A stretch of 64,000 nucleotides of DNA from Chloroflexota bacterium (GTDB lineage Bacteria > Chloroflexota > Dehalococcoidia > CAUJGQ01): assembly GCA_963170165.1 (NCBI GenBank), contig CAUJGQ010000138.1, forward strand, positions 1-64,000, given 5' to 3'. Positions 1-64,000 of this stretch are shown in pieces (within the stretch, counting starts at the first letter, position 1; every line of letters begins with the position of its first letter). The notes below the pieces were generated by a model. The model had not been told where the DNA came from. It searched no databases and worked only from the letters and a program-made list of their open reading frames with translations. The translations under genes were made by a program, and so were the position numbers.

Positions 1-1
1 C

Positions 2-685
2 TCGGGCAACGGCGTCAACGGCATCCAGGCCACCACCGCCAACGTCGCCACCGGCTACACCATCACCACCGCCGCCGGCTCCGGCGCCGGCAAGGTCAAG
101 CTGACGGTGGCGGACACGCTGGGCAACGCCCAGTCCATCGATGTAACGGTGGCCACCACCGGCACCAAGGCGGTCAGCTTCGAGCAGCTGGGCGTGGTGG
201 TAACGACCAACAACGCGCTGGCGGCGGGCAGCATCGTTGCCAACAACACCTTCGATGTCACCCAGGGCGCCGGGTCGGCCGATCTGCTGATCGGCGCCGG
301 TATCGGTGGAGTGAGCAGCGCCGAGGTCCTGACGGTCTCCATCGGCAACATGAATGCAGCCACGCTGCTCGGTGGGACGGTTGACGTCTCCACACAGGCC
401 GGCGCGCAGGCAGCGCTGGCCACCATCGACACCGCCATCCAGACGGTCAGCACCAACCGTGCCAACCTCGGCGCCTTGCAGAACCGGCTGGAGCACACGA
501 TCGCCTCGCTCGGCGTCGCTGTCGAGAATCTGAGCAGCTCGGAGAGCCGCATCCGCGACACAGACGTAGCCGAAGAGACCAGCAAGATGGTGAGCGCGCA
601 GATCCTGTCGCAGGCGGGCACGTCGATCCTGTCGCAGGCCAACCAGGTGCCGCAGGGCGCCCTGTCGCTGCTGCGCGGCGGCTAA
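2..685 (+). CDS. fliC: Flagellin, C-terminal part (5' end outside window)
   Basis: The frame is open from the first bases of the window and ends at TAA 683-685, giving 227 residues with no start in view. The last ~75 residues are the flagellin C-terminal D0/D1 helix: LGALQNRLEHTIASL, then SRIRDTDVAEETSKMV and QILSQAGTSILSQANQ, which matches the conserved end of the filament protein. The part before it (about residues 1-140) is Thr/Ala/Gly/Val-rich and low in charge, as expected for the variable surface-exposed D2/D3 region. The product would be exported by the flagellar type III apparatus and polymerise into the filament. A strong hairpin follows the stop. Confidence 0.93.
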   Translation, partial: SGNGVNGIQATTANVATGYTITTAAGSGAGKVKLTVADTLGNAQSIDVTVATTGTKAVSFEQLGVVVTTNNALAAGSIVANNTFDVTQGAGSADLLIGAGIGGVSSAEVLTVSIGNMNAATLLGGTVDVSTQAGAQAALATIDTAIQTVSTNRANLGALQNRLEHTIASLGVAVENLSSSESRIRDTDVAEETSKMVSAQILSQAGTSILSQANQVPQGALSLLRGG

Positions 686-717
686 GCTCGGATGGCAGGG
701 GAGACCCTCACTCCCAA

Positions 718-745
718 CCCCCTCTCCCGAACGCGGGAGAGGGGG
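718..745 (+). terminator. GC-rich hairpin after the flagellin gene
   Basis: CCCCCTCTCCC and GGGAGAGGGGG form a perfect 11-bp stem around a 6-base loop, 33 bases after the flagellin stop, followed by CTTTC rather than a long T run. It probably ends the flagellin transcript. The same palindrome family recurs, less perfectly, near 23203-23230 and 10671-10716 in this window, so it may also be a dispersed repeat. Confidence 0.6.
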
Positions 746-848
746 CTTTCGTCGCCCGCTGACAGCCATCGCCGTGATAGCTGACCGCTCGCTGCAACGC
801 TGCTACGCTGTGCGCGGGCCGCGAGAAGCGGCGCCATGAAGGGACCCC

Positions 849-2177
849 ATGCCACTACCGATCCGTTATGCCGAGCAGGTGCCGGAACTGACCGCACTGT
901 GGTCACCGGAGGGCTACTTCCGTGCACAGACCAGCATCTGGCTGGCTCAGGCCGAAGCGGCCCACGAGCTGACGGGCAGCCCGAACACCGACGAGCTCGC
1001 GCAGATTCGCGCTGCGCTCGAACTATCCGGAGACGACATCACCGGCCTCAACCAGGCGAAGGGCCATGAGACCAACCGGCTGCTACGCACCGTCCAGGCA
1101 CGCCTGCCCGCACAACTGGGCAACGTCATCCACCGCGGTAACACCAGCAGTGATGTGCTCGACACGGCGCTGGCGCTCCAGATCCTGCGCTCGCTGGACC
1201 TCGTTGATGCCGACTTCGCCGCCGTCAGTTCGGCATTGCAGCGGCTGGCCATCGAGCACACTGAGACGCTGCAGATCGCCCGCACCCATGGCCAGCATGC
1301 CGTACCGCAGACCTTCGGCCGTCAGGTGGCCGGCTGGTTTGCGGAGAGTGAGCGCTGTCGCGAACGGCTGGCACGGGCGAGGGCGGTGATCGCCTACGGC
1401 AAGTTCGCTGGCGAAGTGGGCACCAGTGTCTTTATCTCACCGGAGATGGAGGAGGCGACGCTACGGCGGTTGGGACTGCAGCCCGATGCCGCGCCGACCC
1501 AGGTCATCAGCCGCGACCGCCACGCCGAGGTGGTGTCGCTGCTGGCCGTCAACGCCGCCACGCTCGCCCGGATCGCCACCAACCTCAGCCTGCTAGGTAT
1601 CACCGATCTGGGCGAGGTGCGTGAGCCGTTCGACGCAGACATGCAGCAGGGCTCCAGCTCGATGCCGCACAAGCGCAACACGGAGCTCTGCGAACGGATT
1701 CGCGGACTGGCCCGGCGGGTGTGGAGCGCGGCTCAGGAGGAGCTGGGCAGCGCCGTGTTGTGGTTGGAGCGCGACATCTCCCACTCCTCCACCGAGCGCT
1801 TCACGTTCCCAGACGCCTTCGGCTGCCTTTCGTACAGCGCCAGGCTCACCGCTGAGGTGCTAGAGGGGCTGGTCGTCTACCGTGAGCGCATGGCGGCAAA
1901 CGTCACGGCGACCTTCGGCGGCATCTACGGCTCGCGTCTGCTTAATGCCCTGCTGTCCACCGAGCGCCTTAGCCGCACCGAGGCATATGACCTGGTGAAG
2001 GCGCTCGCCCAACGCGCGATGGACAGCCAGACACCGCTTCAGCAACTCGCCGCCGCCGAGCCGCGTATCACGGGGTTGCTGGGCGCGGAGGGGCTGGCTG
2101 GGCTGTTTCGCCCCGATTTCTACCTGCGGAATACGGGTGTCGCCTATCGGCGGCTGGGGCTGGAATCGGGAAACTAA
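849..2177 (+). CDS. purB: Adenylosuccinate lyase
   Basis: A 442-residue member of the fumarase/aspartase superfamily. It cleaves SAICAR to AICAR and adenylosuccinate to AMP in cytosolic purine synthesis. Visible motifs: the TSSD segment (RGNTSSDVLDTALAL, about residues 96-110), the RTHGQ segment near 145, and the signature GSSSMPHKRN at residues 268-277 that carries the catalytic serine loop. Length matches the short bacterial PurB (about 430-475). The ATG at 849 has an AAGGGA site at 838-843; the out-of-frame ATG at 836 lacks one. No other purine gene is adjacent, so it appears to be a single-gene unit between the flagellin gene and a long untranslated stretch. Confidence 0.95.
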   Translation: MPLPIRYAEQVPELTALWSPEGYFRAQTSIWLAQAEAAHELTGSPNTDELAQIRAALELSGDDITGLNQAKGHETNRLLRTVQARLPAQLGNVIHRGNTSSDVLDTALALQILRSLDLVDADFAAVSSALQRLAIEHTETLQIARTHGQHAVPQTFGRQVAGWFAESERCRERLARARAVIAYGKFAGEVGTSVFISPEMEEATLRRLGLQPDAAPTQVISRDRHAEVVSLLAVNAATLARIATNLSLLGITDLGEVREPFDADMQQGSSSMPHKRNTELCERIRGLARRVWSAAQEELGSAVLWLERDISHSSTERFTFPDAFGCLSYSARLTAEVLEGLVVYRERMAANVTATFGGIYGSRLLNALLSTERLSRTEAYDLVKALAQRAMDSQTPLQQLAAAEPRITGLLGAEGLAGLFRPDFYLRNTGVAYRRLGLESGN

Positions 2178-2508
2178 CCAAACCGAAGCGTTATGTTCGT
2201 CTAACAGCCTTCTGAGGCATTGAGCGTCGTTGAGCACGGTTGGCAGCCAACCAGCTTCCCACATCTGCGCTTGCCTAAAACGGTCACTCTCGTGACAATG
2301 CCCCGAGAGATCCAACTAATCAGTCGGCTCCGAAGAATCGGCGTAATTCGGACCCGGCATACGGATCTCCCCGAGCCGGGATGGTCTCCGGCCATCGATA
2401 GGATGCCGGTGGCCGGTACTTCCCGGCCCGATACCTACGAAGGGAGGCGAGTGCGCTCTGTATCGTGCAACGACCGGCGGCCCGGTAGCCCCTGATTGCC
2501 CGGCCGTC
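2178..2508. other. Intergenic stretch with several inverted repeats
   Basis: 331 bases between purB and the SH3b protein. No convincing gene: the small frames here have no ribosome site or recognisable product. Several short hairpins are visible in the half nearest the downstream gene, including TCCGAA/TTCGGA around 2332-2355 and GGCCGG/CCGGCC around 2410-2430. A structured 5' leader for the downstream cell-wall protein is possible, but I could not match it to a known riboswitch. Confidence 0.4.
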
Positions 2509-3345
2509 TTGCCCAAGCGATTCATGCGCCCCGCCCTGCTCGCCGCTCTCGCCGTCGCTGTGCTGATCGCCGTAGCCGGGCATTCGGCGCACGCCAACGC
2601 ACTCGCCGTCGTCGTCCCGCACGACGGCCTGAACCTGCGCGCCGCGCCCGGCACCGACAAGCCCGCGCTGGTCCTGATCCCCGGCGGTACGCGCCTTGCC
2701 ATCACCGGCCAGGCCAACGCCGATAACTGGTATCCGGCCGTCTATCGCGGCAAGCGTGGCTGGGTGCTCGGGAGCTTCCTCGCCTTCGACGAGCTAACCG
2801 CCGCGGCTGCGCGCAAGGCCACCGTGCTCCCACCGGACGGCCTCAACCTGCGCACCGCACCGCATGACGGCGCAGATGTGGCCGGCGTTCTGGCCGGCGG
2901 CAGCGCGCTGACGGCCACCGGTCAGGCGACCAGCGACGGTTGGGTACTGGTCCAGGCCGGTGAACAGCAGGGTTGGGTCAGCGCCGACTACCTCAGCTTT
3001 GAGAGCAGCGGCGAGCGGCTGGGCACGGCCTCACGGACGGAAGTCAACGGCGCGGGCAGCACACGCATTCTCGTGCGCTACTATCATCCCTCATTTGAGG
3101 GCGGCCGGATGGCCTGTGGCGGCGTCTACCGCGCGGCCGACGCCACCATCGCCGCGACGAACACCTGGCCGTGTGGCACGAACCTGCGCGTCTGCACCAG
3201 CACCGGCGCCTGTATTGTCGTCACCGTGCGCGACACCGGCGGCATGGGACCCAACGAGATTGATCTGTCCGCGTCCGCCTTCCAGAAGCTTGCCACGCTC
3301 CCCACCGGCGTGATCAGCGCCAGCGCCGAGGTCGTGACGCCGTAA
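2509..3345 (+). CDS. Secreted protein with two SH3b repeats and an RlpA-like domain
   Basis: 278 residues from a TTG start; an ATG five codons later (2524) is an alternative. Residues 1-30 are a signal peptide (KR-containing n-region, a long Ala/Val/Leu core, cleavage near HSAHA-NA). Two bacterial SH3-type repeats follow (about 33-95 and 100-165), each with a GLNLR(A/T)AP motif and a GWV segment. Residues ~180-278 resemble a double-psi beta-barrel of the RlpA type: VTVRDTGG then IDLSASAFQKL, plus four cysteines that may pair outside the cell. The likely role is binding or trimming peptidoglycan in the envelope. It is convergent with the following hydrolase. Confidence 0.8.
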   Translation: MPKRFMRPALLAALAVAVLIAVAGHSAHANALAVVVPHDGLNLRAAPGTDKPALVLIPGGTRLAITGQANADNWYPAVYRGKRGWVLGSFLAFDELTAAAARKATVLPPDGLNLRTAPHDGADVAGVLAGGSALTATGQATSDGWVLVQAGEQQGWVSADYLSFESSGERLGTASRTEVNGAGSTRILVRYYHPSFEGGRMACGGVYRAADATIAATNTWPCGTNLRVCTSTGACIVVTVRDTGGMGPNEIDLSASAFQKLATLPTGVISASAEVVTP

Positions 3346-3371
3346 CGGGCGGGCCGTCACCCGCACTTCCG

Positions 3372-3412
3372 GTGCGCATTGCGTGATCGCATCCCATCCA
3401 CGCAATGCGCAC
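3372..3412. repeat. Perfect 14-bp inverted repeat, likely bidirectional terminator
   Basis: GTGCGCATTGCGTG (3372-3385) and CACGCAATGCGCAC (3399-3412) flank a 13-base loop. It lies between two converging genes (stops at 3345 and 3428), the usual place for a shared terminator, though there is no T run. The core ATTGCG is shared with another long inverted repeat at 34219-34276. Confidence 0.65.
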
Positions 3413-3427
3413 GCCCCGTCGCCGGCG

Positions 3428-4198
3428 CTACTTGCTGGCGACGCTGTCCAGGAACTCCAGCACCGCCTGGTTGAATACCTCGGGCTGATCAATGTTGACT
3501 GAGTGGCCGGCATCCGCCACCACCACCTTGCGCGCGCCCGGGATCTTCTTCTCCATGTAGTCAATCGGGTTGAGATAGGCCTGATCGTTGGCGCCGACGA
3601 CCAGCAGCGTGGGAACGGTAACCGTCTCCAAGCTGTTAATCACGCGGGCGTCGAACTGGGCCAGCATACCGCGGGCCGCCCTGGCCAGCCCGGCGGCGGA
3701 GCGATGCGTGCTGCGCGCCGCCTCCACCTCGGCGGAGCGCCCGAGTGCGTCCAACCCGCGCTCCTCGTAGCGGGCGCCGGTACGAAAGGCCGTCTCGTTC
3801 CAGGTGGCACGGGCCTGATCATTGCGATATCCAGGGCCGGTGTCGCACAACAGCAGCGCCTGCACCATCTCTGGGTGCGCCAGGTGAAACGCCAGCGACA
3901 TGTACCCGCCGAGCGATAGCCCGCCGATCACGGCCCGCTCCACACCAAGCAGCTTGAGCAGCTGGTACAAATCCTCAACGGTCGCAGCTTCGCTGTACGC
4001 GGACTGCTCCTCCGGACTGTCCGTCTGGCCATGACCACGCATATCCCAGGTGATCAGCCGGTAGCGTTGAGTAACGGCAGGGATCTGCCCCTGCCAGGCA
4101 CGGCTGCTGGAGCTGTAACCGTGGGTCAGCACCAGCGCCGGGCCGCTACCGTGGTCTTCGTAGTACACGTTGATGCCGTTTATCGCCGCAACCGGCAC
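3428..4198 (-). CDS. Alpha/beta hydrolase
   Basis: About 256 residues if translation begins at the GTG at 4198, which has AGGAGG six bases upstream; a longer frame starts at 4249 but lacks a site. Fold signatures: LTHGYSSSSRAW (oxyanion region), RLITWDMRGHGQTD, the nucleophile elbow GGLSLGGY, LLVVGANDQAY with the acid, and DAGHSVNIDQP with the catalytic histidine. Length and motifs fit small soluble esterases/C-C hydrolases; the substrate cannot be told. It stands alone, converging on the SH3b gene and followed by an unrelated secreted protein. Confidence 0.85.
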   Translation of the reverse strand: MPVAAINGINVYYEDHGSGPALVLTHGYSSSSRAWQGQIPAVTQRYRLITWDMRGHGQTDSPEEQSAYSEAATVEDLYQLLKLLGVERAVIGGLSLGGYMSLAFHLAHPEMVQALLLCDTGPGYRNDQARATWNETAFRTGARYEERGLDALGRSAEVEAARSTHRSAAGLARAARGMLAQFDARVINSLETVTVPTLLVVGANDQAYLNPIDYMEKKIPGARKVVVADAGHSVNIDQPEVFNQAVLEFLDSVASK

Positions 4199-4327
4199 GA
4201 TCACCCTCCTCTGCCGCCGCCGTACCACCGCGGCGCTGTGGGCAAGCATACCCTACCCACGCTGAGGATGACGAAAGAGCCACCCGGCCAGCGGATGGCT
4301 CCCCGAAGAATCACTGTAAGGACGGAA

Positions 4328-4813
4328 CTACTCGGTGGGCGGCTCGGCCGGAGGTGGCTCATCGCTCGGCGGCGGATCGGCGGCCGGCGGCTCGGCCGGT
4401 GGCGGCTCCTCACTTGGTGGCGGCCCTTCGCTTGGCGGCGCGGCGGGCGGCGGTGTCGCGCTCCCGCTGGCGGCCGTCAGATCAAGCGGAATGAAGTGCC
4501 CCAGCTGGAAACTGCCGGTCTGATCCGCGTTGGCGCCGTTCACCGTGAAGCGGATGGAGGAGCCCTCCTCGCCGCAGCCGGATTGCGTGGCGCTGGACTT
4601 GACATCGAGCACGTAGCGGCCGGCGTCAGTGGTCGTGGCGCGGCCGCACTCGACGTCGTTGATGTAGGCAACCACCTCCGTGCCGGCCGGCGCGGGGCTG
4701 CCATCGAGGCTAATGGCGCCGAAGAACCGGGCAGGGGGCGTCTGAGCGTGGACCGGCACGGCGGCAATCGCCAACGTCACCAGCGCGAGAATGGGGAACC
4801 ATCGATGTCTCAC
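4328..4813 (-). CDS. Secreted protein with Pro/Glu-rich tail
   Basis: The GTG at 4813 is preferred (about 161 residues): it begins VRHRWFPILALVTLAI, a signal peptide ending near VHAQT, and an AAGGAG lies 11 bases upstream. A frame open to 4876 would bury the signal sequence. After the signal comes a ~95-residue beta-rich module (GAISLDGSPAPAGTEVVAYI, then GRYVLDV and SSIRFTVNG) like the small carboxypeptidase-regulatory/transthyretin-like modules, with two cysteines that could pair. The last ~45 residues are a PPSE/PPAE/PPSD repeat, probably an extended spacer in the cell envelope. No function is recognised. Confidence 0.7.
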   Translation of the reverse strand: MRHRWFPILALVTLAIAAVPVHAQTPPARFFGAISLDGSPAPAGTEVVAYINDVECGRATTTDAGRYVLDVKSSATQSGCGEEGSSIRFTVNGANADQTGSFQLGHFIPLDLTAASGSATPPPAAPPSEGPPPSEEPPPAEPPAADPPPSDEPPPAEPPTE

Positions 4814-5040
4814 AGGCGGGGGCGCTCCTTCCATGTGGTGGATGAAATACCGGCAGAGTGTACCAACGCGCGTCAAGCTCCTGCTACGGCCCTGCGGCGC
4901 CGTGCCGAAGACAGAATGGCTACTCGCTTACGTGCTATGCGTGCAGCCGGGCATATCGCTTTTCCGTTGTGCCCAGCAACGATATACTGACAGCGGGTTT
5001 GGCCAGCGTGACGTTGGGAAAGCCCGCCGGAGGTTCGCCC

Positions 5041-5502
5041 GTGCCCTACGAAATCACCGAGACGTGCATCGGCTGCACCGCCTGCACGAACCGTTGCCCT
5101 ACCGGCGCCATTACCGGCAGCCGCAGCGTGATCCACGTCATCGATCCCAAGCTCTGCATTGACTGTGGCGCCTGCGGTGTCGTCTGCCCGCCGGAGGCGA
5201 TCATCGATGACATCGGCGACGTCTGTAAGACCTTCCGTCGCAAGGAGTGGCCCAAGGCCATCGTCATCGAGGAGAACTGCATCGGTTCCGGCTGCGAGCT
5301 GTGTATCAATGTCTGCCCGTTTGAGGCGCTGTATCTGGACAGCAGCGGTGACCGAGTCGATGACTTCTTTGGCATCGCTACCGTCATCGAGCGCAAGTGC
5401 ACCGGCTGCCGGTTGTGCGAGCAATCGTGCGGCTGGGGCGCGATCTACATCGACCCGCCCCGCGAGCAGCTGAAGAAAGAGTTCGTGGACGTCATCGCCT
5501 AA
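5041..5502 (+). CDS. Ferredoxin-type protein with four Cys4 clusters
   Basis: 153 residues from a GTG with GGAGG seven bases upstream; the longer frame to 4858 has no ribosome site. Four cysteine quartets are present: C9/12/15/19, C39/42/45/49, C80/85/88/92 (CIGSGCELC, a two-residue expansion of the first spacer) and C120/123/126/130, consistent with two tandem 2[4Fe-4S] modules. It should be a soluble electron carrier or the FeS subunit of a larger oxidoreductase, but no partner gene is adjacent. A TATACT at 4983-4988 is a plausible -10 element. A textbook terminator follows, so it is transcribed alone. Confidence 0.88.
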   Translation: MPYEITETCIGCTACTNRCPTGAITGSRSVIHVIDPKLCIDCGACGVVCPPEAIIDDIGDVCKTFRRKEWPKAIVIEENCIGSGCELCINVCPFEALYLDSSGDRVDDFFGIATVIERKCTGCRLCEQSCGWGAIYIDPPREQLKKEFVDVIA

Positions 5503-5529
5503 CGGTTTGCAGGCAGCCAGCGCTCTCGG

Positions 5530-5557
5530 GCCCGGGACAAAGTCTCGGGCTCTTTTT
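5530..5557 (+). terminator. Intrinsic terminator of the ferredoxin gene
   Basis: GCCCGGGAC and GTCTCGGGC form a 9-bp stem (one G-T pair) around an AAA loop, followed directly by TCTTTTT, 28 bases after the stop codon. Confidence 0.9.
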
Positions 5558-5642
5558 ATGTCTCGGTGCGCGGTGCTCGCTGGCGTTATGTTCACTATTC
5601 ACATGCTTACGGGCGCATCCTAATCCATAAGAGTTATCGACG

Positions 5643-5670
5643 TTGTCACAGCGCAGAACGATAGTAATAT
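5643..5670 (+). promoter_or_regulatory. Sigma-70-type promoter for the receiver gene
   Basis: TTGTCA (5643-5648) and TAATAT (5665-5670) with a 16-base spacer. A start near 5677 excludes the ATG at 5669 as an initiator and leaves a 5' untranslated region of 80 or ~157 bases, depending on which downstream ATG is used. Confidence 0.7.
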
Positions 5671-5833
5671 GCAACGCGACCTGATCTGCAGGTGCGAAAC
5701 AGCGCGGCGCCTCGCTCGTCTGTGGACCGCAGGTGCGGGCGGCCGCCGGATCGCTATGGTTACCGGGACAGACCGCGGACACGTCGCCGCGCCGGACAGC
5801 CGGACGGCGCTGCCGCACACGGACGTCGCAACG

Positions 5834-6223
5834 ATGCCACTCGTAGCTACCCAACGCCGTGTGCTCGTGGTCGATGATGATCCAGGTATTCGCGGCTTTG
5901 TCATGACTGTGTTACGGGCTGAGGGCTACGAAGTCGTCAGCGCCGTCAACGGCCACATGGCGCTAGAGTGCGCCGGCCTGCATCGCCCCGATCTCGTGCT
6001 GCTGGACCTGTCGATGCCCGTGATGAACGGCTGGGAGTTTCACGCCGCCTTCCGGCTGCTGTACCCCGATGTGCCGGTGGTATACATGACCGCCGGCTAC
6101 AGCGCCCGCGTCGAGGCGGAGCAGCACGGCGCGGCCGGCTATCTGGCAAAGCCCTTCGAAGTCGAGCATCTGCTCGCCATTGCCGGTAGACTGGCGCCCA
6201 TGCCGCGGGTGGACGGCGCGTGA
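5834..6223 (+). CDS. Stand-alone response-regulator receiver
   Basis: 129 residues from the ATG at 5834; another in-frame ATG at 5756 cannot be excluded. It is a single CheY-like domain: acidic pair D14/D15, phosphoacceptor D58 in LLDLSMPVMNGWEF, T86 in YMTAGYS and K106 in YLAKPFE. There is no output domain, so it should signal through protein contacts, as CheY/Spo0F do, or within a phosphorelay. No kinase is adjacent; the nearest histidine kinase is at 58.5 kb. Confidence 0.85.
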   Translation: MPLVATQRRVLVVDDDPGIRGFVMTVLRAEGYEVVSAVNGHMALECAGLHRPDLVLLDLSMPVMNGWEFHAAFRLLYPDVPVVYMTAGYSARVEAEQHGAAGYLAKPFEVEHLLAIAGRLAPMPRVDGA

Positions 6224-6300
6224 GTCGCGCCTAGCCGGTGCAACCGCTACGGTGCTATTGGCGCCCCGCGCCCCAGGACCTTTGCCGAGGCCACCGTTCT

Positions 6301-7278
6301 ATGACTGACCCGGGCTCCCGCGCCATGTCACTGGCGCTTGACCTGCTGGCCGGCTGGCTGCGCGAGCGCACGGGTCGTGCCGTCACCCTGACCGCCGGCG
6401 ATACGCTGCAGGAGCCCTCGGCCCTCACCGCGACCGGCACGATCGACGGCCGGCCCCTGGCGGCAGCGGTGCTCTTCCTCGCGCCGCCGGACGGCGACAG
6501 CCCCTGGCATCAGGCGAAGACGGCGCTGGAACAGCGCATCGGCGCGCGCGTCACGGGCGGCCACATCATCTGGGCGCCTCAAGGGGTCGAGCTGCCTGAG
6601 CGGGAACCTGACTCCTCAGACGTCGTACTGCGTGCCGCCGAAGCAGCGGGCCAATTCGTCCCCGGCGGTCACGGCGAGATCCGCTTCCCCGTACGGCTGT
6701 TGCTGCGGCGCAGCGACGAGGAAGGCAGCTACGTCACCGCCCGCGGCGGTCTGGGCCCGCACTGGGCCACGTTCACCAGCCGCGTCTTTGGGCACTTCCA
6801 GCTCGATAGCACTGAACTGCACCGGCTCCCGGCCGGTGATGGCAACCTCTCTGATCTCATCGACCGGATCGTCGATATCGCCAACGAACTCCCGCTTGGC
6901 GGCCTGGCGGAGATCCCGGCAGAGGATGCCTGGATGGCCCAGCGCCTGCGCAGCGATACCAGCGGTGTGACCATCATCGGTGAGCCGCCGGACAGCGACC
7001 GCTCCAGCGGGCCAGGGCTGCGCCGCGGGCTGCGCCAAGCGATTACTGCGTTGCGCGAGCCGCTGTTCATGACCGCAGTCGAGGCGCGGGTCATGCTGAT
7101 CGTTGGCCCGTATACCTACCTGGATCAGCAACCGGCCGGAGCAGCACTGCTCGGTTTCGACCCGGCGCTGTACCGCGGCATCGACCTGGTGGCGCTGGCG
7201 GCGGAAGCCAACGTCAAGCCCCTGCTCGATCTGACCCGCAATCCGCTGCTGGCCGCAGCGGCTAAGCCGGCGGTCTAG
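6301..7278 (+). CDS. Conserved hypothetical soluble protein
   Basis: 325 residues from the ATG at 6301 (weak GAGG upstream); the frame is open to 6238. I do not recognise the family. It has no signal peptide or membrane segment, is rich in Ala/Arg/Asp, and has alternating helix- and strand-like stretches (RFPVRLLLRRSDEEGSYVTA, then ARVMLIVGPYTYLDQQP). It starts 77 bases after the receiver gene on the same strand and could be co-transcribed with it. A short hairpin immediately follows the stop. Confidence 0.65.
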   Translation: MTDPGSRAMSLALDLLAGWLRERTGRAVTLTAGDTLQEPSALTATGTIDGRPLAAAVLFLAPPDGDSPWHQAKTALEQRIGARVTGGHIIWAPQGVELPEREPDSSDVVLRAAEAAGQFVPGGHGEIRFPVRLLLRRSDEEGSYVTARGGLGPHWATFTSRVFGHFQLDSTELHRLPAGDGNLSDLIDRIVDIANELPLGGLAEIPAEDAWMAQRLRSDTSGVTIIGEPPDSDRSSGPGLRRGLRQAITALREPLFMTAVEARVMLIVGPYTYLDQQPAGAALLGFDPALYRGIDLVALAAEANVKPLLDLTRNPLLAAAAKPAV

Positions 7279-7297
7279 CCCTGATCCTTCATCAGGG
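7279..7297 (+). terminator. Hairpin directly after the stop codon
   Basis: CCCTGAT and ATCAGGG form a 7-bp stem around CCTTC, starting at the base after the TAG of the preceding gene. No T run follows, so its termination role is uncertain. The remaining ~200 bases up to 7501 show nothing else I can identify. Confidence 0.4.
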
Positions 7298-7501
7298 GAT
7301 ATCGAGCCCCAGCTAGGCGCACAGAAACCAGCGGCTGAAGCAGCGGTGGACCGGGCACGCCGGCGGCAGCACCCGGTGGTCCGCAGCAACGCCGCCACCG
7401 TGCGGCTCGACCCGCTGCGCATCCTGGCGTGCGGACGGCTGCCGGGTTGTGGCGAGAACATGCAGCCGGCCGCCGTCCCGGCCGTCCGTGCATCATCCGG
7501 G

Positions 7502-8107
7502 CTAGCGCTCGGTGCTGGGCGCCCGCTCATCGCCGGGCGCAAGCCCCTCGATCTGGGCGAGGATCTTATCCGCGGCCTCACCCGTGCGGGCGCGGATCGT
7601 CTCCGCCAGCCGGTCAGCGCGGCCGCGGGCGCGGCGGATGTCGTCATCGGTCACATCGGGCCATGCCGACTTGATCTCGTCCGCGCGCGCCTCCAGCGCC
7701 TGGACCGCGGCGCGGCGGCGCTGGCGACGTCCGGCCAGCATCAGGCCGATGCTCACACCGGCGGCCAGGCCCGAAACCGCGGCCAATGCCACTGTCCAGC
7801 CCGGCGTCTGCTCGCGCGTCAAGCGCTCCCAAGCATTCGTCCGCCGGAAGGCCGGCAGGCGGTCCAGCGGCAGGGCGTCGCGCGCGGCACTGGCCATCCG
7901 CCCAACCTCCGGGTGCTCGGCAGCCAGATCGCGGGCGTGCTCAGCGGCCAGCAGCGCGAGCTCACGCGCTCGTTCGGCGGTGTCACGCGCCACCCCCGCC
8001 CCCGTTCCGGCCGCTGCGCGTACCCGGTCCAGCGGGCTATCTGGCTCGCTGCTGAGACGAAGCCGTAGTTCCTCGGGAAAAGACGACCAGAGCGTTCGGG
8101 GTTGCAT
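7502..8107 (-). CDS. Single-pass membrane helical protein (YtxH-like)
   Basis: 201 residues; the ATG at 8107 has GAGGTG upstream. The N-terminal half is Ala/Arg/Glu-rich amphipathic helix (ARDTAERARELALLAAEHA). One transmembrane helix lies around residues 103-125 (WTVALAAVSGLAAGVSIGLM), followed by RRQRRR and a charged helix to the end. This layout is common in small membrane-anchored stress or envelope proteins of the YtxH kind. It is divergent from the exported beta-helix protein, with about 200 bases between them. Confidence 0.6.
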   Translation of the reverse strand: MQPRTLWSSFPEELRLRLSSEPDSPLDRVRAAAGTGAGVARDTAERARELALLAAEHARDLAAEHPEVGRMASAARDALPLDRLPAFRRTNAWERLTREQTPGWTVALAAVSGLAAGVSIGLMLAGRRQRRRAAVQALEARADEIKSAWPDVTDDDIRRARGRADRLAETIRARTGEAADKILAQIEGLAPGDERAPSTER

Positions 8108-8310
8108 GCGCGCACCTCAGGAGTTGCTGCGGGATGCGGGTAGCCGCCCGAGCGCGGCGGCGTGCTGCTCTGAGCGTAGGTCGGGCGCCAGTCCCTGTCT
8201 ATACCGCACGGTGGCCGCCTGCGGCCGCGAACGGCGCCGGCACGGTGTCGAGGGGGAGCATCACCGTGCTATCATGCGCCCCAAACCACCTCCGCTCACA
8301 AGGACCCGCT

Positions 8311-10527
8311 GTGTTCGCAGCCCCGCGACCACGTGCCTTCGCCCTGTTTGGTGGACTTCTGCTGCTGATCTCGCTGTTTGCGGTCCTTGCCTGGTATCGT
8401 GCTACGCCCGTCCGTGCCGCGGCCAGCGCAACTAAGGACTGCCGCGGACCTGGCAACGCCAAGACCGCTTTCATCAACGACCCGGTGACGTGCACGGTGG
8501 AGGTACGGGCAACGGCTGGGGAGTTGATCACCAACGCGACGGTGTCTTTCACCCAGGCGTCGCAGAATTACACCAACTGGACCGTCACGCCAGTAAGCCC
8601 CACCTGCACGGTCAACTCAGGAGGGACGTGCAGCGTCAGTCCGCTCACCCCAGCGTTCGTGTTCACGCTCACGTGTACGGGTACGTGCCTCGACGTGTCG
8701 GTGTTCTTCAAAGAAACGCTCCAAGTCACCGACGCCACGCCCAACAACATTTATCAGAACATCGTTATTTCGACGCCACCACTGCCGGCCACGACGGTGC
8801 TGGCCAATGTCTTTGATCCCGCGTTTAGCATCGTCTCGGTCTCGGGACCGCCGGGACGTACCTTCTTTGCCGTTCCTGAAGAGAACGTGCCTGCCCCACT
8901 AGCCACTGCTCCCTGTACCTTCTCCAATCCGTGCACCATCGCTCGGGCGGTTGATCTGGCGCGGGACGCGGACACCGTCGTGATGCTGCCGGGCACGACC
9001 GGGCAGTACAACATCAAGGCGACCATCCGCGTTCATGAGTTACTGACGATCCAGGCCAGCTCTGGTGACAAGGTGGTGCTCAAGGCGATACCGGGAATCA
9101 CCATCTTTGAGGTGACGGCGCAGGGCGGCCCGAACCTACACGCGACGATCCGTGACTTCACCATGGGCGGCAACTATCAGGCAGGCTCCAGCGCTGCCGC
9201 GATCGTGCTACGGGATGACTACTACACCGAGATCGCGAACAACATCATTGGCGCCCAGGATCTGCCCATCAATAACGGCATCGTCCTCTCGAACAGCGAT
9301 CACGCAAACATCCACGACAACACCGTCCAAGGCTCCAGCCACCTGACATTCACGCCCGTCCTTGAGGTTGGCCGCAACACCAGCGGCTTCGGCGTCGTCA
9401 CGCTGGAGTGCTTCGGCGGCACGCCCGGTGGCGTCTCCGACAGCGTCACGGTCTACCGCAACCTGTTCACCAATCAGCTCATCGCCGGCGTATGGCTGTG
9501 CTCCGACGGCGCAGGCAAGCACGAGATCCGGGAGAACACCTTCCGCGGCAACTGGCGCGGCATCGCCCTCAAGGACACCACCAACACCACCGTGGCCGCC
9601 AACACCCTGACCGACGACCGCAGCGACGGCATCATCCTATACGGCGCGTCGCTGCGGAACACCGTCAGCGGCAACCGCGTCGAGTCGCACATCGCAGCCG
9701 CAGCGGCGGGCATTCGCGTTGGCTGGATCGCCGACCCGGTGATGCCGCTTTCGAATTTCATCACCGGCAACGTCCTGATCCGCGATACGATCGGCATTCA
9801 CATCTTTGGTGCACGCACCACCATCGTTCAGTCCAACGAACTCAAGATCTCCGGCAACCGCACGGCGGTGCTGGTGACGCCCTCTACCACGCCGCTGGAC
9901 CCCGGCACACAGCCGTTCGACACGGAGATCACCAGCAACGTGATCGTGTTCATCGGCCCGTGCAACGCGGTGGTAGGCTGCGGCATCCGGCTGGTGGGCA
10001 CGACCGTACCGGTACTGGCCATCAACAATGACTGGGGTCTGCGCCGGACCGCTGATGTTGAGGGGGTGGTATGGCACCGGCGCGATGACCCGGTGCTCGG
10101 CCAGGTAACGTTCGAGCCGTTCAAAGATCAGGTGCTGGCCACCATCACCCCCAGCCCGACACCCAACCCATTCGCCACTGCGCCGCCCGGCGCGACCGGC
10201 ACCCCTGGCGCTGGTAACGGTAACGGTAACGGCAACGGCAACATCAATGTCATGACACTGAACCTGGACCCTGGCTGCGCGCCGCTGTCCTGGCCGGGCG
10301 CGCCGGGTATGTCCGTGGTCGACGCAATCATGACCATCCAGCCGGCGGGCGCCCAACGTACCGCCGTGATCTGGCGGCGCGACAGCGAGGGCTGGAAGGC
10401 TTGGGGGCCGGGGTTGCCCTCCGGTGCGCCGCGCAACGTCTTCACGCTGGAGCGTGGCGACCAGCTCACGATCTGCATCGGCGCTCGTGCCACCTGGACC
10501 ATTCCCACCCAGCTCGGCGGGCCGTAA
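8311..10527 (+). CDS. Exported right-handed beta-helix protein
   Basis: 738 residues from the GTG at 8311, which has AAGGA six bases upstream; the upstream extension to 8134 is Arg-rich and buries the signal sequence. Residues 1-40 are a signal peptide or anchor (FALFGGLLLLISLFAVLAW). Residues ~50-160 form a beta-rich, cysteine-containing domain. Residues ~200-600 carry parallel beta-helix repeats typical of pectate-lyase/NosD-like folds: repeated N-N-x-I and G-N-x-I/V turns (NNGIVLSNSDHANIHDNTV, ENTFRGNWRGIALKD). A Pro/Thr/Gly linker with a GN repeat precedes a ~95-residue C-terminal domain. It is probably surface or secreted, perhaps acting on polysaccharide. TGCTATCAT near 8266 may be an extended -10. 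Confidence 0.8.
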   Translation: MFAAPRPRAFALFGGLLLLISLFAVLAWYRATPVRAAASATKDCRGPGNAKTAFINDPVTCTVEVRATAGELITNATVSFTQASQNYTNWTVTPVSPTCTVNSGGTCSVSPLTPAFVFTLTCTGTCLDVSVFFKETLQVTDATPNNIYQNIVISTPPLPATTVLANVFDPAFSIVSVSGPPGRTFFAVPEENVPAPLATAPCTFSNPCTIARAVDLARDADTVVMLPGTTGQYNIKATIRVHELLTIQASSGDKVVLKAIPGITIFEVTAQGGPNLHATIRDFTMGGNYQAGSSAAAIVLRDDYYTEIANNIIGAQDLPINNGIVLSNSDHANIHDNTVQGSSHLTFTPVLEVGRNTSGFGVVTLECFGGTPGGVSDSVTVYRNLFTNQLIAGVWLCSDGAGKHEIRENTFRGNWRGIALKDTTNTTVAANTLTDDRSDGIILYGASLRNTVSGNRVESHIAAAAAGIRVGWIADPVMPLSNFITGNVLIRDTIGIHIFGARTTIVQSNELKISGNRTAVLVTPSTTPLDPGTQPFDTEITSNVIVFIGPCNAVVGCGIRLVGTTVPVLAINNDWGLRRTADVEGVVWHRRDDPVLGQVTFEPFKDQVLATITPSPTPNPFATAPPGATGTPGAGNGNGNGNGNINVMTLNLDPGCAPLSWPGAPGMSVVDAIMTIQPAGAQRTAVIWRRDSEGWKAWGPGLPSGAPRNVFTLERGDQLTICIGARATWTIPTQLGGP
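10213..10242 (+). repeat. Hexamer repeat encoding Gly-Asn linker
   Basis: Five in-frame copies of GGTAAC/GGCAAC encode (GN)5 in the linker of the beta-helix protein. Such tracts can change length by slippage without changing frame. Confidence 0.8.
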
Positions 10528-10729
10528 GGGGGTAGGGAGTGCGGGCCGGCGCTCACGCCCCCGGTTGCGTGATGCAAGCACCGTCGTCGTGCTGCCCCCG
10601 CGCCTTCATGCGGGAGAGGCGCTCTCGCCGTGGAGCTGTGACCACGGCATCCCTGCGCAGCGTTTCCCCTTCGCCCGCGTGCGGCAGTGGGGCCAGGGGG
10701 TGAGGGCACCTCCGCCAGTCACGGCGCCG

Positions 10730-11410
10730 CTAGTCCTCGTCCTCGGCGCGAATGGGACCGGTGAGACCGGCTTGGGCGGCGATGGCGGCGGCGTGGGCGC
10801 GGGAGTGAACCTGGAGCTTGTCCAGGATATTGCGCAGATGCACTTTGACCGTGTTCTCAGCGATCACCAGCTCATCCGCGATTTCGATGTTGCTAAGCCC
10901 GCGGCCTACCAGGCCCAGGATCTCGCGCTCGCGGGCAGTGAGCCGCTCCGTACCAGCGCCATCAATGGGCGGGGCCATACGCTGGAAGGCGCCGACCAGG
11001 TCACGCGCCAGGTGCGGCGTCACCACCGCGCCACCTTCGGCCAGGGTCGCAATCGTGCGCGCCAGGTCTTCGAGCGCCACGCTTTTCACCTGGTAGCCGC
11101 GGGCCCCGGCACGGACAGCGGCAAACAGGTCTGACTCCTGCTCTGAGACCGTAAGCATACAGACGGCGATGGCGGGGTTTGCCGCGAGCAACCGCCGGGT
11201 GACCTCCACGCCGCTCATCCCCGGCATGGACAGATCCATCAGCACCACATCGGGGCGCAGCACGGGCGCCCGTCGCAACGCTTCTTCTCCACCGGCAGCC
11301 GCGCCGACCACGTCGATTCCGGGGACCTGCGATAGCAGGTTCACCAGCCCGTCGCGGAACAGCGTATTGTCATCCACCACCAGAACCCGGATGCGGTCGC
11401 TCTGGGTCAC
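10730..11410 (-). CDS. NarL/LuxR-family response regulator
   Basis: 226 residues from a GTG with GAGGGG upstream. The receiver has D13/D14, phosphoacceptor D59 (VVLMDLSMPGMSG), T87 and a lysine in GYQVKS. The output is a LuxR-type helix-turn-helix at about 158-210 (LTAREREILGLVGRGLSN then IAENTVKVHLRNILDKL). It should bind DNA when phosphorylated by a HisKA_3-type kinase. No kinase is adjacent; the four-GAF HisKA_3 kinase at 58.6-61.2 kb is the only such kinase in the window and could be its partner. Confidence 0.92.
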   Translation of the reverse strand: MTQSDRIRVLVVDDNTLFRDGLVNLLSQVPGIDVVGAAAGGEEALRRAPVLRPDVVLMDLSMPGMSGVEVTRRLLAANPAIAVCMLTVSEQESDLFAAVRAGARGYQVKSVALEDLARTIATLAEGGAVVTPHLARDLVGAFQRMAPPIDGAGTERLTAREREILGLVGRGLSNIEIADELVIAENTVKVHLRNILDKLQVHSRAHAAAIAAQAGLTGPIRAEDED

Positions 11411-11669
11411 AATTTGACCCCTCTCTGGTCTGCGAGCTTGGCGCCGGCGCGCCCGACGGCTGCGCGCCGCGTCGCATAGAGCGTACCAGAGTAGTTATCA
11501 TCTTGGACCAATTCGAGATACTACATCCCGCGTATTTGCAGAACGGGCGCGCGATGGGCAGCACGGCACGAACACCGGCGGACACCTGGTGAGCGCGGGA
11601 GGCAGTATGCTACGTGCTCCGCACTGGCCACCCGTATCCACCGGCGGCTGCCCGCAAGACGTTTGCTGC

Positions 11670-12599
11670 TCACCGACCGCCGCGCAGGCGCGGGTCTAGC
11701 ACGTCGCGGAGGGCATCCCCGAAGACGTTGAAGCCAAAGACGGCGAGGGTGATAGCCAGACCAGGCCAGATGGCAAGGCCCGGCTGGCTGCGCATGTACT
11801 CGCGGCCATCCACGCTGAGCATCTGCCCCCAGGAGGTCTCGCCGGTGGGGCCGAAGCCCAGGAAGCTGAGCGATGCCTCGGCCAGGATCACGCCACCCAG
11901 ACTGACGGTGGCGCCGACGAGAATCAGCGGCACCACGTTGGGCAAGATGTGGCGGACCATGATGCGTACGTGGCCGGCGCCGAGCGAGCGGGCCGCTTCG
12001 ATGTAGGGCATGCCCCGCAGCACGATCACGGCGCTGCGTTCTACCCGTGATCGGCCGGCGATACTGACGATGCCGATGCCAATGATCAGCGCCAGCAACA
12101 GATCGACATTCGGCATCCGGCGCACGATACCGAGCAACGTGATCAGGATGATCAGCTGCGGCATGGCCTGCCAGGCGTCAACCAGGCGCTGGACGATGGT
12201 ATCGAACCAACCGCCGAAGTAGCCGCTGCTCAGGCCGATGATCGTGGCGAAGAAGGTGCTGAGCGCCACCGCGCCAAAGCCGACCTTGAGCGAGATGCGC
12301 GAGCCGTACACCAGCCGGCTGAAGGTATCCTTGCCGGTGGCATCGGTGCCCAGCCAGTGGGCGGCTGATGGTCCCTCCAGCTTGTGTTTGAGGTCAATCT
12401 TGTTGGGGTTATGCGTGGCGATCTGGGGGGCGAAGACTGCCGCTACCGTCAGGATGAGAATCAGAAACAGACCGACCATCCCCAGCGGCTTCTTCCGTGC
12501 GAAGTGCAGGATGCTGCGCAGCACACGGAGCGGCAGCGGTCGCTGCTGTTCGCGGTGGGCGCCGATGGAGAGCGTCTCGCCAATGGTGGTCCCGGCCAT
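11670..12599 (-). CDS. Dipeptide/oligopeptide ABC permease, DppC/OppC type
   Basis: 309 residues. The N-terminal OppC-like segment (KPLGMVGLFLILILTVAAVFAP) is followed by a periplasmic stretch with HWLGTDATGKDTFSRLVYGSRISL, which is diagnostic of DppC/OppC. Several membrane helices then carry the binding-protein-dependent transport EAA-type loop (YIEAARSLGAGHVRIMVRHI). It pairs with the DppB-like permease. It is the last gene of the three-gene operon and starts 83 bases after dppB. No ATPase subunit is linked, so it must be supplied from elsewhere. Confidence 0.93.
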   Translation of the reverse strand: MAGTTIGETLSIGAHREQQRPLPLRVLRSILHFARKKPLGMVGLFLILILTVAAVFAPQIATHNPNKIDLKHKLEGPSAAHWLGTDATGKDTFSRLVYGSRISLKVGFGAVALSTFFATIIGLSSGYFGGWFDTIVQRLVDAWQAMPQLIILITLLGIVRRMPNVDLLLALIIGIGIVSIAGRSRVERSAVIVLRGMPYIEAARSLGAGHVRIMVRHILPNVVPLILVGATVSLGGVILAEASLSFLGFGPTGETSWGQMLSVDGREYMRSQPGLAIWPGLAITLAVFGFNVFGDALRDVLDPRLRGGR

Positions 12600-12682
12600 C
12601 GCAGGTGCCTCAGTTGGTCTCGGTTCCAGCAGGCGCCGGAGCGGGTACGCGATGGGAGGGGCGGGCGCCCCTCCCGCCGCAG

Positions 12683-13642
12683 TTAGAACCGAATGCGCGG
12701 ATCGATAAAGGTGTACGACAGGTCCACCAGCAGGTTGGAGAAAACTATCAGCGTGGCGAAGATGACGTTGGTACCCATGATCACCGGGTAGTCCAGGTTA
12801 CCCACCGCGCTGACGAGGTAGCGCCCCATCCCGGGAAGACCAAAGATACTCTCGAAGATCGCCGTGCCCGCTGCCAGCGAGGGCAGGCTGAGCCCGACCA
12901 CCGTGACAATCGGGATCAGCGCGTTGCGCAGCGCATGGCGCACGATCACCGAGCGGCCGGTTAGTCCCTTGGCCTGGGCGGTGCGGATGTAATCCTGACG
13001 CATCACCTCCAGCATCTGCGTGCGCATCAGCCGGACGAGTCCGGCGCTGGGGGTGAGGCCAATTAGCAGCGCGGGCATCGCCATGATCTTCAGGTGCGTG
13101 ATCGGGTCATCGTGCAGATAGGCGAAGTCCAGCGGCGGCGCCCAGTTAAACCACACCGATCCGAGGGTGATGATCAGGATCGCCAGCCAGAAGCCGGGCA
13201 TGGCATTGAGCAGGATCGCCAGCGTGCGCAGCACGTAGTCCGGCCAGCGGTCCTGCCGCACCGCCGCAATCACGCCCATCGGCACGGACATCAACAGCCC
13301 GGCAATCAGCCCAACGAACCCAAGCTCGATGGAGACCGGCAGGCGGTCTTTGATCTCGCCGGTAACCGAGCGGCCGTTGAACAGCGACTTGCCGAAGTCG
13401 CCGCGCAGCAGGCCACCGACAAACTCCAGGTATTGACCGGGCAGCGACGAGCTGAGCCCGTACTGCCGCTTCAGTTGCTCGCGCAGAGCCGGGTCCTGCC
13501 GGCCATACTCGGCGGCGATGATATCGGCCGCGTCGGCATAGACCAGCGGCACGATCACACGCAGCAGCGTGAAAACGATCAACGTCACGAGCAGCAACGT
13601 GATCAGCGCGAGCATCAGGCGACGAGTGAAGTAAGCCGCCAT
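12683..13642 (-). CDS. Dipeptide/oligopeptide ABC permease, DppB/OppB type
   Basis: 319 residues with six predicted membrane helices. Family marks: the N-terminal helix LITLLLVTLIVFTLLRV, the long periplasmic segment with YGLSSSLPGQYLEFVGGLLRGDFG, the EAA loop YIRTAQAKGLTGRSVIVRHALRNALIPIV cut here to its core TAQAKGLTG, and the C-terminal DLSYTFIDPRIRF, which is almost invariant in DppB proteins. The ATG has AAAGGTG upstream and lies 10 bases after the stop of the binding-protein gene. Confidence 0.93.
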   Translation of the reverse strand: MAAYFTRRLMLALITLLLVTLIVFTLLRVIVPLVYADAADIIAAEYGRQDPALREQLKRQYGLSSSLPGQYLEFVGGLLRGDFGKSLFNGRSVTGEIKDRLPVSIELGFVGLIAGLLMSVPMGVIAAVRQDRWPDYVLRTLAILLNAMPGFWLAILIITLGSVWFNWAPPLDFAYLHDDPITHLKIMAMPALLIGLTPSAGLVRLMRTQMLEVMRQDYIRTAQAKGLTGRSVIVRHALRNALIPIVTVVGLSLPSLAAGTAIFESIFGLPGMGRYLVSAVGNLDYPVIMGTNVIFATLIVFSNLLVDLSYTFIDPRIRF

Positions 13643-13652
13643 CGCTGCACCT

Positions 13653-15476
13653 TTAGCCCGTGTACTTGGACTTGTCGAACCACCACGTCTGCAGCACTTC
13701 CTGCGGCGCGGTCTCGGCGGTGTAAGCGCGGTGCGTGCCGCGGTTGCTCAGCCACGGCCAGTACAGCGTGAAACCGGCCGTCTGGCCCGGCCACGGGATG
13801 GTGTACATCTTGGTAGCCAGGTGGCGCTGGAGGTCCTTGATGATCGTCACGCGCTTGGCGGCGTCGAACTCGCGCTCCTGTTGCTCTACCAGGCTGTCCA
13901 CCCGCGGATCACCCTGCTTGCCAAAGCCGATCTGCTGGATGTTGGAGGAGCTGTGATAGTAGGCCTTCAGGTAGCCGGAGATGTCGAAGAACGTGGTGTA
14001 CGCACCAAAGCAGATGCCATTGAAGTCACCGGCGTTGGTCAGGTACCAGTACTTGGGCAGGTACTCGGTCTGGTAGTCGGGGTTGTTCTGCTTGAGCTTG
14101 AAGTCGCCGGTGGCGCCGATCATGCCCATGGCCACTTCGGCGTACTTCGGGAAGGTGGCGCCGTACTGGCCGCTGGTGATGTAGGTGAAGTCTGCCGGCA
14201 CGCCGCCGGAGAAGCCCGCGGCAGCCAGCAGCTTCTTCGCCTCGCCGGGGTTGTACTTGAAGTTGGCTGCCCCCTCGCCCAGATCGTTCTTCTGCGGGTC
14301 CAGCCAGTAGGCTTCCTCGCCGCTGGAGACGTGGCTGTGATAGCGGGAGGAGACGGGCCAGCCGGCATCTTTGAAAGCACTGAGGTTGCCGAAGGAGTCG
14401 ATCCACTGGTCACGGTCGAACATCATCGAGACGGCGCGCCGCACGCGTTCATCCAGGAACGGCGAGCCGGGGCGGAAGCCGAACTTGATCTGCTGCATCG
14501 AGCGTGAGAACTCGTCCTGCAGAACGACCAGCTCGGGCAGATCCTTCTTCAGCTGGATCTGATCTTCCGGCCGGACGGCGAAGTACCATACGCGCTTTGC
14601 ACGGAACTGCGCCAGCCCGGCAGCGTATTCCGGTACGATGGGGAAGTCAAAGCCCTCGACCAAGGGCTTCTGCTTGCTGTGCCAGTTGGGATTCTTGCGA
14701 TACTCGAACTTGACGCTGCGCTGGTAGTTCTCCAGCCGCCAGGCGCCGGAACCACGCACCTCGTTGCGCGGGTCAAAGCCGCCGTCGGACTCGCGCGGCA
14801 TGATCACCAGGTAGCGGTTGAAGGCCAGCATGGACAGCAGCGGCGAGTACGGGTAGGCCAGCTTGACTTCCAGTGTTGAGTTGTCAATCGCGGTGATGGA
14901 CTCAACCGGCGCCGTGGGATTGGCCTTGGTGGCGACGTCGGTGCGGTTGATGTTCGAGGATTCGAACTTCTTCCAGGAGAACGCCACGTCCTGGGCGTCG
15001 ACAGCGCGCTTGTTGGTCGGGGGGCGCTCATCGAAGAAGACGTCGTTACGGAGTTTGAGGATCAGCTTGGTGGGCTCGGGCTGCTCGTACTTCTCGACAA
15101 TGTCACCCAGGACATCGCCCTTGGCGGGCTGATCGCGGTAGCCGGGCTTGTACGTGAAGAGCCGGCTGTACACCCAGGTGCCGGCCGAAGCGGCGGCAGT
15201 GAACGATGGCGAGGATAGCGGATCGAGGTTGGTGACGTCGGCGGTGGTCAGGCCCTGGATGACACCACCGGGGACCGCCTGCGCGCCCGTATCCGGCCGG
15301 GTGCTGAGGAAGCTCTTGACCTCCTCTTGCTTGACCTCAATCGGGCGGCTGTCTTTGGTTTCCTCGGCCTTCTTGTCGCCGCCGCCACACGCCGCGATGA
15401 ACGCTGCGCTGGCGCCGAACATCGCTGCCCCACGCAGGGCAGCCCGTCGCGTGGGCCTGTACCGGTTCGCCTCCAC
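13653..15476 (-). CDS. Oligopeptide-type ABC substrate-binding lipoprotein (SBP_bac_5)
   Basis: 607 residues from a GTG with AGGAGGG upstream. The N-terminus has a twin-arginine stretch (TRRAALRGAAMF) followed by a lipobox-like AAFIAAC, so it may be exported by Tat and lipid-anchored. The rest is a family 5 extracellular solute-binding protein: ITAIDNSTLEVKLAYPYSPL, RRAVSMMFDRDQW and a long C-terminal lobe. The substrate class is oligopeptide, opine or glycoside-like and cannot be narrowed. It is the first gene of the operon with the two permeases. The 274 bases upstream (15477-15750) show no gene. Confidence 0.92.
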   Translation of the reverse strand: MEANRYRPTRRAALRGAAMFGASAAFIAACGGGDKKAEETKDSRPIEVKQEEVKSFLSTRPDTGAQAVPGGVIQGLTTADVTNLDPLSSPSFTAAASAGTWVYSRLFTYKPGYRDQPAKGDVLGDIVEKYEQPEPTKLILKLRNDVFFDERPPTNKRAVDAQDVAFSWKKFESSNINRTDVATKANPTAPVESITAIDNSTLEVKLAYPYSPLLSMLAFNRYLVIMPRESDGGFDPRNEVRGSGAWRLENYQRSVKFEYRKNPNWHSKQKPLVEGFDFPIVPEYAAGLAQFRAKRVWYFAVRPEDQIQLKKDLPELVVLQDEFSRSMQQIKFGFRPGSPFLDERVRRAVSMMFDRDQWIDSFGNLSAFKDAGWPVSSRYHSHVSSGEEAYWLDPQKNDLGEGAANFKYNPGEAKKLLAAAGFSGGVPADFTYITSGQYGATFPKYAEVAMGMIGATGDFKLKQNNPDYQTEYLPKYWYLTNAGDFNGICFGAYTTFFDISGYLKAYYHSSSNIQQIGFGKQGDPRVDSLVEQQEREFDAAKRVTIIKDLQRHLATKMYTIPWPGQTAGFTLYWPWLSNRGTHRAYTAETAPQEVLQTWWFDKSKYTG

Positions 15477-15750
15477 GGTCTGTTTCCCTCCTCACAACCA
15501 CACGCCGGCAGCCTCCCCGCGCCCTGCGCCGCTCCGGCCCCCGGCGCACCGATGTCTTGCTCCCCAACAAGACGCGCTACATGTACCACTTCGTACGCAC
15601 CGGTGTCAAAACAACGATCACCACCGCACTCCGGCTGGTGTCTATCGCCGGATGCCGTCCAGAACTATCATGTGATGCCGTTCACAACGAGGGATCCGCC
15701 CGGCGTGAATCGCACACCGGGCTGCGGTACACTGCCTGTAGGGGGCAGCA

Positions 15751-15987
15751 ATGGGGGACAGCAGCGCGGCGTACCGGGCGGCCTTCGAGCGCTGGATGGA
15801 TGACCTGCGCCAGGTGCACGCCGTATTGCTAGACGGTGAGAGGTTGGAGCCGATCAAGCGCATTGCCCTGTTGCGGCGGGAGAGTCACAGCAAGGAGCGC
15901 TACGAGCAGGAGCGGGCACGTCTGCTGGGCCTGCCTGCCGATGACACGCCCGACCCGTTCGCCGGCTCTGGGAGCTCGGGCTCATGA
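15751..15987 (+). CDS. Small hypothetical protein upstream of ccdA
   Basis: 78 residues, charged and helical (AAYRAAFERWMDDLRQVHAVL then SHSKERYEQERARLLGLP), with a Gly/Ser tail. AGGGGG precedes the ATG, and TACACT at 15728-15733 is a plausible -10. The stop overlaps the ccdA start (ATGA), implying translational coupling. I do not recognise the family; the genetic link suggests a role tied to membrane thiol transfer. Confidence 0.7.
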   Translation: MGDSSAAYRAAFERWMDDLRQVHAVLLDGERLEPIKRIALLRRESHSKERYEQERARLLGLPADDTPDPFAGSGSSGS

Positions 15988-16724
15988 CCGTTGAGAGCGC
16001 CTTTGGTCCCGCCGTCGCGCTCGCCGCCGGCGCCGTGTCCTTTCTCTCTCCTTGTGTGCTACCGCTGGTGCCGATTTACGCGGCCCAGATGGCCGGCGCC
16101 ACGGCCGGCGGTGCTGCTTCCCGGCGTGACACGTTCATCCGCTCCCTGATGTTCGTGCTCGGCTTCAGCGCCGTCTTCATCGTTATGGGCGCCAGTGCCG
16201 GGTTCGTCGGCTCGCTGCTGGTGGACCACGAGCGCACGCTCGCGCAGGTGGCCGGGGTAATACTGATCGCCTTCGGCCTGCATCAGTCCGGCATCATGCG
16301 TATCCCGCTGTTGTATCGCGCGCTGGGCGGCGGCGGTCATGGTAACCCGCGCGGGTATACTGGTTGGGCGATTGTCGGCGGCGGGCTGGCGATCGCCTGG
16401 CTGCCGTGTATCGGCCCGACGCTGGGCACGATTCTCGGCATGCTGGTGGCCGGGGCCAGCAAAGTCACCGCCGTCAAGGGCGCGGTCCTGCTGACCTTCT
16501 ATTCCGCCGGGCTGGCCATCCCGTTCCTGATCACCGGTCTGCTGGCCGGCCGCATGGGCGCGGCGCTCAAGCGGCTCAATCGCGCCATCCCGGCTATCGA
16601 GCTTGCCAGCGGCGTCGTGATGATCGCGGCGGGCGTGCTGATCCTCACCAACCAGCTGACCATGCTCAACCCGTACTTTGAGCGCTTTGACGTCTTCGGC
16701 ATCGGCTCTTCCGGCGGGCTGTGA
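15984..16724 (+). CDS. ccdA: Cytochrome c biogenesis / thiol transport protein CcdA
   Basis: 246 residues with about six membrane helices. It belongs to the CcdA/DsbD transmembrane family, which passes reducing equivalents from cytoplasmic thioredoxin across the membrane. The two key cysteines are visible in LSPCVLPLVPIY (helix 1) and AWLPCIGPTLGTILG (helix 4), each in the expected Pro-rich context. The start overlaps the preceding small gene by four bases. No cytochrome c assembly gene follows. Confidence 0.92.
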   Translation: MTVESAFGPAVALAAGAVSFLSPCVLPLVPIYAAQMAGATAGGAASRRDTFIRSLMFVLGFSAVFIVMGASAGFVGSLLVDHERTLAQVAGVILIAFGLHQSGIMRIPLLYRALGGGGHGNPRGYTGWAIVGGGLAIAWLPCIGPTLGTILGMLVAGASKVTAVKGAVLLTFYSAGLAIPFLITGLLAGRMGAALKRLNRAIPAIELASGVVMIAAGVLILTNQLTMLNPYFERFDVFGIGSSGGL

Positions 16725-16813
16725 TTTGCCCGCCCCTGCCCCCATTCGTAGAATGAAGCGTGCCCGGCCGCCGCTGCCGCATCACTCCCGCGTGCGCGCC
16801 TCAGGAACCGCCG

Positions 16814-17260
16814 ATGCCAAATGACCACGGTCTGGACCTGGACGAGATCTTCGAAGTGGTGGACACCGCGGAAGTCCTGATCATCCGGTTTCATATGCCG
16901 TCAGACCGGCGGTTGCTGGTGGATACCCGCTCGACGCCGGTAGACCCGCCGATGGTGCGGATGGTCGGCCGCGCGTCATCGGTGGAGGAGCGCTTCCGCA
17001 GCATCAAGAAACTGCGCCCGCGGTTGCCGCTGCCAGAGCGCATCCTTTCCTTCCAGTGGCCCCGGCATATCCGCAGCCTGGCGGAGACCGGCGTTTGGGA
17101 CCGCATTGTCCAGCGGATGGCGGCCTCCGGCCATCCCGGCGCCATCACGGATTGTGAGTCGATGTGGCAGGAACTGGTGCGGGCCGAGCGCAGCGAAACC
17201 GTCGCCGCCATCACCGGCGGCGAGGGCTGGCAAACGATCTGGGAGCGTAAGCGCCCGTAG
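16814..17260 (+). CDS. Conserved hypothetical protein
   Basis: 148 residues from the ATG at 16814, which has AGGAA six bases upstream; the longer frame to 16760 reads Cys/Pro-rich leader and is less likely. It is soluble and acidic at the N-terminus (DEIFEVVDTAEVLIIRFHMP), with a basic middle (RFRSIKKLRPRLPLPERI). TAGAAT at 16749-16754 could be a -10. It lies 22 bases before the threonine aldolase, suggesting co-transcription. Function unknown. Confidence 0.68.
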   Translation: MPNDHGLDLDEIFEVVDTAEVLIIRFHMPSDRRLLVDTRSTPVDPPMVRMVGRASSVEERFRSIKKLRPRLPLPERILSFQWPRHIRSLAETGVWDRIVQRMAASGHPGAITDCESMWQELVRAERSETVAAITGGEGWQTIWERKRP

Positions 17261-17282
17261 CCGCGACGCGAAGGTACCGGCG

Positions 17283-18320
17283 ATGGACATCATTGACCTG
17301 CGCAGCGACACGGTCACGCAGCCGGATGAGGCGATGCGCGCGGCCATCCTCTCCGCCGAGCTGGGTGATGACGTCTTCGGCGATGACCCAACCGTGCTCC
17401 GGCTGGAGGCGATGGCGGCCCGGCTGCTGGGCAAAGAGGCCGCGCTGTTCATGGCCAGCGGCACGATGGCCAATCTGGTCGCGATCCTGACGCACTGTGG
17501 CCGCGGCGATGAGGTCATCGTCGGTGACGAGTCCCACATCCTGCATTACGAGGTCGGTGGCGCCTCAGCCATCGGCGGCGTGCTGCTGCGCCCGCTGCGC
17601 AACGACGCCCGCGGCCTGCTCGATGCCGCTGAGATGGAGGCGGTGATCCGCCCGCCGGATGTGCACTTCCCGCGGACGGCGTTGCTCTGCCTGGAGAACA
17701 CGCACAACCGCCGCGGCGGCACGGCGCTGTCGCCCGAGGACACCGCCCCACTGGTGGCGGTTGCCAGGCAACACGGCATCCCCATTCACCTGGATGGCGC
17801 GCGCATCTTCAACGCCGCCGTGGCGCTGGAACTGCCGGCCACCGACCTGGCGCGGGACGCCGACAGCGTCATGTTTTGCCTATCCAAAGGGCTATCTGCT
17901 CCGGCAGGATCGCTGCTGTGCGGCTCTCGCGCCTTCATCGAGCGGGCGCGCAAGCAGCGCAAGATGGTGGGTGGTGGCATGCGCCAGGTAGGGGTTCTGG
18001 CGGGCGCCGGTATCATCGCCTTGGAGACGATGGTCGGCCGTCTGGCTGAGGACCACGCCAACGCCCGCTACCTGGCGGAACGGCTCGCCACGCTGCCGTT
18101 TGTCGCCATCGACCCGGCGGCGGTAGAGACCAACATCGTCGTGTTTGACCTCACGGCCGGCACGGTGGCCGATCTGCTGCCCCGGCTGGCGGCGGCCGGC
18201 GTGCTGGCCACCAGCTTCGGCCCGCGACGCGTGCGCATGGTGCCCCATCGCGGCATCGAGCGCCACCATATTGACACGGCGGTCGCGCGGCTGTCCGCCG
18301 TTGCCACCGCTGCGGTATAG
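17283..18320 (+). CDS. ltaE: Low-specificity threonine aldolase
   Basis: 345 residues, the usual length, from an ATG with GAAGG upstream. It is a fold-type I PLP enzyme that splits threonine/allo-threonine to glycine and acetaldehyde. Family marks: DLRSDTVTQP at the N-terminus, GDDVFGDDPTV, FMASGTMANLVA, LENTHNRRGG, HLDGARIFNAAVAL (the Asp that contacts the pyridine N) and the Schiff-base lysine K202 in CLSKGLSAPAGS. It lies inside a tight plus-strand run with 22- and 9-base gaps on either side. Confidence 0.93.
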   Translation: MDIIDLRSDTVTQPDEAMRAAILSAELGDDVFGDDPTVLRLEAMAARLLGKEAALFMASGTMANLVAILTHCGRGDEVIVGDESHILHYEVGGASAIGGVLLRPLRNDARGLLDAAEMEAVIRPPDVHFPRTALLCLENTHNRRGGTALSPEDTAPLVAVARQHGIPIHLDGARIFNAAVALELPATDLARDADSVMFCLSKGLSAPAGSLLCGSRAFIERARKQRKMVGGGMRQVGVLAGAGIIALETMVGRLAEDHANARYLAERLATLPFVAIDPAAVETNIVVFDLTAGTVADLLPRLAAAGVLATSFGPRRVRMVPHRGIERHHIDTAVARLSAVATAAV

Positions 18321-18329
18321 GCAGGCTCC

Positions 18330-19058
18330 GTGCGACCACTGCTCCTTGTACCTCTGATTGTGCTGCCGTTGCTGCTTACATCCTGTTCCGCAACCGTCAC
18401 CACGCAGGTCCTGACGGTCACGCGCCCGCTGCCACAACAAGAACAGTCGCACTATCGAGTCGTCAACGATAAGGGCGAGCAGGTCGGCACTGCGCTGCTA
18501 GCCATCGCTCCGGACAGCGACCCCGCCAACGCCCGCCTGACGTTGGACTACGACTTCGGCCCCACCCAGAAGGATACCGGCGTGGTCGTCGTCAACCGCA
18601 CCACGATGAAGCCGGTGCGCGCCGAACGCACGGTGATTGATGGTGACAAGCGCTATGTCACCCGCGCAGAGTACAGCGGGAACAAAGTGGCGGTTGTGCT
18701 CGAAGACGGCGGCAAGGGCCGGCGCACCGAGGCGACGCTAGGTGAATCGGCATATGACAACTTATCGTCGCTGTTTCTGTGGCGCACGCTGGACCTGAGC
18801 GCCGGGAGCGAAGTGCGCTACGGTAACATCATCATCGATCCCAAGCGCGGCGGTATCAGCCGGGCGGTGGCCACCATCGAAGATGCCGGCCGCGGCAACG
18901 TCGCCACCGCCACCGGCGACGAGCTGGGCTCGCGCGTGCAGTTCCGCTCGGCCGGCATCACCAACGGCGCGTGGTACCGGCTGGAGGGCGGGCGGGTGTT
19001 GCTCAAGTATGACATCACCCGCGGCCCCACCCTCTTGCTGGAATCCACCATGCCCTAG
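18330..19058 (+). CDS. Lipoprotein of unknown function (DUF3108-like)
   Basis: 242 residues from a GTG nine bases after the aldolase stop. Residues 1-19 are a lipoprotein signal (LIVLPLLLTSC, lipid-modified Cys19). The rest is a beta-rich periplasmic or exterior domain with repeated strands (YRVVNDKGEQVGTALLAI, TVIDGDKRYVTRAEY, GGRVLLKYDITRGPTLLLE) similar in style to DUF3108-type lipocalin-like proteins. It converges on the hydrolase gene with an eight-base gap. Confidence 0.7.
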   Translation: MRPLLLVPLIVLPLLLTSCSATVTTQVLTVTRPLPQQEQSHYRVVNDKGEQVGTALLAIAPDSDPANARLTLDYDFGPTQKDTGVVVVNRTTMKPVRAERTVIDGDKRYVTRAEYSGNKVAVVLEDGGKGRRTEATLGESAYDNLSSLFLWRTLDLSAGSEVRYGNIIIDPKRGGISRAVATIEDAGRGNVATATGDELGSRVQFRSAGITNGAWYRLEGGRVLLKYDITRGPTLLLESTMP

Positions 19059-19065
19059 GCGCCGC

Positions 19066-19899
19066 CTACAAGAACCCCTGCACGCTGTCAATCATGCCCC
19101 GCGGGCTGTCGAGCGGGATGGAGTGACCGGCGCCGGGCACCGTCACCATCCGGCAATTGGGGATCTCGCGGATCATGCGCTCCGCCGTCTCGACCGAGAG
19201 GATATCGCTCAGTTCACCGCGCACGAGCAGGGTGGGGCAGGTGATGTTGGGCAACAGCGCCCAGGCGGCAGCGGGGTCAGGCCGGGGCAACGGCCGGTCG
19301 GGGTTGCGCAGCGCCTTGTCGTAGCGGAAGGTCCAGCGGCCATCAGCGATTTGCATCAGGTTGTTGGTGACGCGGGCACGTAGCTCGCCCTCATCGGCGA
19401 TAGGATTGGCAGCGCGCGACTGGGCGATGGCCTGCTCCGGGTCATCGAAGGTGTCCGCCGCCTGGGTCCCCTGGCGGATGCGGTTCGAGCCGGAGGCGAC
19501 GATCTCCGGGCCAATGTCCACGATCACCAGCCGCTCCACTTCCTCAGGGTGCTGGCCGGTATAGTGGTAGGCGTTGCGCCCGCCCATAGACAGCCCGAGC
19601 AGCGCGAACCGGCGCAGCCCCAACGCCTGCACGAAGGCACCGACATCTTCCACCATTCGTTCGGCGGTGTAGTCACCATCAGGCGCCCACGACGTCTCGC
19701 CGTGGCCCCGCTGGTCCAGCGCTAGCACGTGGTAGCGATCCGCCAGCGCCGCCGCCAGCGTGTCCCACGAGCGGGCGTGGCCTGTGAAGCCATGCAGCAG
19801 CACTAACGGTTGCGCGCCGGTATTGCCCCAGTCCCGGTAGTGGAACGTCAGGCCGTTGAGTTCGACGTGTTTGTCCTGGGCGCGCGTCTCGGTCGTCAT
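19066..19899 (-). CDS. Alpha/beta hydrolase, paralogue 1 of the leu region
   Basis: 277 residues from the ATG at 19899, preceded by GGGGAG; the frame is open to 19986. Motifs: LLHGFTGHARSWDTLA, LALDQRGHGETSW, nucleophile elbow LGLSMGGRNAY, LLVRGELSDILS and GAGHSIPLDSP with the catalytic histidine. It is clearly related to the hydrolase at 23936-24766 (same GHARSWD, DQRGHG, GLSMG and final PLD-P patterns), so the two probably arose by duplication. Substrate unknown. It lies downstream of leuB on the same strand. Confidence 0.87.
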   Translation of the reverse strand: MTTETRAQDKHVELNGLTFHYRDWGNTGAQPLVLLHGFTGHARSWDTLAAALADRYHVLALDQRGHGETSWAPDGDYTAERMVEDVGAFVQALGLRRFALLGLSMGGRNAYHYTGQHPEEVERLVIVDIGPEIVASGSNRIRQGTQAADTFDDPEQAIAQSRAANPIADEGELRARVTNNLMQIADGRWTFRYDKALRNPDRPLPRPDPAAAWALLPNITCPTLLVRGELSDILSVETAERMIREIPNCRMVTVPGAGHSIPLDSPRGMIDSVQGFL

Positions 19900-20039
19900 C
19901 GCTCTCCCCAACACGGATGTTGCCGGCTCATGGTGCCGCCGACTATCGCAAGAGGCAAGGCTGCCGCCCCAGCGATGGCACCCCAACCGGCGCCCTTGAC
20001 CGTCCCCGCAAGAGCGTCAATCGCCGGGCAGCCGCGCGA

Positions 20040-21137
20040 TCAGGCCAGCCGCCCGGCGATCTCGTCACCCATGCGGGTCGTATCCACCACCTGCTCACCG
20101 GGTCGGGCGATGTCGGCAGTGCGCCACCCGGCGGCCAGCGCCTCATCGACGGCGCGCTCCACAGCATCCGCCTCGGCGGTCAGGCCAAGGGAGAGCCGCA
20201 ACAGCATGGCGGCACTGAGAATGGCGGCCAGTGGGTTGGCCTTGCCCTGGCCGGCGATATCCGGCGCCGAGCCGTGAATCGGCTCGTACAGGCCGAGGCC
20301 GGTACCATCCGGGCGGCGGGCGCCCAGGCTGGCCGAGGGCAACATCCCCATCGAGCCAGCCAGCATGCTGGCTTCATCGGTGAGAATATCGCCGAAGGTG
20401 TTCTCGGTGACGATCACGTCGAAGTCCGCAGGCCGGCGAATCAGGTGCATGGCGCAGGCATCGACGAGCAGGTGGTCCAGCTCGATATCTGGATGCTGGC
20501 GGCCCATCTCCACGGCGATCTCGCGCCACAGCCGGCCGGTCTCCAGCACGTTCATCTTGTCCACACTGGTCAGCTTCTTGCGCCGCTGACGGGCGAGGTC
20601 GAAGCCCACCTGGAGGATGCGCCGCACCTCCTCCTCGGAGTAGAACATGGTGTCCACAGCCTTGCGGCCATCGCCGTCCGACCAGCGGCGCTTGGGCTCG
20701 CCGAAGTACAGTCCGCCGGTCAGCTCGCGGATCACGACCATGTCGGTGCCGTCCAGCACCTCGCGTTTAATCGTGCTGCTATCCGCCATCAACGGATGAA
20801 TCTTGACGGGGCGCAGATTGGCGAACAAGCCAAGCTGCTTGCGGATCTGGAGCAGCCCCCACTCCGGGCGGCGCTCCGGCGATCCGCTGGGGTCATCCCA
20901 CTTTGGCCCGCCGACGGCGCCGAACAGCACGGCGTCGGCGCGCTTGGCGGCATCGAGCGTCTCCTGACGGGCAGAGGTGCCGTAGGCGTCGATGGCAGCG
21001 CCGCCGAACAGGTCCTCCTTGAGCGCAAACTCGTGGCCAAAGCGCTTCTCTACCGCGCCGAGCACCTTGACGGCCTCTGCCGTCACCTCCGGACCGATGC
21101 CATCGCCGGGCAGCACCATCAGGTTGAACGAAGCCAA
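20040..21137 (-). CDS. leuB: 3-isopropylmalate dehydrogenase
   Basis: 365 residues from a TTG with AGGAGGAG six bases upstream. It oxidatively decarboxylates 3-isopropylmalate to 2-oxoisocaproate (NAD, Mg/Mn) in leucine synthesis. Marks: [59 protein letters not shown] and the signature [17 protein letters not shown], then [21 protein letters not shown] cut here at its core [10 protein letters not shown]. Full length, with no missing motifs. It is downstream of leuC and leuD but separated from them by a TPR gene and a 477-base gap, so it may have its own promoter. Confidence 0.96.
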
Positions 21138-21614
21138 GGCAGTCTCCTCCTCCGGCCGGCTCCCCGGCGTGGGGAGACGAGGAATGTCGTGGATTTCACG
21201 CGCGGGCGCACCGCTCTCTCGACGCTATCCCGCCGGCCCCGCAGGCGCAACGCGACGCAAACAACACGGAACGAACGACGCCTACCCGGGGCAGCGCCAC
21301 GGGATTGATGTTGCCCTCGGCGCGGCGGGACTCGTGGTATTAGCTACCCGCCTGGCGCACCCCGCGGGTGAGGTTACGCTCATTCGGCTGCAGCAACCAG
21401 AACTCCAGGTCGCCCCGGCAATGATGGCAAGGCAACGTGCTGCGGCTGTCCGTTGCGTGGGCACTAGCCGGCCGGCCGGGCTGTGCTCTGCGGTCATCTC
21501 CGGCTTCTGCACCGAGCATCCGTCATGCAGATCCCACCGCCCATCTGGATCTCGCAGCGCGATCCGTTCATCGGTCTCGGCGCTCCCCGGCACGGCCTGC
21601 ACTCTGCGCCGGTG
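21138..21614. other. 477-base gap upstream of leuB with a possible 59-codon ORF
   Basis: No T-box or leader peptide with a Leu run was found here, unlike at ilvB and leuA. A CTCCCC/GGGGAG hairpin lies just before the leuB ribosome site (about 21164-21175). A minus-strand frame at 21519-21340 would give a 59-residue peptide containing PCHHC and EFWLLQPNERNL, but it has no ribosome site. It may be a remnant or a chance frame. Confidence 0.45.
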
Positions 21615-23060
21615 CTACCCCTCAAGCGCTGCCAGCGCCGCATCCACTGCGGCAATCTCGGGGTTGCCGGGGTCTGCCGTTCGCCATCCCTCACGGGCAC
21701 GGGTGAGGCTGGTCCGTGCGCCTGCCGTGTCGCCCTGAGCGGCCACGGCTCGCCCGAGGTGATAGGCGTCGCGCGGGCTGTGGCGGCGGGCGAGGCGGGC
21801 GCGCAGCAACGCCTCGGCTTTGTCATACGCCTCGGCGCGCAGATACGCCTCCAGCAGGGTATCCTCAAACACCTGCCGTTGAGCATTGCTCCCCCCGACC
21901 CGCACGATCTGATCGATGTACGGCTCCACCAGCCGGATCATGCTAGCGAAGTCGCCATGCGCGAAGGCGGCGATCCCTTCTGCCAGCGCCGGCACAACGT
22001 CACCGGCAGGCAGCCGGCCCTCGGCCACGCGCGCATGTAGACCGTCGATCAGCTTGCCCATCCCCGGCTCGTCAGCCGTGGCGGCGTAGGCGAATGCGCA
22101 GTGCAGGTCCGCAAAGGTGACACCAGGGCGGGCGAATGCGGCCGCGCCGAAGTCGCGCACTTCCTGCCAGCGTTCGGCGCCGGGGGTGTAGCCGTACAGG
22201 TCGCAGCGCCACAGCATCGCGGCGGCGTCGGCCATGGTGATGATCGCTGCACCGGTGGCCACAGAAGGGCGCAGCGACGAGTCGTACAGCGCCAGCACGT
22301 GCTGATAGCGGCCGGCGGCCAGCTCAAACAGGGCGTGATGCCAGGTCAGGTGGCCGAACATCTGTCCCTCGCGCGGGTAGCCCGGCATCCAGCCTTCCAG
22401 GAAGGCGGAGCCGCCGCCGCTGTCCCCGGTCTCGAAGGCGATATGGGCGACGGTGTGCGCCGTGTGAGCGCTACGCGGATACGCCTTCAGCGAACGCTCG
22501 GCCAGGTCGCGCGCTGCGCCGAACTGCTCCAGTTCGTTGTGCAGGAAGGCAAAGGCGGAGAGAAACCACCAGTCTTCGCCATATGCCGGAGCCAGTGGTG
22601 CGAGCAACGCGAAGCACTCCCGCCGCCAGTCCGGCCCGCCACCGAAGCCGATCAGGCTGAACGGCCCGGTCATCTGCGACAGCAAATAGGCGTCGCGCGG
22701 ATACTCCTGAAGATGATCGCGTATCCGCTCCGCCGCCCGGGGGTTATCACCGTCGATGGAGGTGGCGATGGCGGCGACGTGCTGCTGCTCGCGGCGGCTG
22801 GTTCCGGCGCCGAGTTCGCGGGCACGGGCAGCGGCGGCGCGCGCCTCGGCCACTCGACCCCGGTATTGATGCATCCGTGCCTGGGCGATGTGCGCCAGGG
22901 CAAAGCCGTCATCCGCGGCCAGCGCTTCGCCGAGCGCTTCCTCTTGACCAGCGCTGCCGGCCAGCACCCGTTCGATAGCGAGGTTATACTGCTCTGCTGC
23001 CGCCACTGAAGACGTGCTGAGCGGATACCCGTAGCGGTCCTTCAAGCCGGTCACGGTCAT
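21615..23060 (-). CDS. TPR-repeat protein, TTC38-like
   Basis: 481 residues from the ATG at 23060 (AGGGGAG upstream). The whole chain is helical, with tetratricopeptide-like pairs: AEQYNLAIERVLAG, DGFALAHIAQARMHQYRG, HNELEQFGAARDLAERSLKA, SAHTAHTVAHIAFETGDS and YHLGRAVAAQGDTAGARTSL. The order and the WMPGYPREGQMFGHLTWH segment resemble the TTC38 family, whose molecular role is unsettled. It is soluble with no signal peptide. It sits between leuD and leuB on the same strand, 158 bases after a GC-rich palindrome. Confidence 0.75.
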   Translation of the reverse strand: MTVTGLKDRYGYPLSTSSVAAAEQYNLAIERVLAGSAGQEEALGEALAADDGFALAHIAQARMHQYRGRVAEARAAAARARELGAGTSRREQQHVAAIATSIDGDNPRAAERIRDHLQEYPRDAYLLSQMTGPFSLIGFGGGPDWRRECFALLAPLAPAYGEDWWFLSAFAFLHNELEQFGAARDLAERSLKAYPRSAHTAHTVAHIAFETGDSGGGSAFLEGWMPGYPREGQMFGHLTWHHALFELAAGRYQHVLALYDSSLRPSVATGAAIITMADAAAMLWRCDLYGYTPGAERWQEVRDFGAAAFARPGVTFADLHCAFAYAATADEPGMGKLIDGLHARVAEGRLPAGDVVPALAEGIAAFAHGDFASMIRLVEPYIDQIVRVGGSNAQRQVFEDTLLEAYLRAEAYDKAEALLRARLARRHSPRDAYHLGRAVAAQGDTAGARTSLTRAREGWRTADPGNPEIAAVDAALAALEG

Positions 23061-23202
23061 CGTTCTGCCTGCTCCCCTGTGGCGCGCGGCGCTGTTGCAG
23101 TCAGCGCGGCGCCTCACACCCGTTCCCCTGTGGCACCGAGTGTAGCGGGAAGGGGAGCGCAGGGGCAGGGCGCGGGGAAGGGGACGCGCCCTCGCCCCCC
23201 GA

Positions 23203-23230
23203 CTCCCTCTCCCGCAAGCGGGGGAGGGGG
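23203..23230. repeat. GC-rich palindromic repeat
   Basis: CCCTCTCCCGC and GCGGGGGAGGG pair with one wobble around AA, in a context (CGCCCCCCGACTCCCTCTCCC) that resembles the block after the flagellin gene. It lies between leuD and the TPR gene, so it could act as a terminator or a repetitive extragenic palindrome. Confidence 0.55.
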
Positions 23231-23275
23231 AGAAGGATCTACGGGTTGCTGTTCCTTCGGTGCCGGGTTATGCCA

Positions 23276-23887
23276 TCACGCCCGGCTGCCGGCCAGCCAG
23301 CGTGGGCGGTGCTCCTCGAAGGAACTGATGCGGGTGTCCTCTTTGAGGGTCATACCAATGTCATCGAGGCCACCGAGCAGCCGCTCGCGCACGAACGGGT
23401 CGACTTCGAACGAGGCAGAGAATCCGTCGCTACTGGTCACCGTCTGGTTGGCGAGGTCTACCGTGAGCTGATAGCCGGGGTTCGCCTGGGCGCGGCGCAG
23501 CAGCTCGCCGGTCTGCTCCTCGGAGAGCACGACGGGTAGCATACCGTTCTGAATACAGTTGTTGTAGAAAATGTCGGCGAACGACGGGGCGATCAGTGCC
23601 CGGAAGCCGTACTCGTTCAGTGCCCAGGGGGCATGCTCGCGCGAGGAGCCGCAGCCGAAGTTGCGGCCGGCCACGAGAATCGCCGCGCCCTGATATCCGG
23701 GCTGGTTCAGCTCGAACTCGGCGTTGACGCTGCCATCGGGATGATAACGCCAGTCGAAGAAGGCGAACGGCCCGAAGCCGGTGCGCTCGATGCGCTTGAG
23801 AAACTGCTTGGGGATGATCTGGTCCGTATCCACATTGGGCCGGTCCAGCGGGGCAACGATGCCGGTCAGCGTGGTGAAGGGCTGCAT
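23276..23887 (-). CDS. leuD: 3-isopropylmalate dehydratase small subunit
   Basis: 203 residues, normal for the bacterial LeuD. With LeuC it isomerises 2- to 3-isopropylmalate. Marks: [22 protein letters not shown], the substrate loop [37 protein letters not shown] and the C-terminal [15 protein letters not shown]; the first and third are cut here to cores [11 protein letters not shown] and [13 protein letters not shown] when compared. AAGGATC precedes the ATG. One hydrolase gene separates it from leuC, an uncommon arrangement. Confidence 0.95.
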
Positions 23888-23935
23888 CTGTCTATGATCC
23901 TTGTTCAGCGCGCAATCCGGGTGCGGGAAGGGCGG

Positions 23936-24766
23936 TTACGCCTCCTCCAGGAAGGCGCGGACCGTTTGCACAAAGGTATCTGGCCGGTCCAGGGGCACCG
24001 GGTGGCCGGAGCCCTCGATGGTCACGAGCCGGGCGTTGGGGAAGGCGGCCGCTTCTCGTTCTGCCGTCTCCGGGTCCAGCACTGTGCTTTCGGCGCCGCG
24101 GATAACGAGCACCGGGCAAGTGATCGATGGCAGGAGCGGCCACAGATCCTCGGTATCCCAGTTACGCGGGGCGGCCGGGTCGTACTTCAACTCATAGCGA
24201 CCATCATCCAGCCGGCGTAAACCGTGACGCACGCGCTCGCGCTGAACGTCCTCCGGCGGGCGCGGGTTCTGGGCGCGGGCGTCCTGAAAGGCGTCCTCCA
24301 CCGAGTCGAACACCCGGCGTGGCGCAGGAGCGCCGGCGGCGCGGGCGCGACGCTCCTCAATGGAGCCGAGCGCTGGCGGGATATCGATCGGCACCAGCTT
24401 GGTCAGGTGTTGGGGGTGCGCGGCGGTAAACGCCATGCCGTTGTGCGCGCCCATCGACAGGCCGATGAGGGCGAACGATGTCATCCCCAAGGCGTCCACC
24501 ACCGCCTTGGCGTCGGCCACGTAATCTGCCGTGCGGAAGCTGCCGTCCTCCGGCCGCTCGCTGTCCCCGTGGCCGCGCTGGTCCAGGGCGATGATGTGGT
24601 AGCGGTCTTGCAGCGCCCTAGCCATGTGATCCCATGAGCGGGCATGGCTGGTCAGTCCATGCAGCAACAGCAGTTGCGGATTGCCCCGTTCCCCCCACTC
24701 CACGTAGTGCAGGCGCAGTCCATTTGCCTCAATCTGACCGTCACGCGGCAGGATCTCGGTGGTCAT
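23936..24766 (-). CDS. Alpha/beta hydrolase, paralogue 2, between leuC and leuD
   Basis: 276 residues; the ATG has AAGGAG seven bases upstream. Motifs: LLHGLTSHARSWDHMA, IALDQRGHGDSERPE, elbow IGLSMGAHNGMAF, LVIRGAESTVLD and GSGHPVPLDRPD. It resembles the hydrolase at 19066-19899 along its length. It is inserted between the two subunit genes of isopropylmalate isomerase with short gaps (48 and 92 bases), so it is almost certainly transcribed with them. A link to leucine metabolism is unproven; a thioester or ester substrate is as likely. Confidence 0.88.
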   Translation of the reverse strand: MTTEILPRDGQIEANGLRLHYVEWGERGNPQLLLLHGLTSHARSWDHMARALQDRYHIIALDQRGHGDSERPEDGSFRTADYVADAKAVVDALGMTSFALIGLSMGAHNGMAFTAAHPQHLTKLVPIDIPPALGSIEERRARAAGAPAPRRVFDSVEDAFQDARAQNPRPPEDVQRERVRHGLRRLDDGRYELKYDPAAPRNWDTEDLWPLLPSITCPVLVIRGAESTVLDPETAEREAAAFPNARLVTIEGSGHPVPLDRPDTFVQTVRAFLEEA

Positions 24767-24858
24767 GGCGCAACTCCTTTGGCGGGCTTTCCGCCATCAG
24801 CGTTCAGCGAGGTGACGAGCACGCGCTTGCTGGCTGAGCGCAGACGGCTGACGGCTCG

Positions 24859-26262
24859 CTAGTTTCGGACATCAACGAAATGACCGGCGATGGCGGCGGC
24901 GGCGGCCATCTCGGGGCTGACGAGGTGGGTACGGCCGCCTTTGCCCTGACGCCCCTCGAAGTTGCGGTTGCTGGTGGAGGCGCAGCGCTCGCCCGGCTCC
25001 AGGATGTCGGGGTTCATCCCCAGGCACATCGAGCAGCCGGGCTCACGCCACTCGAAGCCTGCCTCGGTGAAGACCTGGTCCAGCCCCTCGGCCTCCGCTT
25101 CCTGCTTGACCCGGTGCGAGCCGGGCACCACCAGCGCGTTGACGGTGGCGGCGACCCTTTTGCCCTTGACCAGCGCGGCGGCTGCGCGCAGGTCCTCGAT
25201 GCGTGAGTTCGTGCAGGAGCCGATAAACACCCGGTCGATGGCGATATCCGTGATCCTGGTGCCGGGGGCAAGGCCCATGTACTCCAGCGCGCGGGCAGCG
25301 GCAGCGCGGTCGGCGGCGGTGGGGAAAGAGGCGGGGTCCGGTACCATGCCGGTCACCGGCACGACATGGCCCGGGTTGGTGCCCCATGTGACGAACGGCT
25401 GCAGCTCACTCGCCTGAATCACGACGGTCTTGTCGTAGACGGCGCCTTCATCGGTGCACAGCGCCTGCCACGAGGCGACTGCGGTCTCCCACTGCTCGTC
25501 ACTGGGGGCGTGGGGGCGGCCCTTGATGTAGGCGGAGGTGGTCTCGTCTGGGGCGATCATGCCGGCGCGGGCCCCGGCCTCAATGGACATGTTGCAGATC
25601 GTCATCCGCCCTTCCATCGAGAGAGCGCGGATTGCCTCACCAGTGTACTCAATCACATGGCCGACGCCGCCATCGATACCAATGCGGCCGATGATGCCAA
25701 GGATGATGTCCTTGGCGGTGACGCCGGGCGGCGCCTGGCCCTCGACACGCACTTCCATCGTCTTGGGCTTGGTCTGCACCAGACACTGAGTGGCGAGTAC
25801 ATGCTCGACCTCCGAGGTGCCAATGCCGAAAGCGAGCGCGCCAAAGGCGCCGTGGGTGCTGGTGTGGGAGTCACCACAGACGATCACCATGCCCGGCTGG
25901 GTGCGCCCCAACTCGGGGCCGATGACATGGACGATGCCTTGACGGTCGGAGTGAATGCTGTACAGCTCGATACCAAACTCGCCGGCGTTCTTCTCCAGGG
26001 TCTCGATCTGGGCGCGGGAGATCTCATCGACGATTGGCAGCGAGCGGTCGGTCGTGGGGATGTTGTGGTCTACCGTCGCCAGTGTGAGCTCGGGGCGGCG
26101 CACGGAGCGCTCGGCGAGCCGCAACCCCTCGAAGGCCTGGGGAGAGGTCACCTCGTGGACGAGATGCAGGTCAACGTAGAGGAGCGCGGGCTTGCCCGGC
26201 TCCTCTTTGACGGCGTGCGCATCCCAGATCTTCTCAAACATCGTGCGTGCGGCCACGGTCAT
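24859..26262 (-). CDS. leuC: 3-isopropylmalate dehydratase large subunit
   Basis: 467 residues, aconitase family. Marks: [52 protein letters not shown], the cysteine in [16 protein letters not shown] and the [10 protein letters not shown] pair, together giving the three [4Fe-4S] ligands. The length is that of the long (E. coli-type) LeuC rather than the short archaeal type. AGAGGTGA precedes the ATG. Upstream, 62 bases with one 7-bp hairpin separate it from a methyltransferase gene, probably in the same transcript. Confidence 0.96.
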
Positions 26263-26299
26263 TCACCTCTGTCGGAACGGTCGCTTTCACGTTGGTAGC

Positions 26300-26318
26300 G
26301 CACCCAGCGCTTGGGTGC
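26300..26318. terminator. Hairpin between methyltransferase and leuC
   Basis: GCACCCA and TGGGTGC form a 7-bp stem around GCGCT, six bases beyond the methyltransferase stop and 38 bases before leuC. There is no T run. It may attenuate, stabilise RNA ends or be neutral. Confidence 0.4.
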
Positions 26319-26324
26319 AAACAG

Positions 26325-27104
26325 CTAGGCCCTACGGGCCCGTAGCAGGACAGCGGGGATATGCCAGCCCCAACCATCGCCCAGCCGCAGGGAGAAGCGC
26401 TCGGCGGCGGCGGGCGGCGCGGCGGCAAAGAGCGTGCGGATGGCAGCTACCTGGGCGGCCGGCGTCTGCATCCGCGCCACCCAGGAATCGCCGTCCAGTT
26501 CAATCGTGAACGGCTCGTCCAAGTCCGGCGTCAGTCCCGCTGCTTGGAGCATCCGCCGCCATTCACTGCACCGCCAGTTACGGACATGGGAGATGTCGCG
26601 CAGCAGCTCAACCGCGTTATAGAAGCTGTCAAGCGCTGGCTCCTCGGGGGAGACGGTATCCACCAGCAGAAACCGGCCGCCGGGGCGCAGCACGCGCGCC
26701 GCTTCGGCCACCGCCCGCGCCGGTTCGGCGTAGTGATGGGCGCTGAAGCGGCTGGTCACCACGTCGAACGTGGCATCAGGGTAGGGCAGCGCCGTCACAT
26801 CGGCCAGCCTCGTGGAGAGGTTGGTCACGCGCCGCTCGCCCGCCAGGCGCTCGACCACGGCCAGCATCTCCGGGGTGACATCCAGCGCCACCACCTCGGC
26901 GGCGTGCGGGGCCACAGCCAGCGCGGTATGCCCGGCGCCACAGCCCATGTCTAGCACCCGCTCGGCGCCGGTGAAGCCGGCGGTATCCACCAGGCGGGCA
27001 AGGTCCGGGCCGGAGGCGTGCACCGGGCTGACGGCATAGGCGGCAGCCACCGCGCCGAACTGACGGCGCACATCACCGGCGGGCAGCGCGGAGGGATCGG
27101 CCAT
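26325..27104 (-). CDS. Class I SAM-dependent methyltransferase
   Basis: 259 residues; AGGAG precedes the ATG. Rossmann methyltransferase marks: motif I VLDMGCGAGHTALAVA (about residues 45-60), acidic loop VVALDVTPEM, motif II LPYPDATFDVVTSRFSAHH and motif III VLRPGGRFLLVD. Its closest likeness in the window is the methyltransferase at 28754-29539 (UbiE-like). Substrate unknown. It is divergent from the LysR regulator, with a 103-base gap, and is followed by leuC, so LysR may control this gene and the leu genes behind it. Confidence 0.88.
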   Translation of the reverse strand: MADPSALPAGDVRRQFGAVAAAYAVSPVHASGPDLARLVDTAGFTGAERVLDMGCGAGHTALAVAPHAAEVVALDVTPEMLAVVERLAGERRVTNLSTRLADVTALPYPDATFDVVTSRFSAHHYAEPARAVAEAARVLRPGGRFLLVDTVSPEEPALDSFYNAVELLRDISHVRNWRCSEWRRMLQAAGLTPDLDEPFTIELDGDSWVARMQTPAAQVAAIRTLFAAAPPAAAERFSLRLGDGWGWHIPAVLLRARRA

Positions 27105-27181
27105 CGGAGGCTCCTGCTGTTATGTGACTGAGAGCGTAGCGCCGGTGAAACCGCGTGTCCAAGATATGCCTGCTATCATTC

Positions 27182-27200
27182 CCATAACTGCTGGATATGG
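27182..27200. promoter_or_regulatory. Candidate LysR operator (T-N11-A)
   Basis: CCATA and TATGG are perfect inverted arms nine bases apart, and contain a T-N11-A (T27185, A27197) as in LysR-type binding sites. The site lies just ahead of the regulator's GTG, inside the divergent gap to the methyltransferase gene, as expected for an autoregulated LysR gene that also controls its neighbour. Confidence 0.55.
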
Positions 27201-27207
27201 TGGCTGG

Positions 27208-28230
27208 GTGGACCTGCATCAACTTGAGTACCTACGGGCGGTGGTGCGGGCGGGAAGCGTCACCCGTGCGGCGGAGCAGGCGCACATCTCCCAACCGGCT
27301 ATCAGCAAGCAGATAAGGCTGCTGGAATCGGAATTGGGGACGCCGTTGTTCCACCGGGTCGGGCGGCGGGTGGTACCCACGGAGGCAGGCGCGCTGCTGG
27401 CCGCCTGCGCCGAGCGCATATTCGATGACCTCGCTGCTACCACGGACGCCTTGGCGCAACTCGCCACCGCTGCTCGCGGCACGTTGCGGCTGTGCGCGAC
27501 AGAGACGGTGACGGACAACCTGTTGCCGCTGGCGCTGGCTGACTTGCAGCGGCGCAGCCCCGGCGTCCACGTGACGGTAGAGATGACCGGCACAGATGAC
27601 GCCATCGCGCGGGTACTGGCGGATGACGCCGACTTCGCTCTGGTGGTGTTGCCGCTGGCGGATTCACGCCTGGATATCACACCACTCTTCGAGGAGGCGA
27701 TCCTCCTGGCGGTGCCCTTGGCTCATCCGTGGGCCACCCTCGGGCAGGCGCCACTGGCCGAGGCGCTGGCCGGAGATGCGCTGCTGCTGTCGATGCCCGG
27801 TCATGGGTTACGCGCACAACTGGAGCGGGAGGCACAGGCACGGGGGCTGCGGCTGGACGGACCGGTGGACCTGCGCTCGCAGCGGGCGCTGCTGGAGTTG
27901 GTGGCGCTGGGGGCAGGCATCGCCTTCGCCCCAGCACTGAGCCTGCGGGATTTCGCCGGGCGGGTAGCGGTGCTCATCCCAGAGCCGCCACTCGTGCGAG
28001 CCGTCGGGGTGGTCACCCGCCGCGGCCGGCGCATTTCCCCGGCGGGAGCATTGCTGCTGGAGCTGCTCCGGGCGAAGCTGCCCGAGGTATCGCCCGATCA
28101 CTCCCCTACCGTCTCATTATCTGCCGGCTCGTCATCCTCATCCTCATCGGCGTCCTCCCAGATCTCGGCCAAGCGCAGCTCGAAACCAGGAACGACATCC
28201 TCGCCGGAGAGAATACCGTCCGCACCGTAG
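27208..28230 (+). CDS. LysR-family transcriptional regulator with read-through tail
   Basis: 340 residues from the GTG at 27208; the frame continues to 27124, but that part would cover the operator. Residues 1-60 are the winged helix-turn-helix (LHQLEYLRAVVRAGSVTRAA, SQPAISKQIRLLESELGTPL). Residues ~88-290 are the effector-binding domain (GTLRLCATETVTDNLLPL). The typical family length would end near 28098. Instead the frame runs 44 codons further, antisense through the Uma2 gene, adding a Ser-rich tail (SSSSSSSASS). That tail looks like loss of a stop rather than a functional domain. Ligand unknown; the context suggests branched-chain amino acid control. Confidence 0.88.
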   Translation: MDLHQLEYLRAVVRAGSVTRAAEQAHISQPAISKQIRLLESELGTPLFHRVGRRVVPTEAGALLAACAERIFDDLAATTDALAQLATAARGTLRLCATETVTDNLLPLALADLQRRSPGVHVTVEMTGTDDAIARVLADDADFALVVLPLADSRLDITPLFEEAILLAVPLAHPWATLGQAPLAEALAGDALLLSMPGHGLRAQLEREAQARGLRLDGPVDLRSQRALLELVALGAGIAFAPALSLRDFAGRVAVLIPEPPLVRAVGVVTRRGRRISPAGALLLELLRAKLPEVSPDHSPTVSLSAGSSSSSSSASSQISAKRSSKPGTTSSPERIPSAP

Positions 28231-28727
28231 ACCTCGGTCGAGCCATCGGCGCGATAGACAATTGCCTCGCGGTCGCTCGGATCAAGAACCCAGACGAGTT
28301 GCGCTCCGGCGCGAAGATATTGTTGCACCTTGCGCACCACCTGGGCGAAGCGGTCCGTTGGTGACAGCACTTCAACCACAAGATCGGGCGCGCCGTCCTG
28401 GAACCCACGGGTCAGCTTCCCGCGCTTCAGCCGCTCCTGCCGCGTGAAGGCGACATCAGGGGAGCGGACAAGATCCGGGTTCGTCGCAAGCTTCGCCCCA
28501 TGGTCAGCGCCGCTGACCTTGCCCAGCCTGTGATCACGAACGTACGGTCCTAGACGAATGGCGATATTCATCGCAACCGTGCTTGAGATCCATGAGGCGG
28601 GGCACACTTCCACAAGCCTCCCGTCAATCAACTCGTACCGTTTGCCGCCGTCGGGCATGGCGAGCAGGTCATCGGCGGTCATCAGTGGTTGGAGCGGCGC
28701 GGCGGTCATCTCAGCACCCCATGGCAA
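28098..28727 (-). CDS. Uma2-family restriction endonuclease-like protein (copy 1)
   Basis: 209 residues. It has the PD-(D/E)XK pattern of the Uma2/DUF820 family: YELIDGRLVEVCPAS near the N-terminus, LVRSPDVAFTRQERL, then PDLVVEVLSPTDRFAQVVRKV with the acidic-lysine site and GAQLVWVLDP. The C-terminal ~20 residues are very acidic (EDADEDEDDEPADNE). The family is abundant in Chloroflexota and Cyanobacteria, and its cellular job is poorly known. Its 3' end overlaps the LysR gene on the other strand by 133 bases. Confidence 0.87.
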   Translation of the reverse strand: MPWGAEMTAAPLQPLMTADDLLAMPDGGKRYELIDGRLVEVCPASWISSTVAMNIAIRLGPYVRDHRLGKVSGADHGAKLATNPDLVRSPDVAFTRQERLKRGKLTRGFQDGAPDLVVEVLSPTDRFAQVVRKVQQYLRAGAQLVWVLDPSDREAIVYRADGSTEVYGADGILSGEDVVPGFELRLAEIWEDADEDEDDEPADNETVGE

Positions 28728-28753
28728 GTGGCTGTCCCCATGATACGGCGCGC

Positions 28754-29539
28754 TCAGCGCCCCGGTAGCCGCCGCGCGGCGATGATCGCTGTCTGCTGGG
28801 AGAAGTGCAGGCGGCCATCCAGCCGGAACGGCCGGCAGCCGGACAGATCCTCGCGCTCGTCCCGTTCGATCAGCCTGCGCACCTCGACGGCGCTGGCTTC
28901 AGGCGTCTGGGCACGGGCCAGCCAGTCCTCCACGTCCGGCGTCAGCGATTCGGTGGAGACGTGGGTGATCTCCAGCCCGGCAGCGGTGAACAGCGCCAGG
29001 AGGGCGGTGAGCGGATAGGCGCGAGTATGGGATGGGTCGCGCAGGTTCTCAAAGCCGTTCTGATAGGCGGCCCGCTCTGTGAACTCGCTGACGATCAGGT
29101 CGTGCACGCCGATCACGCCGCCGGGCCGGCACAGCCGCACCATCTCCGCCAGCACGTGCGGCGGCTCGGTGAAGTGATGAAAGGCAAACCGGCAGACGAC
29201 GATGTCGAAGGTCTTGTCCGGGTAGGGCAGGGCGGCAGCGTCTCCGCGCTCGAAGCGGAGATTGGCGATACCGCGCTCCTTCCGCCGCGCTTCGGCGATG
29301 ATCAGCGGCGCCTCGGTGAGATCGACGCCGGTCATCTCACCGACATGAGCCGCCATCACCAGCGCCACGTGCCCCGGCCCGCAGGCCACCTCGAGCGCGC
29401 GGAAGTCCGGCGTCGCACCCACCGCCCGTACCAGCCGCATCACCCGGTCCGGGTCCATCAGGGAGTCCGCGCCGGCGTACGCTTGTGCCTGCTTCGTGAA
29501 CTCCCGCTGCACCAGGGCATTGTGGTCGCTGGTTGACAT
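28754..29539 (-). CDS. Class I SAM-dependent methyltransferase (UbiE-like)
   Basis: 261 residues from the ATG at 29539, which has AGGAGGG four bases upstream; the frame opens at 29581. Motif I ALEVACGPGHVALVMAAHV, acidic TGVDLTEAPL, motif II LPYPDKTFDIVVCRFAFHHF and motif III LCRPGGVIGVHDLIV. The segment NGFENLRDPSHTRAYPL is typical of a bacterial methyltransferase group of unknown substrate. It is likely a paralogue of the gene at 26325. It follows leuA by 80 bases on the same strand. Confidence 0.88.
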   Translation of the reverse strand: MSTSDHNALVQREFTKQAQAYAGADSLMDPDRVMRLVRAVGATPDFRALEVACGPGHVALVMAAHVGEMTGVDLTEAPLIIAEARRKERGIANLRFERGDAAALPYPDKTFDIVVCRFAFHHFTEPPHVLAEMVRLCRPGGVIGVHDLIVSEFTERAAYQNGFENLRDPSHTRAYPLTALLALFTAAGLEITHVSTESLTPDVEDWLARAQTPEASAVEVRRLIERDEREDLSGCRPFRLDGRLHFSQQTAIIAARRLPGR

Positions 29540-29619
29540 GCGTCCCTCCTCCAGGCCAGCAGTCAGGGACGAGAAAGCCACGTCCCCGACTGCCCGATCC
29601 CGGCTGCCGGTTGCCGCGT

Positions 29620-31167
29620 CTACACGGGCACGATCCGCTGCTCCGCCTTGCCGGCACGCAGGGCGAGCAGGCGATTGAGGGCGTTCATGTACGCCTTGGC
29701 CGAGGCAACGATGATGTCGGTGTCGGCGCCACGGCCGGTATAGGTACGGCCGCCCGCCTCGATGCGGATGATCACCTCACCTTGGGCGTCGATGCCCTCG
29801 GTGACGCTCTTGACGGTGTACTCGCTGAGGGTGTTGGGCTCGCCGACAATGCGGTTGATGGCCTTGTAGACGGCATCCACCGGGCCGTCACCGACGGCGG
29901 CGTCCTCAATGCGATCGCCCTCTTTGTTCACCAGGCGGACCGTGGCCGTCGGGCGGATGGTGTCGCCAGCGGAGACATGCACCCGCTCCAGCAGCCAGGT
30001 GGCATCAGCGCTGCGTGACTCATCGCTGAGCAGCGCTTCCAGGTCGCGGTCATCTACTTCGGTCTTCTTGTCGGCCAGGTCCTTGAACCGCACAAAGATG
30101 CGATCGAGATCCTCCTGGGTCAGCTCGTAGCCCAGTTCCTCCAGCCGCTTCTTTAGCCCGGCACGGCCCGAGACCTTGGTGAGCACGATCTTGGTCGCCT
30201 CGGGGTGACCAATCTCGCGCGGGTCCATGATCTCGAAGTTCTCGCGCAGCTTGATCACCGCGTCCTGATGGATACCGGAGGCGTGGCGGAAGGCGTTAAG
30301 GCCTACCACGGCCTTGTTCGGCTGAACGACAATGCCGGTGAGGTCAGAGACCAGGCGTGAGGTGCGGTACAGCTCGCGGGTGTTGACGCCGATATCGACG
30401 CCGGAGCGGTCCTGGCGCGTCTTGAGCGCCATCACCACCTCCTCCAGCGAGGCGTTGCCGGCGCGCTCGCCCAGGCCATTGACGCATACCTCGATCTGGC
30501 GTGCTCCCGCCCGCACCGCCGCCAGCGAGTTGGCCGTTGCCAGGCCAAGGTCGTTGTGGCAGTGCACGGAGACCACCGCCCGGTGGATGTTCTTCACGTT
30601 CTCGTAGATGCCGCGCAGCATCTCCTCGAACTCCTGCGGCACGGTATAGCCCACCGTGTCGGGGATGTTGACCGTCGTTGCCCCGGCGTCGATCACTGCC
30701 TCCAGCAACTGGTACAGGTAACGGGGGTCAGAGCGGGTAGCGTCCATCGGCGAGAACTCGACGTCCTCCACCGCCTCGCGCGCGCGCCTGACGGCGGCCA
30801 CGGCCTGAAGCAGCACCCCCTCGCGATCCTTCTGCATCTGGTGAAGCAGGTGGATATCCGACGAGGAGATGAAGCAGTGGATACGCGGGTCCAGTGCCCC
30901 TTCCATCGCTTGGATCGCTGCTTCGACGTCGCCGGAAACGCAGCGCGAGAGGGTGGCGATGCGTGGCCCCTTGACGGTGCGGGCGATAGCGCGCACGGCC
31001 TCGAAGTCACCAGGGGAGGAGGCGGCAAATCCCGCCTCGATCACATCCACGCCCGTCTTGGCGAGCTGGAGCGCGATCTCCATTTTGTCGTCGGCGTTGA
31101 GCGCCACACCGGCGGTCTGCTCACCGTCGCGCAGGGTGGTGTCGAAGATGATGACGCGGTCTGCCAT
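29620..31167 (-). CDS. leuA: 2-isopropylmalate synthase
   Basis: 515 residues from the ATG at 31167 (GAGGAG 10 bases upstream). An upstream frame to 31317 runs through the attenuator and is not the real start. It condenses acetyl-CoA with 2-oxoisovalerate, the committed step to leucine. Marks: IIFDTTLRDGEQTAGVAL (catalytic Arg/Asp/Glu), VSVHCHNDLGLATANSL (metal HxH), GLGERAGNASLEEVVMAL, and a C-terminal LeuA dimer/allosteric domain from about residue 375 (GDTIRPTATVRLVNKEGD), so feedback inhibition by leucine is expected. Expression appears to be controlled by the leader peptide and hairpin directly upstream. Confidence 0.96.
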   Translation of the reverse strand: MADRVIIFDTTLRDGEQTAGVALNADDKMEIALQLAKTGVDVIEAGFAASSPGDFEAVRAIARTVKGPRIATLSRCVSGDVEAAIQAMEGALDPRIHCFISSSDIHLLHQMQKDREGVLLQAVAAVRRAREAVEDVEFSPMDATRSDPRYLYQLLEAVIDAGATTVNIPDTVGYTVPQEFEEMLRGIYENVKNIHRAVVSVHCHNDLGLATANSLAAVRAGARQIEVCVNGLGERAGNASLEEVVMALKTRQDRSGVDIGVNTRELYRTSRLVSDLTGIVVQPNKAVVGLNAFRHASGIHQDAVIKLRENFEIMDPREIGHPEATKIVLTKVSGRAGLKKRLEELGYELTQEDLDRIFVRFKDLADKKTEVDDRDLEALLSDESRSADATWLLERVHVSAGDTIRPTATVRLVNKEGDRIEDAAVGDGPVDAVYKAINRIVGEPNTLSEYTVKSVTEGIDAQGEVIIRIEAGGRTYTGRGADTDIIVASAKAYMNALNRLLALRAGKAEQRIVPV

Positions 31168-31248
31168 TGCAGGTGTTCTCCTCGGGCTGCATTGTCGTGT
31201 ATGGAATCGTTGCTCACATCCAGCTGCGCACACGCGGCAGCGGCTTGC

Positions 31249-31286
31249 CCGGCCCTCCGACCCGTGGTTAGCGGGCCGAGGGCCGG
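31249..31286 (-). promoter_or_regulatory. leuA attenuator hairpin
   Basis: In the RNA, CCGGCCCTC plus GCCCG pair with CGGG plus GAGGGCCGG to give about 15 base pairs with one bulge, closing a loop that contains the leader-peptide stop codon. The 5' arm begins three bases after the leader's last Leu codon, so a ribosome waiting there would block folding. It is not followed by a T run; it may act as a Rho-type or pausing attenuator, or occlude translation. Confidence 0.7.
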
Positions 31287-31333
31287 CGAAGGAGGAGACC
31301 TGGTAACCAGGCGTCACAGCGTCGATGCGTCAT
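31268..31333 (-). CDS. leuA leader peptide (21 codons)
   Basis: ATG at 31333 with AGGTGG three bases upstream; TAA at 31268-31270. The peptide reads MTHRRCDAWLPGLLLRRPSAR as far as the stop (21 residues); the control run is WLPGLLL, encoded TTA and CTC CTC CTT. The ATG overlaps the stop of the upstream Uma2 gene (ATGA), so ribosomes leaving that gene could start here. A short Leu-rich peptide next to a stable hairpin in front of leuA is the classical layout of ribosome-mediated attenuation in high-GC bacteria. There is no experimental proof, but the combination is hard to explain by chance. Confidence 0.8.
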   Translation of the reverse strand: MTHRRCDAWLPGLLLRRPSAR

Positions 31334-32199
31334 TGACCACCTGCCGCTCCACCATTCACATCGCCAAATCGCGCACGGTAACGGGCGAGAAGCGCCTCAA
31401 GTTCTGCGACGCGGCGCCGCTCGGCCTCGGCAGCTAGCTCGGCACCGCCGCGCGCCCGCCGCTCCGCCTCGGCGCGGGTGCGCTCTTGATCAGCGCGGAG
31501 GTTCTCCATGTCAGCGCGGATGCGTTCGGCTTCTGCCCGAGCATGCTCGGCTTCTTCGCGGGTGGGCAGCACGGAGCCATCGACCGTGGCCCAACGCAGC
31601 CATGTCCCACCCCGTGCCTGATAGCTGCCCTCCCAAAGTACGAGCGACAGCCCCAACACGGGACAGGGCAACCGCCCCTCACGGTCACGATCCAGCGGCT
31701 GGTAGAGCCGTTCCTCTGGCGACAGCAGCAACCCCACCAACTCCTGTGACTCCGGGTCATACCAGACGTACTGCGGCACACGCATCAGGTCTTGATAGAT
31801 GCGTCGCTTCTCACCTCGATCCCTGGCGCGGGTGCGAGGTGACAGAATCTGGATCACGACGTCCGGACCCTTGCCCTCTTGCCAGATCACCCAGCTCTTA
31901 CGCTGGCGATCCGGCACATCGAACACGACGTAGACATCTGGTCCGAGGAAGTCGCTATTGCGCACCTGCTCCAGGCTGTAGTAGATGATCTGGTTCTTCC
32001 CGACATAGACGTTCTGGCCGGCGTAGTGCAGCCGAAGCGTCTCAAAGAGCAGATCCATCTGGAGTGCCTGTCGCTCGGTGTCCATCGGCATCCCATCGGT
32101 CTCGGGCAGTTCATCCTCGGTCGGGGGCGCCTCGACACCCAGTTCCGCGAGGAGTGCCCGGTCATCGTCGGTCAGGATCCACTCGCGCTGCTGTGTCAT
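31330..32199 (-). CDS. Uma2-family protein with C-terminal coiled coil (copy 2)
   Basis: 289 residues; GAGGTC precedes the ATG. The Uma2 core occupies about residues 40-200 (IIYYSLEQVRNSDFLGPDVY, KGPDVVIQILSPRTRARDRG, PQYVWYDPESQELVG). After residue ~215 comes a heptad-like charged coiled coil (EEAEHARAEAERIRADMENL and on), a common addition in this family. It probably oligomerises. It is upstream of leuA and shares the ATGA junction with the leuA leader peptide. Confidence 0.87.
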   Translation of the reverse strand: MTQQREWILTDDDRALLAELGVEAPPTEDELPETDGMPMDTERQALQMDLLFETLRLHYAGQNVYVGKNQIIYYSLEQVRNSDFLGPDVYVVFDVPDRQRKSWVIWQEGKGPDVVIQILSPRTRARDRGEKRRIYQDLMRVPQYVWYDPESQELVGLLLSPEERLYQPLDRDREGRLPCPVLGLSLVLWEGSYQARGGTWLRWATVDGSVLPTREEAEHARAEAERIRADMENLRADQERTRAEAERRARGGAELAAEAERRRVAELEALLARYRARFGDVNGGAAGGQ

Positions 32200-32218
32200 C
32201 GCGACCTCACTCCCGGTC

Positions 32219-33736
32219 TTATACCGGCTCCCAGCGACGCTCGGTCACGCCGAAGCGATCAATGCGGATGACCAGCACCCGGCGGCAGCCGTGGGCGCAG
32301 CCGCGCGCCAGCAGGTCGGCCACCTTCAGGTTGGTGGCGGCCGCCTCTGTTGCAGGTTCGGTGGCGTGACAGTGGGCGCCGTACGGTGCAACGACAAACA
32401 CGCCGCTGTCTTCATCCAGCATCACCACCAGGCCGGTCTCGCCATCAGAGTCAAACAACCGCTCGTGGCGGCCATCAGCAAAGCGCACGTCCACATCGCC
32501 GCTGCACACCCAGGACCAGCGTGTATCAAGCGCATGCTCTTGACCGGCAACCAGTGTCTGGTCGGCCGGCGCACCGGGAAAGGCCAGCGACTGCGCGCCG
32601 GCGCCCGGCACGATCCGGACCGCGCGGCGCATTATCCGGTGTGCCTGGCCCTGGCCAATACCCTTGGCGTAGTACAGATAGCCATCGCCCGCGGTGACGG
32701 CATGCCACCCTGACATCGGGCTGAGCAGCGTGGGATAGCCAATGCGTTGAGGCCGCTCGCCTGTACTCAGCAACATGCGCGGCGTTTCCCAACGCACGCC
32801 ATCCTCAGAGGCGGTGTAGTAGATGCCGTCGCGCGATTCGACCGTCGCCAGATAGCGCCCCAACACGGTATTGAAGCTGACACTGGGATTGGCAGCGTAG
32901 ACGGTCGTGGCGCCGGGCGCCGCCCGCGCGATCACGGCGGTGCTCTGCCCCCCAAGACCGGGCTGGCTCCAGGCGCCACGGTAGTACTTCTGCCAGGTGC
33001 CCGGCAGCCCGCCACTGCTTATCCGGGCACGGGCCACATGCACTTCATCGGGCGGTCCGCTGGCCGTGCCCCAGTCCACGTAGTACAGGTAGATATAGTC
33101 GCCCACGACGATGGCGCTGGGCTCGCCGGCGCCAGTGAACTTCGCGCACGGGGGCGCGAGGTTGCGGCCGGTAATGATCGTCCCGCGCCGTTCCCAGGTT
33201 TCACCGAAGTCGCGCGAGTAGGCCATGCCAATGGCAGCCGTGGTGCCACCGCGCGGGCATTGCTGCTCCGCATGGTAGATGCCGTAGAGTTCGCCCTCCC
33301 CCAGTCCCGGCAGCACTGCGCCGAAGCCGGCGTAATCGCGGTCGATACCTTCACCGGTCGGGCCCAGCACCGGCACCGCACCGCCGCGCGCATCCGTGCG
33401 GTGGGGCCGCAGGCTGTCGAAGCTAGCGCCACGCAGCAGGTACGCGTGCGTGCCGCCGGTAACCCACACGTGATACTGGCCGTTTGCGCTCAGGAAGGAG
33501 ATGTGGCCATCAGGAAGCGAGCGCATCCCAAATTCGCCACCGGGCAACCCGTCCTCTTCCGGACCAGACAGGGCCAGCGAGTAGCTGTAGGTTTCGGCCG
33601 CGGTGGCCGGCGCCGCGGGAGGCAGGCCGTCGCGCTGCGCGGTTCCCAGCACGGCGCCACCGATGATCAGCAGGGCGCCCAGCAGCCACACCGGCCAGCG
33701 CCGGAGGATCGCGCCGCGTACTCCATCAGCCGCCAT
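32219..33736 (-). CDS. Membrane-anchored protein with beta-propeller-like domain
   Basis: About 505 residues from the ATG at 33736; an ATG at 33748 and a longer frame to 33898 are alternatives. A signal anchor (WPVWLLGALLIIGGAVLG) is followed by a long exterior domain with repeated motifs of five-bladed glycosidase/sialidase-like propellers: YSRDFGETWERRGTII, YIYLYYVDWGTASGPPDEVH, VSFNTVLGRYLATVES and GIYYTASEDGVRWETP. This pattern is seen in GH43/GH33-like proteins, but I cannot place the catalytic acids with confidence. The C-terminal ~100 residues hold four cysteines. It lies between ilvN and leuA, where many bacteria have ilvC. Confidence 0.65.
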   Translation of the reverse strand: MAADGVRGAILRRWPVWLLGALLIIGGAVLGTAQRDGLPPAAPATAAETYSYSLALSGPEEDGLPGGEFGMRSLPDGHISFLSANGQYHVWVTGGTHAYLLRGASFDSLRPHRTDARGGAVPVLGPTGEGIDRDYAGFGAVLPGLGEGELYGIYHAEQQCPRGGTTAAIGMAYSRDFGETWERRGTIITGRNLAPPCAKFTGAGEPSAIVVGDYIYLYYVDWGTASGPPDEVHVARARISSGGLPGTWQKYYRGAWSQPGLGGQSTAVIARAAPGATTVYAANPSVSFNTVLGRYLATVESRDGIYYTASEDGVRWETPRMLLSTGERPQRIGYPTLLSPMSGWHAVTAGDGYLYYAKGIGQGQAHRIMRRAVRIVPGAGAQSLAFPGAPADQTLVAGQEHALDTRWSWVCSGDVDVRFADGRHERLFDSDGETGLVVMLDEDSGVFVVAPYGAHCHATEPATEAAATNLKVADLLARGCAHGCRRVLVIRIDRFGVTERRWEPV

Positions 33737-33819
33737 GAACCGCCCCATCCTCGCCGGCTTCGGTGCCTGCTGGCTGGCCCGCCTCTGGGCCAGTGTAGCG
33801 CGCGGTGTCCGGCCGGCCG

Positions 33820-34173
33820 CTATCGCCGTCTGCTCGGCCGCAGCGGTTCCACCAGTCCAAAGGCGCCCAGCACCAGCAGCAGCGCCCCTGGCATCCACAA
33901 CAAGCCGGTGCCATCGGCCGACAGCACCGCGGCCAATCCCATCAACAGTCCGGCGGCAGCCACAACCAGCGTCCCGCCCTGACGTGGCTCAGCATCATAG
34001 CGGCGCAGCCCGAGCATAGCCAGCACCGGCGGCGCCATGGTCAGCGCCACCAGCCGCCACTCGGATTGCTCCAGCGCCCCCGCCTGCTTAGCTGCCGTTA
34101 CCCCCAGCGTGGCCAGCGTCCCCAGCGCCGCACCAATGGCGGTATACAGCCGTGCCCGTGTCTCGGAAGCCAT
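33820..34173 (-). CDS. Small multi-pass membrane protein
   Basis: 117 residues from the ATG at 34173; the frame continues upstream through an inverted repeat to 34287, which is unlikely to be translated. Three to four hydrophobic helices: YTAIGAALGTLATLGVTAA, LVALTMAPPVLAMLGL, TLVVAAAGLLMGLAAVL and LLWMPGALLLVLGAFGLV, ending RPSRRR. No recognised family. It shares the strand with ilvN and the propeller gene, and may be part of the same transcript. Confidence 0.6.
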   Translation of the reverse strand: MASETRARLYTAIGAALGTLATLGVTAAKQAGALEQSEWRLVALTMAPPVLAMLGLRRYDAEPRQGGTLVVAAAGLLMGLAAVLSADGTGLLWMPGALLLVLGAFGLVEPLRPSRRR

Positions 34174-34218
34174 ATGTGAGCCTGTCAGCCTGCCGGCGGG
34201 GAGCCGGAACGGAGCAGT

Positions 34219-34276
34219 GTGTTTCGTATTGCGCGCGGGGATTGAAGCTACGAGTTCCACACGCAATACGAAACAC
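34219..34276. repeat. Perfect 15-bp inverted repeat between ilvN and a membrane gene
   Basis: GTGTTTCGTATTGCG (34219-34233) and CGCAATACGAAACAC (34262-34276) flank 28 bases. There is no T run. It lies just after ilvN on the minus strand and may terminate or process the ilvBN transcript. Its ATTGCG core is shared with the inverted repeat at 3372-3412. Confidence 0.7.
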
Positions 34277-34304
34277 GTTCGCCCCAAGATGCTGGTTGCC
34301 GCTG

Positions 34305-34886
34305 CTAATCGCTCACATACGGCATCGCGCCATTCGGGCGGTGACCGATGCGGGCATGGGCGGCGGCGGCGGCGGCGGCTTTGGCGTCGTCCACGTGCAC
34401 GGTGCTCGCGCCGCGGCCCATCGCCAGCCGGCCGGTGCGGGCCAGTTCGGCGATACCGAACGGCTTCATCGTGCGCAGCACGTTGTCGATGTGATCACCA
34501 TCACCCACTACCTCCAGGATGACGGACGAGTCCGACACATCGGCCACGTGTGCACCGAACACCCCCGCAAGCTGGATCACCTCACCGCGCTTGCCATTGG
34601 AACAGCGCACCTTGATCAGCGCCAGCTCGCGCGCCACCATCCCCTTGTGGGTGATGTCCGCCACCTTGACCACGTCGATCAGCTTGTAGAGCTGCTTTTC
34701 GACCTGTTCCACCTGGGTGGTCGAGCCATCCACTACGATGGTCATGCGCGACAGGCCGTCCTGTTCGGTCTGGCCGACGGCCAGACTCTCGATGTTGAAG
34801 CCACGCCGCCGGAACAGCGAGGCCACCCGGTTCAGCACGCCCGGCCGGTCCTCGACCAGGGCGATGACGGTATGCTTGTTGCTCAT
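34305..34886 (-). CDS. ilvN: Acetolactate synthase small (regulatory) subunit
   Basis: 193 residues; GAGGAG precedes the ATG. The N-terminal ACT domain (HTVIALVEDRPGVLNRVASL, RRGFNIESLAVGQTE) binds valine and confers feedback inhibition on the catalytic subunit. The C-terminal ALS_ss_C domain follows (LALIKVRCSNGKRGEVIQLA, FGIAELARTGRLAMGRG). Length is a little above the usual ~165, with an Ala-rich end. It follows ilvB by 71 bases in the same transcript. Confidence 0.94.
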   Translation of the reverse strand: MSNKHTVIALVEDRPGVLNRVASLFRRRGFNIESLAVGQTEQDGLSRMTIVVDGSTTQVEQVEKQLYKLIDVVKVADITHKGMVARELALIKVRCSNGKRGEVIQLAGVFGAHVADVSDSSVILEVVGDGDHIDNVLRTMKPFGIAELARTGRLAMGRGASTVHVDDAKAAAAAAAHARIGHRPNGAMPYVSD

Positions 34887-34957
34887 GGTGAAGCTCCTCA
34901 GCCGGCCGGCCTGTCCGTGTGACAGCCACCGCCGCTGCGCTCTGCGTCGATCGCTGA

Positions 34958-36688
34958 CTAGCTGACGAGCTGGCCCGTCTTCTTGCGTGCTTCCACCAAC
35001 GTCGGGTCCTCGATGGTCTCGGCCAGGGAGGCGCCGGCGGGCACCATCGGCCAGACGTTCTCCTCGGTCATCACCCGGAAATCGAGCAACACCGGACCGG
35101 GGTAGGCGTTCGCCTCCTCGATGGCGGCGCGCACCTTCTGCTTCTCAGTGACACGGATCGCCTTGATGCCATACGCATCCGCCAGCTTGACGAAGTCCGG
35201 CTGGCAGACGGTGGTCCGCAGGTCGTTGTCAACGTGGTTCTCGTTGTAGAACAGCTGCTGCCACTGGCGGATCATGCCCAGCACGCCGTTGTTGAGGATC
35301 GCCATCTTCACCGGCGCGCGCATATCGACGATGGTGGCCAGTTCCTGGATGTTCATCTGGAAGCCGCCGTCACCGCAGATGCTCCACACCAGCTCGCCGG
35401 GTCGGGCCATCTGCGCCCCCAGCGCCGCCGGCACCTCGAAGCCCATCGTGCCCAGGCCACCGGAGGTGATCAGCGTGCGCGGCCGGCGGAACACCCACTG
35501 CTGGCCGGTCCACATCTGATGCTGGCCTACGCCGGTGACAACCACCGCTTCACCACCGCACGCCTCGTAGATCTCCCGCACCACGTACTGCGAGGAGATA
35601 TCCTGGCCCTTGGTCTCGGGCAGGGTGAAGGAGGGATGCTCGCGGCGCAGGTCGTCGATCCATTGCAGCCATTCCAGGTGGGTGTTCTGCTTGACGATGG
35701 GAATCAGCTGTTCCAGCACCTGGCGGGCGTCGCCGACGATCGGCACCTCGGTCTTGATATTCTTGCCGATCTCCGCCGGGTCGATGTCAATGTGAATCAC
35801 GCGAGCGGTGGGGTTGAAGTCGGAGAAGCGGCCCATCGCTCGGTCGTCAAAGCGCATCCCGATGCCAATGACGACGTCAGCGTTGTTGGCAGCGTGGTTG
35901 CAGTGGTAGGCGCCGTGCATCCCCATCCAGCCGATGTTGAGGATGTGGTCGCCCGGCATGGCGCCGATGCCGAGGAAGGTGCTCATCACCGGGATCTGCG
36001 CCTTCTCCGCCAGCGCCTTGAGCTCGGCCGAAGCGCCGGACCAGATGATGCCGTGGCCGGCCAGGATCACGGGCCGCTTCGCCTCGTCAATGAGGCGGGC
36101 AGCACGTTTGACCTGCCCCATGTGTCCCTGGGTGGTGGGCTTGTAGGAGCGGATGCTGATCTCCTCCGGCCACTCAAACTCAGCAAACTCCTGGAATACA
36201 TCCTTGGGAATGTCAACATGCACGGGGCCGGGCCGGCCGCTGGCGGCGATGTAGAACGCCTCGCGGATGACGGTGGCAATCTCGCTCGCCTTCATCACCA
36301 GATAGTTATGCTTGACGATCGGCAGGGTGATACCAGTGATGTCCGCCTCTTGAAAGCCGTCGCGGCCCAGCAGGTTGCGAGAGACGTTGCCGGTCAGCAC
36401 CACCATCGGCACCGAGTCCATCATGGCCGTACAGATGCCGGTGACGAGATTGGTGGCGCCGGGTCCGGAGGTACCCAGGCAGACGCCGACCTTTCCGGAG
36501 GCGCGGGCGTAGCCGTCGGCCATGTGCGCGCCGCCTTGCTCGTGCCGCACCAGCACATGCTTGAGCTGCGGGAACTTGGGGAACTCGTCGTACAGAGGCA
36601 GCACCACGCCGCCCGGGTAACCGTAGATCACCTCCACGCCCTCACGGACGAGGCTTTCCAGCAGGATCTGTGCGCCATTCATTCGCAT
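34958..36688 (-). CDS. ilvB: Acetolactate synthase large (catalytic) subunit
   Basis: 576 residues from the ATG at 36688, placed 10 bases after GGAGAG; another ATG at 36706 lacks a site. It is a ThDP enzyme that joins two pyruvates (or pyruvate and 2-oxobutyrate) in valine, leucine and isoleucine synthesis. Marks: YGYPGGVVLPLYDEF, the ThDP-activating Glu in RHEQGGAHMADGYARASG, GRPGPVHVDIPKDV, and the Mg/ThDP motif GDGGFQMNIQELATI. Complete. It heads the operon and is preceded by a T-box and a second leader-peptide attenuator. Confidence 0.96.
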   Translation of the reverse strand: MRMNGAQILLESLVREGVEVIYGYPGGVVLPLYDEFPKFPQLKHVLVRHEQGGAHMADGYARASGKVGVCLGTSGPGATNLVTGICTAMMDSVPMVVLTGNVSRNLLGRDGFQEADITGITLPIVKHNYLVMKASEIATVIREAFYIAASGRPGPVHVDIPKDVFQEFAEFEWPEEISIRSYKPTTQGHMGQVKRAARLIDEAKRPVILAGHGIIWSGASAELKALAEKAQIPVMSTFLGIGAMPGDHILNIGWMGMHGAYHCNHAANNADVVIGIGMRFDDRAMGRFSDFNPTARVIHIDIDPAEIGKNIKTEVPIVGDARQVLEQLIPIVKQNTHLEWLQWIDDLRREHPSFTLPETKGQDISSQYVVREIYEACGGEAVVVTGVGQHQMWTGQQWVFRRPRTLITSGGLGTMGFEVPAALGAQMARPGELVWSICGDGGFQMNIQELATIVDMRAPVKMAILNNGVLGMIRQWQQLFYNENHVDNDLRTTVCQPDFVKLADAYGIKAIRVTEKQKVRAAIEEANAYPGPVLLDFRVMTEENVWPMVPAGASLAETIEDPTLVEARKKTGQLVS

Positions 36689-36840
36689 TGCGGGTCTGCT
36701 CTCCATTGATCAGGATGGGCGTCTCACCGTTGGCTCCGCCACGCTCCCGCTACCATGCCGCCCCGTGACTGCGGGGCGGGCGTCCTTCCTCGTCCGTCTG
36801 AACACATGCTGGTTGATCCTCGTCCGGCCGGCGCACACAA

Positions 36841-36876
36841 GAGCGGCGGCCGGTTTGCTGTCCCTGGCCGCCGCTC
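36841..36876 (-). terminator. Second ilvB attenuator hairpin
   Basis: In RNA order, GAGCGGCGGCC and GGCCGCCGCTC form a perfect 11-bp stem with a 14-base loop, followed by TTGTGTG, 26 bases after the leader-peptide stop. Its 5' arm (GAGCGG) can also pair with CCGCTC inside the leader's Leu/Val codons, giving a possible alternative fold. A further 8-bp hairpin at 36758-36779 lies nearer ilvB. Confidence 0.65.
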
Positions 36877-36902
36877 CGGTTACACGTCAGATGGAGCCAC
36901 GG

Positions 36903-37004
36903 TCAGGGGCCGAGAAGTAGTACGACGAGCGCTACGAGCGGTAGCGCGGCACGCACGGTCACGCGCGGAGCCGGATTGTGTGCCATCACCCGTGTCAGCG
37001 CCAT
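36903..37004 (-). CDS. ilvB leader peptide (33 codons, Leu/Val run)
   Basis: ATG at 37004 (CAGGGGGCAG upstream), TGA at 36903-36905. It starts 25 bases after the T-box terminator T run and ends LPLVALVVLLLGP. This part uses CTA, CTC, CTC, CTA, CTT, CTC for Leu and GTA, GTC, GTA for Val, with no Ile; CTA, CTT and GTA are uncommon elsewhere in this GC-rich window. The Leu/Val-rich end and the stable hairpin after the stop are what one expects from a translation-coupled attenuator for an ilvBN operon. A hairpin (GCGCTAC/GTAGCGC, 36929-36947) lies within the control codons. Confidence 0.8.
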   Translation of the reverse strand: MALTRVMAHNPAPRVTVRAALPLVALVVLLLGP

Positions 37005-37028
37005 TGCGCTGCCCCCTGCGAACCGTAC

Positions 37029-37268
37029 AAAAAAGCCCGTCCCCGGCAAGGGACGGGACATGCCCGCGGTACCACCCTCGTTCCTCTCGCGTGGAGAGGC
37101 ACTTTCACGCGCGCTAACGGGCGCAACCCGGAGCCGGGTACTGCTACTTCCCCGGTTCGGCTCAGGAGCGAGTTCCGGCCTGCGCCGCCGCCGGGCTTGC
37201 ACCATTCCCGGCTCGCTGGTGCGGAAGAGGGCCGTACTACTCTCCGTCACAGCCGCTGCTATTACTAG
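37029..37268 (-). ncRNA. T-box leader, Leu (CUC) specifier, upstream of ilvB
   Basis: The T-box sequence AGGGTGGTACCGCGG is at 37078-37064. It is followed by the terminator CCCGTCCC/GGGACGGG and TTTTTT (37057-37029), whose 5' side overlaps the region used for the antiterminator. Stem I is bounded by CGGCT (37255-37251) and AGCCG (37162-37158) and includes the typical GAGCCGGGAATGGTGCAAGCC apex element, given here only in part as GAGCCGGGAATGG. Aligned to B. subtilis glyQS (GAAA-GGC then UUCUUGAGC), the specifier falls on CTC at 37172-37170, a leucine codon. Uncharged tRNA-Leu should permit read-through into ilvB. Confidence 0.92.
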
Positions 37269-37275
37269 CTTCCGT

Positions 37276-37305
37276 ACCGTACGCAATCACTCCGCAACGT
37301 GTCAA
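37276..37305 (-). promoter_or_regulatory. Promoter of the ilvB T-box transcript
   Basis: TTGACA (37305-37300) and TACGGT (37281-37276), 18-base spacer, on the minus strand. The predicted start, near 37268, is about 13 bases before T-box stem I, which is the expected geometry. Confidence 0.75.
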
Positions 37306-37484
37306 GTGGAACCGGCGCCTTCACTCGCCAGCAAGACCTACCGGCCGGCAGCGCACCGTGAGCACAAGCGGAGCCGTCTTCGCAATTGGAACGGTGAGAT
37401 TGACACCGAGGACACCACGGCAGTGCAGACGAGGGATCGCATTCGTTACGCTGGAGGTGCTGACAGTCGCAAGGAGGCGTCCGC

Positions 37485-37661
37485 ATGCAACAGCCCGAAA
37501 TGCTGGCCGTATCGGAAGAGCAATTGTTCGCCATCATCGGCCGGCTGCACGTCGAGAACCTCGTGCTGCGCTCCCGCATGGCGGAACTGCAGCAGACGAT
37601 CAGCGCCGAGCCGGAGCACGAGCCAGAGCTGCCGCGCCCCGTGCGTGCCACCGGCTCCTGA
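37485..37661 (+). CDS. Small predicted coiled-coil protein
   Basis: 58 residues, below common length cutoffs. AAGGAGG lies seven bases before the ATG, one of the best ribosome sites in the window. Residues 10-40 form one amphipathic helix with leucines or isoleucines in a/d-like spacing (EEQLFAIIGRLHVENLVLRS then RMAELQQTI), like the short coiled coils of the SlyX type; the tail is Pro/Glu-rich. No homologue is recognised. It lies upstream of the polysaccharide cluster on the same strand and is divergent from the T-box promoter. Confidence 0.7.
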   Translation: MQQPEMLAVSEEQLFAIIGRLHVENLVLRSRMAELQQTISAEPEHEPELPRPVRATGS

Positions 37662-37824
37662 ACATACGCACACATACCGCCACCGCGACCGGCACTCAAC
37701 TTGGTCCTAGCATAGTGACAGGCAGCAGCCGGCCACGGACCTACGGATCGCCGCGGGCAAGGTCGATACTCAGATTAGAGACAGCGCCGGCGCCCCTCCG
37801 GCGGGCCGAGGAGCAAGCACCGAT

Positions 37825-38994
37825 ATGAACGTTCCCTTTGTTGATCTGCGCGCCCAGCATGACGAGCTACGCGCTGAACTGGAGCAGGCATTCCGGTCCG
37901 CGCTGGATGAGTCTGCCTTCATCGGCGGGCCGCGCGTCACGTCCTTCGAGGAGGCGTTCGCGCAATTCTGCGGCGCCGACCACGCCATCGGCGTCGCCAG
38001 CGGCACCGACGCGTTGGAGCTGGCGCTGCGGGCAGCCGGGATCGTGCCAGGCGACATCGTGCTCACCGTGCCCAATACCTTTATCGCCACGGTGGAGAGC
38101 TTCCATCAGCTCGGCGCCCAGCCACGGTTTATCGACATCGAGCCTGCCACGTACAACATGGACACCGCCAAGCTAGCTACCTACTTGGCAGAGCAGTGCG
38201 CTCGTGATCGCGCCGGTGTCCTGCGCGAGAAGGCCAGCGGCGCCCGCGTCGCCGCCGTCATTCCTGTGCACCTGTACGGCATGTGCGCGGACATGAACCC
38301 CATTCTGGCGCAGGCAGCTGAGTACGGCATCGAAATCATCGAGGACGCCTGCCAGGCGCACGGCGCCGAGTACCAGCTCAGCGACGGCCGCACGGTCAAA
38401 GCTGGGACGATGGGCCGCGCGGGGGCATTCAGCTTCTACCCTGGCAAGAACCTCGGCGCACTGGGCGAGGCCGGGGCAATTGTCACCAACGACGCGGCCT
38501 TGAACGAGGAGGTGCGGCTGCTGCGCGCCCACGGTGAGCGCGAGCGCTATGTGCATGATTCGCCGGACGGCGTCAACGCCCGGCTCGACGCGGTGCAGGC
38601 GGCGTTTCTGGAGATCAAGCTGAAGCGGCTTGCGGACTGGAATGCCTGCCGGCAGCGGGCGGCAGCCTGGTACCAGGAGGACCTGGCGGGCAGCGGCCTG
38701 CAGCTGCCGGTGGTACCCGCAGGCCGCACGCACGTCTTCCACCTGTATGTGGTGCGCGTGCCCAACCGCGAGCCGGTGCGCGCCGCGCTGGCCAGCCAGG
38801 GTGTGAACACGGCGCTGCACTATCCTATCCCCATTCACCTACAGCAGGCCTTCCGCTATCTGGAGCTGGGTGTGGGCTCTTTCCCAGAAAGCGAACGGGC
38901 CGCCCGGGAGATCGTCTCACTGCCGATGTTCCCGCACATTACCCGCGAGCAAGTCGCCTACACCGCCGCCAGGCTCAGGGAGGCAGTGGCGTGA
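37825..38994 (+). CDS. DegT/DnrJ/EryC1/StrS sugar aminotransferase
   Basis: 389 residues; GAGGAG is 11 bases before the ATG. It is a fold-type I PLP enzyme that aminates a nucleotide-linked keto-sugar. Marks: NVPFVDLRAQHDELR, GVASGTDALELALRA, VPNTFIATVESF, HLYGMCADM, IIEDACQAHGAEY, the PLP-lysine K208 in SFYPGKNLGALGEAGAI, and the C-terminal YPIPIHLQ. It resembles the FdtB/QdtB group that makes dTDP-3-amino-3,6-dideoxyhexoses. It is coupled to the next gene by a GTGA overlap. Confidence 0.93.
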   Translation: MNVPFVDLRAQHDELRAELEQAFRSALDESAFIGGPRVTSFEEAFAQFCGADHAIGVASGTDALELALRAAGIVPGDIVLTVPNTFIATVESFHQLGAQPRFIDIEPATYNMDTAKLATYLAEQCARDRAGVLREKASGARVAAVIPVHLYGMCADMNPILAQAAEYGIEIIEDACQAHGAEYQLSDGRTVKAGTMGRAGAFSFYPGKNLGALGEAGAIVTNDAALNEEVRLLRAHGERERYVHDSPDGVNARLDAVQAAFLEIKLKRLADWNACRQRAAAWYQEDLAGSGLQLPVVPAGRTHVFHLYVVRVPNREPVRAALASQGVNTALHYPIPIHLQQAFRYLELGVGSFPESERAAREIVSLPMFPHITREQVAYTAARLREAVA

Positions 38995-39935
38995 ACGCCG
39001 GGGCGGCCGTAGCTCCGCATGGCGGACCCGGCCGCCTTTGGTTTGTGACCCCTTCGTGCCGGCCCGGTCCAGCGGTGGCGACTTCTCCGCGTGGCCGGGC
39101 CGTCTGCTTCGTTTCGCTGCCCGAGGCAATCACCCGCGCCGCGCCGGGTGACCTGGCGGTGCTCCCGCCGCTCAGCCCCGGACAGACGGTCGAAAGCGCA
39201 GCACCATTGCTGGAGCGCGGGGTGCGGGTGGCAGTGGACCTGTCCGGCTACCCGGAGGTGGCGCGGCCGCTGGGGCCTGCCGTGCGAGGCGGCCGTGTGC
39301 TGCTCTCCCCCGGGCCACCGCCATGGACGCAGCGTGCCGCGATGCGCGCGCGCGACGCCGCCGCCGCACTGCTGGCGCTCACCGCCCTTTCTCCACTGCT
39401 GGCTGCCATCGCCATCGCCGTCAAGCGCTCATCGCCGGGGCCGGTGTTCTTCTCGACCACGGTAATCGGCAAGGATGGGCGTCCGTTCCTCTGGCGCAAG
39501 TTCCGCTCGATGCGGCCTGCCCGTGCTGAGGATGATGCCCGCCGTGCCGAACAATATCGGGCACTGGTGGAGACCGGCGTCTCCGGCGGCAAGCTGATCG
39601 ACGCCGAGCGCATCACGCCGGTGGGGCGCTTCATCCGCCGTCACAGCCTGGATGAGCTGCCGCAACTCTGGAATGTCTTGCGCGGCGAGATGACCCTGAT
39701 TGGCCCGCGCCCGTGCCTGCCCTACGAGTACGCGGCGCAGCCCGCGTGGCAGCACCGCCGCTACCGTGTGACCCCCGGCCTCTCCGGCCCGTGGCAGGCG
39801 TACGGCCGGGGCCGCGTCTCCGTGGACGAGATGGCACTAATGGACTACTGCTACGGCTACCGCAAGACCTTCGCCTCTGACCTCCGCCTCATCCTCCACA
39901 CGCTCCGGGCCGTGGTGTGGGGCGAGAACGTGTGA
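38991..39935 (+). CDS. Undecaprenyl-phosphate sugar-phosphate transferase
   Basis: 314 residues from a GTG overlapping the aminotransferase stop. The C-terminal ~190 residues are the bacterial sugar transferase domain: one membrane helix (AAALLALTALSPLLAAIAIAV), then RSSPGPVFFSTTVIGKDGRP, RKFRSM, TPVGRFIRRHSLDELPQLWN, MTLIGPRPCLPYEY and RVTPGLSGPWQAYGR. It would start surface polysaccharide synthesis by moving a sugar-1-phosphate to the lipid carrier. The N-terminal ~110 residues lack the usual four-helix region and the CoA-type fold, and look like a short soluble domain unlike PssY/WbaP. Confidence 0.9.
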   Translation: MNAGAAVAPHGGPGRLWFVTPSCRPGPAVATSPRGRAVCFVSLPEAITRAAPGDLAVLPPLSPGQTVESAAPLLERGVRVAVDLSGYPEVARPLGPAVRGGRVLLSPGPPPWTQRAAMRARDAAAALLALTALSPLLAAIAIAVKRSSPGPVFFSTTVIGKDGRPFLWRKFRSMRPARAEDDARRAEQYRALVETGVSGGKLIDAERITPVGRFIRRHSLDELPQLWNVLRGEMTLIGPRPCLPYEYAAQPAWQHRRYRVTPGLSGPWQAYGRGRVSVDEMALMDYCYGYRKTFASDLRLILHTLRAVVWGENV

Positions 39936-40028
39936 AGCGCTATGCGGCGTCCGGCAGCCAGCAACGATGGGCGACAGGCAGCAGGAGCGATGCGCGGAAA
40001 CCGCCGAGCGCACCTCCCGCCGGCATGC

Positions 40029-41282
40029 CTATGTTCCCGTCCTGCCCAAGACGTGTCCCCGACGACCCAGCTCCATCGCGAACACCGGCCAGACCAGCGG
40101 AATGATGGCCGCGGCAACGGCGGCGTTGACCCACAGGGGTGCGGCGAGGCCGAAGCCGGCCGCGAGCAAGCCGCCGAGCAGGGCGCCGGGGGTGGCGGCG
40201 CCGGAGATGAGCATCCGGTACGCGCCGGAGACGCGCCCGCGCAGCGCGTCCGGCGTCAGCCGCTGGCGCTCGGAGATCAGGATCGCGTCCCACACCAGCG
40301 CATGGAAGCCGAACAACGCAAACGACACCCCGGCCAGCCACGGCCCGCGCGAGAGGGCAATCAGCGCCGGGCTGAGCGCCTCGATACACAACCCCAGGCG
40401 CAACACACGTGACGCCCCCAGCCAGGCGATCCATCGGGCGGCCAGCAGGCTGCCCAACACCGCGCCGGTGGCGTGCGCCGCCAGCAGCACGCCGAACCCG
40501 GCCGGACCTAGCCCCAGCCGCTCACGGGCGAACAGCGCCATCACCGACACCTGCGCCACCAGCACCAGGTTGAGCAGCGCCAGCGTCAGCGCCATTGTCC
40601 GCAACAGCCGCTGCCCCCACAGCCACCGCACTCCTTCACCTATCTCGCGCGGCAGGCTCCGCAGCGATTGGCTGGCGGCCCGCTCGGGGCGGAAGCGGCC
40701 GCGGAGGGACAGCAGTAACAGCGCTGCCGCGCCCAGCCCGCCCGCACCGACGAAGAACGGCAGTGCCATCGTCACCGCAAACAGCGTGCCGCCCAGCGGC
40801 GGGCCGATGAAGTTGTTGGCGATCACTACCGCGCCGGAAAGACGGGCGTTCGAGCGGGGCAGATCCTCGGCGGGCACCATTGCCGGGGGCAGCGTGGAGG
40901 CGGCGGTATCGAACAACGTCTCCCCCGTACTGAGCAGAAAGAAGATCACATACAACAGCGGCAGGTTCGCCCGGTCCAGCGCCACGGCCAGCCCCAGCGT
41001 CGCGATCAGCACCGCCCGCACGCACGCCACCACCGCCATCAGCAACCGCCGGTCCACCCGGTCGGCGATAGCGCCACTGAACAGCGGGAACAGCAGCCAC
41101 GGAAGCCGCTGCGCGAACGCCAGCCCGGAGACAAGTACCGGATCACGCGTCAGCGCCACCGCCAGCAGCGGGGCGGCAACCAGCGTCACACCGTCCCCCA
41201 CGTTCGATGCAGCAGTGGCCGCCCACAACGTGGCGAACGGCGGCAGGCGGAGCACGGACCGGCGCGCGGAGCTGGTGGACAT
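40029..41282 (-). CDS. MFS transporter (drug/enterobactin exporter type)
   Basis: 417 residues from the ATG at 41282 (AAAAGG upstream); the frame opens further at 41438. About 12 membrane helices, with the MFS loop motif between helices 2 and 3 (SGAIADRVDRRLLMAV) and a repeat of it after helix 8 (SRVLRLGLCIEAL). It resembles the EntS/MefA-like exporters (MFS_3). It is oriented against the polysaccharide genes, so it may serve a separate purpose or export a product. It is divergent from the following oxidoreductase (113 bases). Confidence 0.87.
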   Translation of the reverse strand: MSTSSARRSVLRLPPFATLWAATAASNVGDGVTLVAAPLLAVALTRDPVLVSGLAFAQRLPWLLFPLFSGAIADRVDRRLLMAVVACVRAVLIATLGLAVALDRANLPLLYVIFFLLSTGETLFDTAASTLPPAMVPAEDLPRSNARLSGAVVIANNFIGPPLGGTLFAVTMALPFFVGAGGLGAAALLLLSLRGRFRPERAASQSLRSLPREIGEGVRWLWGQRLLRTMALTLALLNLVLVAQVSVMALFARERLGLGPAGFGVLLAAHATGAVLGSLLAARWIAWLGASRVLRLGLCIEALSPALIALSRGPWLAGVSFALFGFHALVWDAILISERQRLTPDALRGRVSGAYRMLISGAATPGALLGGLLAAGFGLAAPLWVNAAVAAAIIPLVWPVFAMELGRRGHVLGRTGT

Positions 41283-41395
41283 CGGCGCCTTTTCTGCTGC
41301 CGGCTCCCCCGAATCACATTCCGGCCGAGCTTGCATCCCGGCATCGCGCTGGCCCAAGCTGAAGAAAGAGGCCATACAGGCCGGCAGGTGCGCGC

Positions 41396-42370
41396 ATGAT
41401 CCGGGTGGCCGTGATTGGTGCAGGATACTGGGGGCCAAACGTGATCCGCACCCTGCATGAGCTACCGAACTGCGATCTGGCCGCCGTTTGTGACCGCAGC
41501 CCCGGCCGGCTGCAGTACATCGCTGAACGCTTCGCCGGTGTCCCCCTTACGACCGAAGTCGCAGACATCTTGCACGATCCTTCCATCGATGCCGTGGCGA
41601 TCGTGACGCCGGTCTCCACCCACCGGCTGCTAGCAGAAGCGGCGCTGGCGGCGGGCAAACACGTCTTTGTCGAAAAGCCGCTAGCGCACACGGTCGCTGA
41701 TGCCGAGGCGATGGTGTCCGCGGCGGAGCGCGCCGGCCGGGTGCTGGCGGTGGGCCATCTCTTCCTTTATCACCCGGCTGTGGTGCGGCTGCGCGAGGCG
41801 GTGCACGCCGGTGAGTTGGGTACGCTGTGCTACGCCGAGTCCGGCCGGGTCAATCTCGGCCCGCCCGCCTCCGAGGTGGATGTGATCTGGGACCTGGCGG
41901 TGCATGACATCGCTATCCTGCTCTCGCTACTGGGTAGTGAGCCGGTGGAGGTGGCCTGCGAGCGGCGGCGGTACGTGCATCCCTCGCTCACCGATGTCGC
42001 CTTCATCACGTTGCGGTTCGCCGGCGGCTTCCTCGCTCAACATCACGTCTCGTGGCTGTCGCCGGTGCGTGTCCGCCGCTTCTCCCTGTCCGGCACGGCG
42101 GGTGCAGCGGTGTTCGATGACACGCGCACGGAGGGCAAGCTCTTGCTGACGGACAAGGGCGAGGATAGCCGCATCGCCGGGGCGGCCGGCACGGGTGAGC
42201 TGTTTTACCGTCCCGGCGTAGTGCGCGTGCCGGAGCTGGGAACCGCGCAGCCGCTGGCGGCCGAGCTGAGCCACTTCCTCGACTGCATCCGTGAGGGGCG
42301 GCGGCCGCTGGCAGACGGCCACGCCGGTCTGGCGGTGGTGCGCGTGCTGGAGCGGGCGAGCCGCGGGTAG
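41396..42370 (+). CDS. Gfo/Idh/MocA-family oxidoreductase
   Basis: 324 residues; AGGTG precedes the ATG. NAD-binding GAGYWGPNVIRTL is at the N-terminus, followed by VCDRSPGRLQ and the EKP motif in HVFVEKPLAHTVADAEAMV (about residue 92). The C-terminal alpha/beta domain has WDLAVHDIAILLSLLG with the catalytic-type histidine. It would oxidise a nucleotide sugar, such as the C3 position. The next gene starts 11 bases later on the same strand. Confidence 0.91.
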   Translation: MIRVAVIGAGYWGPNVIRTLHELPNCDLAAVCDRSPGRLQYIAERFAGVPLTTEVADILHDPSIDAVAIVTPVSTHRLLAEAALAAGKHVFVEKPLAHTVADAEAMVSAAERAGRVLAVGHLFLYHPAVVRLREAVHAGELGTLCYAESGRVNLGPPASEVDVIWDLAVHDIAILLSLLGSEPVEVACERRRYVHPSLTDVAFITLRFAGGFLAQHHVSWLSPVRVRRFSLSGTAGAAVFDDTRTEGKLLLTDKGEDSRIAGAAGTGELFYRPGVVRVPELGTAQPLAAELSHFLDCIREGRRPLADGHAGLAVVRVLERASRG

Positions 42371-42381
42371 GAGCGGACCGG

Positions 42382-43494
42382 ATGCAGGTACTGGTGACGG
42401 GAGGAGCGGGCTTCATCGGCTCGCATACGGTCGATGCGCTGCTGGCGGGCGGCCACCAGGTGCGCGTGCTGGACAGCCTCGAGCCGCCCGTCCACACCGG
42501 TGCGTGGCCCGCCTACCTACCCGAGGCGGTCGAGCTGCAGCACGGCAGCGTCACCGACCGCGCGGCCCTGCGCACCGCCCTGGACGGCGTGGATGCCGTG
42601 TTTCACCTTGCCGCCTACCAGGACTACCTTACGGACTTCTCCCGCTTTTTCCTCGTCAACAGCGCGGCCACGGCCTTGCTGTACGAGCTGATCGTCAACG
42701 ACCGGCTGCCCGTGCGCAAGGTCGTCGTCGCCTCCTCGCAGGCGGTCTACGGCGAGGGAGCGTACCGCTGCCCCAATGACGGCGTGATGTACCCCGGCCA
42801 GCGCAGCGTGGAACAGCTAAGCGCCCGTCACTGGGAGATCCCCTGCCCGCGCTGCGGCGGGACGCTGGAACCGCTGGCCACGGATGAGACGGCGGCCGCG
42901 CCCCACAACAGCTACGCCCTCTCCAAGCGGGACCAGGAGGAGATTGCGGTTAAGCTGGGCCGGCGCTACGACATCCCCAGCGTGGCGCTGCGCTACTCGA
43001 TTGTGCAGGGGCCGCGCCAGTCCTTCCGTAACGCCTACTCCGGCGCGCTGCGCTCCTTTGCCGTGCGCGTGCTCAGTGGCCGCCCGCCCGTGCTGTACGA
43101 GGACGGCCGGCAACTGCGGGACTACGTCTCGATTCACGATGTCGTGCGCGCCAACTTGCTGGTCTTCCAGGACCCACGGGCAGACTACGGCGTATTCAAC
43201 GTGGGCGCAGACCGGCGCGTAACCGTCGAGGACCTAGCGCGCATGGTGCTCGCGGCAGCCGGCACGGCGGGCGAGCCGGAGGTGAGCGGCCTGTACCGCC
43301 TGGGCGACACCCGCCACATCATCTCGGATATCACCCGCCTGCAGGCCCTCGGCTGGGCACCCGCGATCTCCCAGGAAGCCGCCGTCCAAGAGTACTTCGC
43401 CTGGGCCGCCGCCCAACCGGACATCTACGACAGCTTCGCCGAAGCCCAAGCCCGGATGCGTGCCGCCGGCGTGCTGCGAGAGGCAGGGGAATGA
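42382..43494 (+). CDS. Extended-SDR nucleotide-sugar epimerase with CPRC insert (dTDP-rhamnose 4-epimerase-like)
   Basis: 370 residues; AGGAG lies eight bases before the ATG. NAD site TGGAGFIGSHTVDALL, FHLAAYQDY, catalytic S in VVASSQAVYGEG and the YxxxK in NSYALSKRDQEE. An insert of about 30 residues (PNDGVMYPGQRSVEQL, CPRCGGTLEPLATDE) lies between the catalytic Ser and Tyr; its CPRC could form half of a zinc site. The same insert is known in dTDP-L-rhamnose 4-epimerases, so 6-deoxytalose or a related sugar is the suggested product. Confidence 0.85.
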   Translation: MQVLVTGGAGFIGSHTVDALLAGGHQVRVLDSLEPPVHTGAWPAYLPEAVELQHGSVTDRAALRTALDGVDAVFHLAAYQDYLTDFSRFFLVNSAATALLYELIVNDRLPVRKVVVASSQAVYGEGAYRCPNDGVMYPGQRSVEQLSARHWEIPCPRCGGTLEPLATDETAAAPHNSYALSKRDQEEIAVKLGRRYDIPSVALRYSIVQGPRQSFRNAYSGALRSFAVRVLSGRPPVLYEDGRQLRDYVSIHDVVRANLLVFQDPRADYGVFNVGADRRVTVEDLARMVLAAAGTAGEPEVSGLYRLGDTRHIISDITRLQALGWAPAISQEAAVQEYFAWAAAQPDIYDSFAEAQARMRAAGVLREAGE

Positions 43495-43515
43495 GGTTGA
43501 GGACAGGATCGAGTA

Positions 43516-43531
43516 GGGGCGGCCACCGCCC
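43516..43531. terminator. Hairpin between convergent genes
   Basis: GGGCGG and CCGCCC enclose a three-base loop, between the epimerase stop (43494) and the converging DUF4012 gene stop (43602). A shared terminator is plausible; there is no T run. Confidence 0.4.
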
Positions 43532-43601
43532 GCAACGCTCCATCGGGTCAACTTGTTCATCCGGCAGATGAGGTGGAAAGGGCGCCGGGTGCCGGCTCCG
43601 G

Positions 43602-45650
43602 CTACTTCAGCCTGACCTCCAACTCCACGCTGGCAAGCAGGCGGTCACGCAGCACAAGGGTGTTCCCCTCGCGCTCCATCGGCCGGTTGTGCTCAGCAGA
43701 AGTCCCCTCGGGGAGATGAACGCGCACCACCAGCTCGTGGCCGGCAGTGCCAGGCTGCTTGATGATCATCAGCCGGTACTGCCCGTTGCCTGCACGGTCG
43801 GCAGGGATCTGATAGCCGTAGCTGAAGGCCTGGGTCGTGGTGGCAGGAACGCGATGATAGCGCTCGAAGGAGGTGAAGCCGAGGTCCTGGACGATCCCCG
43901 GCCGCGTGCCGGTGGAAGCATCGAGCAGGCGGCTGTTGCGCGGCACGTACACGCGCACATAGGTGCCGTAGATGCCCGGGGCCTCCACCAGCTCGCGCTT
44001 GAAGGCGTCCCACTCCGCGCCGTAGATCCGCGTGGTGACATCGCGCGCCTGCTGCGGTGTCACCCGGTTATGGTAGGTGATGGTCACCCGGCTGGCCTGG
44101 GCGACCCCGCGCCCGTTCAGCCACACGTCATACTCGATCCGTTCACCGATGTATGGCCCCACCTTGGAGTACGACAAGTTGGCGTCGACGACGCCCAGCA
44201 CATCACCGGTCGTGGGTGGGGCAAAGCGGCCGTCGGCGCCGTAGCGCCGCGCCATCGCCTGCGGCGCCTCGTCGTGGAAGGCGACAAGCAACTGCCGTTC
44301 CTTCACGGCCCCTTGCAGCGCCTTGACCACCTTCGGCAGCTCGTCTGACGAGGCGTTCTGCACGCGGCTGATCACCGCCTGCAGCAGCGGCTCCAGCACC
44401 TTACCCTTGTTGCGCTCACCGTCCAGCGGGTTCGGTCCCTGGAAGTAGATGAGCTGCTCGGCCAGCTTGTACCAGGTGTCAGCGGACACTGGCTCTTCAA
44501 ACCCCTCCACTGGGATCGGACCCAACACATCGAGCAGCATCCCGACGGTGTAGGTGTTGAAGGCAATCACGCCGTCCACGCGGATATCGCGCTGCTGCAT
44601 GAGCATCCGCTCCACCGTCGCGGCGGTGGTGGGGAAATCCGGCGACCAGTTGCTGTCCCGCAACGTCCAGCCGCCGCCGCCCAGGTGGACGAACAGTGGC
44701 GGTGGCATCGGCTCAAAGCCGCGGGCGGGGTTGTCGAAGGTGTAGGAGCCGCGGTAGTCCTCGCCGATGGTGGCGCCGTTCTCGATGGTGACAATACCGA
44801 GCGAGCCGATGAATCCGCCGGTGGGCCGCAGCTCCGCCGAGTTCTGGCCCAGCACAGCGTAGGTCCGGCGGCCGTCCATCCCCAGCACGGCACGGGCAGC
44901 CGGCGGCATCTCTACCAGCAAGTCGACGTTCTCCTGCACCGGCCGGATACGCCGGTCGAACGTGTCGAGCGCGCCACGGGCCGGGGCCAGCGGGCCGGTC
45001 AGGTGCGCAGCATCTACGGAGCGGCGCAAGGCAATGGCGCGCTGGATGTCCTCGTACGCGCGGCGGAAGTCCGGCTCGGCATCGGTCAGCCCGGCGGCCA
45101 GCCGCGCCCCCGCCGGCTCGCGCTCCGCCCCTGGCGCTGCCTGCTGGTCGATGCGCTCGGTCAGGCGGGTGAAGGCGTCGGAGAGAGTGACACCGGCGCT
45201 GGACAGGTGCTGCGCCGAGGCGATCAGCGGCTCAACCTCGGAGAGGCCGCGGGGCCACCCGGGCAGCCGCGCCCCCACCGCCAGTAGCGGCCCCAGCCGG
45301 TCCAGCCGCCGCTGGGCGGAGCCGAGCGCGGTGGAGGCGGCGGTGAGATGGGCTGACGAGGTGGCGAGCGCCGCCTGCGCCTCGCGGAAGGAGCCGAAGT
45401 CCGACAGTAGCGGGTCGGCGACCGAGGCGGCGGCGTCGAACTCGGCCTCAGCACGCTGCAGGTCCTCGCGCAGCGCCAGCGCCTCGCGCGCCGCCAGCCC
45501 GCCCACTAGCACGCCGAGCAGCACGAGCGCCAGCGCGGCCAGCGCCCACATCCGTGGCCGCCGCCACCACGGCCGGCGCCGGCGACGGATGCGCATCCAC
45601 GGCTGCTCGCGGTATCCGGATTCGGGCAGCGTCTCTCTCAGCGTCCCCAC
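43602..45650 (-). CDS. DUF4012 membrane-anchored exterior protein
   Basis: 682 residues from a GTG. A basic N-terminus (RIRRRRRPWWRRPRM) precedes a single helix (WALAALALVLLGVLVGGLAA), then a coiled-coil-like stretch to residue ~230 and a large exterior domain. The DUF4012 core is recognised by YAVLGQNSAELRPTGGFIGS and LRDSNWSPDFPTTAATVERM, then VDGVIAFNTYTVGMLLDVLG. The family is often found with surface-polysaccharide genes in Chloroflexota and Actinobacteria; a role in attaching polymers to the wall is inferred but unproven. Confidence 0.88.
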   Translation of the reverse strand: MGTLRETLPESGYREQPWMRIRRRRRPWWRRPRMWALAALALVLLGVLVGGLAAREALALREDLQRAEAEFDAAASVADPLLSDFGSFREAQAALATSSAHLTAASTALGSAQRRLDRLGPLLAVGARLPGWPRGLSEVEPLIASAQHLSSAGVTLSDAFTRLTERIDQQAAPGAEREPAGARLAAGLTDAEPDFRRAYEDIQRAIALRRSVDAAHLTGPLAPARGALDTFDRRIRPVQENVDLLVEMPPAARAVLGMDGRRTYAVLGQNSAELRPTGGFIGSLGIVTIENGATIGEDYRGSYTFDNPARGFEPMPPPLFVHLGGGGWTLRDSNWSPDFPTTAATVERMLMQQRDIRVDGVIAFNTYTVGMLLDVLGPIPVEGFEEPVSADTWYKLAEQLIYFQGPNPLDGERNKGKVLEPLLQAVISRVQNASSDELPKVVKALQGAVKERQLLVAFHDEAPQAMARRYGADGRFAPPTTGDVLGVVDANLSYSKVGPYIGERIEYDVWLNGRGVAQASRVTITYHNRVTPQQARDVTTRIYGAEWDAFKRELVEAPGIYGTYVRVYVPRNSRLLDASTGTRPGIVQDLGFTSFERYHRVPATTTQAFSYGYQIPADRAGNGQYRLMIIKQPGTAGHELVVRVHLPEGTSAEHNRPMEREGNTLVLRDRLLASVELEVRLK

Positions 45651-45830
45651 CCCTCGCTGCCGGCTCTCGCCTCAGTATCGCACGGCCTTCAGACGAGTAT
45701 CGACACCCTGGCGCCGCCCCTCAACCCGCTGCAATCATCTCGAAAGCGGGTGTCCGGTCGCTTGACAGCCGTGCTAGACTCCCTTCACCCCTGCCGCGCG
45801 GGGGTGCACCATGACAACGCGAGGTGGCGC

Positions 45831-45923
45831 ATGCCGGATAAAGGAAAGAGCGGCCCCAAGGGCAAAGGCGGCACGAAGCCCGCGGGAGGCAAGACCAACA
45901 AGGGCGGCAAGGGCGGGCGCTAG
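45831..45923 (+). CDS. Tiny Lys/Gly-rich peptide
   Basis: 30 residues from an ATG with GAGGTG four bases upstream, ending TAG. Composition is almost only Gly, Lys, Pro and Thr (MPDKGKSGPKGKGG, then NKGGKGGR), net charge strongly positive, unstructured. TGCTAGACT at 45772-45780 is a good extended -10 about 50 bases upstream. A nucleic-acid or ribosome-binding peptide is conceivable. It could also be chance, but promoter, ribosome site and compact frame together argue for a gene. Confidence 0.55.
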   Translation: MPDKGKSGPKGKGGTKPAGGKTNKGGKGGR

Positions 45924-45978
45924 CATGGCTGAGCAGCAGGGGCCACCGTTCACCCCTGCTGCTCGTTCGGTGGAGCGG

Positions 45979-46968
45979 CTACGCCCAGCTCCACCAGCGG
46001 CGCGGCTTCTTGGCGCGGCCGGCGCGGTTCCACTCGAACTGGGAGACGGAAGCCAGCAGGTCATCTTCGGTGATCACCCCTTCAGTCGCCCCGGAGCGCA
46101 CCTTCTCCTCCAGCGTGCGCCTGACCATCTCCTCAATCTCGGCGCCGGACATGCCGGCGGTCTCGCGCAGCAGCCGCCGGTAATCAGTGTGCGCGAACAA
46201 ATCGCGCCCGGCCAGCGCTTCGGCGCGGCGCTGGTGCACGCCCAGGATCTGCAACCGCGCCGCTTCATCCGGCAGCGGTACATGGATCAGCCGGTCCAAC
46301 CGCCCTGGACGGGTGAAGGCAGGGTCGACGGCATCCAGCCGGTTCGTGGCGGCCAGCACGGCCACACCCTGGAGCGGCTGCAATCCGTCCAGATTCTCCA
46401 GCAACGTGGCCACGACGCGGTTCGTCGCCTCGTGCGCCGTCTCGCGTGACGGAGTGAGGGCGTCCACTTCATCCAGGAAGAGCACGCACGGAGCGCGGCG
46501 GCGGGCCTCATCGAACGCCTCCTGCATCCGCTTTTCCGCCTCGCCGTACCACATGGAGGCGACATCCACCGCGCGGATGTGGATGAACTCGGCGTCGGCC
46601 TGCCCGGCGACACAGCGGGCAAGCAACGTCTTGCCGGTGCCCGGCGGGCCATACAGCAGCACGCCGCGCGGCGGGCGGGTGCCCCAGCGCTGATACAGAT
46701 CCGGCGTGGCCAGCGCGGCGCAGATGCCTTCCAGCTCGCGTTTGGCCTCGTCGCAGCCGCCCACATCGGCAAAGGTGACGTTCGGCACGTCACGCACGAC
46801 CCGCTCCGCGGTCGAGGTACGGCCATTGCCGCCTTCTGTCTGGACGGGAAAGGTCTCATTGATCTGGCGGCCGATCCCCTCCGCCGCACGGCGCAGGCCC
46901 TCAGTAAACCGGGACAGCAGATCGTCCCCGCCGGACCCACCCGGGCCACCGGGCGCACGATTGGCCAT
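45979..46968 (-). CDS. AAA ATPase, FtsH/26S-like but lacking protease and membrane parts
   Basis: 329 residues from the ATG at 46968 (GGGAGG eight bases upstream). One classical AAA module: FADVGGCDEAKRELEGI, Walker A GPPGTGKTLLARCVA, pore loop SMWYGEAEKRM, Walker B VLFLDEVDAL, second region of homology AATNRLDAVDPAFTRPGRLDR, here cut to NRLDAVDPAFTRPGRLDR, and a lid domain with MSGAEIEEMVRRTLEE. There are no N-terminal membrane helices and no HEXXH protease, unlike FtsH. The N-terminal ~70 residues are short and helical. Substrate unknown. Confidence 0.88.
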   Translation of the reverse strand: MANRAPGGPGGSGGDDLLSRFTEGLRRAAEGIGRQINETFPVQTEGGNGRTSTAERVVRDVPNVTFADVGGCDEAKRELEGICAALATPDLYQRWGTRPPRGVLLYGPPGTGKTLLARCVAGQADAEFIHIRAVDVASMWYGEAEKRMQEAFDEARRRAPCVLFLDEVDALTPSRETAHEATNRVVATLLENLDGLQPLQGVAVLAATNRLDAVDPAFTRPGRLDRLIHVPLPDEAARLQILGVHQRRAEALAGRDLFAHTDYRRLLRETAGMSGAEIEEMVRRTLEEKVRSGATEGVITEDDLLASVSQFEWNRAGRAKKPRRWWSWA

Positions 46969-47112
46969 CGCCGCAACCTCCCACGAACGGCGCGCACGCC
47001 GCGCCGCCTTCATTGTAGCGGCAGCGGGCTGCGGGGAGGGGCCGGGCATCCCGCCGCAGGCGTCCCGTTCGTCCGTTACCGGACCGCCATCGCCGGCCGG
47101 CACAGATGCTGG

Positions 47113-47137
47113 CTATACCTAGCAGTTCAATGTATAG
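47113..47137. promoter_or_regulatory. Candidate PadR operator
   Basis: CTATAC (47113-47118) and GTATAG (47132-47137) are perfect inverted arms 13 bases apart, ending eight bases before the PadR start codon. The position suits autorepression. TATACC or TATAGT may also serve as the -10. Confidence 0.55.
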
Positions 47138-47144
47138 TGCTGCT

Positions 47145-47528
47145 ATGCACACCAAGATCGAGGCTCGTATCGGGAAGGACCTCGTCGCCGCGTCGGCGAT
47201 GCCTCTGGTTCTGGCCATCCTTGACGACGGCGAGAGCTATGGCTACGCCATCCTCAAGCGGATCAACGAGCTGTCCGGCGGCGCGCTGGAGTGGACTGAT
47301 GGGATGCTGTACCCGCTGCTGCACCGGCTCGACCGGCTGGGCTACGTCGAGGCCCGGTGGATCGCGCCGGAGGGCGGGCGGCGGCGCCGGTACTACCGCA
47401 TCACGCCTGCGGGCCGCAACACGCTGACCGAGCAGCGCCGGCAATGGGAAGTGGTGTCAGAGGCGCTGCGCAATGCCTGGCATGGCTTTCCGATCACCAT
47501 CTCCGCGCTCAGCCCAGCCAAGGGATAA
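47145..47528 (+). CDS. PadR-family transcriptional regulator
   Basis: 127 residues from the ATG at 47145; no ribosome site is seen, so the message may be nearly leaderless. Winged helix: MPLVLAILDDGESYGYAILK, TDGMLYPLLHRLDRLGYVEA and GGRRRRYYRITPAGRNTL, the PadR_N hallmark. A short C-terminal helix should mediate dimerisation. It is followed after six bases by a membrane protein whose N-terminus carries the permease-prefix domain usually paired with PadR regulators. The pair probably forms an autoregulated unit. Confidence 0.92.
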   Translation: MHTKIEARIGKDLVAASAMPLVLAILDDGESYGYAILKRINELSGGALEWTDGMLYPLLHRLDRLGYVEARWIAPEGGRRRRYYRITPAGRNTLTEQRRQWEVVSEALRNAWHGFPITISALSPAKG

Positions 47529-47534
47529 CCGTCA

Positions 47535-48929
47535 ATGGATTCTGCAATCGGTCCTGGCATCGAAGCCCAGATCAGGGAGTGGCGATCGTACCTCCTGCGG
47601 CGCAGGACAATGCATCAGGTTGATGTCGACGAGCTCGAGGACCATCTGCGCAGTGAGATGTCAGAGCTGGGCGCGGCCGGCCTGCGTGAAGATGAGTCGT
47701 TTCTCGTTGCCATCAAGCGCATCGGCGGCATCAACGAGCTGTCTCGGGAGTTCGCCCGCGAGCGCTCCAGCCGGCTATGGAAGCAGCTGGTGCTGGCCGG
47801 CGGTAGCGTGCGCGAGCGTTCGCGCTGGGCGTACGCCGAACTGGCGATCATGCTCTGCTTTGCCCTTGGGGCGGCGATTGCGTTCAAGCTCCCAGCAGCG
47901 TTCGGTATCGACCTGATGGACACCGGCGCCTCCGGGAATGGCGAAGGCGACGCGGCGTTCTACCTGCGGAACAGCGCATTACTGGCACTGCCCTTCCTGA
48001 TCGGCTTCTTCGCCTGGAGACGAAGGCTGCCGGCACGTGTGGTCGTGGGGCTGGCGGTGCCCTTCGTGGCAGCGGCCATTCTGGTGAACCTGTTCCCCTT
48101 TGCGGAAGGCGGCGACACCGAAGCGCTGGCCGCGATCCACCTCCCGATCTTGCTGTGGCTGGTCGCGGGTGTGGCGTACCTGGGCGGCGTCTGGCGGGCC
48201 GGTGCGCCGCGGATGGATTTCGTACGTTTCACCGGCGAGTGGTTCATCTACTACACATTGATCGCCTTCGGTGGAGGGGTGCTGAGCGCGCTGACGGTGG
48301 GGGTGTTCGAGGCCATCAACATCGACGTCAGTCCAATCATCGCTTCGTGGGTGCTGCCCTGTGGCGCCGTGGGCGCCGTCGTGGTCGTCGCCTGGCTGGT
48401 CGAGGCCAAGCAGAGTGTAATCGAGAACATGGCGCCGGTGCTGACCGCCGTCTTCACGCCGTTGTTCGCCATGATGCTGGTGGCAGCCATCATCGGGATG
48501 GCACTGACTGGCAACTTCATTGACGCCGAACGAGAGGTGCTTATCCTCTTTGACGCGCTGCTGGTGCTCGTCCTCGGGCTGGTGCTGTACGCCATCTCCG
48601 CCCGGGACGCGGAAGCAGGGCCGGCGCTCATGGACGCGGTGCAACTGGTGCTGGTCGTCAGCGCACTGGTGATCGACGTGCTGGCACTGACGGCCATCCT
48701 CAGCCGGATCACGGAGTTTGGCTGGACGCCCAATCGCACCGCCGGACTGGGGTTGAACCTGATCCTGCTCGCCAATCTGGTGTGGACAGCATGGCTGCTG
48801 GCAGCCTTCCTGCGCGGAGTCCGGCCATTTGCGGATCTGGAGCGCTGGCAAACCGCGTATATTCCCGTATATGCAGCCTGGGCGGCCGTCGTTGTGGCCG
48901 TAGTTCCGCCGCTCTTTGCCTTCAAGTAG
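47535..48929 (+). CDS. Multi-pass membrane protein with permease-prefix N-terminus
   Basis: 464 residues. The first ~85 residues are soluble and helical (IREWRSYLLRRRTMHQVDVD, ELEDHLRSEMSEL, LVAIKRIGGINELSREFA), the DUF1700/permease-prefix type domain found next to PadR genes. About ten hydrophobic helices follow (AELAIMLCFALGAAIAF, LLALPFLIGFFAW, VVVGLAVPFVAAAILVNLF and others), similar to DUF4153-like membrane proteins. No transport motif is recognised. It probably responds to the PadR regulator upstream. Confidence 0.8.
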   Translation: MDSAIGPGIEAQIREWRSYLLRRRTMHQVDVDELEDHLRSEMSELGAAGLREDESFLVAIKRIGGINELSREFARERSSRLWKQLVLAGGSVRERSRWAYAELAIMLCFALGAAIAFKLPAAFGIDLMDTGASGNGEGDAAFYLRNSALLALPFLIGFFAWRRRLPARVVVGLAVPFVAAAILVNLFPFAEGGDTEALAAIHLPILLWLVAGVAYLGGVWRAGAPRMDFVRFTGEWFIYYTLIAFGGGVLSALTVGVFEAINIDVSPIIASWVLPCGAVGAVVVVAWLVEAKQSVIENMAPVLTAVFTPLFAMMLVAAIIGMALTGNFIDAEREVLILFDALLVLVLGLVLYAISARDAEAGPALMDAVQLVLVVSALVIDVLALTAILSRITEFGWTPNRTAGLGLNLILLANLVWTAWLLAAFLRGVRPFADLERWQTAYIPVYAAWAAVVVAVVPPLFAFK

Positions 48930-49113
48930 CCGCTTGGTCTCAGCCGGACGCGAAGACGGCTGAGCGGAAGGGCAGGATTGCGGCCGGCTACCGCGGGCAA
49001 CCTCCGCGCGATTGACGTGCAGTGCCGGCTCGTGTCCTCGCTCCCCTGCCGTCAGACCGCATCCCCTAATCCCGGTGTCCCCGCAGCCGATGGCTAAAGG
49101 GCGAGGGTACGTG

Positions 49114-51351
49114 ATGCGGGTTTCGTCGCGCGGGCCTGTGGCGAGGGTCATTCCACGGGCAAGCGCCACGTGGATGCTGCCGGCGCTGTTCACGCTGACG
49201 CTGTTCACCAGTGCAACCCTGCTGTTCTTCGTGCAGCCGATGTTTGCGCGGATGGCGCTGCCGCTGCTGGGCGGCTCGCCCTCGGTGTGGAACACCGCCG
49301 TTGTGTTCTACGAGACAGTGCTGCTGCTCGGCTATCTGTATGCCCACCTGGTCAGCACCCGCCTCAGCGTCCGCTGGCAGGTACGGCTACATATGCTGGC
49401 GCTGGCGCTGCCGTTGCTCGCCCTGCCCATCGCCGTACCGGGTGGCTGGGTGCCACCGGCGGGCAGCACGCCGGTTCCCTGGCTACTGGCGCTGCTGACG
49501 GTGGCGGTGGGGGTGCCATTCTTCGCGGTCTCCACCAGCAGCCCGCTGCTCCAAGCCTGGTTCGCTCGCACCGGCCATCGTTCGGCGGCGGACCCGTACT
49601 TCCTCTACGCCGCCAGTAACCTGGGCTCACTGCTCGCCCTGGGCGCCTACCCGCTGTTGCTGGAGCCACGCCTGCGGCTGGCGGCGCAGAGCAACCTGTG
49701 GTCCGCCGGCTATGCGCTGCTGGCCGTTCTCTGCCTGCTGTGCGCGCTGGTGGTACGGCGGACACACCGGCCCACCCCGATCGCTGCGACCTCTGCCCGC
49801 ACCGCCCGTCTGCCGCTCCGCCGGACGCTGCGATGGGTGGCGCTTGCGGCCGTACCCTCCAGCCTGATGCTGAGCGTGACGGCCTATCTCTCCACCACCA
49901 TCGCACCGGTGCCGCTGCTGTGGGTGGCGCCGTTGGGAGTGTACCTGCTGACGTTCGTGCTCGTCTTCGCCCGGCGCCCGCCGCTGCGGCACACGCTGAT
50001 GGTGCGGGCCATGCCGCTGGCGGTGCTGCCGCTGACCATGTTGATGATCGGCGGCTTTGGCAGCCCGCTGATCATCCTGCTGCCCTGCCATTTGCTCGCC
50101 TTCTTCATCGTCACCATGGCTTGCCATGGCGCGCTGGCGGCGGACCGGCCCGAGCCAGAGCATCTGACCGCCTTCTACTTGTGGATGTCTGCCGGCGGGG
50201 CGCTGGGGGGTGCGCTCACTGCGCTCGTGGCGCCGTTACTGTTCACCGCCGTCACCGAGTACCCAATCGCGCTGGTGGCTGCCTGCCTGCTCGTGCGCCC
50301 GCTGCGCGGTGGCTGGCGGCGCGCCCTGACGGCCGATGCGGCGCACGGGCTGGCGGCGGGCGCCGTGGCGGTTGCGCTGCTGGCGCTGGGCCGGGCTGCC
50401 GGCCTGCCGCACGATCCGGCCGTGGCGCTGATGCTGCTCAGTCTGCCGGTAGTGCTGGTATACGGCCGCGCCGCGCGCCCGGTAGGATTTGCCCTAGGGC
50501 TGGCCGGGGTGTTTGCCGCCGGGGCGCTGTTCGGCGTCGCCGATGGTCGCGCGGGGAAGGAAATCTACGCCGAGCGCAGCTTCTTCGGGATCAGCCGGGT
50601 GCTGGATGACCCCTCCGGCCGGTACCGGACGTTGACGCACGGTACGACCCGCCACGGGATGCAGGCGCTCGACCCTGCCCGCCGCCGCGAACCGCTCACC
50701 TATTACTTCCCCGCCGGCCCAATCGGCCGGGTGCTTCGCTTGATACCCGCCTCTCACGTGGGCGTAGTAGGGCTGGGCACAGGCACTCTGGCTTGCTACC
50801 AGCAGCCGGGCCAGGAGTGGACCTACTTCGAGATCGACCCCGCTGTCGTGCGGATCGCGCGTGATCCGGCGCTGTTCACGTACCTGAGCGATTGCGCGCC
50901 GGGGGCGGAAATTGTGCTCGGTGACGCGCGTCTCTCGCTGGCCGCCACCGCACGGCAATTTGACCTGCTGGTACTGGATGCTTACAGCGCCGACGCCATC
51001 CCCGTGCATCTGCTCACGCGCGAGGCACTGGCGCTGTACCTGGAGCGGCTGGCGCCGGGCGGCGTGCTGGCCTTCCACATCTCCAACCAGTTCTTTGACC
51101 TGCGTCCGGTGCTGGGTAACCTGGCGGTGGATGCGGGACTGACCGCGCTGGTGATGGACGACACCGCCGTCACCGCCGAAGAGGCGCGGCTGGGCAAATC
51201 TGCCTCGCGCTGGGCCGTGCTGGCGCGCGATTCGTCCGCGCTGACGCCGCTGGCGGCAGATCCGGCCTGGCAGCCGCTGGTAGCCCAGCCACACAAGCCG
51301 CTGTGGACCGATGACTTCGCCAGCCCTTTGACCGTACTGACGGCCCGCTGA
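49114..51351 (+). CDS. Membrane protein fused to spermidine-synthase-like domain
   Basis: 745 residues from the ATG at 49114 (GAGGG six bases upstream). The N-terminal ~480 residues contain around 12 membrane helices (LPALFTLTLFTSATLLFFVQ, FYETVLLLGYLYAHLV). The C-terminal ~230 residues are a Rossmann methyltransferase-like spermidine-synthase fold: VGVVGLGTGTLACY, YFEIDPAVVRIARD, IVLGDARLSLAATARQFDLL and LDAYSADAIPVHLLT. Such fusions are widespread in bacteria and their substrate is unclear; the acidic residue in DAYSADA fits a polyamine-type site. Confidence 0.86.
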   Translation: MRVSSRGPVARVIPRASATWMLPALFTLTLFTSATLLFFVQPMFARMALPLLGGSPSVWNTAVVFYETVLLLGYLYAHLVSTRLSVRWQVRLHMLALALPLLALPIAVPGGWVPPAGSTPVPWLLALLTVAVGVPFFAVSTSSPLLQAWFARTGHRSAADPYFLYAASNLGSLLALGAYPLLLEPRLRLAAQSNLWSAGYALLAVLCLLCALVVRRTHRPTPIAATSARTARLPLRRTLRWVALAAVPSSLMLSVTAYLSTTIAPVPLLWVAPLGVYLLTFVLVFARRPPLRHTLMVRAMPLAVLPLTMLMIGGFGSPLIILLPCHLLAFFIVTMACHGALAADRPEPEHLTAFYLWMSAGGALGGALTALVAPLLFTAVTEYPIALVAACLLVRPLRGGWRRALTADAAHGLAAGAVAVALLALGRAAGLPHDPAVALMLLSLPVVLVYGRAARPVGFALGLAGVFAAGALFGVADGRAGKEIYAERSFFGISRVLDDPSGRYRTLTHGTTRHGMQALDPARRREPLTYYFPAGPIGRVLRLIPASHVGVVGLGTGTLACYQQPGQEWTYFEIDPAVVRIARDPALFTYLSDCAPGAEIVLGDARLSLAATARQFDLLVLDAYSADAIPVHLLTREALALYLERLAPGGVLAFHISNQFFDLRPVLGNLAVDAGLTALVMDDTAVTAEEARLGKSASRWAVLARDSSALTPLAADPAWQPLVAQPHKPLWTDDFASPLTVLTAR

Positions 51352-51394
51352 CGCTCCGTATACTGGTTGGCATACCGCACAGCAGGAGCGGCCG

Positions 51395-53245
51395 ATGCCA
51401 CGGTATGAACTGGAGCAGTTTGCGGCGATCCGCAACTACACCGATATCACCTTTAGCCCGGATGGCGCGCACGTCGCATACGTCACCAACGCTTCCGGCC
51501 AGTTCAATGTCTGGCGCCAGCCGGCGGACCTGGCCCCGAACGGCCAGCCACTGATGCCGCGCCAGCTCACCGCGCTGGTGGAGAGCGCCGCCCGCCGCGC
51601 CGTGTGGAGCCCGGACGGCCGCCGCATCCTCACCCTGGCCGACCGCCACGGCACCGAGAACTACCAGCTCTACGAAATCCCGGCCGAACGCGGCTGGCTG
51701 TATCCGCTGACTGACGACCCCGAGTCGCGCTTCGAGCTGGGCGACACCCCCTTCAGCCCGGACGGCCGCCGGATCGCCTACACCTCCAACGAGCGCAGCC
51801 GCACCGACTTCGATGTGCTGGTGCGCGACCTGGAGACAGGCGCCACTCGCCGCTACACCGATGGCGGCTACTTCTCGGCGGAGTCGTGGTCACCGGACGG
51901 GCGCTGCCTGCTGGCGATGCGGCTCAATAGCAACACCGACCAGGACCTGTTCCTGATCGACGTGGAAAGCGGTGAGCAGCGCCACCTGACGCCGCACGAG
52001 GGTGAGGTCAAGTTCTTCCCCGGTCCGTGGGCAGCGGATGGCAGCGGCTTCTATCTCACCTCTGATCGCGGGCGGGAATTCACCGGGCTGGCGTTCTGCC
52101 GGGTAGACACCGGCGAGATCGCGTGGGTGGAGACACCGGAGTGGGATGTCGCCAATGCGGATGTCTCGCGCGACGGCCGCTATCTCGCCTGGGTGGTGAA
52201 CGAGGACGGCTACAGCCGGCTGCACGTGCGCGACCTGAGCACCGGTGTGACACAGAGCTTTCCGGCATTGCCCCGTGGCGTGATCGCCATGATGCGCTTT
52301 AGCCCGGCACGGGCGGAGATCGCGCTGCTGATCAGCCGGCCCGTCGCCCCGGCCACGCTCCACATCCTGGACATCACCACGGGGGCCGCACGGCGGCTAA
52401 CACAGGGGGCATTGGGCGGCATCCCCGAAGCCGAGATGGTGGAGCCGGAGGTCGTGCGCTACCCCAGTCACGACGGCCGCGCGATTCCCGCCTACCTGTA
52501 CCGGCCACAGGGCATCGGCGCGGGAGAGCGGGTGCCGGTGGTACTGAGCGTTCACGGCGGCCCCGAGGCGCAGGAGCTACCCACCTACGCCTACACCGGC
52601 TTCTATCAGTTCTTACTCAACCACGGTATCGGCATCCTCGCCCCCAACATCCGCGGCTCCACCGGCTACGGCGGCACCTATCAGAAGCTGATCCACCGCG
52701 ACTGGGGCGGCGCAGAGTTGGGAGATCTGGAGCACGCCGTCCGCTATCTCAAGGCGCTGGACTGGGTGGACGGCACACGGCTGGGGGTGTTCGGCGGCTC
52801 CTTCGGCGGCTTCGCTACCCTGTCGTGCGTCTCCCGGCTGCCGGAGCACTGGGCGGCCGCCGTCGATATCGTCGGCCCCTCCAACCTCGTCACCTTCACC
52901 CGCTCGGTGCCTCCCTCCTGGAAGCGGTTCATGCAGAAGTGGGTGGGCGACCCGGATGAGGACACCGACGAGCTGATGGCGCGTAGCCCGATCCGGTATG
53001 TGGACCAGGTGCGGGCGCCGCTGCTGGTGATCCAGGGCGCCAACGACCCGCGCGTGGTCAAGCCGGAGTCCGACCAGATGGTCGAGCGGCTGCGTGCCAA
53101 CGGCGCCACGGTGGACTACCTCGTGTTCGATGACGAGGGCCACGGATTCACCAAGGTGGCCAACTCGCTCAGAGCCTTCAAGGCAACCGGAGCTTGGTTC
53201 CTGCGCCATCTGTGCGGCGAGGAAACAACGCCATCTGGGATATGA
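51395..53245 (+). CDS. S9-family (prolyl oligopeptidase/acylaminoacyl) peptidase
   Basis: 616 residues; AGGAG is six bases before the ATG, and TATACT (51359-51364) is a likely -10. The N-terminal ~370 residues form a WD40/TolB-like propeller with repeats FSPDGAHVAYVTNASGQ, WSPDGRRILTL, FSPDGRRIAYTSNERS and WSPDGRCLLAMRL. The alpha/beta hydrolase domain follows: VVLSVHGGPEAQE, NIRGSTGYGGTYQKL, nucleophile GVFGGSFGGFATLS, acid in VIQGANDPRVVKPES and histidine in FDDEGHGFTKVAN. No signal peptide, so cytosolic. It should cleave short peptides or acyl-amino acids. Confidence 0.94.
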   Translation: MPRYELEQFAAIRNYTDITFSPDGAHVAYVTNASGQFNVWRQPADLAPNGQPLMPRQLTALVESAARRAVWSPDGRRILTLADRHGTENYQLYEIPAERGWLYPLTDDPESRFELGDTPFSPDGRRIAYTSNERSRTDFDVLVRDLETGATRRYTDGGYFSAESWSPDGRCLLAMRLNSNTDQDLFLIDVESGEQRHLTPHEGEVKFFPGPWAADGSGFYLTSDRGREFTGLAFCRVDTGEIAWVETPEWDVANADVSRDGRYLAWVVNEDGYSRLHVRDLSTGVTQSFPALPRGVIAMMRFSPARAEIALLISRPVAPATLHILDITTGAARRLTQGALGGIPEAEMVEPEVVRYPSHDGRAIPAYLYRPQGIGAGERVPVVLSVHGGPEAQELPTYAYTGFYQFLLNHGIGILAPNIRGSTGYGGTYQKLIHRDWGGAELGDLEHAVRYLKALDWVDGTRLGVFGGSFGGFATLSCVSRLPEHWAAAVDIVGPSNLVTFTRSVPPSWKRFMQKWVGDPDEDTDELMARSPIRYVDQVRAPLLVIQGANDPRVVKPESDQMVERLRANGATVDYLVFDDEGHGFTKVANSLRAFKATGAWFLRHLCGEETTPSGI

Positions 53246-53392
53246 TGCATCGCCAGCACCAGAGCACGGGGGCAACGGCACCGCTTCGTCCTGCTGGCCT
53301 GCTCGTGCTCACGAAAACCCAGCAGATGCTGGCGGCGCTCAATCTACGGCAAACCGGATGGGCGCGGGACGGGCAAGGGGTCCGGTTCCCCG

Positions 53393-53695
53393 TCAGCGCC
53401 CTGGACCACGGGGACGGCCGCCGCGCTGGACGATCTGTTGCTGTTCGGGCGTGAGCCCCCAATACCAGGAGGGCCACACCTGGAAGCTGGGGGAAGGTGT
53501 TGAGTTGGCGTAGCCGGAGACGTCGCTGTTGAGCACGGCCTCAACGGTGCTGCTGTCCGCCATCAGGCCGGCGCGCACCAGGCGGCGCAGTGCCAGCCCC
53601 TCCTGCTCCGGCAACTCATCGGCGAACGCGAAGACCTTGGTAAGAAACGCTACGATCTCGGCGGGCGGCTCAACACCGTGCTGCTCAGCCATCAC
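53393..53695 (-). CDS. Small hypothetical protein
   Basis: 100 residues from a GTG immediately before an ATG, with GGAGGGG upstream. The N-terminal half is a charged helix (EIVAFLTKVFAFADELPEQE, LALRRLVRAGLMADSSTVEAV). The C-terminal half is quite different: Ser/Pro/Trp/Gln-rich (NSTPSPSFQVWPSWYWGL, QQQIVQRGGRPRG). This leader-then-variable-core look is reminiscent of peptide precursors, but no modification enzyme is adjacent. It lies 12 bases downstream of tyrS on the same strand, so it may be co-transcribed. Confidence 0.6.
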   Translation of the reverse strand: MMAEQHGVEPPAEIVAFLTKVFAFADELPEQEGLALRRLVRAGLMADSSTVEAVLNSDVSGYANSTPSPSFQVWPSWYWGLTPEQQQIVQRGGRPRGPGR

Positions 53696-53707
53696 CCATC
53701 CCCTCCA

Positions 53708-54937
53708 CTACGGTTGCGGCACGATCCGATGAAAACGCTTGCCCATGCGCAGCATCACACCGCCGTCCTCCAAATTGGCCTCCGTCACGATGTAGCGCTC
53801 ATCGGTGACACGCTCAGAACCAATCGTCACCCCCTGCTGTATGCGGGGGCGTGCCTCACGCTTGGACTTGACGAACCCAGCGGTTACCAGCAGATCCGTC
53901 AGCGGAATGCCGGCGGCCAGTTGCGCCGCGGGCACGCTGGTGGTGGGCACGGCCTCTGCCGGCGCTGCCTCGCCGCGGAACAGCGCCCGCGAGGTGGATT
54001 CCGCCTGCTGCGCCGCCTCTGCGCCGTGCAACAGCTTCGTCACTTCGAAGGCAAGCACTTCCTTGGCCCGGCGCAGCGCTGCCCCCTCCAGCTTGCCCAA
54101 CGTCCGCACCTCCTCCATCGGCAGAAAGGTGTAGATGGCAAGGTAGCGCTCGACGTCGGCGTCCTCGGTGTTCAGCCAAAATTGGTAGAACTCGTAGGGC
54201 GAGGTGCGGTTGGAGTCCAGGTAAACGGCGTTGCCCTCGGACTTGCTCACCTTGCGCCCCGACGATGCCGTCACCAGCGGCGCGACCAGTCCGAATGCTC
54301 GCCCGCCTTCGACCCGGCGGATGAGATCTGCCCCGCCGAGGATGTTGGCCCACTGATCCTGGCCACCCACCTGCAGCGTGCAGCCGTACCGCCGGTACAG
54401 CTCCAGGTAGTCGTATGACTGGAGCAGGATGTAACTGAACTCCAGGTAGGACAGGTTGTGCTGGGCATCGAGCCGGCGGCGCACGAACTCCATGTTGACC
54501 ATCTGGTTGATGGAGAAGTAGCGGCCAGTATCACGCAGGAAGTCCAGGAATTTGAGCCCGCGCAGCCAGTCGCCGTTGTTGACGATCCGCGCCCGGCCGT
54601 CGCCGAAGTCTAGGTAGCGGGCGAGCTGTTGCTGCTGCGCCGCCACGTTGGCGTCAATCGTCTCCACCGTCATCAGCGGGCGGGATGCGTCGCGGTCGGA
54701 GGGGTCGCCGACCATGCCAGTGCCACCGCCGAACAGGGCGATGGGCCGGTGGCCGCAGCGCTGCATGTTGGCCAGCATCATGATCGTGACGAGATTGCCA
54801 TGGGTCAGGCTGGAGTCGGTCGGGTCGTAGCCGCAATAGACCGTGACCTGTGACTCGTCGAAGGCGCGGCGTAGCGCCTCCTCATCCGAGACCTGGTACA
54901 CGAATCCGCGTTCCCGCAAGACGTCCAGCGCGTTCAC
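53708..54937 (-). CDS. tyrS: Tyrosyl-tRNA synthetase
   Basis: 409 residues from a GTG with AAGGGAG upstream. Class I synthetase: the HIGH-type motif is seen in YCGYDPTDSSLTHGNLVTIM (HGN), tyrosine pocket YSLEFSY-like YLEFSYILLQSYDYLELY, and the KMSKS motif is KVSKS in GRKVSKSEGNAVYL. A C-terminal S4 RNA-binding domain (about 345-405) has IPLTDLLVTAGFVKSKREAR and GVTIGSERVTDERY. Complete. No T-box is found upstream, unlike at ilvB. Confidence 0.95.
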   Translation of the reverse strand: MNALDVLRERGFVYQVSDEEALRRAFDESQVTVYCGYDPTDSSLTHGNLVTIMMLANMQRCGHRPIALFGGGTGMVGDPSDRDASRPLMTVETIDANVAAQQQQLARYLDFGDGRARIVNNGDWLRGLKFLDFLRDTGRYFSINQMVNMEFVRRRLDAQHNLSYLEFSYILLQSYDYLELYRRYGCTLQVGGQDQWANILGGADLIRRVEGGRAFGLVAPLVTASSGRKVSKSEGNAVYLDSNRTSPYEFYQFWLNTEDADVERYLAIYTFLPMEEVRTLGKLEGAALRRAKEVLAFEVTKLLHGAEAAQQAESTSRALFRGEAAPAEAVPTTSVPAAQLAAGIPLTDLLVTAGFVKSKREARPRIQQGVTIGSERVTDERYIVTEANLEDGGVMLRMGKRFHRIVPQP

Positions 54938-55062
54938 CCGGGACTCCCTTCGACAGGCTTACAGGAAGCCTGTTCGATTGTGCCACATGCGCAGCGGGCT
55001 TGCAGGGGTACGACATGACCAACGACGATCAATGAATCGCTTGTCGAGGAGTGGAGCGTAAC

Positions 55063-55194
55063 ATGACGTTCCGGTGTGTACGCGCTACTAAAGCGAGCGA
55101 AGACCTAGGGGAGATCATGCGAGATGTCGTAGCCCGTGACGAGACCGTCTTCATCCAGCGCGGGGCGGACCGCTTCACGCTGCCAGCGGCCTGA
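55063..55194 (+). CDS. Short Phd/YefM-like antitoxin, possibly truncated
   Basis: 43 residues from an ATG with GGAG six bases upstream. The sequence FRCVRATKASEDLGEIMRDV then ARDETVFIQRGADRFTLPAA has the Phd/YefM (prevent-host-death) N-terminal pattern: two strands around a helix and a VFIQRxGxRFTL strand. Complete Phd antitoxins are about 70-90 residues, so the toxin-binding tail is missing. Immediately downstream, another frame (RVVVSILLDASLMSLLL, from ~55220) resembles the start of a PIN toxin but is cut short by the next gene. A decayed toxin-antitoxin pair is the likely explanation. Confidence 0.5.
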   Translation: MTFRCVRATKASEDLGEIMRDVVARDETVFIQRGADRFTLPAA

Positions 55195-55259
55195 CCGTCA
55201 CGTAGATGACCGTTCGCAGCGTATCCGCGTGGTTGTTTCGATTCTCCTTGATGCCAGCC

Positions 55260-56264
55260 TCATGAGTTTGCTCCTCGTGCCCGGCGCGCGAACTCGGCCG
55301 CGGCGCGGATCGCCTCGGCCATGCTCAGCCAGCGGGCGGTTCCCTGGCCGGCGATATCGAAGGCGGTGCCGTGATCGACGGAGGAGCGCACAAACGGCAG
55401 CCCCGTGGTGATCGCGATCGTCCGGTCGAAGTCCAGCGTCTTGGCGGCAATGTGACCCTGGTCGTGGAACAGCGACATCACGGCGCTGGCGCCGCCGTTC
55501 TTCGCCATGTGAAAGACCGCATCCGCCGGGTGCGGGCCGGTGACGTGAATGCCGCGCGCCCGCGCCGCCGCCGCTGCCGGAGCGAGGATGCGGATTTCCT
55601 CATCGCCGAACATCCCTGCTTCGCCGCCGTGCGGGTTGAGCGCCGCCAGGGCGATGTGCGGGCGGACAAAACCGAACCGTTCCAGCTGCTCATGCGCGTG
55701 GCGCAGCGCCGCCATCAACCCTTCCACCGTCAGGTCATCGATAGCGCGGCGCAGTGACAGATGGCGGGTGGCGAAGAAGATGCGCAGCCCGTCCAGCACG
55801 AACATCGTCGTCGCCTCCGGGCTGCCGGTCAGGGCGGCGAAGGCGCCGGTGTGGTCCAGGTGGGGGACACCGCCAAGCTTTAGCGCCTCTTTGTTGATCG
55901 GCGCGGTGGCGATGGCGTCCACCGCGCCGGCCTGGGCCAGCTCGGTCGCCCGCGCGATGTAGTCAAACGCCGCCCGCCCTGCCGCCCCCTGGACTCTGCC
56001 GATCTCCAGGTCAGCGGGCACGTTGTCCAGGTCGAGCACATCGATGATGCCCGGAGCGAAACGGCCCTGCTCCGGGTGCTGGACGGCGTGGAGGATGGCC
56101 GTGACGCCCATGCGCTCCGCCGCCCGCTCCACTGCGCCGAGATCGCCCACCACCAGCGGCCGGGCCACGGTGTGCAGTTCGCCCAGCCCCACCGCCGCCG
56201 CCACGATCTCCGGCCCAACACCGGCGGGATCGCCCATCGTCACCGCAATCACAGGCCGGTCCAT
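55260..56264 (-). CDS. pdxA2: PdxA-family dehydrogenase, probably PdxA2 (D-threonate pathway)
   Basis: 334 residues; GGAGGGG precedes the ATG. PdxA fold marks: VTMGDPAGVGPEIVAAAV, ATAPINKEALKLGGVPHLDHT (metal His), ALNPHGGEAGMFGDEE, LFHDQGHIAAKTLDF (second and third His) and TTGLPFVRSSVDHGTAFDIAG, the last cut to LPFVRSSVDHGTAFDIAG. Classical PdxA makes pyridoxine; the PdxA2 branch oxidises 4-phospho-D-threonate and decarboxylates it to dihydroxyacetone phosphate. Linkage to a DUF1537 kinase gene 48 bases upstream favours PdxA2. Confidence 0.85.
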   Translation of the reverse strand: MDRPVIAVTMGDPAGVGPEIVAAAVGLGELHTVARPLVVGDLGAVERAAERMGVTAILHAVQHPEQGRFAPGIIDVLDLDNVPADLEIGRVQGAAGRAAFDYIARATELAQAGAVDAIATAPINKEALKLGGVPHLDHTGAFAALTGSPEATTMFVLDGLRIFFATRHLSLRRAIDDLTVEGLMAALRHAHEQLERFGFVRPHIALAALNPHGGEAGMFGDEEIRILAPAAAAARARGIHVTGPHPADAVFHMAKNGGASAVMSLFHDQGHIAAKTLDFDRTIAITTGLPFVRSSVDHGTAFDIAGQGTARWLSMAEAIRAAAEFARRARGANS

Positions 56265-56312
56265 CGCGTCCCCTCCGTGGCTACCGCCGCTTCCATGCTA
56301 CGCCAGCTTCTG

Positions 56313-57518
56313 TCACGGTGCGGCACCGTCAACGCCCAGCGCCCGCAGGCAGCGCGACGCCGCATCTTCGCCACCGACCAATCCACCCTTGGTCACCACC
56401 GCCAGCCCGGCATGGCTGCCGCTGGTTGCGACGGAACGCGCCGCCAGTGGTAGCACGCTCCCCAGCACGGTCAGCCGCGACACCCCCAGCGCATCCAGGA
56501 CCGTCCGCGCCGTGTGGCCGCCGGTGAGGTACAGCCCGCCTGCACGGGCCTGGCGGAGCGCTACTACCGCGGCGCGAGCGAGAGCCTGCGCGGCCTCCTG
56601 CTCGGCGCACGGAGCGAAGGCGGGAAGCAGCGCTGCGACCCGCCGCTCCCGGGACAGTACTCCAGCGACGGCACGCGCATCGAGCACGGGGCGGCCACGC
56701 ACCGGCACGAGCGAAAGCAGTCCCGCCTGTTCGGCGTGTGCCACCTGCCGTCGGGTAAGCGGTGTGCGACTGCCGAACACCGCGAGCACCGGCGCCTGGA
56801 CGGCGGGCAGCGTAGGAGGTTCACCCCGCCTCTCCGGCAGCAGGCCGCGTGCCCCAGCCAGCGCCAACGTCAGCGGTCCCGGATCGCACGGTAGCACTGG
56901 CAGATCCGCCGTCCCGGCCGCCAGTACCCTGAGATCATCATCGCGTTCCGCGTCGCAGATGATCACGCGTACACCAGCCGCGACGAGCGAAGACAGGGCA
57001 GACGAGGTGGCGACTGGTCCGCGCCGCACCGTCGCCAGGTCCAAACGACCGAGCGCCACCCCCTGGCCCATCGCCGCCATCACGTCTACATCGGGCTGTC
57101 GGTGCACGTACAGCCGCCCGTCTCGCACCGTCCGGCCCAGGGCGGGAAAGGCGGGCGATACCAACGCAATGGCGCCGGGCGGCGCGGCCTCTAGCGCCGC
57201 CGCGATCTCGGCGCGCACATGGCCGCGCAGGGTCGAGTCGAGGCGCTTGGCCACCAGGCCCGCGCCGGTGGTGAATGCCCCGCTTACCGCCTCATGTATG
57301 CACAGCGGGTCCGGCGCCGGCCGGTCGCGCGTGCCGAGATCGATAGCGAGCACATCAGGCGCTGGTGCTGGCCCGCGGGCCGCGGCCGCCCCTAGCCCAA
57401 GCGCCACCCCACACGCCGCACCGCGATCCGCGAACATGGCGGCAGTGCCGGCCGCGCCAGTGAGATCATCGGCCAGCACGACCACGCGGGGCTTGGTAGC
57501 CGCACATACCGAGGTCAT
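56313..57518 (-). CDS. Four-carbon acid sugar kinase (DUF1537), D-threonate kinase-like
   Basis: 401 residues. N-terminal substrate domain starts VVVLADDLTGAAGTAAMFAD, the hallmark DDLTGA motif, with AKRLDSTLRGHVRAEIAAAL and VSPAFPALGRTVRDGRLYV. C-terminal nucleotide-binding domain has GLYLTGGHTARTVLDALG, VLGSVLPL and VVTKGGLVGGEDA. These kinases phosphorylate four-carbon acids such as D-threonate, D-erythronate or 3-oxo-tetronate. The start codon overlaps the stop of the prephenate-dehydratase-like gene (ATGA). With pdxA2 it forms a D-threonate-type catabolic pair. Confidence 0.88.
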   Translation of the reverse strand: MTSVCAATKPRVVVLADDLTGAAGTAAMFADRGAACGVALGLGAAAARGPAPAPDVLAIDLGTRDRPAPDPLCIHEAVSGAFTTGAGLVAKRLDSTLRGHVRAEIAAALEAAPPGAIALVSPAFPALGRTVRDGRLYVHRQPDVDVMAAMGQGVALGRLDLATVRRGPVATSSALSSLVAAGVRVIICDAERDDDLRVLAAGTADLPVLPCDPGPLTLALAGARGLLPERRGEPPTLPAVQAPVLAVFGSRTPLTRRQVAHAEQAGLLSLVPVRGRPVLDARAVAGVLSRERRVAALLPAFAPCAEQEAAQALARAAVVALRQARAGGLYLTGGHTARTVLDALGVSRLTVLGSVLPLAARSVATSGSHAGLAVVTKGGLVGGEDAASRCLRALGVDGAAP

Positions 57519-58072
57519 GGCCGGCCCAACACCAGCCAGCGGGTCCAGTTTGCGGCGTCATCCTCGATGTTCTCTGCCAGCACGGCCAGGCCATACCGCT
57601 CGGCAGCGATGGCGGTACAAACCGCGGCGGTATCGGGGCGGCCCTCCTCGGCGACAGCGCGGGCAGCAGCGGCGGTGCTCGGTGTTTGGGCGTGGGGCAC
57701 GCCGGGCAGCAGCCGGGTGAGAGCGGCGGCGCAATCAGCCAGCGCTTTCGGGTTAGAGCGCACGAGGCACACCCCCTCCAGGGTAGCGCCCAGCGGCGCG
57801 GCCAGCTGGTAATGGCAGGGCCGCTGGATGGTATCGAGCAGGTGCAGGCCGGATTGGGCCGCCGCCTGTGACTCCGCCGCGATCTCCCCGCCGAGCGAGG
57901 TGGCCACCGCCACCACGGCCACATCGACATCGCCGCGCGCCGCCGCCGCCACCGCTTCCGCGCCGGTGGGGAAGGTGACGAACTCTGGTGACCGCCAGCC
58001 AAGCCGTTCTGCCGCCATCGCCCCGGTCTCATGCGTGAAGGTGCCCTCCGGACCCAGTAGCCCTACCCGCAT
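57515..58072 (-). CDS. Prephenate-dehydratase-like domain protein, no ACT domain
   Basis: 185 residues from the ATG at 58072 with AGGAGG eight bases upstream; the frame extends to 58456 without a site. It matches the catalytic part of prephenate dehydratase: VGLLGPEGTFTHETGAMAAE, GDVDVAVVAVATSLGGEI, HYQLAAPLGATLEGVCLVRS, and AENIEDDAANWTRWLVLG, where the usual TRF motif is TRW. The regulatory ACT domain is absent, so the chain is about 90 residues shorter than PheA. The position at the head of a D-threonate-like operon is unusual. It may be a true PheA or a repurposed periplasmic-fold domain. Confidence 0.75.
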   Translation of the reverse strand: MRVGLLGPEGTFTHETGAMAAERLGWRSPEFVTFPTGAEAVAAAARGDVDVAVVAVATSLGGEIAAESQAAAQSGLHLLDTIQRPCHYQLAAPLGATLEGVCLVRSNPKALADCAAALTRLLPGVPHAQTPSTAAAARAVAEEGRPDTAAVCTAIAAERYGLAVLAENIEDDAANWTRWLVLGRP

Positions 58073-58120
58073 GGCGCGCTCCTCCTGCGACTCCGGTAGT
58101 GTAGGACGGGGAGCATCGCC

Positions 58121-58471
58121 ATGACCATGCACAACCCGGAACCAGGGGAGCGCGAGCTGCGGGGGCTGCTCGGCGTGCTGCGCGGGCTGCGGGCTTTGGC
58201 CGAGGGACGGCTGTCCGGGCTCGAGATCGCGCCGGAAGAGTACCTCGCCGATATCTACTGCATCCAGCGGGTGGCCAACCTGCTGGCGATGGAGCTGTCC
58301 GCGTTGGGGCGGACACTGCGCCGCCAGGGCATGGAGGACGGCGCAGCTGAGGTCCACCGCGTTGAGGCGATCCTTGCCGAGGCCTTCGCCCGGGCTGGGC
58401 TGCGCCTGGATGACTGCATGCTCGTGCTGGCTGACTCCGCCGTCCGTCCCATGCATCAGCGAGAGCGGTAG
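58121..58471 (+). CDS. Small helical hypothetical protein
   Basis: 116 residues; GGGGAG precedes the ATG. Almost entirely helix (ERELRGLLGVLRGLRALAEG, IQRVANLLAMELSALGRTLR, EVHRVEAILAEAFARAGL). No recognised family, no signal peptide. It lies 48 bases from the divergent dehydratase gene and 93 bases before the sensor kinase, and might be an accessory of the kinase. Confidence 0.6.
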   Translation: MTMHNPEPGERELRGLLGVLRGLRALAEGRLSGLEIAPEEYLADIYCIQRVANLLAMELSALGRTLRRQGMEDGAAEVHRVEAILAEAFARAGLRLDDCMLVLADSAVRPMHQRER

Positions 58472-58526
58472 GCAGCGCCAGGCTTGCAGCGGACGACCGC
58501 GGCAACGAAGCGATGCAATGGGCCCG

Positions 58527-58535
58527 TGCTAGAAT
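58527..58535 (+). promoter_or_regulatory. Extended -10 element ahead of the sensor kinase
   Basis: TGCTAGAAT contains TG-N-TAGAAT; the spacing to the proposed GTG at 58565 is 29 bases. No clear -35 is visible, as is usual for extended -10 promoters. Similar elements precede several other genes in the window. Confidence 0.5.
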
Positions 58536-58564
58536 CGGGGCACAGTCCACCGCAGGCCGGCCGC

Positions 58565-61246
58565 GTGCAGCCACGAACGCCACCGCCCGAAACCTCCGCC
58601 AGTGCCGCGGTGCTCGCGCACCGCCTGGCACTCCTGGACGCCCTGATCGATGCGCTGGCCGAGACGTCGGCTATGGGTCCACTACTGGAGCGGGCGCTGA
58701 CGACCCTCACCGGCGTTGCCGGCGTGGATGCGGGCGCGGTCTTCCTGTGGGACGAGCAGAGCAGTGAACTGCGGCTGGCAGCGCATCGCGGCGTGAGCGA
58801 AGAGCTGGCGCGCGTTTACGCGGAGCGACCAGGGGACAGTCTGTTCCGCGCGGCCTCGCAGGCGGATGCGGCTGCCATTATCTCGGGCGTCACCACGCAG
58901 CAGCAGCCGCGACCGGAGATGCAGCAGGAGGGCTTTCAGTCGTTCGCAATTGTGCCGCTGCACCTGCGCGGCCGGGTGATCGGCGCCATGGCCGTGCTTT
59001 CACGCACCCTTACCCACTTTGACGGCGGCGATACCGGACTGCTGACACAGTTTGGCAAGCAACTGGGACTGGCGGTGGACCGCGCCCAGCTGATCGAGCG
59101 GGAGCGTCAGCGCGCCGGTCAGCTCCAAATGGTCAGCGAAGTCGGGCGGCGGCTCGGGGCGATCCTCGCGGAAAACGAGCTCCTGGCAGGCATCGTCCAT
59201 GACGTGCGCCAGCGCCTCGGCTACCAGTCCGCCAGCCTGCTGCTGGTGGCCGGCGGGGGCCACGAACTAGAGGTGGTGGCCGCCAGCGGCCTTGACAACG
59301 AAACGCTGATCGGCGTGCGGGTTCCGGCTGACCCGGAGCGCAGCATGGCCGGCTGGGCCATTGCCAATCGCGCGCCGTTGCTCGCCAACGATGTCACGCA
59401 GGAGCCCCGCCACTTTCCCGGCGCCGGCCGTGAGCGCAGCGAACTCACCGTGCCGGTCCATGCCGGCGGCCAGGCGCTCGGCGTGCTGGACGTACAGGCC
59501 GACCGCACCGGCGCCTTCTCACCGTCAGACGTCGAGGTGCTACAGATCCTCGCCGGGCAAATCGCCGTCGCGCTGGAGAATGCACGGCTGTACGAGACTG
59601 CGCAGCGCTCCTTGCGGCAGATGCGTGCCTTCCAGCGCGTCTCGACCGCCATCACCGGGTCGCTGGATCTGCACGCCACATTAGAGCACGCGCTGGACGC
59701 GGCGATGGACGTGTTTGACGCCGACCGTGCCGCCCTGTTCGTCGATGAGCCGCAGGCGCACCGCATCAACTTCGTCACGTGGCGCAATCTCTCGGCCGGC
59801 TACCGCAACGCGGTGGTGGACTACTACAACCACAGCGAGTGGCCGGAGGAGTTCGAGACAGCACGACACATCCACGTCCCGGACATCCAGCGGGCGGCGG
59901 TCGTCCCCGAGTTGCAGGAGGTGGCACGACATGAGGGCTTCTGCTCCATGCTGTTCCTGCCGCTGCGCGATGGACGCACCCGCCTCGGTACGTTTGTGCT
60001 GTACCACGACCGGCCGCGCACCTACAGTGCGGAGGAGCTCGGGTTGGCGTACACCCTGGCGGACCAGACAACCATCGCGATCCGGCACGCCCGCCTGTAC
60101 GAGACGGAACGGCGGGCCCGCGAGCAGACCGCCACCATCCTCGCGGCCACCCGCACGGTCAGCCGCTCGCTGGACTTCGACGCCGTGTTGCAGGATGCGG
60201 GTCGCTGTATTGCGGCGGCGCTGAGGCAGCGGGCTTGCGATATCTGGCTGCTGACCGAGGACGGGGAGGCGCTCACCCCGGCACATCGCATCGCGGAACA
60301 GGCCAATGCAGCCGCCGATGCCGCCTTCCGCGCCTTGCCTGCGGTGCCGTTGCGCGGGCTGCCAGAGCAACGCCGGGCATTACTGGCCGGCCGGCCCCAC
60401 ATCGTGGAGGAGGCCGAGCTGAGCGAGCGGGAGCGCACCATTCAGCGCGCCTTCCCATTTCGCCGCTACGTCAGCGTACCGCTGGCCGTGCGCGAGACCG
60501 TGCTCGGCATCGTGGCCGTACCCATCCGCGACCCTAACTATTGGGTGCGCGATGACGAGCTGGACGCCGCAACCGCCATCGCCCGCTCCACTGCGCTGGC
60601 ACTGGAGAATGCCCGCCTGTACGAGCAGGCGGCGCAACTGGCCGTCTCCGAGGAGCGGAACCGGCTGGCACGAGAGCTGCACGACAGCGTCACCCACGCG
60701 CTGTTCAGCATGACGCTGATCATTCAAGCGTTGCCACGCATTCTTGAGCGCGACCCGGCACGCGGGCAGGAGCGGATCGAGCGGCTGCATGAGCTGGGAC
60801 GGGGGGCGCTGGCAGAGATGCGGGCGCTGATCTTCCACCTGCGGCCGGCAGCGCTGGCGGAACAAGGGCTAGCGGTGGCCCTGGCCAAGCACACCGCCGC
60901 CTTCGAGAGCCGCGAGGGAGTCCAGGTAGACCTGCAAATCGACGGTGAGCGCCGCCTGCCCCACCGTATCGAGGAGGCGCTGTTCCGTGTTGCCCAGGAG
61001 GCGCTGAACAACGTGGCCAAGCATGCCGCCGCCCGGCGGGTACACATCCGGCTGGCGATCACGGCGGCGCACGCCGAACTGGTGGTACAGGACGACGGCA
61101 GAGGCTTCTCGGCCAGCGAGGCCGGCCCGGGGTTAGGGATGACCAGTATGCAGGAACGGGCGGCACTGCTCGGCGGTGTCTTCCAGGTAGAGAGCGCACC
61201 GGGCAAGGGCACGATGGTGCGTGTGCGCGTCCCTGTCTCCGGTTAG
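58565..61246 (+). CDS. Four-GAF sensor histidine kinase (NarX/LiaS type)
   Basis: About 893 residues from the GTG at 58565; the frame is open to 58484, but the promoter lies inside that part. Four GAF-like domains in series, roughly 45-185, 205-350, 370-520 and 540-680 (DAGAVFLWDEQSSELRLAAH, SASLLLVAGGGHELEVVAAS, AALFVDEPQAHRINFVTW, CDIWLLTEDGEALTPAHR). A HisKA_3 domain follows with H706 in RLARELHDSVTHALFSMTL, then a HATPase with N-box EALFRVAQEALNNVAKHA and G-boxes VQDDGRGF and GPGLGMTSM. There is no membrane segment, so it senses a cytosolic ligand. It should phosphorylate a NarL-type regulator. Confidence 0.92.
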   Translation: MQPRTPPPETSASAAVLAHRLALLDALIDALAETSAMGPLLERALTTLTGVAGVDAGAVFLWDEQSSELRLAAHRGVSEELARVYAERPGDSLFRAASQADAAAIISGVTTQQQPRPEMQQEGFQSFAIVPLHLRGRVIGAMAVLSRTLTHFDGGDTGLLTQFGKQLGLAVDRAQLIERERQRAGQLQMVSEVGRRLGAILAENELLAGIVHDVRQRLGYQSASLLLVAGGGHELEVVAASGLDNETLIGVRVPADPERSMAGWAIANRAPLLANDVTQEPRHFPGAGRERSELTVPVHAGGQALGVLDVQADRTGAFSPSDVEVLQILAGQIAVALENARLYETAQRSLRQMRAFQRVSTAITGSLDLHATLEHALDAAMDVFDADRAALFVDEPQAHRINFVTWRNLSAGYRNAVVDYYNHSEWPEEFETARHIHVPDIQRAAVVPELQEVARHEGFCSMLFLPLRDGRTRLGTFVLYHDRPRTYSAEELGLAYTLADQTTIAIRHARLYETERRAREQTATILAATRTVSRSLDFDAVLQDAGRCIAAALRQRACDIWLLTEDGEALTPAHRIAEQANAAADAAFRALPAVPLRGLPEQRRALLAGRPHIVEEAELSERERTIQRAFPFRRYVSVPLAVRETVLGIVAVPIRDPNYWVRDDELDAATAIARSTALALENARLYEQAAQLAVSEERNRLARELHDSVTHALFSMTLIIQALPRILERDPARGQERIERLHELGRGALAEMRALIFHLRPAALAEQGLAVALAKHTAAFESREGVQVDLQIDGERRLPHRIEEALFRVAQEALNNVAKHAAARRVHIRLAITAAHAELVVQDDGRGFSASEAGPGLGMTSMQERAALLGGVFQVESAPGKGTMVRVRVPVSG

Positions 61247-61252
61247 CACCGC

Positions 61253-61825
61253 TCAGTCAACAAGCTGGGCGAACAGCTCATCCATCGCCAGGGTGAACCC
61301 TGGCAGCAGGGTGCCACCATCCAACGCATCACCGCGGCCGAGCAGTAGCGGATCGGCGCCGGGGGCGTAGACATCCACCGTCTCGGCATCTGGGTCCACT
61401 ACCCACACCGCGCGGACGCCGTGACGCAGGTAGTACTGAAGCTTGCGGCTCAGCAGCCTGGCGGACTGCTTCGGTGACAGCACCTCGATGGCGATGTCCG
61501 GCGCAACGCGCAGCACACGGGTGTTACGCGCATCCCCCTGTGGCGCGCGCTCCCCCAGTACCACCACCACATCAGGCACCCAGGCGCGCTCCGCACCGGA
61601 CGGCCCAAATACGCAACACCACTCAACCACCGCCTTACCTCGGAGCTTCTGACTCCTCAAGTACTGCGTGAGTACGACTGCAAGATAGAACTGCAGCGTC
61701 GCGTGCGGGTAGTCCGGCATGTCTTTCTGGTGCACATCCCCACAACCCCAGTACTCACTGGCGGGCTCGGTCTCCGGCCGCTCCAGGAACTGCTCCAGGG
61801 TCAGCCGGGATGTGGTCGCGGTCAT
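61253..61825 (-). CDS. Uma2-family endonuclease-like protein (copy 3)
   Basis: 190 residues from the ATG at 61825, which has GGAGG seven bases upstream. Uma2 marks: RLTLEQFLERPETEPASEYW, VPDVVVVLGERAPQG, APDIAIEVLSPKQSARLLSRKL (active-site Glu and Lys) and GVRAVWVVDPDAETVDVYAPG. The stop is only seven bases from that of the converging sensor kinase. Probably a soluble nuclease-fold protein; its role is unknown. Confidence 0.87.
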   Translation of the reverse strand: MTATTSRLTLEQFLERPETEPASEYWGCGDVHQKDMPDYPHATLQFYLAVVLTQYLRSQKLRGKAVVEWCCVFGPSGAERAWVPDVVVVLGERAPQGDARNTRVLRVAPDIAIEVLSPKQSARLLSRKLQYYLRHGVRAVWVVDPDAETVDVYAPGADPLLLGRGDALDGGTLLPGFTLAMDELFAQLVD

Positions 61826-61904
61826 CGCGGTTCCTCCGGGTGACACGGGTGGCTGCGCCAAGCATAACGCCCCCGGCTGGTCTGACCGGCGGTACTAACC
61901 ACGT

Positions 61905-61933
61905 TTGACGCATGTCCGCCTGCGGCTTAGAGT
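61905..61933 (+). promoter_or_regulatory. Sigma-70 promoter of the alcohol dehydrogenase
   Basis: TTGACG (61905-61910) and TAGAGT (61928-61933), 17-base spacer. It gives a predicted start near 61940 and a 5' untranslated region of about 48 bases. Confidence 0.75.
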
Positions 61934-61987
61934 GATTCCGCCTGCCGGGTGGCGAACCGGCGCAAGAGACAGGGGAGGAACTGCAGG

Positions 61988-63067
61988 ATGAAGGCCGCGA
62001 TCTTTCACGGACCCCATCAAGACCTGACCATCGAGGATGTCGATATCGATCAGCCGCTCGGGCGCGAGGTGCTGGTACGCACCCTGGCCAGCGGTGTCTG
62101 CCACAGCGACCTGCACTTTGTGGACGGCTTCTATCCGATGCTGGCGCCGGCGATCCTCGGGCACGAGGCGGCGGGCATCGTCGAGGCGGTAGGCCCGGAC
62201 GTTACCAGCGTTCGGCCGGGCGATCACGTGATCGCCTGCCTGTCGGTGTTTTGCGGCGCCTGTGACTACTGTCTCACCGGCAAGACGCACCTCTGCCCCA
62301 ACCGCCCGGTGCGCGCCAAAGACCAGACGCCCAAGCTGTCCTGGAACGGCAAACCTGTTACCCAGTTCGCCAGCATCTCTGGCTACGCCGAGAAAATGCT
62401 GATCCACGAAAACGGCGTGGTGGCCGTGCGCAAAGACATGCCGCTGGCGCAGGCGGCGCTGATCGGCTGCGGCGTCACCACCGGCGTGGGTGCGGCGCTC
62501 AACACCGCCAAGGTCGAGCCGGGCTCGACGGTGGCGGTCTTCGGCTGTGGCGGCGTCGGCTTGGCCGCCATCCAGGGGGCGCGGCTGGCGGGTGCGCGCC
62601 AGATCATTGCCGTGGACGTGTTCGAAAACAAGCTGGCCACCGCCCGCCAGCTCGGCGCCACCCACAGCGTCGATGCCTCCTCCGGTGACCCGGTGCAGCA
62701 GATCCGCGAGATGACCGGCGGCGGTGTGGATTACTCGTTCGAGGCTATCGGCCTGAAGAAGGCGGCCGAGCAGGCGTTCGACTGCATCAAGGCGGGCGGC
62801 ACTGCCACGGTCATCGGCATGATCCCGGTCGGTCAGAAGATTGAACTGGACGGCTCGGTCTTCCTGCGCGAGAAGAAGATCCAGGGCAGCAGCATGGGCT
62901 CCAACCGCTTCAAGGTGGACATGCCGCGCTACATCGACTTCTATATGCAGGGCCGCCTCAACCTCGATGACATGGTCACCCGCCGCATTAAGCTGGAGGA
63001 TGTCAACGACGCCTTCCGCGCGATGAAGGCTGGTGAGGTCGCCCGGTCCGTGATTATGTTCGAGTAG
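61988..63067 (+). CDS. Zinc-dependent alcohol dehydrogenase (NAD-linked, MDR family)
   Basis: 359 residues from the ATG at 61988; GGGGAGG lies upstream and the frame opens at 61949. Catalytic zinc ligands are seen in SGVCHSDLHF and GHEAAG; the structural zinc lobe has four cysteines (FCGACDYCLTGKTHLC). The nucleotide site is VAVFGCGGVGLAAIQGARLAGA with an acidic VDVFENK (NAD preference). It belongs to the long-chain/class III-like ADH group, related to S-(hydroxymethyl)glutathione- or mycothiol-dependent formaldehyde dehydrogenases; the actual alcohol is unknown. Own promoter and terminator, so a single-gene unit. Confidence 0.93.
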   Translation: MKAAIFHGPHQDLTIEDVDIDQPLGREVLVRTLASGVCHSDLHFVDGFYPMLAPAILGHEAAGIVEAVGPDVTSVRPGDHVIACLSVFCGACDYCLTGKTHLCPNRPVRAKDQTPKLSWNGKPVTQFASISGYAEKMLIHENGVVAVRKDMPLAQAALIGCGVTTGVGAALNTAKVEPGSTVAVFGCGGVGLAAIQGARLAGARQIIAVDVFENKLATARQLGATHSVDASSGDPVQQIREMTGGGVDYSFEAIGLKKAAEQAFDCIKAGGTATVIGMIPVGQKIELDGSVFLREKKIQGSSMGSNRFKVDMPRYIDFYMQGRLNLDDMVTRRIKLEDVNDAFRAMKAGEVARSVIMFE

Positions 63068-63091
63068 CCGCTCGTCGCATCGTGCGGTCAT

Positions 63092-63120
63092 GGGGCCTCG
63101 GCGCGCGCCGGGGCCCTTTT
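63092..63120 (+). terminator. Intrinsic terminator of the alcohol dehydrogenase gene
   Basis: GGGCCTCGGC and GCCGGGGCCC pair (one G-T) with a tiny loop and are followed by TTTT, 25 bases after the stop codon. Confidence 0.85.
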
Positions 63121-63138
63121 CGCATCAGAGGTTGATGC

Positions 63139-64000
63139 ATGCCGGAGCCCGCGCGGCTGTACGTGCTTATGGCGCGGGAGGCGCCAACGGCGGTGATACT
63201 GCGCCGCGGCCCCACCCGCTGGACGCGCCTGGTTCTGTGGCACACCAGCAGCGACGCGTTTGTTCCGGGTCAGTGGATCGCCGGCCGGGTGTACGAGCGG
63301 CGCTGCGACCTTTCGCCGGACGGCGCCCTGCTGGTCTACTTCCTCAACGCCATAGCCGGCCGCCGCGCCGCGCCCGGCTATACTCACGCCTGGACCGCCG
63401 TTAGCAGGCCGCCTTACTTCACCGCGCTGGCACTGTGGCCCAAAGGCGACGCGTGGCACGGCGGCGGGCTGTTCACCGGCCCGCGCACGCTGCTGCTCAA
63501 CCACTGGCCGGTTCAGGCTGTTCCGCATCCCAATCACCTCCCTACCGGGCTTGAAGTCCGGCCCAATCCCATGGCGCACGGGGAGGACGGGCCGCTGTAT
63601 CTCCAGCGGTTACGGCGGGATGGCTGGCAGCATGTCCGCGCCGGGGTCCTCTCGCGACGTGACCTGGGGTACGGCGCGGCGGGGCCGGAGGAGTGGCAGC
63701 GCGCCTCACCGGACGGCCGGTGGCTGCTGGTAGAGCGGCTAACGCCGGCCGCGTTCGGACGGCCGGGCGGCTCGCTGCGACCGTATTACGACGTGCTTGA
63801 GAACGGCGGTACCGAACGGCTGTCGCTCAACCATGCCACGTGGGCGGGCTGGGACCAGCGCGGCCGGCTGGTAGAGGCGCGGGCAGGTGCGCTGTGGATG
63901 TACGAACTGGAGCGCACACCGCCGGCAGCGCGGCTGCTCGCGGACTTCAACGACATGCAGCCGGAACCGCTACCACCTCCTGGCTGGGCGGCCCTTTGGC
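63139..64000 (+). CDS. Hypothetical protein, 3' end outside window
   Basis: The frame opens at the ATG at 63139 (GAGG seven bases upstream) and stays open to the last base, at least 287 residues. It has no signal peptide (PARLYVLMAREAPTAVILRR). It is Trp/Arg-rich with repeated W-containing strands: PTRWTRLVLWHTSSDAF, QWIAGRVYERRCDLSPDGAL, TALALWPKGDAWHGGGLF, RDGWQHVRAGVLSRRDLG and SPDGRWLLVERLTPAAF, which suggest a beta-propeller-like fold with SPDG turns. Family unknown to me. It follows the terminator of the alcohol dehydrogenase gene. Confidence 0.7.
   Translation, partial: MPEPARLYVLMAREAPTAVILRRGPTRWTRLVLWHTSSDAFVPGQWIAGRVYERRCDLSPDGALLVYFLNAIAGRRAAPGYTHAWTAVSRPPYFTALALWPKGDAWHGGGLFTGPRTLLLNHWPVQAVPHPNHLPTGLEVRPNPMAHGEDGPLYLQRLRRDGWQHVRAGVLSRRDLGYGAAGPEEWQRASPDGRWLLVERLTPAAFGRPGGSLRPYYDVLENGGTERLSLNHATWAGWDQRGRLVEARAGALWMYELERTPPAARLLADFNDMQPEPLPPPGWAALW

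Follow-up and report, generated by a model that had tools for sequence, protein, structure and literature searches.

In a bacterium of the Chloroflexota, the acetolactate synthase genes ilvB and ilvN are probably governed by two checkpoints arranged in series on one RNA, a T-box followed by an attenuator that is read by a ribosome. We analysed a 64,000-nucleotide stretch of contig CAUJGQ010000138.1 (hereafter the window), and the whole evidence base is computational. A first-pass annotation had proposed a T-box, a leader peptide and a hairpin stacked ahead of ilvB; every part is indeed present in the sequence, with the orientation corrected to the minus strand, and the stack recurs in relatives. 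The arrangement turns up in eleven more of the species sampled in the phylum, and so has the look of a genuine, evolved two-step control and not of an accident.

The ilvB locus and its T-box

All window features given below lie on the minus strand. The large-subunit gene ilvB (34958..36688; Pfam TPP_enzyme N, M and C domains) was assigned its ATG at 36688 by comparison with relatives, a likelier start than the previously proposed 36706. It is followed by ilvN, encoding the small subunit (34305..34886; Pfam ALS_ss_C and ACT_AHAS_ss) and, further downstream, by a leuA-like 2-isopropylmalate synthase gene (29620..31317; Pfam HMGL-like and LeuA_dimer), which is putatively co-transcribed. Two genes of the Uma2 family (putative restriction endonuclease fold; 31330-32199 and 28098-28727) flank the leuA-like and methyltransferase genes on the same strand. 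Of note, a hairpin, CCGCCCCG-CAGTCA-CGGGGCGG, occupies 36779-36758, ~70 nt 5' of ilvB, and in the relative G001 the same place holds CCGTCCCG-CCGTCA-CGGGACGG, with one compensatory pair change.

The T-box leader RNA upstream of ilvB (37046..37259) is a full-length match to Rfam RF00230, scoring 102.4 bits against a gathering score of 93 (E 1.8e-21; model positions 1-219 of 219). In the Rfam alignment its specifier codon is CTC, for leucine (37170..37172; context GGAA-CTC-GCTCC), which fits the regulated pathway. The T-box sequence AGGGTGGTACCGCGG (37064..37078), identified by sequence and by the same alignment, is followed by a terminator found by a terminator scan, CCCGTCCCTTGCCGGGGACGGG with the U-tract TTTTTT (37029..37057); its stem spans 37057-37036, the U-tract spans 37034-37029, and the stem overlaps the T-box helix in the model. 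Judged by its score, its pathway-matched specifier and a terminator alternative to the antiterminator, the element is predicted to be a leucine-type T-box. It shares with other RF00230 members a Stem I carrying the specifier, the T-box sequence, the antiterminator and the terminator, but differs from them in that a second, candidate attenuator separates its T-box terminator from the gene.

The same genome carries other T-boxes (L002, L003, L004 and L005), preceding genes that we named by eye as leuS-, ileS-, trpB-like and thrS-looking; no second leader peptide was seen at any of these T-boxes.

A predicted leader peptide rich in leucine and valine codons

Beyond the T-box lies an open reading frame of 33 amino acids, MALTRVMAHNPAPRVTVRAALPLVALVVLLLGP (36903..37004; ATG at 37004, TGA at 36905-36903), whose peptide ends in ALPLVALVVLLLGP and which we recognized by its Leu/Val/Ile density and by similar frames that follow the T-box in 11 further species. 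The ribosome site that the first-pass annotation had called good does exist, as a Shine-Dalgarno-like AGGGGG (37012..37017) 7 nt from the ATG, but we grade it as fair and not strong. Near the end of the frame, a codon usage test and the ribosome-position model described below single out a putative Leu/Val control block in which rare codons abound, CTA CCG CTC GTA GCG CTC GTC GTA CTA CTT CTC (36912..36944).

None of 1000 dinucleotide shuffles of the post-T-box stretch equalled the Leu/Val/Ile density of this frame; as the leader score was picked post hoc, once the finding was known, the relatives serve as the independent test. There, and in the window, the tandem leader frames were likewise beyond all 1000 shuffles at 9 of 12 loci and were equalled 3-11 times per 1000 at the other three. 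Moreover, the rare codons CTA, CTT and GTA make up 5 of the 13 Leu and Val codons of the leader, where the codon usage of eight genes in the window would predict 0.9 (P = 0.0012). A codon-position comparison of leader peptides found no consistent excess of third-position change in close pairs; these counts give no sign that the peptide sequence as such is conserved or under selection, and the argument rests on composition, codon choice and recurrence. On these grounds the window leader appears enriched in codons for the amino acids of the regulated pathway, as ribosome-mediated attenuators require.

A second hairpin and a predicted ribosome-dependent switch

The leader frame is followed by a second terminator candidate, GAGCGGCGGCC-14 nt-GGCCGCCGCTC and then TTGTGTG (36834..36876; -27.4 kcal/mol). 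Its stem of 11 perfect base pairs and its tail (36840-36834) are as the first-pass annotation described them, with the qualification that the tail makes a weak U-tract; the hairpin spans 36876-36841 and has a 14-nt loop. Upstream, CCCTGACCGTGGCTCC (36893..36908), which includes the stop codon of the peptide, can pair with GGAGCGGCGGCCAGGG (36862..36877), which by folding includes the 5' arm of the terminator. This extended antiterminator (-25.7 kcal/mol) would thus occupy the 5' arm of the 11-bp terminator.

To follow the two structures we modelled the ribosome as a simple mask reaching 13 nt from the A site. With the ribosome stalled at codons -10 to -5, the window antiterminator was kept in the model (0.92-1.00) until the terminator was a few nucleotides short of complete, and with ribosomes at codon -4 up to the stop it was weakened or abolished. 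At equilibrium, the completed terminator, 3' arm included, beat the antiterminator in the model of the window whether or not a ribosome was stalled, and the switch must therefore be decided by co-transcriptional kinetics. In the relative G023 the modelled switch was complete, with a terminator probability of ~0 at most stalled positions and of 1 with the ribosome at the stop. In G532, a species from another class, TTGGGAGGC at the peptide end pairs with GCCTCCCAA of the terminator, and the dependence on ribosome position was weak in the model. The competing pairing was equalled by 3 (window), 2 (G023), 15 (G532) and 8 (G001) of every 1000 shuffles. These results point to mutually exclusive antiterminator and terminator structures, with the choice predicted to be set by ribosome position, in the window, in G023 and, more weakly, in G532. 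The fold z-score of the whole post-T-box stretch was uninformative (-0.55).

Two of the families carrying the stack look different at this step. In neither f17 nor f66 was a U-tract terminator found after the leader, and the pair of hairpins beyond the stop codon in f66 are not mutually exclusive; with no U-rich terminator there, the output of these leaders may be Rho-dependent or translational. Inspection by eye of the f17 leaders for masking of the ilvB ribosome site turned up no conserved case.

Promoter placement predicts a shared transcript

A promoter is predicted upstream of the window T-box (37276..37305), with the -35 element TTGACA (37305-37300), an 18-nt spacer and the -10 element TACGGT (37281-37276), matching 9 of 12 consensus positions. 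The pattern TTGACA-17/18-TANNNT precedes the T-box in all 12 tandem loci (9-11 of 12 matches), whereas none of them has a comparable promoter within 50 nt 5' of the leader, where the best candidates reach 4-7 of 12; a promoter of the leader's own was accordingly rejected as lacking a candidate in any tandem locus. When we examined loci that have a leader and no T-box, the promoter -10 in most of those tested ended 7-10 nt upstream of the leader ATG (8-10 of 12 matches). The exceptions, G063 and G120, may hinge on the start codon chosen. In the window, the T-box U-tract and the leader ATG are separated by a gap of 24 nt. With the T-box between promoter and leader, the two devices should act in series on one transcript, and promoter placement thus suggests that T-box and leader peptide share a single transcript at the 12 loci.

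The stack recurs, and its modules are separable

We compared ilvB upstream regions from the window's own class and phylum, 202 genomes in all and most of them drafts, and found four states: T-box only, Leu/Val leader only, neither, and both in series. Both devices stand in series in 12 species, the window and 11 others, which spread over five families and, on the IlvB tree, over three clades. The families are f1, f23, f17, f66 and f148, the last from another class, and the species group as the window (G000) with G001; G023; G051, G084, G147, G179 and G239; G211, G136 and G190; and G532. Rfam recovered the T-box in all 12, that of G001 with a score (65 bits) under the gathering score. The specifier is CTC at the same place in every one of them (as GAACTC or AACTC), in line with the earlier proposal that this T-box would sense leucine. 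Tandem loci have 295-443 nt separating T-box and ilvB, and nearly all T-box-only loci 70-250 nt. The first-pass annotation had looked to relatives that keep the T-box for conservation of the peptide, and its proposal survives that comparison; many relatives do have a T-box only.

The leader-only state was found in ~30 species of family f2 and in several species from other classes (e.g., MNITIAAGHTSPAARIAGQGLIVVLVLT). The 20 leader-only loci scanned had no match to an Rfam family, and in many leader-only loci U-rich tails lie 3' of the second hairpin. Across the f2 loci (L012, L013 and L084-L116) the peptide ends in LVLVLVLT or similar, with a strong hairpin directly after the TAG stop; next comes a CCCGCGTGTCGGG hairpin, whose tail is U-rich. 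Given that the -10 element sits 7-10 nt from the ATG, the leader mRNA of f2 looks leaderless.

When IlvB from 58 species is arranged in a tree, the tandem state falls in three places, requiring at least 3 changes. Inside one tandem clade, G248 (f66) has a leader without a T-box, and its promoter occupies the place where the T-box would be expected. The T-box and leader modules are separable.

Four loose matches to the T-box motif (in G261, G027, G614 and G193) lie >500 nt from ilvB and were set aside as probable chance. A scan of named genomes by IlvB peptide patterns yielded mostly Anaerolineae and a few Phycisphaerae, hits that, with the kinship of the genomes compared, would place the window in the Chloroflexota; the sole T-box-motif match upstream among them was one with two mismatches. 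In family f33 (L009, L010, L053-L062 and others), which has neither device, the last ~200 nt 5' of ilvB contain a strongly conserved GCGGCTTACCGGCCGC ... CGACCGNATGGCGYGGCRGGC; no Rfam match was obtained for this element in the five f33 loci scanned, and it is possibly an undescribed leader RNA. Near ilvB in the relative G043 we also observed two riboswitches, one for c-di-AMP (66.5 bits) and a partial one for cobalamin (L013:4251-4374, 4568-4680).

Discussion

The elements, their order, their recurrence, the promoter placement and the competing structures all emerge from the computation itself. From them we infer that tRNA is bound, that the peptide is translated with stalling on it, that the second hairpin terminates transcription, and what logic results, as follows. 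A single transcript would start upstream of the T-box and meet two starvation checkpoints ahead of ilvB-ilvN. At the first, the leucine T-box (specifier CUC) would bind uncharged tRNA-Leu, thereby preventing termination at 37057-37029. Having passed the T-box, the polymerase would transcribe the RNA of the 33-codon leader peptide, the second checkpoint. A ribosome reaching the stop freely would cover the 5' arm of the antiterminator, so that the 11-bp hairpin could form and transcription would end near 36834. A ribosome stalled 10 to 5 codons short of the stop, inside the Leu/Val block, would leave that arm free, and the antiterminator would form and ilvB be transcribed.

The earlier suggestion of an AND-type read-out of leucine plus valine starvation is not established by this scheme. 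The T-box reads leucine and the peptide block mixes leucine and valine codons; with leucine codons in both devices, we rejected a clean Leu AND Val gate as unproven. The series logic would be roughly Leu AND (Leu OR Val). Because leucine would be read by both steps and valine by the second only, the expected result is a steeper, tighter response to leucine, with read-through adjusted, or trimmed, by valine.

The main competitor to transcription attenuation at the second step accepts that the T-box and the translated leader are real and in series, and has the leader act through Rho-dependent termination or through control of ilvB translation, in the manner of rtpA of Bacillus subtilis. The weak U-tract of the window and the f17 and f66 leaders without a legible U-tract terminator would suit such a mechanism, as would the B. 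subtilis precedent, which works on translation. It is harder to reconcile with the mutually exclusive antiterminator and terminator hairpins of the window, G023 and G532, which are rare in shuffles, or with the U-rich tails that follow the second hairpin in many leader-only loci, and we regard it as unlikely.

Two further readings would dissolve the series arrangement altogether. If the leader frame had its own promoter, as leader-only relatives do directly 5' of the leader ATG, the devices would sit on different transcripts; the contrast between 0 of 12 comparable promoters next to the leader and 12 of 12 upstream of the T-box, together with the mere 24 nt available in the window, makes this very improbable. 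The notion that the T-box alone is functional and that the Leu/Val-rich frame and its hairpin are chance or relic draws on the peptide showing no sign of selection outside its Leu/Val content. We give it hardly any credence, in view of its recurrence across three clades in 12 species, where shuffles equal it 0-11 times per 1000, the excess of rare codons, and a T-box-ilvB spacing that is longer where the leader is present. Two checkpoints in series, the T-box and then the ribosome-read attenuator, thus remain our preferred reading.

The first-pass annotation had considered such stacking rarely or never described. For branched-chain amino acid operons, the open-access literature turned up no case in which a T-box and ribosome-mediated attenuation are combined in series, but related tandems are known; of those found, B. 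subtilis rtpA and the T-box-Leu/ppGpp tandems come closest. In rtpA, tryptophan is the signal for both devices, and the leader peptide acts by controlling anti-TRAP translation. The tandem of T-box and Trp leader peptide in that (at) operon, and the action of the peptide on translation, are described in PMC11255114 and attributed there to Chen and Yanofsky (2003, 2004). The rtpA operon resembles the present case in placing a T-box and then a translated leader peptide, both starvation sensors, in tandem before one gene. The differences are that rtpA acts on translation and reads Trp, whereas in the Chloroflexota the second device stands before ilvB, contains Leu and Val codons and resembles a transcription attenuator. 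The rtpA-type order of T-box and leader peptide is present in 12 loci, and a competing transcription terminator is predicted in three.

T-box-Leu/ppGpp riboswitch tandems have been proposed as AND gates for branched-chain amino acid genes (2022 survey, PMC9481103), and leader-peptide tandems are absent from the tandem tables of that survey. They too join a leucine T-box, in series, to another ON switch that has its own expression platform, but their second sensor is a ppGpp aptamer and here it would be a translated peptide. Leader peptides upstream of ilvB are known in Actinobacteria, and in S. coelicolor codon changes in the ilvB leader left regulation unaffected (PMC1262725). Like these leaders and the enteric ilv/leu attenuators, the element described here combines a short reading frame, runs of Leu/Val/Ile codons and a terminator; unlike them, it has a T-box in front, which has not been reported there. 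Within the phylum, a 2008 survey listed only ileS and trp T-boxes for two Dehalococcoides (PMC2494555), and the open-access literature yielded nothing that links a Chloroflexi leader peptide to a T-box or to attenuation.

Beyond the window, the evidence tips us slightly towards a broader view: that Chloroflexota have repeatedly joined a T-box and a leader peptide in series, both terminating transcription, to give a gate that is multiplicative for leucine and takes valine as an input, and that the modules have been gained and lost separately. If true, a T-box, which is read before any ribosome acts, would precede a peptide read by the ribosome, placing two unrelated sensors of tRNA charging on one nascent RNA, and the catalogue of tandem RNA switches would gain a protein-coding module. 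T-boxes and leader-peptide attenuators are usually seen as alternatives belonging to different bacterial groups. Within this one phylum, the same gene can be preceded by either device singly or by the stack of both, and close relatives show intermediate states, which would make the gain, the loss and the joint logic of two sensors of the same signal directly testable.

Follow-up and report, generated by a model that had tools for sequence, protein, structure and literature searches.

The window analysed here, a stretch of 64,000 nucleotides from a Chloroflexota bacterium, carries on its minus strand several genes for the synthesis of branched-chain amino acids (BCAAs): ilvB and ilvN and, further downstream, leuA and leuC. 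The first two genes are:

34958-36706, minus strand: ilvB, acetolactate synthase large subunit (TIGR00118, 759 bits)
34305-34886, minus strand: ilvN, acetolactate synthase small subunit (TIGR00119/NF008864)

The longest ilvB reading frame starts at 36706 (window 36706-36680, MRMNGAQ...), and its annotated start is probably too early, because relatives begin at the methionine that is residue 7 here (internal ATGCGAATG). Between ilvN, leuA and leuC lie unrelated-looking minus-strand reading frames (28098-28727, 31330-32199, 32219-33898 and 33820-34287), two of which resemble Uma2/DUF820 by eye, so that the BCAA genes are interrupted on the same strand. Upstream of ilvB is a long 5' leader, in which a T-box is followed by a short reading frame rich in Leu and Val codons and by alternative predicted hairpins.

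The T-box leader in front of ilvB

The T-box part of the leader is made up of the following features, given in the direction of transcription:

37276-37305, minus strand: promoter-like site TTGACA-N18-TACGGT, read from the sequence (TTGACA 37305-37300, 18-nt spacer, TACGGT 37281-37276)
37046-37259, minus strand: T-box leader (RF00230) with stem I, specifier loop and antiterminator; full-length covariance model match, 102.4 bits
37214-37202, minus strand: stem I apex GAGCCGGGAATGG, read from the sequence
37170-37172, minus strand: specifier codon CUC (Leu) in the context GGAA-CTC-G; GGAA-CUC falls on the specifier loop in the covariance model alignment
37064-37078, minus strand: T-box sequence AGGGTGGTACCGCGG, with UGGU within the T-box AGGGUGGUACCGCGG as the predicted partner of the ACCA of tRNA-Leu
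37029-37057, minus strand: T-box intrinsic terminator, 9 bp, C and then six T, listed by the terminator scan

A preliminary description of this region had claimed that all elements of a T-box leader are present and correctly ordered, and on the minus strand each was indeed found in the stated order. The Infernal search that it had proposed as a check matched RF00230 on the minus strand at 37259-37046 over the full model length (1-219), scoring 102.4 bits, above the gathering cut-off of 93, with an E value of 1.8e-21, and this is the sole Rfam match within the 64-kb window. The covariance model places CUC opposite the specifier position, in agreement with the CTC at 37172-37170 named earlier, and the terminator with six T was likewise recovered: its stem (CCCGTCCC...GGGACGGG, 37057-37036) is followed by CTTTTTT (T run 37034-37029) in the layout CCCGTCCC-TTGCC-GGGGACGGG-CTTTTTT, and its 5' arm CCCGTCCC is common to terminator and antiterminator. 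The promoter held up in part. The site is present and its -35 hexamer is perfect, but the -10 hexamer is weak (3/6), which is why a strict sigma-70 scan of the region, in which nothing was listed, omits it.

The genome's tRNA-Leu gene with anticodon GAG has the acceptor end ...CCTCGGC-A, and since its discriminator is A, the ACCA end of this tRNA would pair with the UGGU of the T-box. At least 26 of 30 ilvB T-boxes of relatives in the class keep the CUC specifier. The same genome holds four other T-boxes besides that of ilvB, and for two of them specifiers are given: CUC for leuS (L207 1737-1503, minus strand) and AUC for ileS (L208 2591-2335, minus strand). That the ilvB T-box is genuine and Leu-specific is well supported, tRNA-Leu sensing being predicted from the sequence, and by itself such a T-box is ordinary. 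The earlier statement that tRNA-Leu, and not tRNA-Val or tRNA-Ile, is what the operon senses therefore stands for the T-box, on the strength of the covariance model alignment, the conserved CUC, the discriminator base of tRNA-Leu(GAG) and the CUC of leuS, but for the operon as a whole it is incomplete, as a Leu/Val-codon-rich leader peptide downstream very probably adds a second check, on both Leu and Val. Nor is the T-box the 'complete leader' that it had been called: the RNA extends for approximately 320 nt beyond the terminator before ilvB is reached, and a second element lies inside this stretch.

A putative leader-peptide frame and alternative hairpins

The approximately 320 nt between the T-box terminator and ilvB contain a Shine-Dalgarno sequence and a 33-codon reading frame that ends in ALPLVALVVLLLGP directly before its stop codon, and further segments that can pair in alternative ways:

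36903-37004, minus strand: leader peptide reading frame, MALTRVMAHNPAPRVTVRAALPLVALVVLLLGP and stop; Shine-Dalgarno AGGGGG 7 nt upstream of the ATG (37004)
36893-36909, minus strand: segment 2, CCCCTGACCGTGGCTCC, overlapping the leader stop codon
36862-36877, minus strand: segment 3, GGAGCGGCGGCCAGGG, pairing with segment 2 (antiterminator) or with segment 4
36841-36851, minus strand: segment 4, GGCCGCCGCTC, completing the 3:4 hairpin, then UUGUGUG (36840-36834)
36758-36779, minus strand: hairpin B, CCGCCCCG-CAGTCA-CGGGGCGG, also present in a genome of the same family (G001) with a C-G to U-A change

Near the C-terminal end of the encoded peptide, Leu, Val or Ile (here Leu or Val) occupy seven of eight consecutive positions, a tail that none of 5000 dinucleotide shuffles of the region reached. 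It is also unique in the window, as among 1192 overlapping stretches on both strands the only two matches are this same reading frame. Rare codons are frequent in it: CTA or CTT encode three of its seven Leu residues, compared with 8.7% in 13 genes of the window (P 0.018), and GTA encodes two of its six Val residues, compared with 5.3% in the same genes (P 0.036). Ile codons are nearly absent from the leader reading frames, so Ile sensing is not accounted for. A strict scan found no promoter between the T-box and the reading frame, and an Rfam search for a second element downstream of the T-box found no family. Comparisons of close pairs of leader reading frames gave no synonymous excess (dN/dS of approximately 1 or above in most pairs) and no frame breaks; the lack of synonymous excess would fit a peptide in which only the control codons matter, and is not proof of translation. 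We regard this second stage with good confidence as a translated, regulatory leader; together with the attenuator-like hairpins, it very probably provides a further test of Leu and Val supply that is made through the ribosome.

Directly after the leader stop codon, two mutually exclusive hairpins are predicted, in a layout like that of a classical ribosome-mediated attenuator. Their predicted energies are -27.2 kcal/mol for 2:3 and -29.1 kcal/mol for 3:4, and in 3000 shuffles of the same 79 nt the stability of 3:4 was never matched, that of 2:3 was matched 50 times, and that of both together never. In constrained folds, 3:4 forms when a ribosome is placed at the UGA, and 2:3 forms when it is stalled early in the Leu/Val run, whereas once the ribosome sits on the run's last CUA, the minimum free energy already favours 3:4, and the model therefore needs earlier stalling or co-transcriptional kinetics. 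Without translation, the minimum free energy favours 2:3, that is, read-through. All of these energies are predictions for naked RNA, and the ribosome masks are crude; the folding z-score of the whole untranslated region is unremarkable.

How the second stage would switch expression off is suggested less clearly by the sequence. The UUGUGUG after 3:4 is a poor U-tract rather than a U-run, and the hairpin is absent from the output of a standard terminator scan. The stop-codon hairpin of families f2 and f66 has no clear overlap with the one that follows, so the classical exclusion of 2:3 and 3:4 is not found in every relative. The second element is described here as one that would work like an attenuator and is not classed as a canonical intrinsic-terminator attenuator. 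We lean towards transcription termination at 3:4, a preference kept modest by the poor U-tract and by the lack of a clear overlap between the first and the following hairpin of f2 and f66.

An alternative, which we regard as possible but rather unlikely, is a tandem sensor whose second stage acts on translation, as in Bacillus subtilis rtpA, or on Rho access, where the stalled ribosome would change the RNA in a way that permits translation of ilvB or denies access to Rho. The rtpA precedent speaks for it, as do the poor U-tract, the approximately 190 nt from the leader stop codon to ilvB in the window, and hairpin B, which in f1 and f66 is not followed by a U-run; against it, no conserved stable hairpin that sequesters the ilvB Shine-Dalgarno sequence was noticed in the predicted folds, and B in several f2 genomes resembles an intrinsic terminator with UUUU. 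Shine-Dalgarno sequestration was considered as a general mechanism and dropped, because in f66 a pairing between the first hairpin arm and the Shine-Dalgarno sequence of ilvB is possible in G157, whereas inspection by eye gave none for G248 and G190. Hairpin B is common to the two f1 genomes (window 36779-36758; L007, ahead of ilvB) in the form CCGYCCCG-CNGTCA-CGGGRCGG, with a compensatory change, and a GGTAGC-like tail follows it.

Tandem and single modules among relatives

Regions upstream of ilvB were compared in 119 genomes; an IlvB scan of named genomes returned only distant Chloroflexota (Anaerolineales and other Chloroflexi) and Phycisphaerae relatives, whose loci (L065-L081) lie outside this comparison. 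The class is probably Dehalococcoidia, to judge from small complete genomes that belong to family f14. The order T-box, Leu/Val leader peptide, hairpin, ilvB is found in 15 genomes from six families of the class. It is clear, with a hairpin at the leader stop codon, in nine of these: the window genome (G000) and G001 (f1), G023 (f23), G051 and G084 (f17), and G136, G157, G190 and G211 (f66). In the other six (G017, G147, G179 and G239 of f17, G069 of f50 and G168 of f60), the Leu runs are shorter or interrupted; these genomes miss a strict 6-of-8 criterion and are counted by aligned position and motif, G168 being the weakest. One further candidate, G036, in which a T-box is followed by a 213-nt gap, was not counted, as the reading frame there has no Leu/Val run. 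The distance from T-box to ilvB is approximately 280-410 nt in most tandems, compared with approximately 40-130 nt in families with a T-box only (f4, f30, f37 and f49).

The leader also occurs without a T-box, in 24 of 27 f2 genomes compared with 0 of 26 genomes of f33, a family with neither T-box nor leader peptide (Fisher P 4e-12); families were grouped as leader-bearing after inspection, and this comparison of f2 with f33 is the cleaner test. In f66, the leader of G248 has no T-box and is immediately preceded by a promoter-like site, whereas in four relatives the T-box lies in between, which indicates that the modules come apart. In f2, the hairpin that starts at the leader stop codon covaries: 94.3% of cells are paired compared with 87.5% in shuffles, there are 18 double-change cells compared with 5.1, and none of 500 shuffles reaches the pairing or the double-change value, while sliding the hairpin lowers the pairing to 35-58%.

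The f2 loci (L012, L013, L105 and L107-L127) can be viewed as leader-only ilvB attenuators, in which the nearly invariant ending CTCGTACTT-nnn-TAG (CTC GTA CTT xxx TAG in most genomes, with conserved control-codon positions) precedes the covarying hairpin. Several f2 genomes also have a GCCCGCGTGTCGGGC hairpin with a U-rich tail, and an Rfam scan of three f2 leaders (L012, L119 and L121) reported no family. Ahead of the Leu run, the leader reading frames of f17, f50, f60 and f66 have in common a loosely conserved motif in the middle, LEVxPxS ... R-x-RVV (L138, L139, L142, L149, L151, L153, L161, L163, L164 and L167). These leaders also contain an internal GGAGGT, to which those of f66 add an internal hairpin. 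The motif could be the sign of a pause site or of a common leader of older origin.

These comparisons bear on two readings in which the frame is no regulator. The first holds that the T-box alone regulates, the downstream reading frame being a chance frame in a GC-rich untranslated region and the hairpins incidental. Such a chance frame would explain why the leaders have no synonymous excess, and the many relatives with a T-box directly before ilvB and no leader (f4, f30, f37 and f49) are in line with it, but we consider it improbable: the tail is absent from all shuffles and from every other stretch of the window, it recurs in the nine clear tandems and separates f2 from f33, and in f2 a covarying hairpin sits exactly at the leader stop codon. 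That the frame instead encodes a small functional membrane peptide, as its hydrophobic C-terminal tail and the loosely conserved middle motif in f17, f50, f60 and f66 might suggest, is very improbable, since the tail is almost purely Leu and Val and no mixed transmembrane segment, the length (22-65 aa) and the N-terminus vary widely, and the leader is always found just upstream of ilvB.

A proposed two-stage switch and known systems

Taken with a translated, regulatory leader, the ilvB 5' leader is likely to be a two-stage starvation switch, consisting of a T-box and then a leader-peptide attenuator. In the proposed model, uncharged tRNA-Leu(GAG) would read the CUC specifier in the first stage, and its ACCA end would hold the antiterminator, so that the polymerase passes the first terminator. 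On the read-through RNA, a ribosome would start at 37004 and translate the stretch of Leu and Val codons, which includes several rare ones (CUA, CUU and GUA). The direction of control that we infer is that a shortage of Leu or Val would stall the ribosome before the end of the run, where segment 2 would pair with segment 3 and 3:4 could not form, whereas with plentiful charged tRNA the ribosome would reach the UGA and cover segment 2, 3:4 would form and expression would stop. The two elements together would be an AND gate for high ilvBN expression, with both signals needed. Such a tandem would explain how a Leu-only T-box serves an operon that also makes Val precursors.

Across the class, we think it probable that this is an undescribed two-stage ilvB leader of wide distribution, in which a tRNA-Leu T-box is joined to a homologous Leu/Val leader-peptide attenuator, with modules gained and lost independently (both, T-box only, leader only, or neither) and a second stage that uses a non-canonical terminator or another off-switch. 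A T-box reads tRNA charging by direct binding of the tRNA and a leader peptide reads it through the ribosome, and sister families with one, both or neither module offer a way of testing what a cell would gain from measuring one starvation by two routes.

Our literature search, which lay mostly outside subscription papers, found none that combines a T-box with a leader peptide upstream of ilvB, and the known systems each share a part of the arrangement. In the B. subtilis ilv-leu operon, a Leu-responsive T-box (RF00230) with a terminator/antiterminator switch precedes ilvB (PMC5794164, PMC12452182), as in the window; there the T-box is the sole RNA sensor, with CodY adding Ile/Val control, whereas here a leader peptide follows it. 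BCAA operons of Bacillota can also have tandem T-box/T-box or T-box/guanidine leaders (PMC12452182), which likewise set two RNA sensors one after the other ahead of ilv genes, but both members of each pair are riboswitch-type aptamers and no leader peptide is involved. Conversely, in actinobacteria a short reading frame with runs of Leu, Val and Ile codons and hairpins precedes ilvB (BMC Microbiol 2005, PMC1262725) in the absence of a T-box, T-boxes being reported there only before ileS (PMC1262725), and in Staphylococcus aureus a Leu-rich attenuator peptide precedes the BCAA operon at ilvD, where the authors sought a T-box and found none (PMC5794164).

The closest parallel is B. subtilis rtpA (anti-TRAP), where, as summarised in PMC11255114 from Chen and Yanofsky 2003 and 2004, uncharged tRNA-Trp is sensed by a tandem of T-box and leader peptide, of which the latter operates at the level of translation. 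As in the window and its eight clear relatives, a T-box is followed on one RNA by a leader reading frame for the same amino acid. The rtpA leader frame reportedly senses that amino acid through ribosome stalling, and to our knowledge rtpA is the only precedent of a T-box and a leader peptide in series. The two systems differ in what they sense and control: in rtpA, the signal is Trp, the gene encodes an anti-repressor and the leader acts on translation, whereas the leader described here, in another phylum, would respond to Leu and Val and control a biosynthetic operon, probably by transcription attenuation.
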